From positions 1 through 35,259 of IMG/VR virus record IMGVR_UViG_3300001748_000010: a stretch of DNA of 35,259 nt; one strand, given 5' to 3'. This document shows positions 1-35,259 of the stretch, piece after piece. The notes under the pieces are model-generated. The model was given only the letters and a program-made list of their open reading frames with translations. It ran no database searches and was not told where the DNA came from. The stretch is from a virus. Numbering within the stretch: position 1 is the first letter of the stretch; the number at the start of each line of letters is the position of its first letter. A program made the translations under genes and the position numbers.

Positions 1-560
1 TCAGGGTCGTTGCGTCTGTTAGTACCGTATTTGTCTTGTCGGTTTATGTGTGCAAGAACGGACTGTGTTCCTATCTCGCGTTCTTTACCTGTCACCTCAT
101 TCGTTATTTCAAAGTAAGGTGTATAGCTGCCCATTCTTGTTTTGCCGGAATTGCTCATGTAAGTTCCATCCCACAAACACTTTTGGATTTTAAAGTTCCT
201 GACCTTTAACGCATGACAGCCAGACCCAAATATTTTCCAAAACAATTTATCTAGAAAGTAGCTAGACATCATTTCGTACGCAGTCATTTGGTTAGGGTGC
301 TTTGACAGAAATTCTAGTCTATCTTGGTACGCCTGTTTGTTTTCAAACTGAAGTTTTTTGGTTATCAAGACAGGTTGCGCTGCTTCTTTTTCCTTGCGCT
401 TTGCCCATGCCTTTTTCATGGCCTCGCTTCGTTTACGAAATTCTTTCAGGTGTTTTTCGCCCTGTTTAATAAGTTCTTTTTGCCGCTCCTCTTCCATCTT
501 TTCCTTCAAGGGTTGCAGAGCCGCGAACGGACTAGCACCATTTGGATAATAGTTTCTCAT
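1..560 (-). CDS. Hypothetical charged protein, cut by left window edge
   Basis: An open frame runs leftward from an ATG at 558-560 to the window edge without a stop, giving about 186 residues of an incomplete protein. The ATG overlaps the stop of the gene before it (ATGA), with GGAG about nine bases upstream. The first 60 residues are rich in Lys, Glu and Arg and probably form a helix or coiled coil. The rest is mixed, with aromatic residues and no motif I recognise. It is the last visible member of the leftward small-gene cluster. Function unknown. Confidence 0.75.
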   Translation of the reverse strand, partial: MRNYYPNGASPFAALQPLKEKMEEERQKELIKQGEKHLKEFRKRSEAMKKAWAKRKEKEAAQPVLITKKLQFENKQAYQDRLEFLSKHPNQMTAYEMMSSYFLDKLFWKIFGSGCHALKVRNFKIQKCLWDGTYMSNSGKTRMGSYTPYFEITNEVTGKEREIGTQSVLAHINRQDKYGTNRRNDP

Positions 561-760
561 ATGTACTTACTCCAGTAGTTGTCCCAAGCTTCACGCAACA
601 TATCAGCATATTCTCTGTCGTTGTGCAAGCCCAAAAAATCGCGGTGCGGTTCCATCTCTTGCATGAACTCGCCAAAGAACTCGCAGTTGCCTATCTTACT
701 GTTGGCAAGATACCAGAAATCTTCTTCTAGTTGCATTGCCCAAGCTTTGACCTTACCCAT
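557..760 (-). CDS. Hypothetical acidic 67-aa protein
   Basis: The frame stays open upstream to 817, but the start at 760 is preferred. It has an AAAGGA box seven bases upstream, and its ATG overlaps the stop of the preceding gene, as elsewhere in this cluster. The product is rich in Glu, Trp and Phe, ends YWSKYI and has no membrane segment. I do not recognise the family. It is translationally coupled to the genes on both sides. Confidence 0.65.
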   Translation of the reverse strand: MGKVKAWAMQLEEDFWYLANSKIGNCEFFGEFMQEMEPHRDFLGLHNDREYADMLREAWDNYWSKYI

Positions 761-941
761 GCTTTTTCCTTTCGGGTTGAAATACACGAATTTTTGAAAT
801 GCCTTCGTATACTTCATCTAATTCTTTCCTGATACGCAACGCCGCTTCATACACCTCGCCACCGTTACCGTCTTGGTTAGGTAAAAGACCAGCGTTACCG
901 TAATCTATGATGTACTTTAAGATAATTGAAATGTCGCTCAT
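753..941 (-). CDS. Hypothetical 62-aa protein with AALRIR helix
   Basis: The ATG directly abuts the TAA of the preceding gene (TAAATG). The middle of the protein contains EAALRIRKELDE, which resembles EAALRIKEDYD in the neighbouring 81-aa protein. At DNA level an 18-bp direct repeat underlies the match, so the two small genes share a duplicated segment. No known family recognised. Confidence 0.65.
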   Translation of the reverse strand: MSDISIILKYIIDYGNAGLLPNQDGNGGEVYEAALRIRKELDEVYEGISKIRVFQPERKKHG

Positions 942-1004
942 TTAGAAATCCCCGACTTCTGTTTCAAACGCATCATAATCTTCCTTGATACGCAACGCCG
1001 CTTC
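831..1004 (-). repeat. 18-bp direct repeat in two adjacent small genes
   Basis: GATACGCAACGCCGCTTC (plus strand) occurs at 831-848 and again at 987-1004, preceded by TTCCT and TTCCTT respectively. Both copies are coding, in the same frame, for the AALRI helix of the 62-aa and 81-aa proteins. Confidence 0.8.
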
Positions 1005-1187
1005 TTCGGCATATTTAGCCTCTTCGAACTTGGAACGTGTCGTGTGGTAAGCCATCAGCATTGCAGCAAACTCAGGGAATGTTTCCCAATCAGGTCTGCC
1101 GTGTGTATCAAATATGTAGTCAATTTCAGTGTCGAGTGCTACCAGTATGGCGTTGACTTGTTTCTTTGGTAGGTTAAGCGTTATCAT
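942..1187 (-). CDS. Hypothetical 81-aa helical protein
   Basis: The ATG at 1187 overlaps the TGA of the upstream zinc-motif gene by four bases (ATGA). The N-terminus (MITLNLPKKQVNAILVAL) looks like an amphipathic helix. The C-terminus is acidic and carries the AALRIK segment shared with the next gene. There are no cysteines or membrane segments. Unrecognised family. Confidence 0.7.
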   Translation of the reverse strand: MITLNLPKKQVNAILVALDTEIDYIFDTHGRPDWETFPEFAAMLMAYHTTRSKFEEAKYAEEAALRIKEDYDAFETEVGDF

Positions 1188-1510
1188 CTGTCGTCTCCAT
1201 CATAACCATGAAATTTGATATATTCTCTTATCTTATCTTTTGCTTCTTTAACGTGACCATATATGTCATCTAACGTGCTGTCAACTATGTCGGCATTCTC
1301 TAAGATTTTAGCTGATTCATTTAGGAACGCCAAGATATCCAAGCTGGTAAATTCAGATAGGACATGTAGGTCACCTTCACCATCACAGACATCACACTTA
1401 CCATAGGTGCTATCTATCCAGCCACCGTTCGCAAAGTCTGTGACCGGTTTGTCGTATTCGGCAATGCCGCCACCGTTACAGGCGAGACAGGTTCTAATTA
1501 TCGTTGCCAT
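1184..1510 (-). CDS. Small protein with DnaJ-type CxxCxGxG zinc motifs
   Basis: The frame extends upstream to 1549, but the ATG at 1510 has an AAGGAGA box six bases away, giving 108 aa. Two half-motifs are visible: CLACNGGG at residues 8-15 and CDVCDGEG about 30 residues later. Together they can bind one zinc ion, as in the DnaJ cysteine-rich domain. The rest is an acidic helical C-terminal tail. A role in protein or nucleic-acid binding is inferred from the zinc motif only. The polymerase at 6044-7591 carries the same kind of motif. Confidence 0.75.
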   Translation of the reverse strand: MATIIRTCLACNGGGIAEYDKPVTDFANGGWIDSTYGKCDVCDGEGDLHVLSEFTSLDILAFLNESAKILENADIVDSTLDDIYGHVKEAKDKIREYIKFHGYDGDDR

Positions 1511-1667
1511 CGGTTGTCTCCTTGTCATTAGAAGGGAAAAGTCGTACATCCAGTCCTAGTTTGTCCGCCCTTCGTTGGAGTTCTTCGGGAATAGGTTTGC
1601 CTAGCATCTGAAGTCGCTTTGCAATAGAACCCACCCACTCCCTATTAAGGTTGTCGTAATTACTCAT
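1494..1667 (-). CDS. Short hypothetical protein (57 aa)
   Basis: The ORF runs from ATG at 1665-1667 to TAG at 1494-1496, with AGGAG seven bases upstream. It encodes a basic N-terminal half (NREWVGSIAKRLQMLGKPIP) and an acidic tail. It overlaps the genes on both sides by a few bases, as the whole cluster does. Spacing, ribosome site and coupling make it credible. No known family. Confidence 0.7.
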   Translation of the reverse strand: MSNYDNLNREWVGSIAKRLQMLGKPIPEELQRRADKLGLDVRLFPSNDKETTDGNDN

Positions 1668-1830
1668 CGGTTATCTCCTGTACTCTCAACACTTTGGTAT
1701 TTTCACCACCGACTAAGCCCACCATATCTATCTGGGCTTTTATCTGTGCCTCATATTCTGTGTTAGCGTGGACAATAACTTCACGAGTTGTTGTCGCCTC
1801 TACCTTAACTTCCCAAGTTCTTTCAGACAT
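1660..1830 (-). CDS. Short hypothetical protein (56 aa)
   Basis: ATG at 1828-1830 is preceded by a strong AAGGAG box with seven-base spacing. The product starts MSERTWEVKVEATTTREVIV and reads as two beta strands followed by a helix (EYEAQIKAQIDMVG) and a strand (NTKVLRVQEI). That is the pattern of a small alpha/beta fold. It overlaps the next gene by eight bases. Function unknown. Confidence 0.72.
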   Translation of the reverse strand: MSERTWEVKVEATTTREVIVHANTEYEAQIKAQIDMVGLVGGENTKVLRVQEITDE

Positions 1831-1831
1831 A

Positions 1832-1933
1832 TTAATACTCCTTCAATGTATCTATTACCAGATAAATAACTATAGCTAAACTCACCACCAGATACCCTAT
1901 AACAAACAGGTCGTCCATTCCCACGTCGGGCAT
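1832..1933 (-). CDS. Single-span membrane peptide (33 aa)
   Basis: ATG at 1931-1933 follows an AGGT box about seven bases upstream. The peptide is MPDVGMDD followed by one hydrophobic span (LFVIGYLVVSLAIVIYLVI) and a short charged tail ending KEY. A longer reading from an upstream ATG would give 46 aa. It is probably an inner-membrane micropeptide of the leftward cluster. Confidence 0.55.
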   Translation of the reverse strand: MPDVGMDDLFVIGYLVVSLAIVIYLVIDTLKEY

Positions 1934-1964
1934 TTGGTTACCTAAACAAACCAAAGTCTGGCAG

Positions 1965-2204
1965 TCAAGCATAATATCTGCCTTCCCAGTCTTTTATCTT
2001 GAACTTGTATTGCATAGCCCTCCTACGGCTACAAACAATAATACCACCAACCCAGACCTCGTTGTCTGCAACCCTCACGCGGCGTAATCTTTCACCGTGT
2101 ACCTTGTCGGCTGCATCTAGAGCAAACGAACTGGATGGGTGCGGGTTGCTGACTATCGGTCTGGTGAACGGATGCTGGATAACGTACCATGAGGGATTAG
2201 CCAT
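1965..2204 (-). CDS. Hypothetical 79-aa protein
   Basis: The start is coupled to the upstream gene (TAATG at 2202-2206). The central part, with DAADKVHGERLRRVRVADNEV, resembles a small strand-helix module with many Arg residues. The C-terminus (KFKIKDWEGRYYA) is basic and aromatic. Not recognised. Confidence 0.65.
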   Translation of the reverse strand: MANPSWYVIQHPFTRPIVSNPHPSSSFALDAADKVHGERLRRVRVADNEVWVGGIIVCSRRRAMQYKFKIKDWEGRYYA

Positions 2205-2491
2205 TATCCCTGCTCCCGCACATCAAAGTTAAACTCGTGGCGCAACCTGTCTTTTGCATCAGATAGTTCTTGTAGGTCGTGGGCAGTAACAGCTTTGATA
2301 CCGCCCATGTCAGGATACAAAGCAGTCTCTAGAATCTCGTCTAGCAACTCATATACCTTGATGACAGCAACCCGCTGGTCGAGGGACAACTTTGCTATGC
2401 GGTTACGGCGTTGGATGCGGTCTTTTTCACGCAAGGCTGCGAAGTAAGCAATGCGTTCATCAGGTGTCATGTTCTCTAGTTTCTTAGCCAT
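2204..2491 (-). CDS. Hypothetical helical 95-aa protein, first gene of leftward operon
   Basis: The frame is open back to 2602, but the ATG at 2491 is chosen. A GGAG box lies eight bases upstream, and the proposed promoter at 2522-2550 would place the transcript start at about 2515, inside the longer reading. The protein is almost entirely helical and charged (TPDERIAYFAALREKDRIQRR and later HDLQELSDAKDRLRHEF), with no cysteines and no membrane segment. Function unknown. Confidence 0.7.
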   Translation of the reverse strand: MAKKLENMTPDERIAYFAALREKDRIQRRNRIAKLSLDQRVAVIKVYELLDEILETALYPDMGGIKAVTAHDLQELSDAKDRLRHEFNFDVREQG

Positions 2492-2521
2492 TTCATTTCT
2501 CCATCGGCTGTTGATTAGTAA

Positions 2522-2550
2522 CCAATATCGGAAACAAAAAAGGGTGTCAA
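2522..2550 (-). promoter_or_regulatory. Sigma70-type promoter for the leftward small-gene operon
   Basis: On the minus strand TTGACA (2545-2550) is followed after 17 bases by TATTGG (2522-2527). It begins right after the T run of the terminator at 2552-2586, so transcription is stopped and restarted here. It resembles the rightward promoter at 3456-3484: both read GTTGACAC followed by a T run and a TATT-type -10 box. Confidence 0.6.
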
Positions 2551-2551
2551 C

Positions 2552-2586
2552 AAAAAAAAACGAGGCCAGAAATAAATCTGACCTCG
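2552..2586 (-). terminator. Rho-independent terminator, leftward
   Basis: The minus-strand RNA forms a ten-pair stem, CGAGGUCAGA with UCUGGCCUCG including one U-G pair, with a UUUAUU loop. Nine T residues follow. The U-G pair would be a C-A mismatch on the plus strand, which supports leftward use. Confidence 0.85.
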
Positions 2587-2818
2587 CTTCCCAACCAACC
2601 AAGGAAACAAAGGGTAACCACTCCCCTTGCTTTTACTAAGAGTGCAGAGTAATCGCCATGAGGCAATCTGTTCTAACTCTTTTTATGCAGCGTGTTACCA
2701 CGCTCAAAATCCTGTTGTTTCGGTCACTTTTCAGCGACATTCTCCACTTCAGGACTATGCTACCCTACGAACTTAAATTTAAAGTACAGACATTACTGTC
2801 ACGCTCCATAATTTAAGC
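2552..2818 (-). ncRNA. Candidate structured non-coding RNA with GNRA-capped helices
   Basis: This stretch without a convincing gene can fold as minus-strand RNA into a run of helices. 2810-2817 pairs with 2772-2779 (eight pairs). 2789-2800 is GACA-GUAA-UGUC. 2750-2755 pairs with 2709-2714 and encloses 2723-2738, GUCGCU-GAAA-AGUGAC. 2689-2704 is AGCGUG-GUAA-CACGCU. 2676-2680 pairs with 2646-2650 around 2652-2667 (AUUGCC-UCAU-GGCGAU). 2624-2628 pairs with 2610-2614. The terminator hairpin closes the series. Several helices contain G-U pairs that become C-A mismatches on the other strand, which points to the minus strand as the RNA. Three loops are GNRA. The first helix overlaps the end of the upstream gene. 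I cannot assign a known class; it could be a 3' UTR, a small RNA or a ribozyme-like element. Confidence 0.6.
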
Positions 2819-3256
2819 AACCTCGTAAGGTGTCCCTAGTTTTACCAGCTTCTCACGGTTGTTGTCAAGCCACTTTCTGCAATCATTTTCACTTTTTCCC
2901 ACGAACACGGAAATGTCCATTAAGTAATCTACACAATTCTTTTTCTTCACCTGTTCGCGGTCAGTCTCTCCGATTCGAACAGATGATATCGGTGCGTTGA
3001 CAATCCACGAACCATCTTTGCGTTGCCATACTTCGATGGTAGGTTTCTTAGTCTGTATAGATGCTTTGTCATTATCTTCATCCAATGCTTCAATGTAAAG
3101 TTCGATTGCGTCACGCATTAAATCACCTACACTAACTTGCTCCAAGCTTTTCTTTTGCAATCGTGCAGCGTGTCCTGCTAGACTGTCATATTGTTCGACA
3201 GACATTAACAGGTTATACGTCTTCGTTGGGTCAGGTATCTTTGCCGGTCTTCCCAT
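2813..3256 (-). CDS. Putative ribbon-helix-helix-like regulator
   Basis: Two adjacent ATGs are possible; the second (3256) has an AAGGAA box at better spacing. It gives 147 aa. Residues 1-60 start MGRPAKIPDPTKTYNLLMSV, a strand, followed by helices EQYDSLAGHAARL and VGDLMRDAIELYIEAL. That strand-helix-helix order is the layout of MetJ/Arc or CopG-type DNA-binding proteins. The C-terminal half (EVWQRKDGSWIVNAPI and more) is unrecognised. Its position next to the divergent control region suits a regulator. The DNA-binding call is an inference from pattern, not from a search. Confidence 0.6.
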   Translation of the reverse strand: MGRPAKIPDPTKTYNLLMSVEQYDSLAGHAARLQKKSLEQVSVGDLMRDAIELYIEALDEDNDKASIQTKKPTIEVWQRKDGSWIVNAPISSVRIGETDREQVKKKNCVDYLMDISVFVGKSENDCRKWLDNNREKLVKLGTPYEVA

Positions 3257-3380
3257 CATTCATTTCCTTCTTTGCAAGTTTATCTAATTTAGATTTCTTT
3301 TTATCTGGGACAGTTTTATGTTTGTATTTTTTATCCCTTAATAGTTTAGCTATAGGGTTTATTTTAATATTAAAAGACAT
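3231..3380 (-). CDS. Short basic protein (49 aa)
   Basis: The frame is open to a TTG at 3431, but the ATG at 3380 has AGGGAA eight bases upstream and gives the compact, strongly basic protein MSFNIKINPIAKLLRDKKYK and so on. Its 3' end overlaps the start of the regulator-like gene by 26 bases. A lysine-rich product of this size may bind nucleic acid or partner proteins; function unknown. Confidence 0.6.
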   Translation of the reverse strand: MSFNIKINPIAKLLRDKKYKHKTVPDKKKSKLDKLAKKEMNDGKTGKDT

Positions 3381-3381
3381 A

Positions 3382-3395
3382 ATAGGGTTCCCTAT
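3382..3395. promoter_or_regulatory. Inverted repeat at leader of basic-protein gene, possible operator
   Basis: ATAGGG-TT-CCCTAT forms two perfect six-base arms. One arm supplies the ribosome site of the gene starting at 3380. It could be an operator for the adjacent regulator-like protein, or a small hairpin that hides the ribosome site. Confidence 0.35.
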
Positions 3396-3437
3396 ATGGT
3401 TACTGTTCATAATGCGTATCATGCCTGTCAAGCGTTC

Positions 3438-3484
3438 GTCAACAAAAAAATGTAGTTGACACGATTTTTATTGTGGGTTATTTG
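3438..3484 (+). promoter_or_regulatory. Rightward promoter of the replication module, with inverted repeat
   Basis: TTGACA (3456-3461), a 17-base spacer and TATTTG (3479-3484) lie 20 bases before the primase start, which has its own AGGAG box. The -35 box sits in one arm of an inverted repeat, GTCAAC (3438-3443) and GTTGAC (3455-3460). The left arm would offer a back-to-back -35 box for leftward transcription, but no good leftward -10 box was seen. Confidence 0.6.
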
Positions 3485-3504
3485 TCGGGGCATAGGAGAA
3501 GCCC

Positions 3505-4299
3505 ATGACAGCTTGGCTAAAAGATTATGTGAACGGTTTGACAATTGCACCGGAAGGTCGTCTACGGATGGATTGCCCTGCGTGTGCCAAGAAGAATACC
3601 TTTAGCGTTTCAGATACAAATGGCGAACGCCTATGGTTTTGTTTTCATGCAGACTGTGGAGTTCGTGGACGGACTGGTTTCCGAATCAGAAACGATACAC
3701 CCTACCATCCCCTGCTGAAGAAGACGATGCCAGTTCGCGAACCCCTTTGCGAACAAGAGTTTCAGCTTCCTGATACCGTTGTCCCTGTGTCGCGCAGTGA
3801 AGAAGCCGTGCGATACTTGAAGAGGGTCAATGCCTATGATGCGTACCTTGCTGGTCGTGTCGATATTCGTTATGACTTCCGCATGAACCGTGTTGTTTAT
3901 CTGATTAAAGATGGTAGGCGAACAGTTGATGCGGCAGGTCGTAGTTTAGTTAATGCCAAACCAAAATGGTGGAGATATGGAAAATCAGGTAATCCTTTCG
4001 TTTGCGGCTCCAGCCGTGTCGGAGTTATTCTGGAAGACTGTGCTAGTGCTTGCAGTGTATCTAGTTTTCTTTCGGGGATAGCCCTCTTGGGAACCAACCT
4101 ACAAGACAGTCACTTGCCAACTTTGCGTCAGTATGATAGATTGCTGGTCGCTTTGGACAAGGATGCTACAAAGAAAGCCCTCGAACTGGTTCGCAGGCTG
4201 CAGGCTATACGGCCTACTAATTTAATTGTTTTAAACAAAGATGTGAAAGATATGACCAATGATGAACGACACTCAACCTTCGAGAAATATATCAATTGA
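3505..4299 (+). CDS. DNA primase with zinc finger and TOPRIM domain
   Basis: It makes RNA primers for phage DNA replication. A zinc-binding N-terminus is visible (C24, C27, C46 or H48, C51). A TOPRIM-type core follows in the last third: the glutamate of VILEDCASA (E177), the DxD of VALDKDA (D218, D220) and a further acidic KDVKD. At 264 aa it is a stand-alone, short primase of the T7 gp4 N-terminal type rather than a fused primase-helicase. AGGAG precedes the start. The helicase gene begins inside its 3' end, overlapping by 41 bases, which suggests coupled synthesis of the two partners. It is the first gene of the rightward arm. Confidence 0.85.
   Translation: MTAWLKDYVNGLTIAPEGRLRMDCPACAKKNTFSVSDTNGERLWFCFHADCGVRGRTGFRIRNDTPYHPLLKKTMPVREPLCEQEFQLPDTVVPVSRSEEAVRYLKRVNAYDAYLAGRVDIRYDFRMNRVVYLIKDGRRTVDAAGRSLVNAKPKWWRYGKSGNPFVCGSSRVGVILEDCASACSVSSFLSGIALLGTNLQDSHLPTLRQYDRLLVALDKDATKKALELVRRLQAIRPTNLIVLNKDVKDMTNDERHSTFEKYIN
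3733..3742. repeat. Dispersed 10-bp palindrome GTTCGCGAAC (first of at least seven copies)
   Basis: Exact copies read by eye are at 3733, 5328, 5653, 7361, 13231, 14022 and 29306. Shorter TTCGCGAA cores are at 11264, 11564, 12137 and 27962. The copy at 5328 extends to a 14-bp palindrome, CGGTTCGCGAACCG. A random 35-kb sequence should hold well under one copy. Most coding copies read Val-Arg-Glu, but the one at 5328 is read in another frame and the one at 14022 is intergenic. Confidence 0.75.
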
Positions 4300-5500
4300 A
4301 CTGCAGGTTCTGGGATTCATTTTAAACAATGATTTCTATAACAAGGTAAAGAACATTATATCCCGCGACATGTTCGAGGGACGCTATGCAACCCTGTTCG
4401 ATACCATCACTTATGCCCACAAGAACTACGCCACGAACCTGTCGCGTGACCAGTTGGATTCCCTGTTCATGGACAGGAACCCTGCTATGCCTCACAGTGC
4501 AAAGCAAGAAGTCTTTGAAATCATTAGCCAACTTAGCGAACACGTTAGTGAAGCAGGTGACCTAGAGTTAGACGTGACCAAGAACTTCTGGGTTCGTGAC
4601 CGTGCAAGACAGATTGGGGAGAAGGCTATTGCCATCTTCACTGGTGAGTCCGAACACTTTGGCGAACTCAAGACCCTGATTGATATGGTCGAAGATGGTC
4701 GCATGTCCGACAAGACAACCTACAGTGAAATGGACAAAGACTTTGTTCAGCTAATGGAAGAAGAGGTTGGCGAACCAGACTTTCCATTCACTTGGGACTT
4801 GATGGCAGAACACCTTGGCGGTATGGACAGAGGTAACCTTGGGATTATCTTTGCCCGCCCCGAAGTGGGGAAGACAACCTTCTGTGCCTTTGTTGCCGCT
4901 AGTTACGTCAAGCAAAAACATAAGGTAGTCTATTGGGCGAACGAGGAACCGGCAGAAAAGATAAAGCTAAGAATTATCCAAAGCTTCTTTGGCTTGACAC
5001 GAGAGGAAATGGCTGCAGGTGCGGATGCCTTGTCCCATCGTTACGCAGAAGAGATTGCCCCATACCTCACTGTGATGGATTCGGTTGGCACATCAATGGA
5101 AGAGCTAAACGAATACGCCCAGCTAAACGAACCGGACGTAATGTTCTGTGACCAGCTAGACAAGTTCAAGGTATCTGGTGAGTTCAACCGTGGGGATGAA
5201 CGCTTAAAGGAAACATATGTCGTGGCTCGTGAGATTGCCAAGCGTAACAAACTACTGGTGTGGTCAGTTAGTCAGGCAAGCTTTGAGGCACATGACCGTC
5301 AGTTCATCGACTATGCTATGCTAGACGGTTCGCGAACCGGTAAGGCTGGCGAGGCAGATGTTATCATCGGTATCGGCAAGACCGGTACGTCAGAAGAAGA
5401 GAACACCACACGGCACATCTGCATTTCAAAGAACAAACTCAATGGTTGGCACGGTATGTTTACCAGCCACATTGATGTGCAGCGGGGGGTGTATTACTAA
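4259..5500 (+). CDS. Replicative DNA helicase, DnaB/SF4 type
   Basis: A RecA-fold motor that unwinds DNA at the fork, working with the primase just upstream. The N-terminal 150 residues are helical, like the DnaB partner-binding domain. Walker A is ARPEVGKTT at residues 199-207, with the DnaB-style ARP lead. Walker B is VMFCDQ with D298. The conserved glutamine region (VWSVSQA, Q339) and the ADVIIGI...ISKNK segment of the family follow. At 413 aa it is close to usual phage DnaB length. The next gene starts on its last base (TAATG). Confidence 0.88.
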   Translation: MMNDTQPSRNISIELQVLGFILNNDFYNKVKNIISRDMFEGRYATLFDTITYAHKNYATNLSRDQLDSLFMDRNPAMPHSAKQEVFEIISQLSEHVSEAGDLELDVTKNFWVRDRARQIGEKAIAIFTGESEHFGELKTLIDMVEDGRMSDKTTYSEMDKDFVQLMEEEVGEPDFPFTWDLMAEHLGGMDRGNLGIIFARPEVGKTTFCAFVAASYVKQKHKVVYWANEEPAEKIKLRIIQSFFGLTREEMAAGADALSHRYAEEIAPYLTVMDSVGTSMEELNEYAQLNEPDVMFCDQLDKFKVSGEFNRGDERLKETYVVAREIAKRNKLLVWSVSQASFEAHDRQFIDYAMLDGSRTGKAGEADVIIGIGKTGTSEEENTTRHICISKNKLNGWHGMFTSHIDVQRGVYY

Positions 5501-6087
5501 TGAATGTCTTGACCTTTGACGTGGAAACAACCCACAAGCCCAAAGCCAATGGTTCGACAACTGCCTTGCCATACTTCGGAAACTCTTTAGTTTCAAACGG
5601 TTACAAGTGGTTGGGCGAGCAGCACGTCCACTATCACTGCTATTACCACAGTGTTCGCGAACCGCATGAGTTCGCCTTCGAACTGTTCCAAGCTGCTCTT
5701 GACAAAGCCGACGTGGTTGTGGGACAAAACATAAAGTTTGATTTATCTTGGATTCGCGATTGCGGGTTCGTTTATGAGGGACACGTATATGATACAATGG
5801 TTGCAGAATATATTCTTGCCCGCTCCCAGAGGTGGCCTCTTTCACTTGCTGCTCTTGCAGAAAAGTATAGTGATGTGCAAAAAGAGAAAGACCTCGTTGC
5901 GCCGTACTTTAAAGAAGGCAAAACATTCTACGACATACCTTGGGAAATAATAGAAACGTATGGAAAGGCTGATGTCATTTCCACAGAGCAAGTAGCCCTT
6001 GCACAACTCGAAGCCTTTGGCACTACATTTGAGGAACTATTCAATGAACAACCAAACACTCTTGCCCACTTTGCGTCTGTCGCTTGA
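5500..6087 (+). CDS. 3'-5' proofreading exonuclease, DnaQ-like, separate from polymerase
   Basis: All exonuclease motifs of the DEDDy class are present: DVETT (D7, E9), VGQNIKFD (N77, D81) and YGKAD (Y154, D158). In family A phage polymerases this domain is normally fused to the polymerase. Here it is a 195-aa protein whose last 44 bases overlap the start of the polymerase gene in another frame. It probably works in trans as the proofreading subunit. A sequencing frameshift that split one gene cannot be excluded, but both genes end and begin cleanly. Confidence 0.88.
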   Translation: MNVLTFDVETTHKPKANGSTTALPYFGNSLVSNGYKWLGEQHVHYHCYYHSVREPHEFAFELFQAALDKADVVVGQNIKFDLSWIRDCGFVYEGHVYDTMVAEYILARSQRWPLSLAALAEKYSDVQKEKDLVAPYFKEGKTFYDIPWEIIETYGKADVISTEQVALAQLEAFGTTFEELFNEQPNTLAHFASVA

Positions 6088-7591
6088 GATGACAGATGTG
6101 CTGTCCCGCATCGAACGGAACGGCATCAAGATTAATAGACAAACACTATCTGACATTCGCCGCGAATACGAGGATGAACTGTTTACCCTCGAACGGCGGC
6201 TACAAGAACTGGCTGCGGAAGCTATGGGTGACACCCCCATCAACCTCGACAGTCCAGATGACCGTTCCAAGCTGTTCTATTCCTGTAAGGTAAAGGACAA
6301 GTCCCGCTGGGCTGGTCTGTTTAACTTGGGTCACGAGATTCGCGGTGCAGGACGCAAACCAAAACGCCGCACACGGATGAGTCGTGCCGACTTCAAACGC
6401 AACGTTGTAAACGAGACGGATGTACTATTCAAGACCCGTGGCAGTCAGTGTACCGATTGCGGCGGCGTAGGACGCTATACAGCCCGCAAGAAGGATGGAA
6501 CACTAGGTAAGGCTATTAGAATCTGTAAGCCCTGTCAGGGAGCCGGTGTGCGCTATACATCGACTGGTCAGGTTGCAGGGTTCAAGCTGGTTCCTCGTGA
6601 CCCCTACGATGTGGCTGCCGCAGGATTCAAGACAGATAAAGAAACCCTAGAGAGTATGTTCACATCCCTGAGAGGAGAAGCCCGTGAATTTGCAGAAGCT
6701 TATATCAGATACAGTGCGGTTCGCACCTACCTTCGTTCGTTTGTCGAGGGCATGGAAAACAATATGGATGGCGAGGGTTTTATACACACAGAATTTATGC
6801 AGTGTGTTACGGCGACGGGTCGCCTTTCGAGCCGCAATCCTAACTTTCAGAATATGCCACGAGGTACTACCTTCATTATACGGCGGGCTGTTGAAAGCAG
6901 GTTCGAGGGCGGTTCGATACTCGAAGGGGATTATGCCCAGCTAGAGTTCAGGGTAGCTGGTTTCCTTGCAGATGATGAGGGTATCAAGACTGATGTGGAT
7001 GCCGGTACAGATGTACATAGCTATACTGCCAGTGTCATAGGGTGTTCGCGGCAAGATGCCAAGGCTCACACATTCAAACCTTTGTATGGCGGTGTGTCTG
7101 GTACAGATGACCAGAAACGATATTACAATGCGTTCAAGGAAAAGTATAACAATGTTACCAAGTGGCACGAACATCTGCAGAAACACGCGGTAACCAAGAA
7201 GTACATCCAGCTTCCTTCGGGCAGGCAATACGCTTTCCCGCATGCAAAGTGGACAGACTGGGGTGCAGCAACAGACCGCACCGCCATCTGCAACTATCCG
7301 GTTCAAGGGTTTGCAACTGCTGACCTGCTGCCTATGTCCTTGATTATGTTAGATAAACGAGTTCGCGAACTAAACCTGCGTTCGGTTATCTGCAACACGG
7401 TTCACGATTCCATCGTCATGGACGTGTATCCCAGCGAGGAAAAAAAATGTATTGACGTGATGGCTGAATGTATGTTAGCTATCCCGTTGGAATCAAAGAA
7501 TAGGTATGGGATTACCTATGATATGCCAGTTGGAATCGAACTAAAAATGGGTAAAAACTGGCTTGACTTGGAAGAGGTATTAACTGTATAA
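6044..7591 (+). CDS. Family A DNA polymerase with DnaJ-type zinc insert
   Basis: The phage replicative polymerase, 515 aa from the ATG at 6044; the frame stays open upstream to 5999. Motif A is GDYAQLEFR (D296, E301). Motif B is R-x3-K-x3-F-x3-Y in RQDAKAHTFKPLYGG. Motif C is VHDS (H454, D455). The motif B residue matching E. coli Phe762 is Phe. An insert in the N-terminal half carries CTDCGGVG (C136, C139) and CKPCQGAG (C161, C164), one DnaJ-like zinc site. This arrangement was described for the SAR116 phage HMO-2011 polymerase. The exonuclease domain is on the preceding gene. Confidence 0.92.
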   Translation: MNNQTLLPTLRLSLEMTDVLSRIERNGIKINRQTLSDIRREYEDELFTLERRLQELAAEAMGDTPINLDSPDDRSKLFYSCKVKDKSRWAGLFNLGHEIRGAGRKPKRRTRMSRADFKRNVVNETDVLFKTRGSQCTDCGGVGRYTARKKDGTLGKAIRICKPCQGAGVRYTSTGQVAGFKLVPRDPYDVAAAGFKTDKETLESMFTSLRGEAREFAEAYIRYSAVRTYLRSFVEGMENNMDGEGFIHTEFMQCVTATGRLSSRNPNFQNMPRGTTFIIRRAVESRFEGGSILEGDYAQLEFRVAGFLADDEGIKTDVDAGTDVHSYTASVIGCSRQDAKAHTFKPLYGGVSGTDDQKRYYNAFKEKYNNVTKWHEHLQKHAVTKKYIQLPSGRQYAFPHAKWTDWGAATDRTAICNYPVQGFATADLLPMSLIMLDKRVRELNLRSVICNTVHDSIVMDVYPSEEKKCIDVMAECMLAIPLESKNRYGITYDMPVGIELKMGKNWLDLEEVLTV

Positions 7592-7592
7592 T
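7563..7592 (+). promoter_or_regulatory. Internal promoter before the candidate ssDNA-binding gene
   Basis: TTGACT (7563-7568), an 18-base spacer and a perfect TATAAT (7587-7592) overlap the end of the polymerase gene. They are followed by a leader of about 33 bases containing AAGGAA. This would give the next gene extra expression, which suits a stoichiometric ssDNA-binding protein. Confidence 0.65.
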
Positions 7593-7632
7593 CCCTTTAC
7601 GCTTAACACTCATAGAAAAGGAATCTACGATT

Positions 7633-8487
7633 ATGAGTAACGAACTTGAAATGTTAAATGATGAAATGAACACCTACCTGACAGCATTCCAGTCAGGCAA
7701 TAAAGAAGCACTCATGGAGATGAGTGGACAGGCTGACCCAAACAACAAGCCTAAGATGGGTTTGCCTAGATTGAATATTAATTATGACACAGAAACAGAT
7801 GATGGCACGTTGCTGCGGCGCGGTGCATGGCGCATCTGGAACGGTTCAGCCCCTGTCTACTCAGACAAGGTACAAATCCGCCCCTTGCTGCGAACCTTCG
7901 AGTGGTCTGTATGGGACCAAGAGGAAGGTAAGTTCTCCTGTAAGTCTGTGCAGAAGCGAAAGCTAGCTGGTGAATTCCCTGATACATTGGGCGGTAATAA
8001 GTGTGGTCGTCTGTCACGTCAAGAAGAAGAAGCTCTTGGACAGGATGACCCTCGTGTGTTGTTGAGCCGTTCAGTTAGCTGTAATCAGGTAATCTACGGA
8101 ATCATTGACGCACCTGAAGCAGCATACGCAGATGGTACTGTAGCACCTGTAGAGCAAATGCCGTTCATGGCATACTTCAAGCGTTCTGGATACCGTCCTG
8201 TAAATGACTTCATTCAGAAGCAGCTTACAGACCGTAAGATTCTGATGCACAATGCTCTGATTGAACTCACAACAGAGAAGCAAAAGAACGGCGGTGTAAT
8301 CTACTGGACACCAAAACTTTCACTCGTGAAAGAGGTGACGGATACAGATGCTGACAAAGCCTTGATGAAAGACTTTGCTGATACTGTCAACGCACACAAT
8401 GAGTCTGTGTTCGCTGAGTACAAGAACGCTCAAAAGGCAGCAGCATCATCAGCAGACATTGACCTGTCAGCACGGTTAGCTGGCTAG
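7633..8487 (+). CDS. Probable ssDNA-binding protein (unproven)
   Basis: A 284-aa soluble protein between the polymerase and the recombination nuclease, with its own strong promoter. In podoviruses this position and expression pattern usually belong to the ssDNA-binding protein. The central 200 residues are rich in beta-forming and aromatic segments (RRGAWRIWNGSAPVYSD, LLRTFEWSVWDQEEGKF). The last 60 residues are helical and Ala/Lys/Asp-rich, unlike the classic acidic tip. No catalytic motif seen. The call rests on context only. Confidence 0.5.
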   Translation: MSNELEMLNDEMNTYLTAFQSGNKEALMEMSGQADPNNKPKMGLPRLNINYDTETDDGTLLRRGAWRIWNGSAPVYSDKVQIRPLLRTFEWSVWDQEEGKFSCKSVQKRKLAGEFPDTLGGNKCGRLSRQEEEALGQDDPRVLLSRSVSCNQVIYGIIDAPEAAYADGTVAPVEQMPFMAYFKRSGYRPVNDFIQKQLTDRKILMHNALIELTTEKQKNGGVIYWTPKLSLVKEVTDTDADKALMKDFADTVNAHNESVFAEYKNAQKAAASSADIDLSARLAG

Positions 8488-8488
8488 C

Positions 8489-9382
8489 ATGATACAACTC
8501 GTAGAAGTCCAAGACTTCCTACAGAAAGCGGGGCGGGGAGAGATTGACTCTTCTCGCCTCGAACATCTGATAGAACAGTTTGGCGAGGATTGTAAAGCAG
8601 CAATGCGAAAGCAGTTCTCTAGTAGGGGAGACTACCGGGTTCGTATGTCTGGTGTAGGTCGCCCTTTGTGTCAACAGCAACTTGAGAAACAGGGCAACAA
8701 ACAAGATGTTGCCTACAATGATATCGTGCGGTTCGCAACTGGTGACCTTTTAGAAGCCTTTGCAATTCTTGTGATGCGGGCTGCAGGATTAGACGTGGTT
8801 GCGGAACAGAAGAAGTGTTCCCTCGAACTGGGTGGACAAACCGTCAACGGAACCCTAGACATCATCTTGAACATCGATGGTGAAGAAGAAGTCTGGGATA
8901 TCAAGACAGCAAGCCCGTGGTCTTTCGACAATAAATTTTCTGGGCGCGGTGGTTACGATGTCATCAAAGAAGATGACCCCTTTGGTTATGTCATGCAGGG
9001 ACACTTATATGCTGAGTCAGAAGGTAAGCGGTTCGGGGGATGGATTGTAATCAACAAATCCACAGGTGAGTGGGATTTCGTAGAGGCACCCCGCGAACAG
9101 TCTGAAGACCGCAAGGCATACCTTGAGGATGCGAACAAGCGTGTTGAGGCTATTGTCAATGACGCACCGTTCAAAATACCGTTCCAGTCTGTTCCTGAGA
9201 CAGTCACAATAGACAGGCAGAAAACAGAGACAGGTAATCGCTTGATGCCCAAGACCTGTACCTTCTGTTCTTTCAAAACAAAGTGCTGGAAGAATGCAGA
9301 GCTAGCTCCTAAGATAACATCTAAGGCGCGGTTCAAACCACACGTCTGGTACACAAAGCTTGTCAAGCGGGAACTAGACTGA
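8489..9382 (+). CDS. PD-(D/E)XK exonuclease with Cas4/AddB-like Fe-S cysteines
   Basis: A 297-aa nuclease probably used in recombination or DNA end processing. The catalytic set is GTLDI (D124), WDIKTA (D137, K139) and the downstream Q-x3-Y (Q170, Y174), with an upstream glutamate in GDLLEAF (E90) as in RecB-family nucleases. Four cysteines are placed as in Cas4 and AddB: C61 before the nuclease core and C257, C260, C266 (CTFC...C) after it. They probably bind a 4Fe-4S cluster that staples the fold. It is overlapped by the next gene (TGATG). It lies outside any CRISPR context. Confidence 0.85.
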   Translation: MIQLVEVQDFLQKAGRGEIDSSRLEHLIEQFGEDCKAAMRKQFSSRGDYRVRMSGVGRPLCQQQLEKQGNKQDVAYNDIVRFATGDLLEAFAILVMRAAGLDVVAEQKKCSLELGGQTVNGTLDIILNIDGEEEVWDIKTASPWSFDNKFSGRGGYDVIKEDDPFGYVMQGHLYAESEGKRFGGWIVINKSTGEWDFVEAPREQSEDRKAYLEDANKRVEAIVNDAPFKIPFQSVPETVTIDRQKTETGNRLMPKTCTFCSFKTKCWKNAELAPKITSKARFKPHVWYTKLVKRELD

Positions 9383-9777
9383 TGCCGGTATTGTACACAC
9401 GTGAGTACCCCCACGAACTGTTCGACTTGAATCCGCAGCTTTACTGTGTGTTCGTAGAGTCACATGAACGTCGTGGGGGTGGTCGTTCTACTGTACGGGT
9501 TCGTGGCTTGGAAATATCTTTGCCACTCACTTTACGAGACAATTTCTCAACAGACGGTTCTTTGAAGTCAGACACAGAAACACGAGACATAAAACTTATC
9601 GAAGAGGAATTTCAGAACATTGTTCATCACTTGCGACAGGGGTTGGTAGTATGTCTGCCGACAATGGAAATCTCAAAAGAAATATCGCAGTTAGAAAGAC
9701 GGTCCCCAAAAGTAGGACAGTATCTGTTAAAAAGGCTAGAAGGGGTGAAGGCGGGATTTCCGCTGCTAGGATTATGA
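9382..9777 (+). CDS. Hypothetical 131-aa protein upstream of endonuclease I
   Basis: It starts on the last base of the nuclease gene and ends in an ATGA overlap with the resolvase gene, so the three are coupled. The N-terminus is Tyr/Arg-rich with beta-like stretches (STVRVRGLEISLPLTLRD). The C-terminus is helical and basic (EISKEISQLERRSPKVG). No catalytic motif found. Position suggests a role in replication or recombination. Confidence 0.7.
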   Translation: MPVLYTREYPHELFDLNPQLYCVFVESHERRGGGRSTVRVRGLEISLPLTLRDNFSTDGSLKSDTETRDIKLIEEEFQNIVHHLRQGLVVCLPTMEISKEISQLERRSPKVGQYLLKRLEGVKAGFPLLGL

Positions 9778-10148
9778 GACAAACACGTTACCGTTCACAG
9801 TTCGAGATTAACCTTGCTAGGTCGTTAGCCGACAAGAAAGTTAACTTCGAATATGAACAGGCAAAGCTACAGTACATTCCCAAGCCGCGAACATATACGC
9901 CAGACTTCTATCTTCCTGAACAGAACATCTACATAGAAGCCAAGGGTCATTTGGATAAGGGAGATAGGGTAAAGATGCAGCTAATCAAGCAGCAGTACCC
10001 TGACTTAGATATTAGGTTTGTATTTGTTAGAGCCACAAACAAGATTTACAGAGGTAGCAAGACTAGCTATGCTGACTGGGCAAATCGTTATGGCTTTCCA
10101 TGGGCTGAAGGTAGTGTACCAGAGGAGTGGTTAAAAGATGGCGGATGA
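9774..10148 (+). CDS. T7 endonuclease I-like Holliday junction resolvase
   Basis: It cuts branched DNA and breaks structured intermediates before packaging; in T7 (gp3) it also degrades host DNA. The catalytic residues line up with T7 E20, D55, E65 and K67: here E11 (RSQFE), D44 (YTPDF), E55 and K57 (IEAKG). The following ...QQYPDLDIRFVFVRA and GSKTSYADWANRYGF match the T7 protein closely. The start at 9774 gives 124 aa and an ATGA overlap with the gene before. An in-frame ATG at 9651 would add 41 basic residues but require a 127-base overlap. Confidence 0.9.
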   Translation: MRQTRYRSQFEINLARSLADKKVNFEYEQAKLQYIPKPRTYTPDFYLPEQNIYIEAKGHLDKGDRVKMQLIKQQYPDLDIRFVFVRATNKIYRGSKTSYADWANRYGFPWAEGSVPEEWLKDGG

Positions 10149-10494
10149 TAAGGATTATGAGATTACAAGCCTGTTACCTGATAGATGGTACGTTATCCTG
10201 AAGCGGACAGAAGAAGATTCTTTTACAATGAGTGCCTATGACACAACCCCCATGCCTGATGATGACGATGACTTTATGGATGCGGGGTTCGTGGCTCAAC
10301 AAGGAATCATTGAATTGCTAGAGAATGATTTCGATAGACTAATACAGGCAGGGCTTGCCCGTATCTCCTTCTTGGAAATGAAAGAGACAATCATGGTAGA
10401 GTTGGAAGAAGAGGGCGTTGAGCTAGAGTCTCGTGACCGCGTAACAGGTCGAGATGAAAACGTAGTTAAAGTTGATTTTGGAACGAAGCAATGA
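10138..10494 (+). CDS. Hypothetical acidic 118-aa protein
   Basis: It overlaps the resolvase gene by 11 bases and ends in an ATGA overlap with the MazG gene. It is very acidic, with a PMPDDDDDF run near residues 38-46. N-terminal strands ([13 protein letters not shown]) and a central amphipathic helix ([16 protein letters not shown]) are apparent. Unknown family. Confidence 0.68.
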
Positions 10495-10811
10495 AATTAG
10501 ATGAATATCAGATGCGGGCAGAAAGCACCGCAGTTTATCCGCAAGAATATAATGTTCTATATCCGACACTGGGTTTAGCAGGGGAAGCAGGCGAGGTTGC
10601 TGACAAGGTGAAGAAGCTTGTTCGCGACGGTGAACCCCATCTTTTTTACAAAGATGATATTGCAAAGGAACTAGGAGACGTGTTATGGTACGTTGCAATT
10701 CTTGCAAGAGACTTAGGATACAGCTTAGAAGAGGTCGCGCAGCGCAACTTAGACAAGCTAGAGGACCGCAAGAATCGCAACATGTTGCAAGGCAGCGGAG
10801 ACGACAGATGA
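10491..10811 (+). CDS. mazG: MazG-like nucleotide pyrophosphohydrolase
   Basis: A 106-aa all-helical MazG-family enzyme that hydrolyses nucleoside triphosphates or alarmones. The metal-binding motif is complete: E32 and E35 in [11 protein letters not shown], then E60 and D63 in [11 protein letters not shown]. In marine phages it is usually proposed to tune host nucleotide pools. It sits with DUF3310 and ribonucleotide reductase in a nucleotide-metabolism block, with ATGA overlaps at both ends. Confidence 0.9.
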
Positions 10812-11095
10812 GACACGAGGCATACATGAAGTGTATGGAAGATGAAAACGAACAGGCCGGTAAGATGGCCTATGGCGGCGTTGATATGGTCAACAGTCCG
10901 GCACACTACAACGCATCAGGGCTAGAGTGCATAGATGCAATCCAAGCTGCAACCCTTGACGGGTTCGAATATTACTTGCAGGGAAACATAATGAAATACC
11001 TTTGGCGATATCGTTACAAGAATGGTAACGAAGATTTGAAGAAAGCGCAGTGGTATTTAAATAAATTATTAGAGGTTCGAGGAGAGAACAAATGA
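10808..11095 (+). CDS. DUF3310 protein, T7 gp1.7-like
   Basis: The core VNSPAHY...GLECIDAI followed by [10 protein letters not shown] and [13 protein letters not shown] is diagnostic of DUF3310. The C-terminal part of T7 gp1.7, a nucleotide kinase acting on dTMP and dGMP, belongs to this family. At 95 aa it contains little more than that domain. The start at 10808 gives an ATGA overlap with mazG; the longer open frame from 10685 is a shadow of mazG. A role in nucleotide supply is likely from context. Confidence 0.85.
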
Positions 11096-13020
11096 GCAAC
11101 CAACTACCCACACCATATCAACAATTCATTCACAAGTCACGCTATGCTCGCTGGATAGATAGCGAACAGCGCAGAGAGAACTGGGGCGAAACTGTAGACC
11201 GCTACATATCTTTTATGCTCGAACAGGTAAAAGGTAAGTGCGGTGTAGAACTGCCTACGTCTGTTCGCGAAGAAATCGAGGAAGGTATCCTGTCCCTGAA
11301 GGTGATGCCATCGATGCGGGCAATGATGACTGCAGGCCCTGCCCTTGCACGAGATAATGTCTGCGGCTACAACTGTAGCTACATTCCTGTAGACAACCCT
11401 CGTGCCTTTGATGAGTGCATGTACATCTTGATGTGCGGTACCGGTGTTGGTTTCTCTGTAGAGCGTGAAAACGTAGACAAGCTACCTGTAGTTAGCGACA
11501 ACTTTAATTATTCAGATACTGTAATCAAGGTAGGTGACAGCAAGCCCGGATGGGCAAAGGCACTTCGCGAACTGATTGGCTTACTCTATGCAGGACAAGT
11601 TCCCTCGTGGGATATGTCAGGTGTTCGTGAAGCTGGTGCGCGATTAAAGGTTATGGGTGGACGTGCCAGTGGTCCGCAGCCCCTTGCTGACCTATTTAAC
11701 TTTACTGTTGAGATATTCAAGAAGGCACAGGGTCGCAGACTGTTCCCGATTGAGTGTCATGACTTGATGTGTAAGATTGGTGAGATTGTGGTTGTTGGCG
11801 GGGTTCGCCGCAGCGCACTCATCAGCTTGTCGAACCTCAACGATGACCAGATGGCACACGCTAAGTCCGGTATGTGGTGGGAAACAGAACCGCAGCGGGC
11901 ATTGGCGAACAACTCTGTGTCTTACAAGACAAAACCTGAGATGGGTACGTTCATGCGCGAATGGCTTGCCCTGTACGACAGTAAGTCTGGTGAGCGTGGT
12001 ATGTTCAACCGTGAGGCTGCTGATAAGCAGGTTGCTCGTAATGGTCGTCGTGAGACAGGCCACATGTGGGGTACGAACCCTTGTTCTGAGATTATCTTGC
12101 GGGGTTACCAGTTTTGCAACCTGTCAGAAGTAGTGGTTCGCGAAATGGATTCCTTGGAAGACCTGAAGACAAAGGTTCGAGTAGCTACCATTCTTGGAAC
12201 CTTACAATCAACCCTAACTGATTTCAAATACTTGAGGAAAATATGGAAACACAACACAGAGGAAGAGCGTTTGTTAGGCGTGTCCTTGACTGGTATCATG
12301 GACCATCCCGTTTTATCCAAAAATGTAGACAGCAAGCGTTGGCTAGAAGAGATGCGCGAAGTCGCAGTGGAGACAAACAAGGAGTTTGCGAACATGCTTG
12401 GAATCCCGCAGTCGGCTGCAATCACCTGTGTAAAGCCGTCGGGTACTGTGTCACAACTGGTGGACGCAGCAAGTGGGATACATGCAAGGCACAACGACTA
12501 CTTCATCAGAACCGTTCGCGGCGATAACAAAGACCCGTTGACACAGTTCCTTGTTGAAAGCGGTGTCCCTGCAGAGCGTGACGTTATGAAGCCCGACTCA
12601 ACAACTGTCTTTAGCTTCCCAATGAAATCACCTGATGGTGCCGTTACGCGAACACAGATGACTGCTGTTGAGCAGCTAGAGTTGTGGAAAACATATGCCA
12701 TTCACTGGTGCGAACACAAACCGTCTATCACTGTGTCTGTCAAGGAACACGAATGGATGGACGTAGGTTCGTGGGTCTATGAAAACTTTGACGTTGCCTC
12801 TGGCGTGTCATTCCTTCCTCACAGTGACCACACGTACCAACAGGCTCCATATCAGGACATCGAACCTGATGAGTACCTAGAATGGAAGCAGCGCATGGAA
12901 GTTGTCACGATTGACTGGGATAAGTTGTCTGAGTTCGAAAAGGAAGATAACACCAGTGGTTCGCGGGAACTAGCCTGTACAGCAGGGGTCTGTGAAGTTG
13001 TTGACCTGAGTGCAGCATGA
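11092..13020 (+). CDS. nrdJ: Class II (adenosylcobalamin) ribonucleotide reductase, monomeric type
   Basis: It reduces ribonucleotides to deoxyribonucleotides for phage DNA. Active-site residues match the monomeric Lactobacillus leichmannii enzyme: N329, C331, E333 (NPCSEI) and C342 (QFCN), with the same spacings as N406, C408, E410 and C419. C95 (GYNCSY) matches C119. The C-terminal redox pair C629/C634 (CTAGVC) has the same spacing as C731/C736. PSGTVSQLVDAASGIHAR is typical of the family. At 642 aa it is about 100 residues shorter than the bacterial enzyme. No radical-generating subunit or glycyl-radical partner is nearby, so host cobalamin would be needed. GAGGAGA precedes the ATGA-coupled start. 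Confidence 0.9.
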   Translation: MSNQLPTPYQQFIHKSRYARWIDSEQRRENWGETVDRYISFMLEQVKGKCGVELPTSVREEIEEGILSLKVMPSMRAMMTAGPALARDNVCGYNCSYIPVDNPRAFDECMYILMCGTGVGFSVERENVDKLPVVSDNFNYSDTVIKVGDSKPGWAKALRELIGLLYAGQVPSWDMSGVREAGARLKVMGGRASGPQPLADLFNFTVEIFKKAQGRRLFPIECHDLMCKIGEIVVVGGVRRSALISLSNLNDDQMAHAKSGMWWETEPQRALANNSVSYKTKPEMGTFMREWLALYDSKSGERGMFNREAADKQVARNGRRETGHMWGTNPCSEIILRGYQFCNLSEVVVREMDSLEDLKTKVRVATILGTLQSTLTDFKYLRKIWKHNTEEERLLGVSLTGIMDHPVLSKNVDSKRWLEEMREVAVETNKEFANMLGIPQSAAITCVKPSGTVSQLVDAASGIHARHNDYFIRTVRGDNKDPLTQFLVESGVPAERDVMKPDSTTVFSFPMKSPDGAVTRTQMTAVEQLELWKTYAIHWCEHKPSITVSVKEHEWMDVGSWVYENFDVASGVSFLPHSDHTYQQAPYQDIEPDEYLEWKQRMEVVTIDWDKLSEFEKEDNTSGSRELACTAGVCEVVDLSAA

Positions 13021-13172
13021 ACTGCTGGCACTGCCAAACAGAACTCATTTGGGGTGGAGACATCGACATAGAGTCGGAAGAATTTTTGATGGAAACAAAT
13101 TTGTCTTGCCCCAACTGTGACTCTATGGTATTTGTATACTTGCCACGAACAGAGGGAGATGGTGATGAATAG
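13017..13172 (+). CDS. Small zinc-ribbon protein (51 aa)
   Basis: The ORF is ATGA-coupled to the reductase gene. It has two CxxC knuckles, NCWHC at residues 2-6 and SCPNC near residue 31, separated by an acidic stretch (DIDIESEE). This is a one-zinc ribbon of the kind found in nucleic-acid or protein adaptors. It overlaps the next gene by eight bases. Function not known. Confidence 0.75.
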   Translation: MNCWHCQTELIWGGDIDIESEEFLMETNLSCPNCDSMVFVYLPRTEGDGDE

Positions 13173-13590
13173 CATGGAACCACAGATGTGTGACCGCAAG
13201 AAGTTTGATATTGACTTGTCTTATGGTAAGGTTCGCGAACAGCAGGTTGCTGATATGCTGACCAACAAGAAGATTGAGGTGAAGTCTGAGCGGGGTATGT
13301 GGATGCGTACAGGGAATATTGCCATTGAGTACGAATCATATGGCAAGCCCAGCGGTATAGAAGCAACTGAAGCAGACTACTGGTTCCACAATCTGTGCAT
13401 AGGGGATGAGACTTTTGCAACCCTTGTGTTTGACGTGCCGTCCCTCAAACGAATCATAGATAATTTAGATTACAAAAAATCCGTGAACGGCGGAGACAAC
13501 AACGCATCACGGATGTACCTTCTGAATCTACAGAAGTTGTTTTCAACAGATGTAATTAAGGCGTATAAAGATGAGCAACAAGCATCCTAA
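13165..13590 (+). CDS. Putative PD-(D/E)XK-like nuclease (141 aa)
   Basis: The start at 13165 has GGGAG about seven bases upstream. The fold pattern is a helix (YGKVREQQVADMLTNK), then KIEVKSE with the E-x-K pair E38/K40, then TGNIAIEYE and GIEATEADYWFH. This is the layout of small PD-(D/E)XK enzymes such as resolvases and restriction-like nucleases. An acidic residue before the core (D15 or D17) could complete the site. No family name can be given. It would be the fourth nuclease in the module. Confidence 0.6.
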   Translation: MNSMEPQMCDRKKFDIDLSYGKVREQQVADMLTNKKIEVKSERGMWMRTGNIAIEYESYGKPSGIEATEADYWFHNLCIGDETFATLVFDVPSLKRIIDNLDYKKSVNGGDNNASRMYLLNLQKLFSTDVIKAYKDEQQAS

Positions 13591-13795
13591 AGCTGAACTG
13601 TTCAAGTTCACGGCACACATGAACGACAGGGGCAATATAGAGTTGGACATGGACTCTGTAGACCCTGAACAGTTTGCCCGCCTAATGGAAAAAGACTTGC
13701 CTACGTATGAAGGAACCTTCAAGGTAGCAAGTCTTTTGCGTTATTTAAAGTCTGTAGGAGACGAGATGATGGAGAAGTCTAGCCGCTATATTTAG
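13571..13795 (+). CDS. Hypothetical 74-aa protein, last rightward gene
   Basis: It overlaps the nuclease-like gene by 20 bases and has an AAGG box. It is a mixed-charge protein with strands (ELFKFTAHMNDRGNIELDMD) and helices. Its stop overlaps the stop of the opposing gene. Unrecognised. Confidence 0.68.
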   Translation: MSNKHPKAELFKFTAHMNDRGNIELDMDSVDPEQFARLMEKDLPTYEGTFKVASLLRYLKSVGDEMMEKSSRYI

Positions 13796-13813
13796 GCGGC
13801 TTCTTCTTCTTTT
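13781..13813 (+). terminator. Terminator hairpin inside the converging gene ends
   Basis: AGCCGC (13781-13786) pairs with GCGGCT (13796-13801) around a nine-base loop, followed by a T-rich run (TTCTTCTTCTTTT) in the rightward sense. The loop contains the stop codons of both converging genes. The leftward reading lacks a T run, so it mainly ends the rightward transcript. Confidence 0.5.
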
Positions 13814-13977
13814 GGCTCTAAGCCTTTTAATTCCGCGTCAATTCTATCGCGAATGGCTTTGAGGTATTTAACACGAGCAGCATCTTGCTCCTTCTTTATT
13901 TCCTGAATTACAGCTTCACTAACAACCATAACGGGGCTGCGGTTGTAAAAGTTCAGGATATCAGTCAAACCGTACAT
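13792..13977 (-). CDS. Hypothetical 61-aa helical protein
   Basis: The ATG at 13977 has GGAGAG five bases upstream; an upstream ATG at 13989 is itself part of that box. One long charged helix covers most of the protein (VIQEIKKEQDAARVKYLKAI onwards), ending in an acidic-alanine tail. It has its own candidate promoter with a palindrome. It may be a small regulator or scaffold; unknown. Confidence 0.65.
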   Translation of the reverse strand: MYGLTDILNFYNRSPVMVVSEAVIQEIKKEQDAARVKYLKAIRDRIDAELKGLEPKEEEAA

Positions 13978-14012
13978 GATTCTCTCCATTGGTTTGTTGT
14001 TGGTTTTGTTGC

Positions 14013-14041
14013 CATATGGGAGTTCGCGAACCTTTTGTCAA
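14013..14041 (-). promoter_or_regulatory. Candidate promoter with GTTCGCGAAC palindrome in its spacer
   Basis: On the minus strand TTGACA (14036-14041) overlaps the stop codon of the preceding gene. After 17 bases comes CATATG (14013-14018), a weak -10 box. The perfect palindrome GTTCGCGAAC (14022-14031) lies between the two boxes, where a bound protein would block polymerase. Confidence 0.45.
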
Positions 14042-14205
14042 CCCTTTTTGTGTGTTTCTTGCACAGTAAATTTAGCCCGTAAACTAGACCCCTTGTGACG
14101 CTTATAGCCGTCCTTGGGGTTTTTCATTAGCTGATACCCGCTACCCTTTTTCATCCAGTGGTAGCCTCGTGGGGCTAGAACTGTTTTGTTTTTAGGAGCC
14201 ATTCT
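14038..14205 (-). CDS. Small basic protein (55 aa)
   Basis: An earlier ATG at 14220 is possible, but the MAPKNKTVLAPRG start leaves a compact basic protein. It is rich in Lys, Gly and His (HWMKKGSGYQLMKNPKDGYK). Such small basic proteins next to virion genes may bind DNA or be packaged. It overlaps nothing essential and ends at the promoter of the next gene. Confidence 0.55.
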   Translation of the reverse strand, partial: RMAPKNKTVLAPRGYHWMKKGSGYQLMKNPKDGYKRHKGSSLRAKFTVQETHKKG

Positions 14206-14455
14206 TTTTGGTCTTTCCACCGTACATCATGCCCACCATCTTTTTGTCTACAGGGGGCTGCATACCAGCTTGTTCGCGGGGTTGCATTGGGTTGAACGAT
14301 GTCATCATCTTGTTTTCAGATGCCATTGGGCTGCGAACCATTGAGCCATAGGCATAGCCCTTGGTTTTGCCGCCACGAGCCATGTAGCCCATCTTGTTGC
14401 GAACAGGCTTGGGAAGCTTGGCAAGTCCTTTATTGTCCTTCGGTATTTGTTTCAT
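14192..14455 (-). CDS. Gly/Met/Lys-rich small virion-associated protein (87 aa)
   Basis: The ATG at 14455 follows GAGGAGA at ideal spacing, inside the end of the 1555-aa gene. Low-complexity Gly-Gly-Lys and Met motifs recur (MARGGKTKG, MYGGKTKK). Similar short Gly/Met/Lys-rich proteins are common in marine phages, but their role is unclear. A packaged or internal protein is possible from position. Confidence 0.6.
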   Translation of the reverse strand: MKQIPKDNKGLAKLPKPVRNKMGYMARGGKTKGYAYGSMVRSPMASENKMMTSFNPMQPREQAGMQPPVDKKMVGMMYGGKTKKNGS

Positions 14456-17400
14456 CTGTAGTCTCCTCATCAAACGGATTAATATCTAGGTATTTTCGAA
14501 CAGTAGCTTCTTGACCTGTTCGCAAAGCGTGGGTAGCCATGAAAGTCTGCAACATTGTATCAAACGTATCCAACTCTTCTCGTGTTACTAGCTTTGGAAA
14601 GTTCAAGATTTTGTCCATGATTCGTGCAGAATCTTTGTTGTCTAACGCCATGAAAAGCGTCTCAGCATTCATTTCTTGCATGATACGGATGGCTACCTCA
14701 GAACCTACGTACAAGGGACTAACCATACCACGTGCAATGTTGTAAGCCCTACTCAAAGCTTCTTGTGTGGACAAACCTTTAGTGCCGCCACTTAGAACCA
14801 ACTCTCTGGCAGCTTCAATGTGCAGGTACGATGCTATAGAATCTATATAGTCTATGTGTTCTTGGTCAAACATAGACAGCAGGTTCTGGCGAACTTCTGT
14901 ACGGTTTAGGGTTTCTAGAAGCGCACCTGTGTTGGTCAACGTCTTTGCAGCGTATTCTGTGCCGTCAAACGCTGTTTCTACAGCTTGAGGGGAAACACTA
15001 TAACCACCTCTAGCCATTAAGCCTTGGAATGTAAGAGCCTTCACGCCCTCATCAAAAAGCTTTTCTGCTTCTGTAGCTTCTATACCCTGCTCTTTAGCGG
15101 AATTTATAAACACATCTCTCAATACGTCTATATCTTCCCCAACACCGTCGATGTATTTTTCGAAGAACTGCTGTCCATCGTTTACATTTGCTAAAACTTT
15201 AAGATTAACCATAGCATTGCCGCGCTTTACAGATGCTTCTTCTTCGGCGTTCTTTACGCGGAGTAGTATTTGATTTGCACGGTTTTGAAAAGCTTTGAAT
15301 CCTTTTGCTAGTTTCGTGCCTTTTTCTAAATCAGCTAATTGAAACTGTTCAAACCTGTATAGGCTTGCCATATCAACTAAAGGAACCTCTTTAGTAACGC
15401 CCCCCTGCATAACAGTGACTGTAGTGGCACTATTTAAAGTATTGATATCCTCCGACCTTGCAAAGTTATAGGTCTCTTCGGGTTGAATCCGCGAACCAAT
15501 ACGCTCTTTGCGAACAGCTTTGATATAGTCGTCAAACCAACGTCCCTGAACAGTTTCTGTAACTGCACGACGTATCAAATTAAAAGACTGCAAGGAATCA
15601 GGGTCGTCTAGATTAAAAATCAAACTGCCATTAACGGGGTCTGCAAACGCTTGTGCTGTTTCTGTGACAGCCCTTTTCAGTTCGTCTATAACCTGCTCTT
15701 TTTTGCGAGGTCTTTGCCTCATAAGTTTGTCGAAAGGCTCAATTATATCGTCAAACAGATTATCAGGACTGAAGGTTCTGTAGTAATACAAGGTAGGCGC
15801 ATCATCTGTAACGGCTTTCTTTTCACCGCCCTTACGAGATTGCTTTAGCTTGTAGAAAGTTCCGCCTTCACGCTGGGTATCTCCAACAGCGGCAGCGTAT
15901 TCTTCGCGAGTATCTAGTAGTCTTTCGTATCCTTCTTTATCTGCCTGCTCAATAAGGTTGTCCAGCTTGTTCGCAAACTCTTTGAACCGCCCGCCAACTG
16001 CAGGGTTGCTGTTCTTAACCTTGTAGCCATAGTCTCTAAAGGCACGGCGCATCACGTCAGCTTCAGTCAAGGTTACATTAGCAAAAATGTTGAGTTCACC
16101 AGTTGCGTGTGCAGCTAGGGCAAAATCTACATTGCTCATAGTAGCAACGATGTTTTCAGGTAACCCTGCTTCAACAAGCTTTGCTTCCAAGAATGTTTTA
16201 TAGTCTGGGTCAATAGCATCAAATGCTTTGTTCGCCATGCTGTTGAATACTTGCTGCGCCCGTCTACCTACAGGAGAACTGAAGAAGTATCCGTCCCGAC
16301 CAAACATTTGCATGATATCGCTTTCGCCAGCAATAGACATCATGTCTTCTACGGCTTCGGAAATATCTATTCCGGGGCGGTCAGTTTCTTCTATGAACTT
16401 GTTTAAGCGAGCATAGGCCGCATCTCCGCGGGCTGTTAGCTGATTCAGCCGTGCGTATGCCAAATCCTCTAGCATCCTAGACAAAGCACTTCTGTGTCTA
16501 AGCCGGTTGTTCCTCAAGTTTTGTATACGGTCTAACCTGCGTTCAGTTCCTTTTGCCCAAGCTCTGTTTACTTCCTTTAGAGCCTGCTCTTCGTCTATGA
16601 CTTCGCCTAGTTCTGATTTTAAAGCAATCTTCATGTCACGAAGGTCGTTGATAAAGTTTTCATCTACGCCTTCAAGAATATCAGCAGAAGCAGCTTCGAT
16701 AAACTGATTTAGGTTCGCGTCAATATTTTTAAGGTCGCGGGTTATTAACGACTCCTGTTCCATGAGCATGTTTTGCATACCGCTCATCATACGTTTGATA
16801 GGAGCCTTGTTGCCGACTTCAGGGAACTGAGAGACGTAGTTTGCGAACGCATCTAGTGCAATTTTAGTTTGTTCTATTTGTCGCTGCTGCTGTGCAGTAG
16901 CATCGAACAGTGAGTTCAAACCTTCTTTGTTAATTGTTTTTAACGAAAGCGTTCCATCTGCCCGTGCAGCAGCAGTTAAGGATATTCCTGCTGCTTGTCC
17001 CAGACTCATATTAAACAGTTTTTCAGCCTGCAATCTAGAAGCTTCGTCAGGAAATCCGCGAAGAATATTTTCCTTTAGTTCCTCTACACGTTCAATCGCT
17101 GCGAACAGCCGCTCCCTATTTTCAGGAGTCAGTTCTTGAACCTGCTTGACGGTTCGGGCCATAGCTGCCCGCTCGCCCATCAACATATTTCTACCGTTCG
17201 CAGGGTAAAATACTAGGCGTTCGTAATCATTAACGGTTGTGTCTCCAAGGGGTATCGCCTTGTTGGCTAGGCGACCTACAAGAGTTACCTGAGTACCCAA
17301 CATTTCAGGAACCACTCTGAGTGCCGTTCTTCCTGTAAAGCCTGCAACAGCAGTCGTTGCACCAGCAACCTTCTTGCCTACGTACTTAGTTCCTTTTGTC

Positions 17401-19097
17401 AGGCCCAGAGACATGCCTAAAAACCCGACCGCTTCTGCTGCGCCGGGGTCCATAACTTCTCCCAAGTATTCACGGGCATAATATTGGCCTAGAGAAGTTA
17501 CAAGAGCGTCTGTAGCCCCTGCTGTTAAATATGGTGTCGCTTTACCTGATAAGTAGGCACGGTTCTTTAGCCGTTGTATGTTATCCCTGTTCGACAACTC
17601 AAGCTTGTAGGACGCTGTATTTTCAAGTCCGTCAAGACGCATCTTGGCAAGCTTTTCATTGGATTTTTGAATTGCTCTGGTAGCGTTACTAAGCTGGTCA
17701 GAGACAGTTTCTTGAGCAATACCCACCTGCAAAAGTTTGTTGTTTATTTTGACGCGGGTGTCTCGCTCTTTCAATACGCGAACAACATCGTTATAAGACA
17801 GATTTTCCAGTGTCTTATCAGCGGCTATCATTTTCTTTAGCTTGGCAAGCTCTTGTTTACTACGAGATGCTTTAGACGCACTAAAGAAACCACCCGTTGC
17901 TAGGTTTTCAGTTATTATAAGCCCTACCTGTGCCACCTCTGGCATTTCATTAAATGCAAGGTCCATAAGCTGATAGGCAGTGTCTTCATCGAAGTGTACT
18001 TTTGGAACCTCTTCACCACCCACTGTGTCAAAAGCAAGAGCTTTGTACTGGTCTTCTGTGAGTGTTCCCGCCTCGAACCGCTCTTTAGCAATTCGATTTA
18101 CTTCGTTGTTAAAGTGCATAGCCAAGGTGGGACCTGATAATACAGTATCCACACCTTCTAGATATTTCTGCCTACGCTGTTCTCTTTGTGCGCGGCGAGA
18201 CTCCCATGCTTCGGAGAAACTCAAACCCTTACCCTTTGCAGGTTCGTCAGGTAGCTTCGTAAACTTTGTTCCGGCTGGTAGTGTGTCGTCTAACGCCTCT
18301 AAAACACCATATGCCTCCGTCAGTAGCGTCCCAATACCCGGAATGCCGCGTCCCTGTTCAGCTACCCGCTGTGCAAGGTTTTTCATAAAATCACCAGAGA
18401 CGTAGTTATCAACAATAATCTGACGAACATTGCGGTCTGGTATGGTTTGCTTCAACATGCTGTTCACGGCTATGCGGCCTTCAGCATAGTTCGTGGCTAG
18501 GTCGATTTCATCCGGGTTCGTAATTGACGGAGGAATAACAACCTTAGTAGCCGACGGGTCTGTGAACATAATAGAAGGTTCGGCGGGTGCAGCGTCAGCT
18601 TGTGGCTTGCCGTACTGGGCAACCTGCCCCTTTAACAGCATCCGTTCTTTTTGATTAGATTGTATGATGCCAAGAACTTGAGGACGGTATGTTTTGTTTC
18701 CTAAAACTACAGTTTCGCCTGCCTGTAACTTTTCTATAACAGAGTTATAAGTCATAGGCTCTGTCATTTCAGCACGTCGTTCTACTTCTTGCTCAACTGC
18801 AGGCTTTAGTTCTTTGGTCTGTGTACGAATATATGGCGGTCTAGCCATCAAATCAACGCGAGTTTTGGTTTCCTCGACACCTGCTTTTGGCTGAGGAGAC
18901 ACTGGTGCGATAGATATTCTAGGTATGCCATCTTTAGTAGGCAAGTCCTCAACTGTTTTCGCAGCTTCTTCTTTTGCAGATAATGCCTGCGTAGCAATCT
19001 CCGCTTCTGTAAGAGGTGTCTTCGACTGTTCGAGGGCGGCAACCTGCTCGTCTTCAGAAAGAACTACAGGTTCGTCGTTTTGTAAAGCTTCAGCCAT
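14430..19097 (-). CDS. Large internal virion (ejection-type) protein, 1555 aa
   Basis: The largest gene, at the 3' end of the late module. In podoviruses this is where the internal core or ejection proteins lie, as with T7 gp14-gp16. It is overwhelmingly helical, with an acidic, proline-containing N-terminal 170 residues. A Gly/Ala-rich hydrophobic stretch at about residues 515-605 could insert in a membrane. I saw no lysozyme or transglycosylase motif. It is preceded by two other large helical proteins (656 and 470 aa). Assignment as an internal virion protein is by size, position and composition only. Confidence 0.6.
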   Translation of the reverse strand: MAEALQNDEPVVLSEDEQVAALEQSKTPLTEAEIATQALSAKEEAAKTVEDLPTKDGIPRISIAPVSPQPKAGVEETKTRVDLMARPPYIRTQTKELKPAVEQEVERRAEMTEPMTYNSVIEKLQAGETVVLGNKTYRPQVLGIIQSNQKERMLLKGQVAQYGKPQADAAPAEPSIMFTDPSATKVVIPPSITNPDEIDLATNYAEGRIAVNSMLKQTIPDRNVRQIIVDNYVSGDFMKNLAQRVAEQGRGIPGIGTLLTEAYGVLEALDDTLPAGTKFTKLPDEPAKGKGLSFSEAWESRRAQREQRRQKYLEGVDTVLSGPTLAMHFNNEVNRIAKERFEAGTLTEDQYKALAFDTVGGEEVPKVHFDEDTAYQLMDLAFNEMPEVAQVGLIITENLATGGFFSASKASRSKQELAKLKKMIAADKTLENLSYNDVVRVLKERDTRVKINNKLLQVGIAQETVSDQLSNATRAIQKSNEKLAKMRLDGLENTASYKLELSNRDNIQRLKNRAYLSGKATPYLTAGATDALVTSLGQYYAREYLGEVMDPGAAEAVGFLGMSLGLTKGTKYVGKKVAGATTAVAGFTGRTALRVVPEMLGTQVTLVGRLANKAIPLGDTTVNDYERLVFYPANGRNMLMGERAAMARTVKQVQELTPENRERLFAAIERVEELKENILRGFPDEASRLQAEKLFNMSLGQAAGISLTAAARADGTLSLKTINKEGLNSLFDATAQQQRQIEQTKIALDAFANYVSQFPEVGNKAPIKRMMSGMQNMLMEQESLITRDLKNIDANLNQFIEAASADILEGVDENFINDLRDMKIALKSELGEVIDEEQALKEVNRAWAKGTERRLDRIQNLRNNRLRHRSALSRMLEDLAYARLNQLTARGDAAYARLNKFIEETDRPGIDISEAVEDMMSIAGESDIMQMFGRDGYFFSSPVGRRAQQVFNSMANKAFDAIDPDYKTFLEAKLVEAGLPENIVATMSNVDFALAAHATGELNIFANVTLTEADVMRRAFRDYGYKVKNSNPAVGGRFKEFANKLDNLIEQADKEGYERLLDTREEYAAAVGDTQREGGTFYKLKQSRKGGEKKAVTDDAPTLYYYRTFSPDNLFDDIIEPFDKLMRQRPRKKEQVIDELKRAVTETAQAFADPVNGSLIFNLDDPDSLQSFNLIRRAVTETVQGRWFDDYIKAVRKERIGSRIQPEETYNFARSEDINTLNSATTVTVMQGGVTKEVPLVDMASLYRFEQFQLADLEKGTKLAKGFKAFQNRANQILLRVKNAEEEASVKRGNAMVNLKVLANVNDGQQFFEKYIDGVGEDIDVLRDVFINSAKEQGIEATEAEKLFDEGVKALTFQGLMARGGYSVSPQAVETAFDGTEYAAKTLTNTGALLETLNRTEVRQNLLSMFDQEHIDYIDSIASYLHIEAARELVLSGGTKGLSTQEALSRAYNIARGMVSPLYVGSEVAIRIMQEMNAETLFMALDNKDSARIMDKILNFPKLVTREELDTFDTMLQTFMATHALRTGQEATVRKYLDINPFDEETTDETNTEGQ

Positions 19098-19100
19098 AAG

Positions 19101-21071
19101 TTATTGCGTCCCTGTTTCTGGTGTTTCTACTTCTACAACATCATCTGCGAAAACGTCATTGCCGGAAGCATCCCTGTATACACCATCTGCATAATATACT
19201 TCACCGCCATCTCTGGTCTGAAGACCCGGCACTACCGCAAATCCCTTTAAACTGGCTTTTTTAGTACCGGCTTCAACACTTGTATTTTGACCAACTATTG
19301 CATCCCTGCCCTTTATTCCAAACGCATTCTTTTCTATATTGCGGATTCTCAAAGACGCTTGAATTGTACGTGCAACTTGCGGTGTTAATTCTGTTTGGTC
19401 ATCTATAACAGCCTTCAACCTACGCTTATACGAAAGGTCTTTTTCAAAATCTTTACGAACTGTTGCCAATTTACGGGCAATAGTCTGTGGTGTATCAAAA
19501 GCCCCATCACCTAAACGACGAAGCTGAATTTCAAAGTCTTGGTTCGATAAACGTCCTGATGGGTCAATAGCACGGGCCATCTTTGCAGCTAGTGTGAGCT
19601 TTAAGGCATCTGATTCAGAAATATCAGCAAGGTTAATTGCAGGATTTACCTTTAAGATTACCGCTTGTAAATCCGCCTGAGTAGTATCTACATCTGTCTG
19701 TGAAAAGTCACCATTTGTGCTAAACACGTTTGATAATGTAGTACGCCCCTGCTCCAACTGAATACCAAAAGATTTTGCAACAGACGCAAACCCTCTAATC
19801 CAACCTGTTCCAACTTGCTCACCCAAACTCTTTTCTAATTCTTGAAGCCTATCAAGATATTCAACAGCATCTTCCTGTGCCGTAAAGCCTTCATTAAAAT
19901 CGTTTGTTTTTAAACCAGTTACTCGTTCTACAAACTGCGAACCTGTAATTACGGGTTTTACCCGCTGAGATGCAGCAGAACCATATCTAAATGTACGGGT
20001 TTTTTGAAATACATTTGCCGGTGTTTTAATAAGCATAGACATAATTTGAATTTGTTGTTCGCGGTCATTCCCTGTCATAGAGGCTATTCGATTTAAAAAC
20101 TCTTTTGATTTAGCTTCATCTTGACGGGCTGGGTTGGCTAAAAAGTCTCCGACACCTTCACCATGTAGAACCGCTGCCTTTGTAAGCAAGTCGTTTTGCC
20201 GCAATGCAAACTGCTCGTTTGTTTCGTCGGGTTGGCGAAAATCAGCATCTATACTAAAATCTGTAAGCATTTCTTGAACAGACTTATAGCCCGCGTTAGA
20301 TGCCATCTCTCCCCAAAGTTGATAAGTATCTTTGTCAACACCTACAGGTACAGGCTGCCTAGCACCGCCCGTTTGTCTGGTGTTCATTAAAACAGCAACT
20401 TCTGTTTCTGGGTCAAAGTCAATAATCTGCTCTGCGATAGCTGTATCTGTCTCTTCAGAAACTGCCTTAAAACCTATCTCATCAAAAAAAGTTGCGGCAC
20501 TAGAATACTGCTGTGGTAAATCAATATACTGAATACCTGAGACATCGATACCTTTTGCTTTTTGGCGGCCTATATTACCGATTCTTAATTCGTACTCATT
20601 TTTACGAACCGCACTAGCAAGTTTTTCACGTGCAGTTTTATTTTGATTGAAAAAGGCTACAGCTTCCTTACGCTTTGTTGGATTTGAAAGTGTTTCTTCC
20701 CAACTGTCCCAGAATACTTGCGCTCTATCATAATTGTCAAAACCGCTACCATATTTTATTTCAGAAACTAGAGGTAATTTGAACCCTCCATAATCTTCTA
20801 CGGCTGCAACATCAGCCATCGGATTTGCAATGCCGGTGAAGTCTTCCGTTTTATAACCGGCAGCAGTGAGGTTCTGTTGAAAATAATCGGTTTTCATACC
20901 GCCCGATTCAATAAAATCTTTATCAGCAACGAGGGTAGCTACGAGCTTCATAGCGTCTTTTTTTCTTTCGGCTTCAGCTTCAGCGGCTTTAGCACGTGCA
21001 GCAGCTTCTTCACCAGCCATTATGTTTCGCTCTCTAAGAAACCCTGTAATTCCTGCAATCAACATACTCAT
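19101..21071 (-). CDS. Probable internal virion protein, 656 aa
   Basis: Its start is TAATG-coupled to the gene before it. The N-terminus has a short hydrophobic segment (MSMLIAGITGFL) followed by an Ala/Glu/Lys helix (AARAKAAEAEAERKKDAMKL). The rest is helical, with no enzyme motif seen. Three bases separate its end from the 1555-aa gene start, so the two are probably made together and may form a complex that crosses the cell envelope during DNA entry. This function is inferred from context. Confidence 0.55.
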   Translation of the reverse strand: MSMLIAGITGFLRERNIMAGEEAAARAKAAEAEAERKKDAMKLVATLVADKDFIESGGMKTDYFQQNLTAAGYKTEDFTGIANPMADVAAVEDYGGFKLPLVSEIKYGSGFDNYDRAQVFWDSWEETLSNPTKRKEAVAFFNQNKTAREKLASAVRKNEYELRIGNIGRQKAKGIDVSGIQYIDLPQQYSSAATFFDEIGFKAVSEETDTAIAEQIIDFDPETEVAVLMNTRQTGGARQPVPVGVDKDTYQLWGEMASNAGYKSVQEMLTDFSIDADFRQPDETNEQFALRQNDLLTKAAVLHGEGVGDFLANPARQDEAKSKEFLNRIASMTGNDREQQIQIMSMLIKTPANVFQKTRTFRYGSAASQRVKPVITGSQFVERVTGLKTNDFNEGFTAQEDAVEYLDRLQELEKSLGEQVGTGWIRGFASVAKSFGIQLEQGRTTLSNVFSTNGDFSQTDVDTTQADLQAVILKVNPAINLADISESDALKLTLAAKMARAIDPSGRLSNQDFEIQLRRLGDGAFDTPQTIARKLATVRKDFEKDLSYKRRLKAVIDDQTELTPQVARTIQASLRIRNIEKNAFGIKGRDAIVGQNTSVEAGTKKASLKGFAVVPGLQTRDGGEVYYADGVYRDASGNDVFADDVVEVETPETGTQ

Positions 21072-21622
21072 TACTTTATTTCCCTATCTGTAGTTGAGAG
21101 GAAACCTCTATCTTCTGGTTCTTGTGGAGTGGACCCCGCACGAATAGCAGCGTTTACGCTTTCTTGAATGTAGGAGAACATCTGAGGATTGTTTTCCTTC
21201 ATCATGCGAAGGAAGGTTTCATCATCCATAGTGTCTTGAGATTCTGGGTCGTCCTTTTCGAACAGTCGGTAAGGTATACCCTCTTCTTCTGCCATGTCAG
21301 CAATCAGGATACCCAAGGCAGGCTTCATAAGAAGGCCCGTGTCCAAACTAAACGAACCATCTTGGAACCCTTGTATGATGATGCCCTCTACGATAACCTC
21401 TACAGATATACCGACCATGAGCAGCTTCAGCATTTCCTGCTTAGTCTTGGGTTTGCTCAACCGGTCAACAACCTCATCTAAGGCTACATCTGGGTCAGCA
21501 TTCTTGGGAGCTTGTCCCCAAGCCCATCTGGAATTATCTTGTGTCAGGGAATGTCCCGGCGGTGGTGCCGCGAACGGGTCGATGTTTTCTACAGTTCCTG
21601 ATAGGGGATTACGTTCTGCCAT
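21071..21622 (-). CDS. Hypothetical 183-aa virion-associated protein
   Basis: A proline-rich N-terminus (DPFAAPPPGHSLTQDNSRWA) leads to a core with a hydrophobic segment around residues 65-110 (MLKLLMVGISVEVIVEGIII and GLLMKPALGILIADMA). The C-terminal third is acidic and helical (DETFLRMMKENNPQMFSYIQ). Similar NPLSGTV/PPPGHSLT starts are seen in marine phages next to virion genes. A membrane-touching structural role is possible. The frame is closed by TAATG with the next gene. Confidence 0.55.
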   Translation of the reverse strand: MAERNPLSGTVENIDPFAAPPPGHSLTQDNSRWAWGQAPKNADPDVALDEVVDRLSKPKTKQEMLKLLMVGISVEVIVEGIIIQGFQDGSFSLDTGLLMKPALGILIADMAEEEGIPYRLFEKDDPESQDTMDDETFLRMMKENNPQMFSYIQESVNAAIRAGSTPQEPEDRGFLSTTDREIK

Positions 21623-21628
21623 ATTACC

Positions 21629-22102
21629 TTACACCGTATCTTTCATAACGCGAACACTTGCTGCTTTAATAGGGGTAGCACCTGCTACTTTAGGAGACTC
21701 TAATCCTACAGTACGTCTTCCCGAACCTACTGTTCGCGGGGTTTGATATTGTTTCCACAGATTAGTGTACTGAGCGTTACGACCCGCGCCAGAGAAACCT
21801 CTTTGGATGGCTGCTTGGAGAGCGGCATTATTGCTACCTACAAAGGGACGACTTTGGGCAACCCCTTGAACTCTAGCTCTAGCTCCTGTTCCCAGTCTAG
21901 GAACATCCATACGTATGGCTTCTTCTTTCCTGCGTTCCGATGCCACACCTTTTGTGTCCAAAAATGTATCTGCCAAGAACCCTAATGCGCCTCTATCTGC
22001 AGAATCTTTTCCACCGGGACTTTTGTCATCTCCAAAAAGAAAATCTGCAGCTATGTTTAAATAGTTACCTACACTGTTGAATAAATCAAATCCGTTGCTC
22101 AT
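21629..22102 (-). CDS. Hypothetical virion-associated protein (157 aa)
   Basis: The ATG at 22102 lies three bases after the stop of the 470-aa gene; an in-frame alternative start at 22126 would overlap it. The N-terminus is hydrophobic and amphipathic (FDLFNSVGNYLNIAADFLFG). The rest is Arg/Gly/Ala-rich and flexible (RLGTGARARVQGVAQSRPFV). Such basic Gly-rich tails suit contact with packaged DNA. No domain recognised. Confidence 0.55.
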   Translation of the reverse strand: MSNGFDLFNSVGNYLNIAADFLFGDDKSPGGKDSADRGALGFLADTFLDTKGVASERRKEEAIRMDVPRLGTGARARVQGVAQSRPFVGSNNAALQAAIQRGFSGAGRNAQYTNLWKQYQTPRTVGSGRRTVGLESPKVAGATPIKAASVRVMKDTV

Positions 22103-22104
22103 TA

Positions 22105-23517
22105 CTAAAGAATCCTTGCTAACCACGAACCAAGTTGAGATGCCATAGCGTCTTTCTGCTCTCTGTTGTAAGCAGACTCAGCAGCAGCAATTTGCATTGC
22201 GTTTACAGCCGTAGTGTGTTCGCGTTCTAGTGCGTTCTCGCCCTTTTGGAAGTTCCAAGAGGCGTTGTCACGATACTGTTGCCAAAGACCGTTCAAGGCA
22301 TTCTGACTTGCGTTATATAGGTTTTGTGTGTTGATACGATTTGTTTCGTTCTGGATGGCTGTTCCCGCAGTGTTGATTTCACGTCTCCACACGGCGTTGG
22401 ATTGGTCTACCGCAAACTGCATGTTCGCATTGAACTTGTCGCGGGAGTCCTTCATCTGGTTGTCGAACTGCTCCATTGCGTTCTTCTCACTGGCATTGAA
22501 CTGTCGCATAGCCGCTGTACGGTTTGCGTTCGCTGTCTCGACCTGTGAACCCAGTTCGGCAAAGAACTCTTCGACCTGCAACTCGTTCTTGGCGTTGAAC
22601 TGTTTGCGAGCATTTTCTTCTGCCGCATCCTTGAACAAACCTTGAACCAAGCTACTATATGTTAGTGTATCACTTTTTTGTTTATTGTCAAGGTTTTTTA
22701 AGTCTACAGATAGAAGGGCTTGAGCTTCTGTAACCGCACCTTGCAGACGTGCATTTAGATTTGCCTTGTCCATTGCAGCGTATGTGGCAGCATTAGCCAA
22801 AGCAGTTTGCTGCTGATTGTTCAGGTTTTGTAACTGGATTGCAGCGTACTTATCAGCGTCTCGTGCGGCAATCTGAACCCCAGATTCCATAAGGGCTTGC
22901 GTAATTGCAGCCCCTGCCATCGAACTGGCACCCAAGCCACGAGCCTGCATAATACCAGACACTTTGCGAACCGCTGGGGAAGCCCAAGGGGGAAGTGGCG
23001 CACCTGACTGTACAGAAGTCATTAACTGACCAAGCTGGTATTGCACAGTGGCCTGCGGGTCGAGTTGCTGAGTTGCAGCAGTGGCCTGCGAACCCGCAGA
23101 TACCGTCCCCTGAACCCCCGTCATGTCCACGTATGGTTGTGTAGGGGTTAGCTGGGCAGCTTGTGCCCCCCCTAAGTTTGCTACATCGGGCGTGACAGCA
23201 TCTACAGAAGCAATCTGACCCACGTTAGCCGGGGGAGCAGTTGGAACAGTGGGGCGAGGGGTTGGCGAAGGAAAAATCGGCTGGGGCATTATAGAGGCAG
23301 ATGGTTGACCTTGAATTACAGCCATAGGGGTCCCTAGTTCCATCGCCGTATATGTTGTGGTTGTCGGACCTGTTCCTAGCTGCCCAGATGCCGAAGCAAT
23401 ATCTTCACCCGTGCCAACAGTGGGAACGATGCCCGTAACCGGTGGGACGTTCGTGGGGTCTGCTACAGCCAGTTTACCGACTTCAGTTTGTAGTTCTTCG
23501 TCTGTTGTTATAGCCAT
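22105..23517 (-). CDS. Internal virion protein with long coiled coil, 470 aa
   Basis: The first 190 residues are Pro/Thr/Gln-rich and probably flexible. From about residue 190 to the end it is one long, Ala/Asn/Gln-rich helix or coiled coil, with repeating FNA/QFN phrases (RQFNASEKNAMEQFDNQMKD). It lies first in the run of large proteins (470, 656, 1555 aa). The order resembles the T7-type gp14-gp15-gp16 set of increasing size. AGGGA precedes the start. Functional call is by analogy. Confidence 0.55.
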   Translation of the reverse strand: MAITTDEELQTEVGKLAVADPTNVPPVTGIVPTVGTGEDIASASGQLGTGPTTTTYTAMELGTPMAVIQGQPSASIMPQPIFPSPTPRPTVPTAPPANVGQIASVDAVTPDVANLGGAQAAQLTPTQPYVDMTGVQGTVSAGSQATAATQQLDPQATVQYQLGQLMTSVQSGAPLPPWASPAVRKVSGIMQARGLGASSMAGAAITQALMESGVQIAARDADKYAAIQLQNLNNQQQTALANAATYAAMDKANLNARLQGAVTEAQALLSVDLKNLDNKQKSDTLTYSSLVQGLFKDAAEENARKQFNAKNELQVEEFFAELGSQVETANANRTAAMRQFNASEKNAMEQFDNQMKDSRDKFNANMQFAVDQSNAVWRREINTAGTAIQNETNRINTQNLYNASQNALNGLWQQYRDNASWNFQKGENALEREHTTAVNAMQIAAAESAYNREQKDAMASQLGSWLARIL

Positions 23518-23520
23518 ATT

Positions 23521-23745
23521 TTAATCCCTACTCAAAACCTTATCTAGCTTATCCTCTACGCGGTGAAGGGCCTCCATAACACGACGCATATCATCTTTCA
23601 TGTCCGCACGAGTAGCGTAGTCTTCGCGAGTCTTATTTAAAAGAATCTCGATGCGCTTCTGTTCTTTGGTCGTTGCGTTTGCCCACCAAGCACCACCTGC
23701 AAGGACTAAACCGACGAGCATGTCTATGAGGTTGTGCATTTCCAT
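23521..23745 (-). CDS. Small membrane protein with coiled coil (74 aa)
   Basis: One N-terminal hydrophobic span (IDMLVGLVLAGGAWWA) is followed by a charged coiled coil with heptads (MRRVMEALHRVEDKLDKVL). This layout occurs in phage spanin-like and holin-accessory proteins, and in small tail membrane proteins. It lies far from the lysis genes, so a virion or envelope role is equally likely. A second Met at residue 3 is an alternative start. Confidence 0.6.
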   Translation of the reverse strand: MEMHNLIDMLVGLVLAGGAWWANATTKEQKRIEILLNKTREDYATRADMKDDMRRVMEALHRVEDKLDKVLSRD

Positions 23746-23747
23746 CG

Positions 23748-24116
23748 TTATGCGTAGGGGCTATCGCCAAGTACACTTGTATCCCAAGCTGCCTTCAAGC
23801 TAGCAATGTCTGAAGCACTGTCGATTGCTGCTGCGGCGGGTGCATCACGCAAGGCATCCTTTGCTGTTGCAATAGCAGTTGTGCTGGTGCCAGCCTCTAG
23901 TGCCTTCATTAGCTCTACGTCTTTAGCCGCAAGCAATGGCGCACGAACTTCCCGAATTTTATCACGGAAGATTTCCTTTGCCTTAGTCATGTCCTCTGAA
24001 ATAACAGAGCCTGACAATGACCATGCACCACGAAAGTGACGGTCAGAAGGTACGGTTGCTGTAGAAGCATCAATCTGATTACCGTCCTTATCTACGATGT
24101 ATGTTGTTACTGCCAT
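23748..24116 (-). CDS. Putative tail-fibre chaperone-like protein (122 aa)
   Basis: The middle reads RHFRGAWSLSGSVISEDMTK, then helices KAKEIFRDKIREVR and AAKDVELMKALEAG. I associate this pattern with small phage fibre-assembly proteins: a W-x-L segment, then a KAK-x-R-D-IR-x-R-P/A-L-x-x-D-x-x-x-x-K-ALE helix. It lies directly downstream of the fibre genes, where chaperones are usual. The call is by memory of the pattern and by position. Confidence 0.55.
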   Translation of the reverse strand: MAVTTYIVDKDGNQIDASTATVPSDRHFRGAWSLSGSVISEDMTKAKEIFRDKIREVRAPLLAAKDVELMKALEAGTSTTAIATAKDALRDAPAAAAIDSASDIASLKAAWDTSVLGDSPYA

Positions 24117-24129
24117 TAGGTTTCTCCTC

Positions 24130-24603
24130 TTAGGCTGCTAAATCAGTGACTGTTAGTTCTTCAGTAATTTTCCAAGCGTTGCGCCACTCACGAGTGCTTG
24201 GTAACTGTTCTTTGCGGCAGATAACCAACTTGGGTTTGTTGCCTTCGTTCCAAGTCTGCCATACAGACTGTGGACAATCCTTCATTATTAAGTATTCAAT
24301 TGCTTCTTCTTCAGTCATTGCTTCAACAGGCTCTGTCTGATGCAGCAAGTAACCTCTTGTATGCTTCTTGAAGTCAGGTTGCGCCTCATCCTTTGCTAAT
24401 TCGTGGTAGACCCATACAGGTGGCAGGATACCGCCCTGCAATGCACACGCCATCCAGTTAGGGTCAGGCACAAGTATCTTGGCGCACTCATCAATGCTGT
24501 CCTCATAGACAACCCTATAATCTGACTGCACACCGTCTAGGTTTTCCTTTGCCCAGCATAGGCGGTCAAATAGGTGAGTGCCTTGAAACTTAGGTGTCTG
24601 CAT
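24130..24603 (-). CDS. Hypothetical protein beside tail-fibre genes (157 aa)
   Basis: It sits between the fibre-tip paralogues and the chaperone-like gene. It is a mixed alpha/beta protein rich in Trp and Cys, without a CxxC zinc pair (cysteines at WACAL, KDCPQ, VICRK). PDPNWMACALQGGILPPVWV and PKLVICRKEQLPSTREWRNA stand out. A role in fibre assembly is likely from context; family not known. Confidence 0.55.
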   Translation of the reverse strand: MQTPKFQGTHLFDRLCWAKENLDGVQSDYRVVYEDSIDECAKILVPDPNWMACALQGGILPPVWVYHELAKDEAQPDFKKHTRGYLLHQTEPVEAMTEEEAIEYLIMKDCPQSVWQTWNEGNKPKLVICRKEQLPSTREWRNAWKITEELTVTDLAA

Positions 24604-24986
24604 TATGCTAAGTCTCCAAATACATTGAGGGTCAATCTATCTGTATCTCTCAAAGCCACGTTTGGCACTAGCGCAACAATATCTATCGAAGATGAAGTAG
24701 GAGTTGTTCCAGATTGGAGGCTTACGCATGATGCCGTTGTGCCACCATCTCGCCCTACACCTGCATAAGAATAATCTCCATCCCCGAAAGCACTACTAAA
24801 GGCAACTCTATAGTTACCCGTTCCAAGGTCAGTCAGCCCCGATAAATTTAGGCTGTCACGCGCCGCGATTGTGCCTGTACCGTTAAAGTTTACCCAAGCC
24901 TTCGCACTACCATTAACAACGTAGTCCGTAGTGAGTGACCCTGCGGTTGAATGGGTCAAAGTATCCGCTGCGATTGTTCCAGCCAT
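24603..24986 (-). CDS. Tail-fibre tip-like protein C (third tandem paralogue, 127 aa)
   Basis: The third of three adjacent paralogues. Like the others it has an N-terminal strand (GTIAADTLTH), a KAWVNFNGTGT strand-turn and SGLTDLGTGNYRVAF, and it ends FGDLA. Phage fibre-tip domains with the KAWVNFNG / GTGNY pattern form beta sandwiches that bind the receptor. It starts on a TAATG overlap with copy B. Internal sequence has diverged strongly from the other two copies, which suits a switchable receptor-binding surface. Confidence 0.7.
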   Translation of the reverse strand: MAGTIAADTLTHSTAGSLTTDYVVNGSAKAWVNFNGTGTIAARDSLNLSGLTDLGTGNYRVAFSSAFGDGDYSYAGVGRDGGTTASCVSLQSGTTPTSSSIDIVALVPNVALRDTDRLTLNVFGDLA

Positions 24987-25348
24987 TATGCGAGGTCTCC
25001 GTGAATATTCACACCGATTGTTGTGATGTCACTAACAGTTGTACTTTCAGTGGTTATTCTACAATCAACAGCACTTGTTGTTTGTTCTGATAAAGTTGTT
25101 CCGTCTACTTGAAAGCGTCTGTTTTGATTGCCAGACCCAGTAGTAGCATAATAGCCATCACTAAAACTATTAGTGTAATTTAATGTAAACAGTCCAGTGC
25201 TTGTGTCCGTAATAGAGCTGATGTTGTTAGAACCTCTATTTGTATTATTTGTTTGGTCGTATAAAACCCAAACCTTCGCCAAGCCACCCATGACATCTGT
25301 TGATGAGCCAGTAAGACCAGCAATGTTTGTTACTTTTAATGTACTCAT
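24986..25348 (-). CDS. Tail-fibre tip-like protein B (second tandem paralogue, 120 aa)
   Basis: It shares the N-terminal STLKVTNIAG strand, the AKVWVLYDQT segment, ITDTSTGLFTLNYTNSFSDG and the final HGDLA with its neighbours. The start is an ATGA overlap with copy A. Compared with copy A the KAW motif is altered to KVW and the region after it is different. It is probably part of, or decorates, the adsorption fibre. Confidence 0.7.
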   Translation of the reverse strand: MSTLKVTNIAGLTGSSTDVMGGLAKVWVLYDQTNNTNRGSNNISSITDTSTGLFTLNYTNSFSDGYYATTGSGNQNRRFQVDGTTLSEQTTSAVDCRITTESTTVSDITTIGVNIHGDLA

Positions 25349-25707
25349 GCTAAGTCTCCTATAACTACAACTCTTTGTGGATTATCTGCATAAGCAGAAT
25401 TGTCAAACTGTAACGATTCTCCGTCTACTCTTGATGATGACACATTTGCAAAGAACAAACCATCTGGACTGGTACTATCGCCATTAGTTCCTGAACCTGA
25501 AAAAGAGGAATTAGTCATTGCGTTGGTGAAGTTAAACGCTTGTTTTCCAGTTGAGGTATCTCCTAAACTAGAAATATTAAAACTGTCTTGAAGAGTTGTT
25601 CCGTCAGCAGTAGTGTTTGCCCACGCTTTTGCCGCACTTTGCTTTGTCAGCGTAACCGGACTACTGCCATCACTCGCTACAATTGTATCTGCTTTGATTG
25701 TACTCAT
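25345..25707 (-). CDS. Tail-fibre tip-like protein A (first tandem paralogue, 120 aa)
   Basis: The ATG at 25707 is in a TAATG overlap with the fibre gene; an in-frame start at 25722 also exists. The protein has STIKADTIVASDG, AAKAWANTTADGT, ISSLGDTSTGKQAFNFTNAM and a terminal IGDLA. The pattern matches copies B and C. Positioned right after the fibre gene, it probably supplies the distal, receptor-contacting domain. Confidence 0.7.
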   Translation of the reverse strand: MSTIKADTIVASDGSSPVTLTKQSAAKAWANTTADGTTLQDSFNISSLGDTSTGKQAFNFTNAMTNSSFSGSGTNGDSTSPDGLFFANVSSSRVDGESLQFDNSAYADNPQRVVVIGDLA

Positions 25708-27065
25708 TATACCACCGTCCAAGTTTCACCAGTGCCGACTGTTACAGTCACACCAGTATTGATTGTGATTGGGCCAGCCGACATTGCGTTCTTGCCATTT
25801 GTAATTGTGTAATTTGTGGTCACTGTTTGCCCATTCTCATAGAATATCTGGTCAGAGCCACCGCCTGTTGCACCAGCCGAAATCCCTGTTAAAGATGAAC
25901 CGTCACCAGTGTAACTTGTTGCCGCAACAGTACCGGTTACTGTTATGCCTGTAGCTGTTGTTTCAATTTTTTTAGCATTGTTATGGTAGAGTTCAACCGC
26001 ACCATCATCAATAAATTTAGCAAGAGTTTCACCAGAACCATCAATGTTGAGAGTACCGGTTACGGCTACATGACCATCTGTACCGTCCCAATGAATTTGC
26101 AAGTCAGAACCATTACCAAACTTCGCCTTTACGTTGTCACTGAAAGACAAGTCACCGGATGTCTTCGTATCCGCTGCATCTGAACGAAGAAACTGTGAAC
26201 TGTCGATGGAATCTAGAGTTGCAGCATTACCGCCATTTGCAGACGTAATAAACCCGCTATCATTGTTGAAGCCGGAAATATTGATATTCCCTTTGGTTAG
26301 CTTCTTTTGATTACCGCCTGCATCGACTACAGCAAAGAAGTCACCGTCACCATCCGAAGTTGACGTGGTGAGTTCGTTTAGGTCTAGGGAAAGAGTGTGT
26401 GTAATCCCCTCACCCGAAGTAGCCCCGGTAGAGTCGATACCAGTACCACCAGTAATAGTACCAACGTAGTTTCCAGTCGTGTCGGTTCCCAGTGCAACAG
26501 AGTTAGCCTGAATCGTAGCTGTGCCTGTTACGTTGCCTGAACCGTCAAATGAAGCAGAGGTCCATACTACATCGCCAGTCATTCCAATGGTACGGCCTGT
26601 TGCAAGGGCGGTAGCCGTAGCAGCGTTGCCTGTAGTGCTTCCAGATGTCCCAGACACGTTTCCTGTCACATCCCCTGTTAGTGCAGCCGTTATTGTTCCG
26701 GCAGAAAAATTGCCACTTGCATCGCGGGAAACAATAGTGTTTGCCGTGTTTGCATTAGTGGCATTGGATGTAACTGTAAATGTTGCGCCTTCAGCACTTG
26801 CTGAACCAGACAGACCCACACCGCTTACCGCTCCGGTTGCAACGTAGTTGCCGGTTGTTTTCGTACCTAGAGCAACCGCGTTGTTGGCAATACCTGCTGC
26901 AGCAATCTGCGGTCCTTCCCCGGTTGTGCCATCGTGACTATGCCCCGAAGACGCATCAAATGCAGATTGAAGCGCATCAAACTCGCCGTCGAGGTCAGAA
27001 GCGTTGATTACGTTTCCGTCTGCTATATTGTTTGATGTGTCATTTCTGGTGTAACCTGTACCCAT
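25707..27065 (-). CDS. Tail fibre protein (452 aa)
   Basis: The N-terminus (GYTRNDTSNNIADGNVINA and following DLDGEFDALQSAFDASSGHSHDGT) is the standard virion-anchoring start of many marine podovirus fibres. The remainder is Thr/Gly/Ser/Asn-rich beta repeats (ATALATGRTIGMTGDVVWTS; VALGTDTTGNYVGTITGG), as in trimeric fibres. The C-terminal end (INTGVTVTVGTGETWTVV) is a beta-helix-like cap. No intramolecular chaperone or peptidase motif was seen. It adsorbs phage to the host, with the three small tip-like proteins downstream. Confidence 0.8.
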   Translation of the reverse strand: MGTGYTRNDTSNNIADGNVINASDLDGEFDALQSAFDASSGHSHDGTTGEGPQIAAAGIANNAVALGTKTTGNYVATGAVSGVGLSGSASAEGATFTVTSNATNANTANTIVSRDASGNFSAGTITAALTGDVTGNVSGTSGSTTGNAATATALATGRTIGMTGDVVWTSASFDGSGNVTGTATIQANSVALGTDTTGNYVGTITGGTGIDSTGATSGEGITHTLSLDLNELTTSTSDGDGDFFAVVDAGGNQKKLTKGNINISGFNNDSGFITSANGGNAATLDSIDSSQFLRSDAADTKTSGDLSFSDNVKAKFGNGSDLQIHWDGTDGHVAVTGTLNIDGSGETLAKFIDDGAVELYHNNAKKIETTATGITVTGTVAATSYTGDGSSLTGISAGATGGGSDQIFYENGQTVTTNYTITNGKNAMSAGPITINTGVTVTVGTGETWTVV

Positions 27066-27067
27066 AT

Positions 27068-28591
27068 TTATCTCCTACCATATGTGCCGTATTCTAGGGT
27101 TGCGGCATCGATGGTGAATACTGCGTCTGTGTTAAGCCCTGTTGTTTCGTACAGGATTGATACCGTAAAACCAGAGCCAACTGTCTGTACATCAAAAATA
27201 GCTTTTTGTTTGCTGCCAAATAGAGATGTACCAAATATACCTGAACCGTATGTAATAGATGCCCCTGCGCTTGTACTCAAGATTGAATCTGGCTGGGGGC
27301 TGGTTGGTTGGTCAAAGTCAAACTTTAAAGAGTATTCTAAGTCAAAATCGCCGTTAACATCTAGATACGTAGTGCCTTTATAAATTGTTTTGCGAACAGC
27401 CGGGTCATTTAAAGGGACGAACGGAGTTGCAAAAGTTGCGGGTATGTCAACGCCATCGAAACTATTGCCCTGCTCCATCTGATATACGTAACCATCTGAT
27501 GCAGCAAAATAGATTCTTTCCGCGAACCCGTCGTACTCACTAAATGTCACGAAGGCGTTAATGCCTCGCATGTCATTCCAAGAAATGCCTTCCTGCAATT
27601 GTGTGCCTGCTATACCTTTTGCTGCTTCGTTACTAAACGCAGAGTTGTATCCAAACAAACGATACTGACTCTTTTCCCGAATAACTGTGCTGCTAAATCC
27701 TCCCGGACTAGATGATATTAAATCAATCATTTCAGTCTGAATGGGTTTCGATATAACTCCCAAACTAAAGTCGCCTACGCGGTCCGTAGCAGAAAACAAA
27801 CGAAGGCCGTCGGGACCTAAGAAAACAACATCGCCGCCAATCTCTTGTATTGTGTCTGCTGCTACACAGCCCAAGTCACGTGACACAGGCTGAAGTTGAA
27901 AATCTGCGATACTGTTACCAACTAAGCGATTTATGGTGTTTTCACTAAATATAATCAACTGTTCGCGAAATACAATTAAACCAGTAATCGTATCAGCTAT
28001 GTTTATTATACCACCGCCGCTTGCACTTGTAAAGTCATCATCTTCATAGGGTGCAGAAAAAACGAGACTTTTGTCGTTTCCAAGAAAAACATGGTTCTTA
28101 AAATTGACGATATGGCTAGAACCGGATGTATCCGAAGGTAGCGAGGATAGCTGTTCGAAAGTTGTACCGTCAAAGCGAAACGGTTTACCCGTCCCATCCA
28201 CAATCATTAATTTATCGGTCCCATCTAAGTTGTACCTTAGAAATCGAAGTTTTCCAGAGCCACCTAAATTAACACCCGCGCTGCTATAGGTTGCGTTATC
28301 CGTTACCTGTGTCCAACCGGAACCTGTTGAAAAGAACAGGTCATCCCCTCTAGCTGCAAACACTTTATCATCATATCGGGTTATGCCGCGAACATTATCT
28401 GCATTAGTCAGAGCATTAGTATCAAACTTCTCAAACCCTTCGATACGACGATATCCACCAAAAACCGACGGTTCGAAATTACGAAGGATTCGTGCAGAAC
28501 CCGGAGCCTGAATACCTTGTTGGAACGGAGAAAGGTTTGTAATCAAACCACCCTTGAACTCAAAGGCATGTGTTTGCCAACGGTCAGGCAT
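27068..28591 (-). CDS. Tail nozzle or tubular protein B-like (507 aa)
   Basis: It comes straight after the adaptor gene (TAATG-type joint) and before the fibre, the usual podovirus order of adaptor, nozzle, fibre. The N-terminus (HAFEFKGGLITNLSPFQQGI and ILRNFEPSVFGGYRRIEGFE) and repeated beta segments (VFLGPDGLRLFSATDRVGDF; IYFAASDGYVYQMEQG) suggest a beta propeller, as in T7 gp12 or P22 gp10 nozzles. No enzyme motif. Assigned from order and composition. Confidence 0.6.
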   Translation of the reverse strand: MPDRWQTHAFEFKGGLITNLSPFQQGIQAPGSARILRNFEPSVFGGYRRIEGFEKFDTNALTNADNVRGITRYDDKVFAARGDDLFFSTGSGWTQVTDNATYSSAGVNLGGSGKLRFLRYNLDGTDKLMIVDGTGKPFRFDGTTFEQLSSLPSDTSGSSHIVNFKNHVFLGNDKSLVFSAPYEDDDFTSASGGGIINIADTITGLIVFREQLIIFSENTINRLVGNSIADFQLQPVSRDLGCVAADTIQEIGGDVVFLGPDGLRLFSATDRVGDFSLGVISKPIQTEMIDLISSSPGGFSSTVIREKSQYRLFGYNSAFSNEAAKGIAGTQLQEGISWNDMRGINAFVTFSEYDGFAERIYFAASDGYVYQMEQGNSFDGVDIPATFATPFVPLNDPAVRKTIYKGTTYLDVNGDFDLEYSLKFDFDQPTSPQPDSILSTSAGASITYGSGIFGTSLFGSKQKAIFDVQTVGSGFTVSILYETTGLNTDAVFTIDAATLEYGTYGRR

Positions 28592-29271
28592 TAAACAGAC
28601 CTTGCATATACATGCTCATTTACAAGAAGAGTTCGCATCTGCTTGATACCATCTTCAAATTTACGAAGAGCGATAGACGCAGACTCTAAATTGTCGCGAA
28701 ACATATAGGAGTGGTACATTGCACCATCTACAATTACGTGCTTAAACCGGAATGGGATAGTTGGCACATCATCGTAAACTTCTAAATCAGCAGGAAACAT
28801 AAAGAACTCGTATTCAATCGTGTATGCTGCGTCGGGCATAGGAGCAACAATAATATCCCCATCTTGAGAACGAACTACATATTCAGGTGCCTGACCTTTT
28901 GATGTGTCTGTTTCATATTCTTGGTCTATATATCGTGATATATACTCATCGTAACTCATTTGCTTTAGGAGTCTTGCAGACCCTACACCTAATGCTGTGC
29001 TACGAGCAAGACGAACCGTGTCAAAATCTGTATACTTGGCATTATCCGGCAAAGGATAGCGAAGTTCACCTGCGGTTAAAATAATATCATCTGTATTGTG
29101 ATTAAAAGGCCAACTAAAATGTTTTTGATTCACATCACGAACAGAGGAATTTACAGCATCTTTAATTTGTGAGTAAAAGCCTGTTGTCGATGCAAAGTTG
29201 CTAGATGTAAGTTCCGTTTCGTTGAGGCGGCGACAAACTTCGTTGGTTAAACTGAGGTAGTTATACGCCAT
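28591..29271 (-). CDS. Head-tail adaptor or tail tubular protein A-like (226 aa)
   Basis: The N-terminal helices (YLSLTNEVCRRLNETELTSS and FYSQIKDAVNSSVRDVNQKH) and the beta-rich centre match the architecture of small podovirus adaptors such as T7 gp11 and P22 gp4. These dock under the portal and hold the nozzle. The C-terminal helices contain MYHSYMFRDNLESASIALRK. Gene order before the nozzle supports this. Sequence similarity to named families was not tested. Confidence 0.6.
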   Translation of the reverse strand: MAYNYLSLTNEVCRRLNETELTSSNFASTTGFYSQIKDAVNSSVRDVNQKHFSWPFNHNTDDIILTAGELRYPLPDNAKYTDFDTVRLARSTALGVGSARLLKQMSYDEYISRYIDQEYETDTSKGQAPEYVVRSQDGDIIVAPMPDAAYTIEYEFFMFPADLEVYDDVPTIPFRFKHVIVDGAMYHSYMFRDNLESASIALRKFEDGIKQMRTLLVNEHVYARSV

Positions 29272-29591
29272 TAGTTCTTCTCCACTACACGGATGCGAAC
29301 TTCCTGTTCGCGAACAGTTGCATCACTCGCTGTCATACGGCACACAATTTTATAAGTTGTAAAGGCTGTACCGCTTCCCAGATAAATAGTAGCTATAGTG
29401 TTCGTGTTAGTGCGGCTAACTAACTGTAGACCATTTACAATCTGGCTATCTGACCACGTTTGTAACACACCATTCTCATCATATATTTTCCAAATAAGCG
29501 AAGAGATTGTGTCTGTATCTAAAGCCGGACCCCAGTTTATAGAATAATCTAACTGGTCATCCGGGTCTTTATCCTGCCATTTAAGAGACAT
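29271..29591 (-). CDS. Hypothetical beta-rich virion protein (106 aa)
   Basis: It starts on the end of the repeat-protein gene and overlaps the adaptor gene start by one base. It is an all-beta small protein (DYSINWGPALDTDTISSLIW ... VREQEVRIRVVEKN), like immunoglobulin-like decoration domains. The palindrome copy at 29306 encodes VREQ near its end. Structural role likely from position. Confidence 0.6.
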   Translation of the reverse strand: MSLKWQDKDPDDQLDYSINWGPALDTDTISSLIWKIYDENGVLQTWSDSQIVNGLQLVSRTNTNTIATIYLGSGTAFTTYKIVCRMTASDATVREQEVRIRVVEKN

Positions 29592-30925
29592 TATGCAGCC
29601 CTTCTTTGATTACTTGTTTCTTTTGGTTGGACAGTCACTACCCGGTCACGATTATACGCACTCGCTGCTCCTACGGCTACGGAACGTAATATCAAAGCTT
29701 CTGGAACAACATGCACTACATGTTTTCTATCGTATGCTGAAGCAACAAATACGGTTACAATTCCGGTTACTGTCACAGTTCCTATGGAAAAAGTGCCTAC
29801 AACTCCAGTTGGTGTAACACTGTTGCCAACACCCACAGAACCTATGGAGCCAGTACCTGCAACACCTGTTATCGTAACAGTATTACTAATACCTACAGAG
29901 CCTATTAAACCTGTGGCTGATACACTGGCTAATGCTTCAGTTGGTTTTTCGTTAACCGTGTTTACAAAACCAGTAGCTGATACTCCGGTTAATACCTTAG
30001 TGGCACCTAGTCTTGTTACTACTGTATTTACGGAACCAGTAGCTGATACTCCTGATAGTGTAATATTACTATCTGCTGTTACGTTAACAGCGTTAACAGA
30101 ACTTGTAGCAGATACTCCTGATAGTGTAATACTACTATCTGCTGTTATAGTAACAGTGTTAACAGAACCTGTTGCTGATACGCTTGCAAGCTTTTCCGTC
30201 AAGTTAACTTGTACAGAATTAACTACACCAGTGGCACCTACGCCAGAAGCAATAGTCTCACTAACATCTACTTCAAATCCACCAACTACTACTGGAGCAA
30301 TTGTTCCTGTAGAAGACACGCCTGTTAGTGTAATACTGCCATCTGCTGTTGTACTGACAGTGTTAACAACACCCGTAGCAGATACGCTGGTTATTGCTAC
30401 TCTAATACCTGTAGTAGTGTTAACAGTATTGACCGAACCAGTTGCAAAAACCCCTGTCAGTGTGGTGCTATTACCTATACCGACAGTATTGACAGAACCT
30501 GTAGCTGATACGCCTGTTAAAGTAGTAGTAGCATCCGCTGTTGTATTAACTGTGTTAACTACGCCTGTAGCAGAAACACCTGTTAACGTGGTGCTAGCAT
30601 CCGCTGTTGTACTGACAGTGTTAACTGTGCCTGTAGCAGATACTCCGGTCAGCGTAGTGTTGGCATCCGCTATTGTATTAACTGTGTTAACTGTGCCTGT
30701 AGCAGAAACACCTGTTAATGTAGTAGTACCATCTGCTGTTGTATTAACTGTGTTAACTGTGCCTGTAGCGGATACACCTACCAGTGCTTCACTAACATTT
30801 TCTGTAACAGAGCCTACAGACCCTGCGGCACCAACTCCAGTGTTTATAGTTACAAAGTATTCGCCATACCGTGCAGTGCCGTAGACACCAGTACCATAAT
30901 TAGCTTGGTTTAGGGTAACGGACAC
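29591..30925 (-). CDS. Surface protein with about 17 tandem 22-residue beta repeats (444 aa)
   Basis: After a short N-terminus (NQANYGTGVYGTARYGEYF) the protein is made of about 17 repeats of GVSATGTVNTVNTTADGTTT-like units, each near 22 residues. Variants are clearest at both ends (GVGAAGSVGSV, GVVGTFSIGTV). Two C-terminal copies of ASAYxRxxVVxV follow. Thr/Val/Gly repeats of this kind form beta solenoids or fibres. It could be a head fibre, tail appendage or adhesin. There are no cysteines or enzyme motifs. Repeat number could vary by recombination. Confidence 0.72.
   Translation of the reverse strand: MSVTLNQANYGTGVYGTARYGEYFVTINTGVGAAGSVGSVTENVSEALVGVSATGTVNTVNTTADGTTTLTGVSATGTVNTVNTIADANTTLTGVSATGTVNTVSTTADASTTLTGVSATGVVNTVNTTADATTTLTGVSATGSVNTVGIGNSTTLTGVFATGSVNTVNTTTGIRVAITSVSATGVVNTVSTTADGSITLTGVSSTGTIAPVVVGGFEVDVSETIASGVGATGVVNSVQVNLTEKLASVSATGSVNTVTITADSSITLSGVSATSSVNAVNVTADSNITLSGVSATGSVNTVVTRLGATKVLTGVSATGFVNTVNEKPTEALASVSATGLIGSVGISNTVTITGVAGTGSIGSVGVGNSVTPTGVVGTFSIGTVTVTGIVTVFVASAYDRKHVVHVVPEALILRSVAVGAASAYNRDRVVTVQPKETSNQRRAA
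29774..30838 (-). repeat. 66-bp tandem DNA repeat array (coding)
   Basis: The array encodes the 22-residue protein repeats. Units are most alike at 30480-30790, where phrases such as GTTAACTGTGCCTGTAGC recur nearly unchanged, and more diverged towards both ends. The opposite strand stays open for 366 codons across the same array, a by-product of the repeated codon pattern. Confidence 0.8.
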
Positions 30926-30938
30926 GGGGGTTTACTTT

Positions 30939-31376
30939 CTAAGCTATGCGAATTACAGCATTAGATGCGTCAGCAGCAGGAAATTCAATTGTTAAGTCAC
31001 CGGCAGTAGCAGAAACAGTTCCACCAAAGTCGATAACGGCAATTGCAGAGTTAGAGTTTGCTGTATTGTAGATAATACAACCATCAGTTGATATGGTTAC
31101 GTTTGAAAATACTTCATCAGTAAAGTCAACGATGGCAGTAGTACCGCTAACTGAAATAGACGCACCGTCTAAGACTTGTCCACCAGCAGAGTAGCCTGTA
31201 CCTGATGCTTCGTCTGAATTTCCTGTCACGTTTGAGTAGTTAGTTGTTGCAGCACCATAGGTTCCTGATGGGGACGCTTTGATGAGAGCAATTTTAAGTG
31301 AGTCTGTGTCTAAATCGTGTAAACCACCTAGAAGCTCAGACTTAAAGCTGGTACACATTGCAGTTGTGATTGCCAT
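30939..31376 (-). CDS. Virion protein, beta-rich (145 aa)
   Basis: It begins MAITTAMCTSFKSELLGGLHDL and continues with DSLKIALIKASPSG, a phrase common at the start of phage tail and head decoration proteins. Beta strands with Ser/Thr/Gly follow (GASISVSGTTAIVDFTDEVF). RBS-like TAAGGAG precedes the start. A decoration or tail protein from composition and context; exact role unknown. Confidence 0.62.
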   Translation of the reverse strand: MAITTAMCTSFKSELLGGLHDLDTDSLKIALIKASPSGTYGAATTNYSNVTGNSDEASGTGYSAGGQVLDGASISVSGTTAIVDFTDEVFSNVTISTDGCIIYNTANSNSAIAVIDFGGTVSATAGDLTIEFPAADASNAVIRIA

Positions 31377-31399
31377 TTGGTATTCTCCTTATAGGCAGT

Positions 31400-31738
31400 T
31401 TACAAGGAAGTTTCGAAAAACTCCTCAAGGGATATTGAAATATTTACGGAACTATTTGCGCTTGCAAGGCCCCTTAGTTTGTCACCACCGATTAAATACA
31501 AGGGGTAATCTGTAATCTGTAGTAACGAGTTTGCTGGCAGTTCTACTGTTTCAGCAAGAGTATAAAAAGTTGTGGTCGATGCTTCGTACCAATCTAAGCT
31601 AAACGTAACCAACGAACCAGAAGCATTGTTGATGTAGATGCTGTTGATGTCGGTTGTGAACCGTGTCGGAACCGTGTAAATATCTTGGTTGCTTGTGGTG
31701 AGTTCCAGAGCAAGGGTGCGTTTTTTACGTTCTGGCAT
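31400..31738 (-). CDS. Small beta-rich virion protein (112 aa)
   Basis: A basic start (MPERKKRTLALELTTSNQD) is followed by an all-beta core with a repeated aromatic pattern (VTFSLDWYEASTTTFYTLAE) and ISISLEEFFETSL at the end. This reads as a small beta barrel of the head-tail joining or decoration type, lying between two other beta-rich structural genes. Function inferred only. Confidence 0.58.
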   Translation of the reverse strand: MPERKKRTLALELTTSNQDIYTVPTRFTTDINSIYINNASGSLVTFSLDWYEASTTTFYTLAETVELPANSLLQITDYPLYLIGGDKLRGLASANSSVNISISLEEFFETSL

Positions 31739-31740
31739 CT

Positions 31741-32490
31741 CTAGTTCTCTATGTAAATGATATCGAAACTTGCTGCAACTCGTAGGTCAGCATTTGAACT
31801 GTCTGCTATCGCCCGAAACTCAATGTCTGTCTTTTCAGGAATTGGCTGTGGGCATGTGATATCCAAATGATATGAACCCTCGAACAAATCAAACTTATTT
31901 TGTGTGCGAAATACACCGTTAAGTTCACGAGTAAGCATACGTATTGTAGCTACTTTGTTATTTTGAACTGTAAAAGCTGTTGTATCTACTTGAAACAAAT
32001 AAGCTGTATAACCAGCAGGTACAGTCCACAAGGCCATCAATGTTTGTTGGTCAGCCGCTGAAATATATGCGTAGGTTGTGCCACCATTTGCAATTGTAAT
32101 GCTACCTGCAGACGCTGTTCCACTAGATACAAATGCACGGTAAACACGTAAAAAACTACCAGTAGTTGTTGCGGTTCCCGATGAATTTAGAGTTACTGTT
32201 TCAGATAACTCATTGTAACTTGCATCCACACCTTGAATGGTTACTTCGACATCTTCGTCTGTGGCACCCGAACTACTGGTTGCTGTCATGGTAACAGCAC
32301 TAGACGGATAAGCATACAAGCCGCCTACATCCCAGATAGTCTCTTCTGAGTCGTCAATGTCGCCGTTGTATCCAAACTTAAATACACGTTTGTGTCCGGC
32401 AATTAATCCGCGAGATACCTGCAAGAAGTATGGAAACGAACCTACACCACCACTAAACGTCATCACATTAGGATACGAGGTGATGGACAT
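31741..32490 (-). CDS. Beta-rich structural protein (249 aa)
   Basis: Contains Ig-like strand patterns (DEDVEVTIQGVDASYNELSE and TVTLNSSGTATTTGSFLRVY), then YAYISAADQQTLMALWTVPA and an IPEKTDIEFRAIADSSNADL C-terminal part. The VPAGYTAYL...TIRMLTRELNG region resembles receptor or appendage proteins of marine podoviruses. It is part of the same transcript as the neighbouring beta-rich proteins. Likely on the virion surface. Confidence 0.6.
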   Translation of the reverse strand: MSITSYPNVMTFSGGVGSFPYFLQVSRGLIAGHKRVFKFGYNGDIDDSEETIWDVGGLYAYPSSAVTMTATSSSGATDEDVEVTIQGVDASYNELSETVTLNSSGTATTTGSFLRVYRAFVSSGTASAGSITIANGGTTYAYISAADQQTLMALWTVPAGYTAYLFQVDTTAFTVQNNKVATIRMLTRELNGVFRTQNKFDLFEGSYHLDITCPQPIPEKTDIEFRAIADSSNADLRVAASFDIIYIEN

Positions 32491-32612
32491 TACTTTTTAT
32501 CCCAATTAAACACGTCGCGGTGCTTTTTCCAAAACCAATTGCCTATACGAGTAAAAGGCTTGCCAGTATTTAGCAAACCCAATGCAAGATACCTAATCAT
32601 ACAAGCTCGCAT
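32490..32612 (-). CDS. Short basic protein (40 aa)
   Basis: The frame is open to 32753, but only the last part, from the MRACMIRYLAL start, does not shadow the preceding gene. It has a hydrophobic N-terminus and a Trp/Lys/Arg-rich C-terminus (GNWFWKKHRDVFNWDKK), like small membrane-binding peptides. It overlaps the preceding gene by 20 bases. Start codon uncertain (32612 or 32600). Confidence 0.5.
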   Translation of the reverse strand: MRACMIRYLALGLLNTGKPFTRIGNWFWKKHRDVFNWDKK

Positions 32613-32808
32613 GCCTTGTTTGGACGGTAAAATCGTAATCATCTTCGATGTCGCTGAGTGCAACAATCTTTTGGTCTGCGTCAACCCATTCTGCCAAAGC
32701 AGCATCAAGCCGTTCGAGATTGTCTGTACAATGTTTAAAAGTGTATTCCGCATTCTTCTTTTGTGCCTCGTATCTGTGCCGTAAAGCGTCTATAGCAAGA
32801 GTTCTCAT
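32593..32808 (-). CDS. Hypothetical helical protein (71 aa), first gene after a strong promoter
   Basis: GAGGAGA lies at good spacing before the ATG, and a near-consensus promoter sits 20-50 bases upstream. The N-terminal half is a charged helix (RHRYEAQKKNAEYTFKHCTD) and the C-terminal half is acidic. Function unknown; possibly a scaffold or chaperone of the virion genes that follow. Confidence 0.7.
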   Translation of the reverse strand: MRTLAIDALRHRYEAQKKNAEYTFKHCTDNLERLDAALAEWVDADQKIVALSDIEDDYDFTVQTRHASLYD

Positions 32809-32826
32809 GTATTCTCCTCTAAAGCT

Positions 32827-32855
32827 ATTATAGATAACTAGCAGGAGAAAGTCAA
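32827..32855 (-). promoter_or_regulatory. Strong sigma70-type promoter for virion protein genes
   Basis: On the minus strand TTGACT (32850-32855), 17 bases, then a perfect TATAAT (32827-32832). This lies in the short gap before the gene starting at 32808 and is the best-matched promoter on the left-running late arm. Confidence 0.75.
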
Positions 32856-32859
32856 GGGA

Positions 32860-33348
32860 TTACATCAGGGATGCGCTTGCTGATACCATAACGCCAACCA
32901 ACAAGGCTATTGCAACCAGTATAACTCCACCTACCACAAGAAACATCTTAACTGATTCCATAAACTCGTTATGTTCTTGTATGGCTTGCCGACGTGCTTT
33001 TAGGGCTGCTTCTTTTGCTTCTTGGATTCGTCTGGCTCGTTCATCAACGATACCCTTCCAAGTTCCCGGCCCAAACCGCATGTCAATCATCATGGATACC
33101 TCTTGCATCTTTTCTTGTGCAAGCTTGGCATCAATTGTCTCTTGGGCAACCGACTGAACTCCGAACTGGTCGGTTAGACCGCTGCCTGATTTCTTGCTTC
33201 GTTGCTTTTGTATTTCTTTTTCGCCACGAAACAAATCGTCAATTTGACTCGCAATCTGTCCGATATCTTGTACGGTAGAAATATTGGACTTGATAAAGTC
33301 TACACTTTGTTTTACCAAAGCAATCCCGGCAAGGGTTTCGGCAATCAT
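32860..33348 (-). CDS. Hypothetical protein with C-terminal membrane anchor (162 aa)
   Basis: The ATG at 33348 (MIAETLAGIALVKQSVDFI) follows AAGGAA. The middle is a charged, Ala/Lys/Glu-rich helix (ERARRIQEAKEAALKARRQA), and the C-terminus is one membrane span (MFLVVGGVILVAIALLVGVM). Residues from DQFGVQSVA to the end align with the partial gene at the right window edge, so the two are paralogues on either side of the lysis genes. Function unknown; an envelope or virion membrane protein is possible. Confidence 0.7.
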   Translation of the reverse strand: MIAETLAGIALVKQSVDFIKSNISTVQDIGQIASQIDDLFRGEKEIQKQRSKKSGSGLTDQFGVQSVAQETIDAKLAQEKMQEVSMMIDMRFGPGTWKGIVDERARRIQEAKEAALKARRQAIQEHNEFMESVKMFLVVGGVILVAIALLVGVMVSASASLM

Positions 33349-33362
33349 GGTTGGTTCCTTAC

Positions 33363-33542
33363 TTACTTTGGTTGGGGTCGGCAAATTGCGGTTATATTTA
33401 GTCTTTTACCATCTCCTGTTGGAACAGACTGCTGTCGAGATAACTTTTCTGCGAAGTACAAGCATCTGTCCATGTCTACAAACTTTTGGGTGTTGTCTAT
33501 AACATTCGCGCCTAGATATACGTAAAGAACAAAAACTATCAT
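33363..33542 (-). CDS. Short membrane-anchored protein (59 aa)
   Basis: An ATG at 33540-33542 opens MIVFVLYVYLGANVIDNTQK, a hydrophobic start that may be a signal anchor. CLYFAEKLSRQ, PTGDGKRLNITAICRP and a lysine end follow. Two cysteines (CLYF, AICR) could form a disulfide outside the cell. It fills the gap between lysozyme and the 162-aa gene. The ribosome site is weak. Similar short proteins occur near marine phage lysis genes, to my recollection. A spanin-like role is possible but unproven. Confidence 0.6.
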   Translation of the reverse strand: MIVFVLYVYLGANVIDNTQKFVDMDRCLYFAEKLSRQQSVPTGDGKRLNITAICRPQPK

Positions 33543-33553
33543 GTAAACATAGT

Positions 33554-34039
33554 TTAAAACTCGCCTGTTCTCATAGCCTCTGAAAGCTTAACAGACCTAG
33601 ATTTTACCTGCTTTGCCCATCTTGAATCCATCATTTCCATTCCGGCAATATCAAACCGACCCTCGTGAATAGCATTCCACATCTTCACGAACTTACACAG
33701 CCGGGGGACACCCATGTTAAAGGCCATGTCCATCAGAATTAGTTGGCGAACCGAATCTAGGTTCTCTACGCAGGGGTGAACCCGACACAATTCGTTTTCT
33801 ACGATGCGGATATCGTTGAGGGCAAGATACCGTGCATCAGCTTCCGTAATACCGTGCTCATAGACAACCGCCATGCTAGGGATATCCATATATTCTAGTT
33901 CTTCTTTGGTGATGCCTCTGTCTTTGAGGTTACGACCAATTCCGATAGTTTCGATACCCAAGCTATCTTCGTAGACAGTCAGGACCATACCTTCGTGTTC
34001 GATAAGTTTATCTAGGAAATGCGAAGTATTGTATTTCAT
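33554..34039 (-). CDS. GH24 lysozyme (endolysin), T4-lysozyme-like
   Basis: It cuts the glycan strands of peptidoglycan to release progeny. The catalytic triad keeps T4 spacing: E16 (IEHEG), D25 (YEDS) and T31 (IETIGIGRNL), matching T4 E11, D20 and T26. The C-terminal half (LDSVRQLILMDMAFNMGVPR, SRWAKQVKSRSVKLSEAMRTG) matches the rest of the lysozyme fold, including the typical D-x-AFNMG. At 161 aa it is T4 size. There is no signal peptide, so a holin must let it out; two candidate membrane proteins precede it. Confidence 0.93.
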   Translation of the reverse strand: MKYNTSHFLDKLIEHEGMVLTVYEDSLGIETIGIGRNLKDRGITKEELEYMDIPSMAVVYEHGITEADARYLALNDIRIVENELCRVHPCVENLDSVRQLILMDMAFNMGVPRLCKFVKMWNAIHEGRFDIAGMEMMDSRWAKQVKSRSVKLSEAMRTGEF

Positions 34040-34275
34040 TTCCGTGTCTCCGTAATCCGATGATTAGATGTTCCGGGATGTTTACCTTCGTGATTCATCC
34101 ACACGGCGAAGGCTCCGGTCATTGCGCCAGTTACCACAGATACTAAACCAGCCTGTGCTGCACTGGGTTCTGGTAAGGACATGAACCACTCGACTACACG
34201 CCAACTCATAAGCGTCATTACGAGCATCATAAATCTTGGCAACAGTTTCCATTCAAGTATTTTCTCTGCAGCCAT
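34036..34275 (-). CDS. Small two-span membrane protein, holin-like (79 aa)
   Basis: Two hydrophobic spans (FMMLVMTLMSWRVVEWFM and AGLVSVVTGAMTGAFAVWM) are joined by a short Pro-rich turn, with a charged C-terminal tail. This is the layout of class II holins and their accessory proteins. It overlaps both neighbours by a few bases and sits between the 3-TM holin and the lysozyme, so a lysis role is likely. Confidence 0.65.
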   Translation of the reverse strand: MAAEKILEWKLLPRFMMLVMTLMSWRVVEWFMSLPEPSAAQAGLVSVVTGAMTGAFAVWMNHEGKHPGTSNHRITETRK

Positions 34276-34658
34276 TATTTCTTTCCAAAGAATTTAGTCG
34301 CTGAACGAACTCCAAAAGAAGCCGCAACGATAACTCCAAGTGAGTACTGATACCATTCAGGCATTTCGTTGAGTCTTGCGAAGCCATTTGCTACTACCTC
34401 TTCCATACCCGGCACAAAGGCAAGGATTAGCGGAATACTGAAAAGTATGGTAAGCCACTCATCTTTCCAAGACGAAGCCGAACTACGAGCCATTTCAATG
34501 TCCCAGTCAATCTCGCCAGTGGCTTTCTTTTCCATGATAGCAGCTTCAGCTTTCGCCTTTGCGACTTTAACTGACGATGTAGCTTTCGTTTCTTCGACTT
34601 TTCCATCTATCCAACTCCCAGCTATATTAGCTATTGGACCTATTAACGCTGTCCACAT
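34275..34658 (-). CDS. Holin, gene-transfer-agent 3-TM type (127 aa)
   Basis: The GTA_holin_3TM family signature is visible: an N-terminal segment (MWTALIGPIANIAGSWIDGK), an Ala/Lys/Glu helix, then DWDIEMARSSASSWKDEWLT, a membrane span (ILFSIPLILAFVPGM) and a final span (YQYSLGVIVAASFGVRSATK). It forms holes for lysozyme escape. It overlaps the two neighbours and heads the lysis block. The resemblance to gene-transfer-agent holins points to an alphaproteobacterial host. Confidence 0.8.
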   Translation of the reverse strand: MWTALIGPIANIAGSWIDGKVEETKATSSVKVAKAKAEAAIMEKKATGEIDWDIEMARSSASSWKDEWLTILFSIPLILAFVPGMEEVVANGFARLNEMPEWYQYSLGVIVAASFGVRSATKFFGKK

Positions 34659-34903
34659 TATGCACTACCTCTTCTGAACTTTGCTGTCTTTTTTTGTATC
34701 GCTTCAGGTTGCTTGACGAATTGCTTACCAGCAGCAGTTCCTCTTCTTTTAGCAGCCGTGGTGGACGCATACTCCGCTGGCGTGAGGGCTTTAATAGCTG
34801 ATGCTGGTAAATAACGCTCGCCTGTTTGTCCTGATGGCTTACCACTTTTGGTTCTCCAATCTTGACGTGTCCAGTTAACTAAACTTTGTTGTGGTTTTCT
34901 CAT
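34658..34903 (-). CDS. DUF5872-like small basic protein (81 aa)
   Basis: It has the WRTKSGKPSGQTGERYLPAS / AIKALTPAEYASTTAAKRRG pattern that I associate with DUF5872, a short basic domain found in marine phages and giant viruses; function unknown. The ATG lies seven bases after a TATAAC -10 box, so the transcript could begin on the start codon (leaderless). No ribosome site is visible. It is the first gene of the lysis block. Confidence 0.7.
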   Translation of the reverse strand: MRKPQQSLVNWTRQDWRTKSGKPSGQTGERYLPASAIKALTPAEYASTTAAKRRGTAAGKQFVKQPEAIQKKTAKFRRGSA

Positions 34904-34909
34904 AGTACA

Positions 34910-34938
34910 GTTATACCATTTAAAATAATGTTTGTCAA
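34910..34938 (-). promoter_or_regulatory. Strong promoter, possibly giving a leaderless mRNA
   Basis: On the minus strand TTGACA (34933-34938), a 17-base spacer and TATAAC (34910-34915). The -35 box overlaps the stop codon of the upstream gene (TGA at 34935-34937). The expected start point is about the A of the ATG at 34903. Confidence 0.7.
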
Positions 34939-35259
34939 GTAATTAATGAATAGGCCATAGCAGATGCAGTAATTGCAAAGGCTAAAAAGCCAAGAGCAAG
35001 TAATCCAACCACAGCAACAGCTATGACTATCTTAATTGTTTCCATCATTTCGTTATGTTTTTTTATTGCTTCACGTCTAGCTGCTGCGGCTGCTTCTTTT
35101 GCTTCCCTGATACGTTTAGCTCTTTCATCTAAAATAGCTTGCCACGTACCTGAACCAAACCTGTGGTCTACTAATCTGCGAACTTCTGCTACTTGCTCTG
35201 CTGCAAGTTTAGCATCAATCATTTCTTTAGCAACAGACTGTACACCAAACTGGTCAGCT
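34935..35259 (-). CDS. Membrane-anchored paralogue of the 162-aa protein, cut by right window edge
   Basis: The frame is open through the right edge: upstream of the internal ATG at 35222 it still reads DQFGVQSVAKE, so the true start lies outside. The visible part matches the gene at 32860-33348 along its length (IDAKLA, GTW, DERA-RI-EAKEAA, HNE-ME), with different membrane span residues at the end (IVIAVAVVGLLALGFLAFAI). The two copies flank the lysis genes. Function unknown. Confidence 0.7.
   Translation of the reverse strand, partial: ADQFGVQSVAKEMIDAKLAAEQVAEVRRLVDHRFGSGTWQAILDERAKRIREAKEAAAAARREAIKKHNEMMETIKIVIAVAVVGLLALGFLAFAITASAMAYSLIT

Follow-up and report, generated by a model that had tools for sequence, protein, structure and literature searches.

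The stretch between positions 2552 and 2818 of IMG/VR record IMGVR_UViG_3300001748_000010 holds no convincing gene and can be folded, as minus-strand RNA, into a series of helices. This raises the question of whether it encodes a functional RNA and, if so, what such an RNA would do for the phage. The window (i.e., the whole stretch of DNA analysed, 35,259 nucleotides long) is a 35-kb virus record. It carries genes for primase, DnaB, and polymerase, and one stretch of tail-fibre sequence shares 81% identity with HMO-2011; on these grounds, we grouped it with the HMO-2011-type marine phages. Our preferred answer, to which we give a probability of about 0.78, is that positions 2552–2831 encode an sRNA acting in trans by base pairing, through which the phage represses the translation of its own leftward genes.

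The sequence-only reading of this locus had described a structured RNA on the minus strand of 2552–2818, and the folding results agree with it. Indeed, the MFE was −95.2, whereas dinucleotide shuffles averaged −67.4 ± 4.6 (z −6.1), and none of the 200 shuffles folded as well. When the terminator was left out (2594–2831), z was −4.7 for the minus strand and −2.1 for the plus strand; considering the parts separately, it was −5.2 for module B alone, −4.4 for the 5' hairpin (H0) with module A, and −5.9 for the seed with the terminator. The helices that had been named and their GUAA, GAAA, and GUAA loops were all present in the MFE or centroid structure, with minor register differences in the 2646–2680 helix. 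The list had overlooked an outer helix, 2823–2831 with 2762–2770, and because of this helix we place the start of the RNA, very likely, at about 2831. The RNA had also been considered unassignable to a known class: in the strict search, no Rfam family reached the gathering cut-off, and known Rfam families were discarded on this basis. A permissive search returned terminator-like matches only; the best, L20_leader, shares a GC-rich terminator and U run with our RNA, but it covers the terminator part only and scores 24 bits vs a cut-off of 58.7.

Homologous loci were collected via the neighbouring primase and then via the protein encoded by ORF2, the C-terminal part of the upstream gene, and the two sets contained 51 and 32 distinct units. 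The core unit was found wherever a contig covers the site (83 distinct units), in the order promoter-like site in the last ORF2 codons, hairpin H0 over the stop codon, spacer, and terminator. The 5' strand of H0, ACCUUACGAG (2822–2831, minus strand), covaries and occurs in nearly all 83 units; it includes the predicted 5' end of the sRNA, A2831, the A of ACCNUACGA. The 3' strand, UUCGUAGGGU (2762–2771, minus strand), is supported by relatives, covariation, and the fold. In the relatives, the third base of a Pro codon pairs with the UTR in H0 as U-A, U-G, G-C, C-G, A-U, or G-U. Two contigs (L004 and L007) have retained module B and lost the 3' strand of H0. The rho-independent terminator (2552–2592, minus strand), already recognized in the sequence-only reading, has a 16-bp stem and a U9 tail, with double changes at 6 of 13 aligned pairs in 20 relatives.

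Covariation in homologues had been proposed as a check on the RNA, and the core helices (H0 and the terminator) do covary. RNAalifold, applied to 20 diverse members, recovered both unaided, with double changes at 9 of their 20 pairs. Over the core, 97% of cells were paired and the covariation score was 0.471 vs 0.245 ± 0.019 in shuffled data; when slid, the score was no more than ~0.16. A covariance model built on simple members detected the core in left-out loci and gave no match in the first 14 kb of HMO-2011 or HTVC033P. The spacer GUUUCCUUGGUUGGUUGG (2591–2608, minus strand) is pyrimidine-rich, single-stranded in most predicted folds, and complementary to phage translation start sites; we refer to it as the antisense seed.

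The GNRA-capped helices, described earlier as part of a possible new RNA, are real in the window, but they are not the part conserved across phages: they belong to optional, lineage-specific modules. The RNA is structured, as claimed, but does not form a uniform class: the window carries an enlarged version of a phage sRNA gene that its relatives share. The presence and absence of blocks A, B, and C was seen in the same 3' flank of 16 contigs carrying the upstream gene. Module A (2771–2818, minus strand) is a GUAA-loop hairpin lodged in the loop of H0, found in a handful of genomes and missing from most relatives; in L178, its stem carries two compensatory pairs while the apical part is identical. 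Module C (2608–2629, minus strand), more widespread than A or B, is a hairpin whose stem varies yet stays paired in 14 relatives, with an invariant UGGUUA loop (from the alignment, with pairs judged by eye). This loop looks like a protein- or RNA-binding one. Block D is a different structured insert within the stop-codon hairpin of L056, L058, and L087 (CAAGUURCGUUGAUUCYGG...CCRGAAAYACA), unrelated to the other modules; in L056 and L087, a second, complete core hairpin lies downstream of it. When modules A, B, and C were considered as extra seeds, no TIR complementarity was found; they are extra domains outside the seed.

Module B (2629–2760, minus strand; 132 nt) is a structured insert that folds in three parts, its loops including GAAA and GUAA, known only from five contigs (the window, L001, L002, L004, and L007) and in two sequence versions. 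These differ by eight substitutions, which break no pair and include one compensatory pair (P = 0.011 for unbroken pairs, against random substitutions of the same kinds). Covariation in modules A and B is modest, with A in few genomes and B in only two versions. Could module B be a small mobile or catalytic RNA (a ribozyme or a non-autonomous element) that landed here by chance? Its presence and absence among close relatives, very stable fold, and GNRA loops would be coherent with this. Nevertheless, we find this doubtful: pattern scans of IMG/VR returned the same contigs or chance coding matches only, a scan of 85k bacterial and archaeal species found none, a target-site duplication is not clear, and no Rfam ribozyme matched.

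A small early gene (2813–3259, minus strand; 148 aa) has the conserved sRNA unit at its 3' end, where it holds H0 and the putative sRNA promoter. In the window, this gene fuses an N-terminal ORF of 65 aa, RHH-like in our own reading, to ORF2 (~85 aa); in relatives, the two ORFs are separate and overlapping. The gene had no match in Pfam or PHROG and was absent from the named phages searched, where blastn gave only a 24-nt match in its flank; no relative of ORF2 was found among the 85k bacterial and archaeal species scanned. Contig L001, 99.96% identical to the window, differs within this gene by a net one-base deletion, which is possibly a slip of sequencing or assembly.

Of the two promoters discussed here, the sequence-only reading had caught the promoter-like site (TTGACA-N17-TATTGG, 2522–2550, minus strand) ahead of the next leftward operon and missed the one inside the upstream gene. 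The latter (2839–2868, minus strand) comprises TTGACA at 2863–2868, 18 nt, and TG-n-TAAAAC at 2839–2847, with an A-rich, UP-element-like tract upstream of the −35 and still inside ORF2 (2871–2900, minus strand). Synonymous constraint was evaluated on 41 ORF2 representatives (<90% identity), taken by protein similarity without requiring the promoter. The codons making TTGAC were Leu CTT in 34/34 cases, the other seven being GTT (Val), and Asp GAC in 41/41, with z values of 29 and 12, respectively; those making TG-n-TA reached 22 (GTG) and 14 (nTA), and the GGA-AAA-AGT codons of the A-rich tract 14–20. The spacing would set the start near the first A of H0. A generic promoter scan did not list this site because its −10, a weak TAAAAC, lacks the final T. 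An own promoter for the sRNA is thus inferred from these constraints, with no transcript data. Folding, homologue covariation, and a conserved promoter-like site and terminator together back the leftward-read structured RNA first proposed. As for the next operon, its post-terminator promoter is missing in L159, L160, and L173, which keep the sRNA unit; there, the next gene begins directly with a ribosome-binding site. Just past the sRNA, positions 1184–2491 (minus strand) form a strip of tiny ORFs, hypervariable between relatives.

If the spacer is an antisense seed, which genes would it recognize? A complement to the cognate spacer, 9 nt or longer, was present in the TIR at 31 of 690 gene starts in the same loci, vs 1 in within-gene windows, 1.6 ± 1.6 with shuffled spacers, and 15.8 ± 4.3 with swapped spacers. 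The new loci gave 31 of 569 genes vs 4 and 1.6 in the controls; their spacers come largely from clades already known, and part of the enrichment derives from the DnaB start region, which overlaps the primase coding sequence. Grouping by orthology confined the signal to few families: DUF932 (PF06067), phrog_8676, HTH_11, and GP88-like. In these four families, cognate pairing exceeded swapped pairing (p 0.0003, 0.0007, 0.0003, and 0.014), whereas four control groups showed no difference in dG (p 0.55–0.87). The test was thinned to one genome per spacer clade; the genomes are related, the p values are approximate, and the families were chosen on the same data. Mean duplex energy showed a sharp dip centred on the start site in comparison to the 120 nt on either side. 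Genome-wide, the duplex-energy rank of the target TIRs was only about the best 5–15%, and the best-target energy per genome was not significant against shuffles, whereas the pooled, ortholog-based, and swap tests were.

At single loci, one example is a 14-nt perfect match between the seed of L076 and the DUF932 Shine-Dalgarno region. Matched changes of seed and target were found in L038 (CUUUCGUUG with CAACGAAAG), in L085 and L088 for the HTH gene (CGUUUCUCCU with AGGAGAAACG), and in L076 (UUGUUUCCUUUCCU with AGGAAAGGAAACAA). Complementarity is weak in several genomes, with little in L087, L090, and L092. The window's contig stops before the main target genes, so its own targets were inferred from close relatives, such as L004 (9-nt match to DUF932) and L005 (GP88-like, dG −22.9). 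As judged from predicted folds and comparisons of relatives, the unit has both an accessible seed and a target complementarity that coevolves with it. RNA structure, promoter-like constraint, terminator, and TIR-specific and cognate-specific complementarity are what the sequences themselves can establish.

Two further complementarities were observed. In the L156–L167 clade, the GUUUCCUUU seed is complementary to AAAGGAAACCGACATG, the opposite-strand ribosome-binding site of primase, and primase may therefore be an additional target there. In the window, AACCAACCA, at the start codon of a minus-strand gene that begins at 33348 among leftward, probably late, genes, is perfectly complementary to the seed over 9 nt.

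According to the trans-acting sRNA reading, the promoter lying within the final codons of the upstream gene would produce a discrete transcript from the stop-codon hairpin (~2831) to the terminator (~2552), ~280 nt long in the window and ~80–115 nt in most relatives. The hairpins would shield and present the seed, which is single-stranded, rich in pyrimidines, and placed directly ahead of the terminator. It would pair with the Shine-Dalgarno/start regions of several mRNAs from the same leftward region (those of the DUF932 protein, the MKKRIHINQH protein, the HTH protein, the GP88-like protein, and perhaps primase in some clades), most likely blocking ribosome binding. The separate transcript, the repression, the use of Hfq, and the timing are inferences, no expression data being available. 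Only tentatively, and with less than even confidence, we extend this to an sRNA that switches the translation of several early genes of its own phage, with joint seed/target turnover throughout this abundant group of marine phages, exchangeable folded domains (A, B, and D) plugged into or beside one hairpin, and module B as a new functional RNA domain.

Instead, the unit could merely form a structured 3' UTR with its terminator, shielding the mRNA of the upstream gene and insulating the next promoter, with no promoter or targets of its own. Its position directly at the stop codon, the terminator, the weakness of the −10, and the tolerance of module insertions would all suit this. We consider it unlikely, since the codons upstream of the hairpin are constrained at synonymous sites in a way that forms TTGAC, TG-n-TA, and an A-tract, and since the spacer coevolves with distant start sites. 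It is very unlikely that the unit is a cis attenuator or antitermination element (put- or lambda-6S-like) for the downstream operon. Promoter, structured RNA, and terminator do precede that operon, and read-through could matter in the three genomes without a post-terminator promoter; however, most genomes have a fresh promoter straight after the terminator, we saw no alternative pairing that could act as an antiterminator, and the trans complementarity would remain unexplained. Least credible is that module B codes for a 34-residue peptide (MSLKSDRNNRILSVV...), whose frame, from the ATG in GGAGAATG to the stop, is retained in L004, but most in-frame changes alter residues, the SD-like GGAG is too near the ATG, and the substitutions respect RNA pairs. 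The stretch, as first stated, contains no convincing gene: a conserved protein frame is absent, and this weak 34-codon frame is the only one.

Other classes were rejected as well: a type III toxin-antitoxin RNA, on the lack of direct repeats and on the own terminator followed by a new promoter, and a riboswitch or cis leader, on the new promoter that, in the window and in most relatives, comes straight after the terminator.

In bacteria, 3'-UTR-derived sRNAs may have an internal promoter in their parent gene. Our sRNA resembles them in the putative promoter within the 3' coding end, the 5' hairpin over the stop codon, and the shared terminator; it differs in that the parent is a phage gene, the targets lie in the same genome, and the seed turns over with compensating targets. 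Base-pairing sRNAs are already known in phages, including PreS, VpdS, sar, OOP, and c4 (PMC12197685), and the window's sRNA is therefore a new family within that kind. As with PreS of lambda and VpdS of VP882, it would be a small phage RNA pairing with mRNAs in trans (PMC12197685), and it shares with PreS the early-region position. Unlike for these two, its best-supported targets are several of the phage's own genes and not the host dnaN; moreover, it is unrelated in sequence, belongs to another phage group, and carries optional structured modules. OOP (lambda), sar (P22), and c4 (P1) also regulate phage genes by pairing, sar at a translation start, but they either are cis-encoded and perfectly complementary over a long stretch or control an adjacent gene, whereas the new sRNA would use a short seed on several genes kilobases away. 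A full-text literature search returned no report of sRNAs in HMO-2011-type phages, and the terms are absent from the main comparative genomics paper (PMC9038755).

What appears to be new, from the comparisons made here, is a family of sRNAs from a marine phage group of high abundance, with multi-gene targets in the same genome, seed-target turnover, and accretion of modules. With its named targets and dozens of naturally occurring seed/target variants, the conserved sRNA would offer a rare case of seed-target coevolution of a phage sRNA that is readable from sequence alone and testable by swaps. The finding also suggests RNA-level timing of early genes in these abundant phages and a locus at which sRNAs acquire folded domains.
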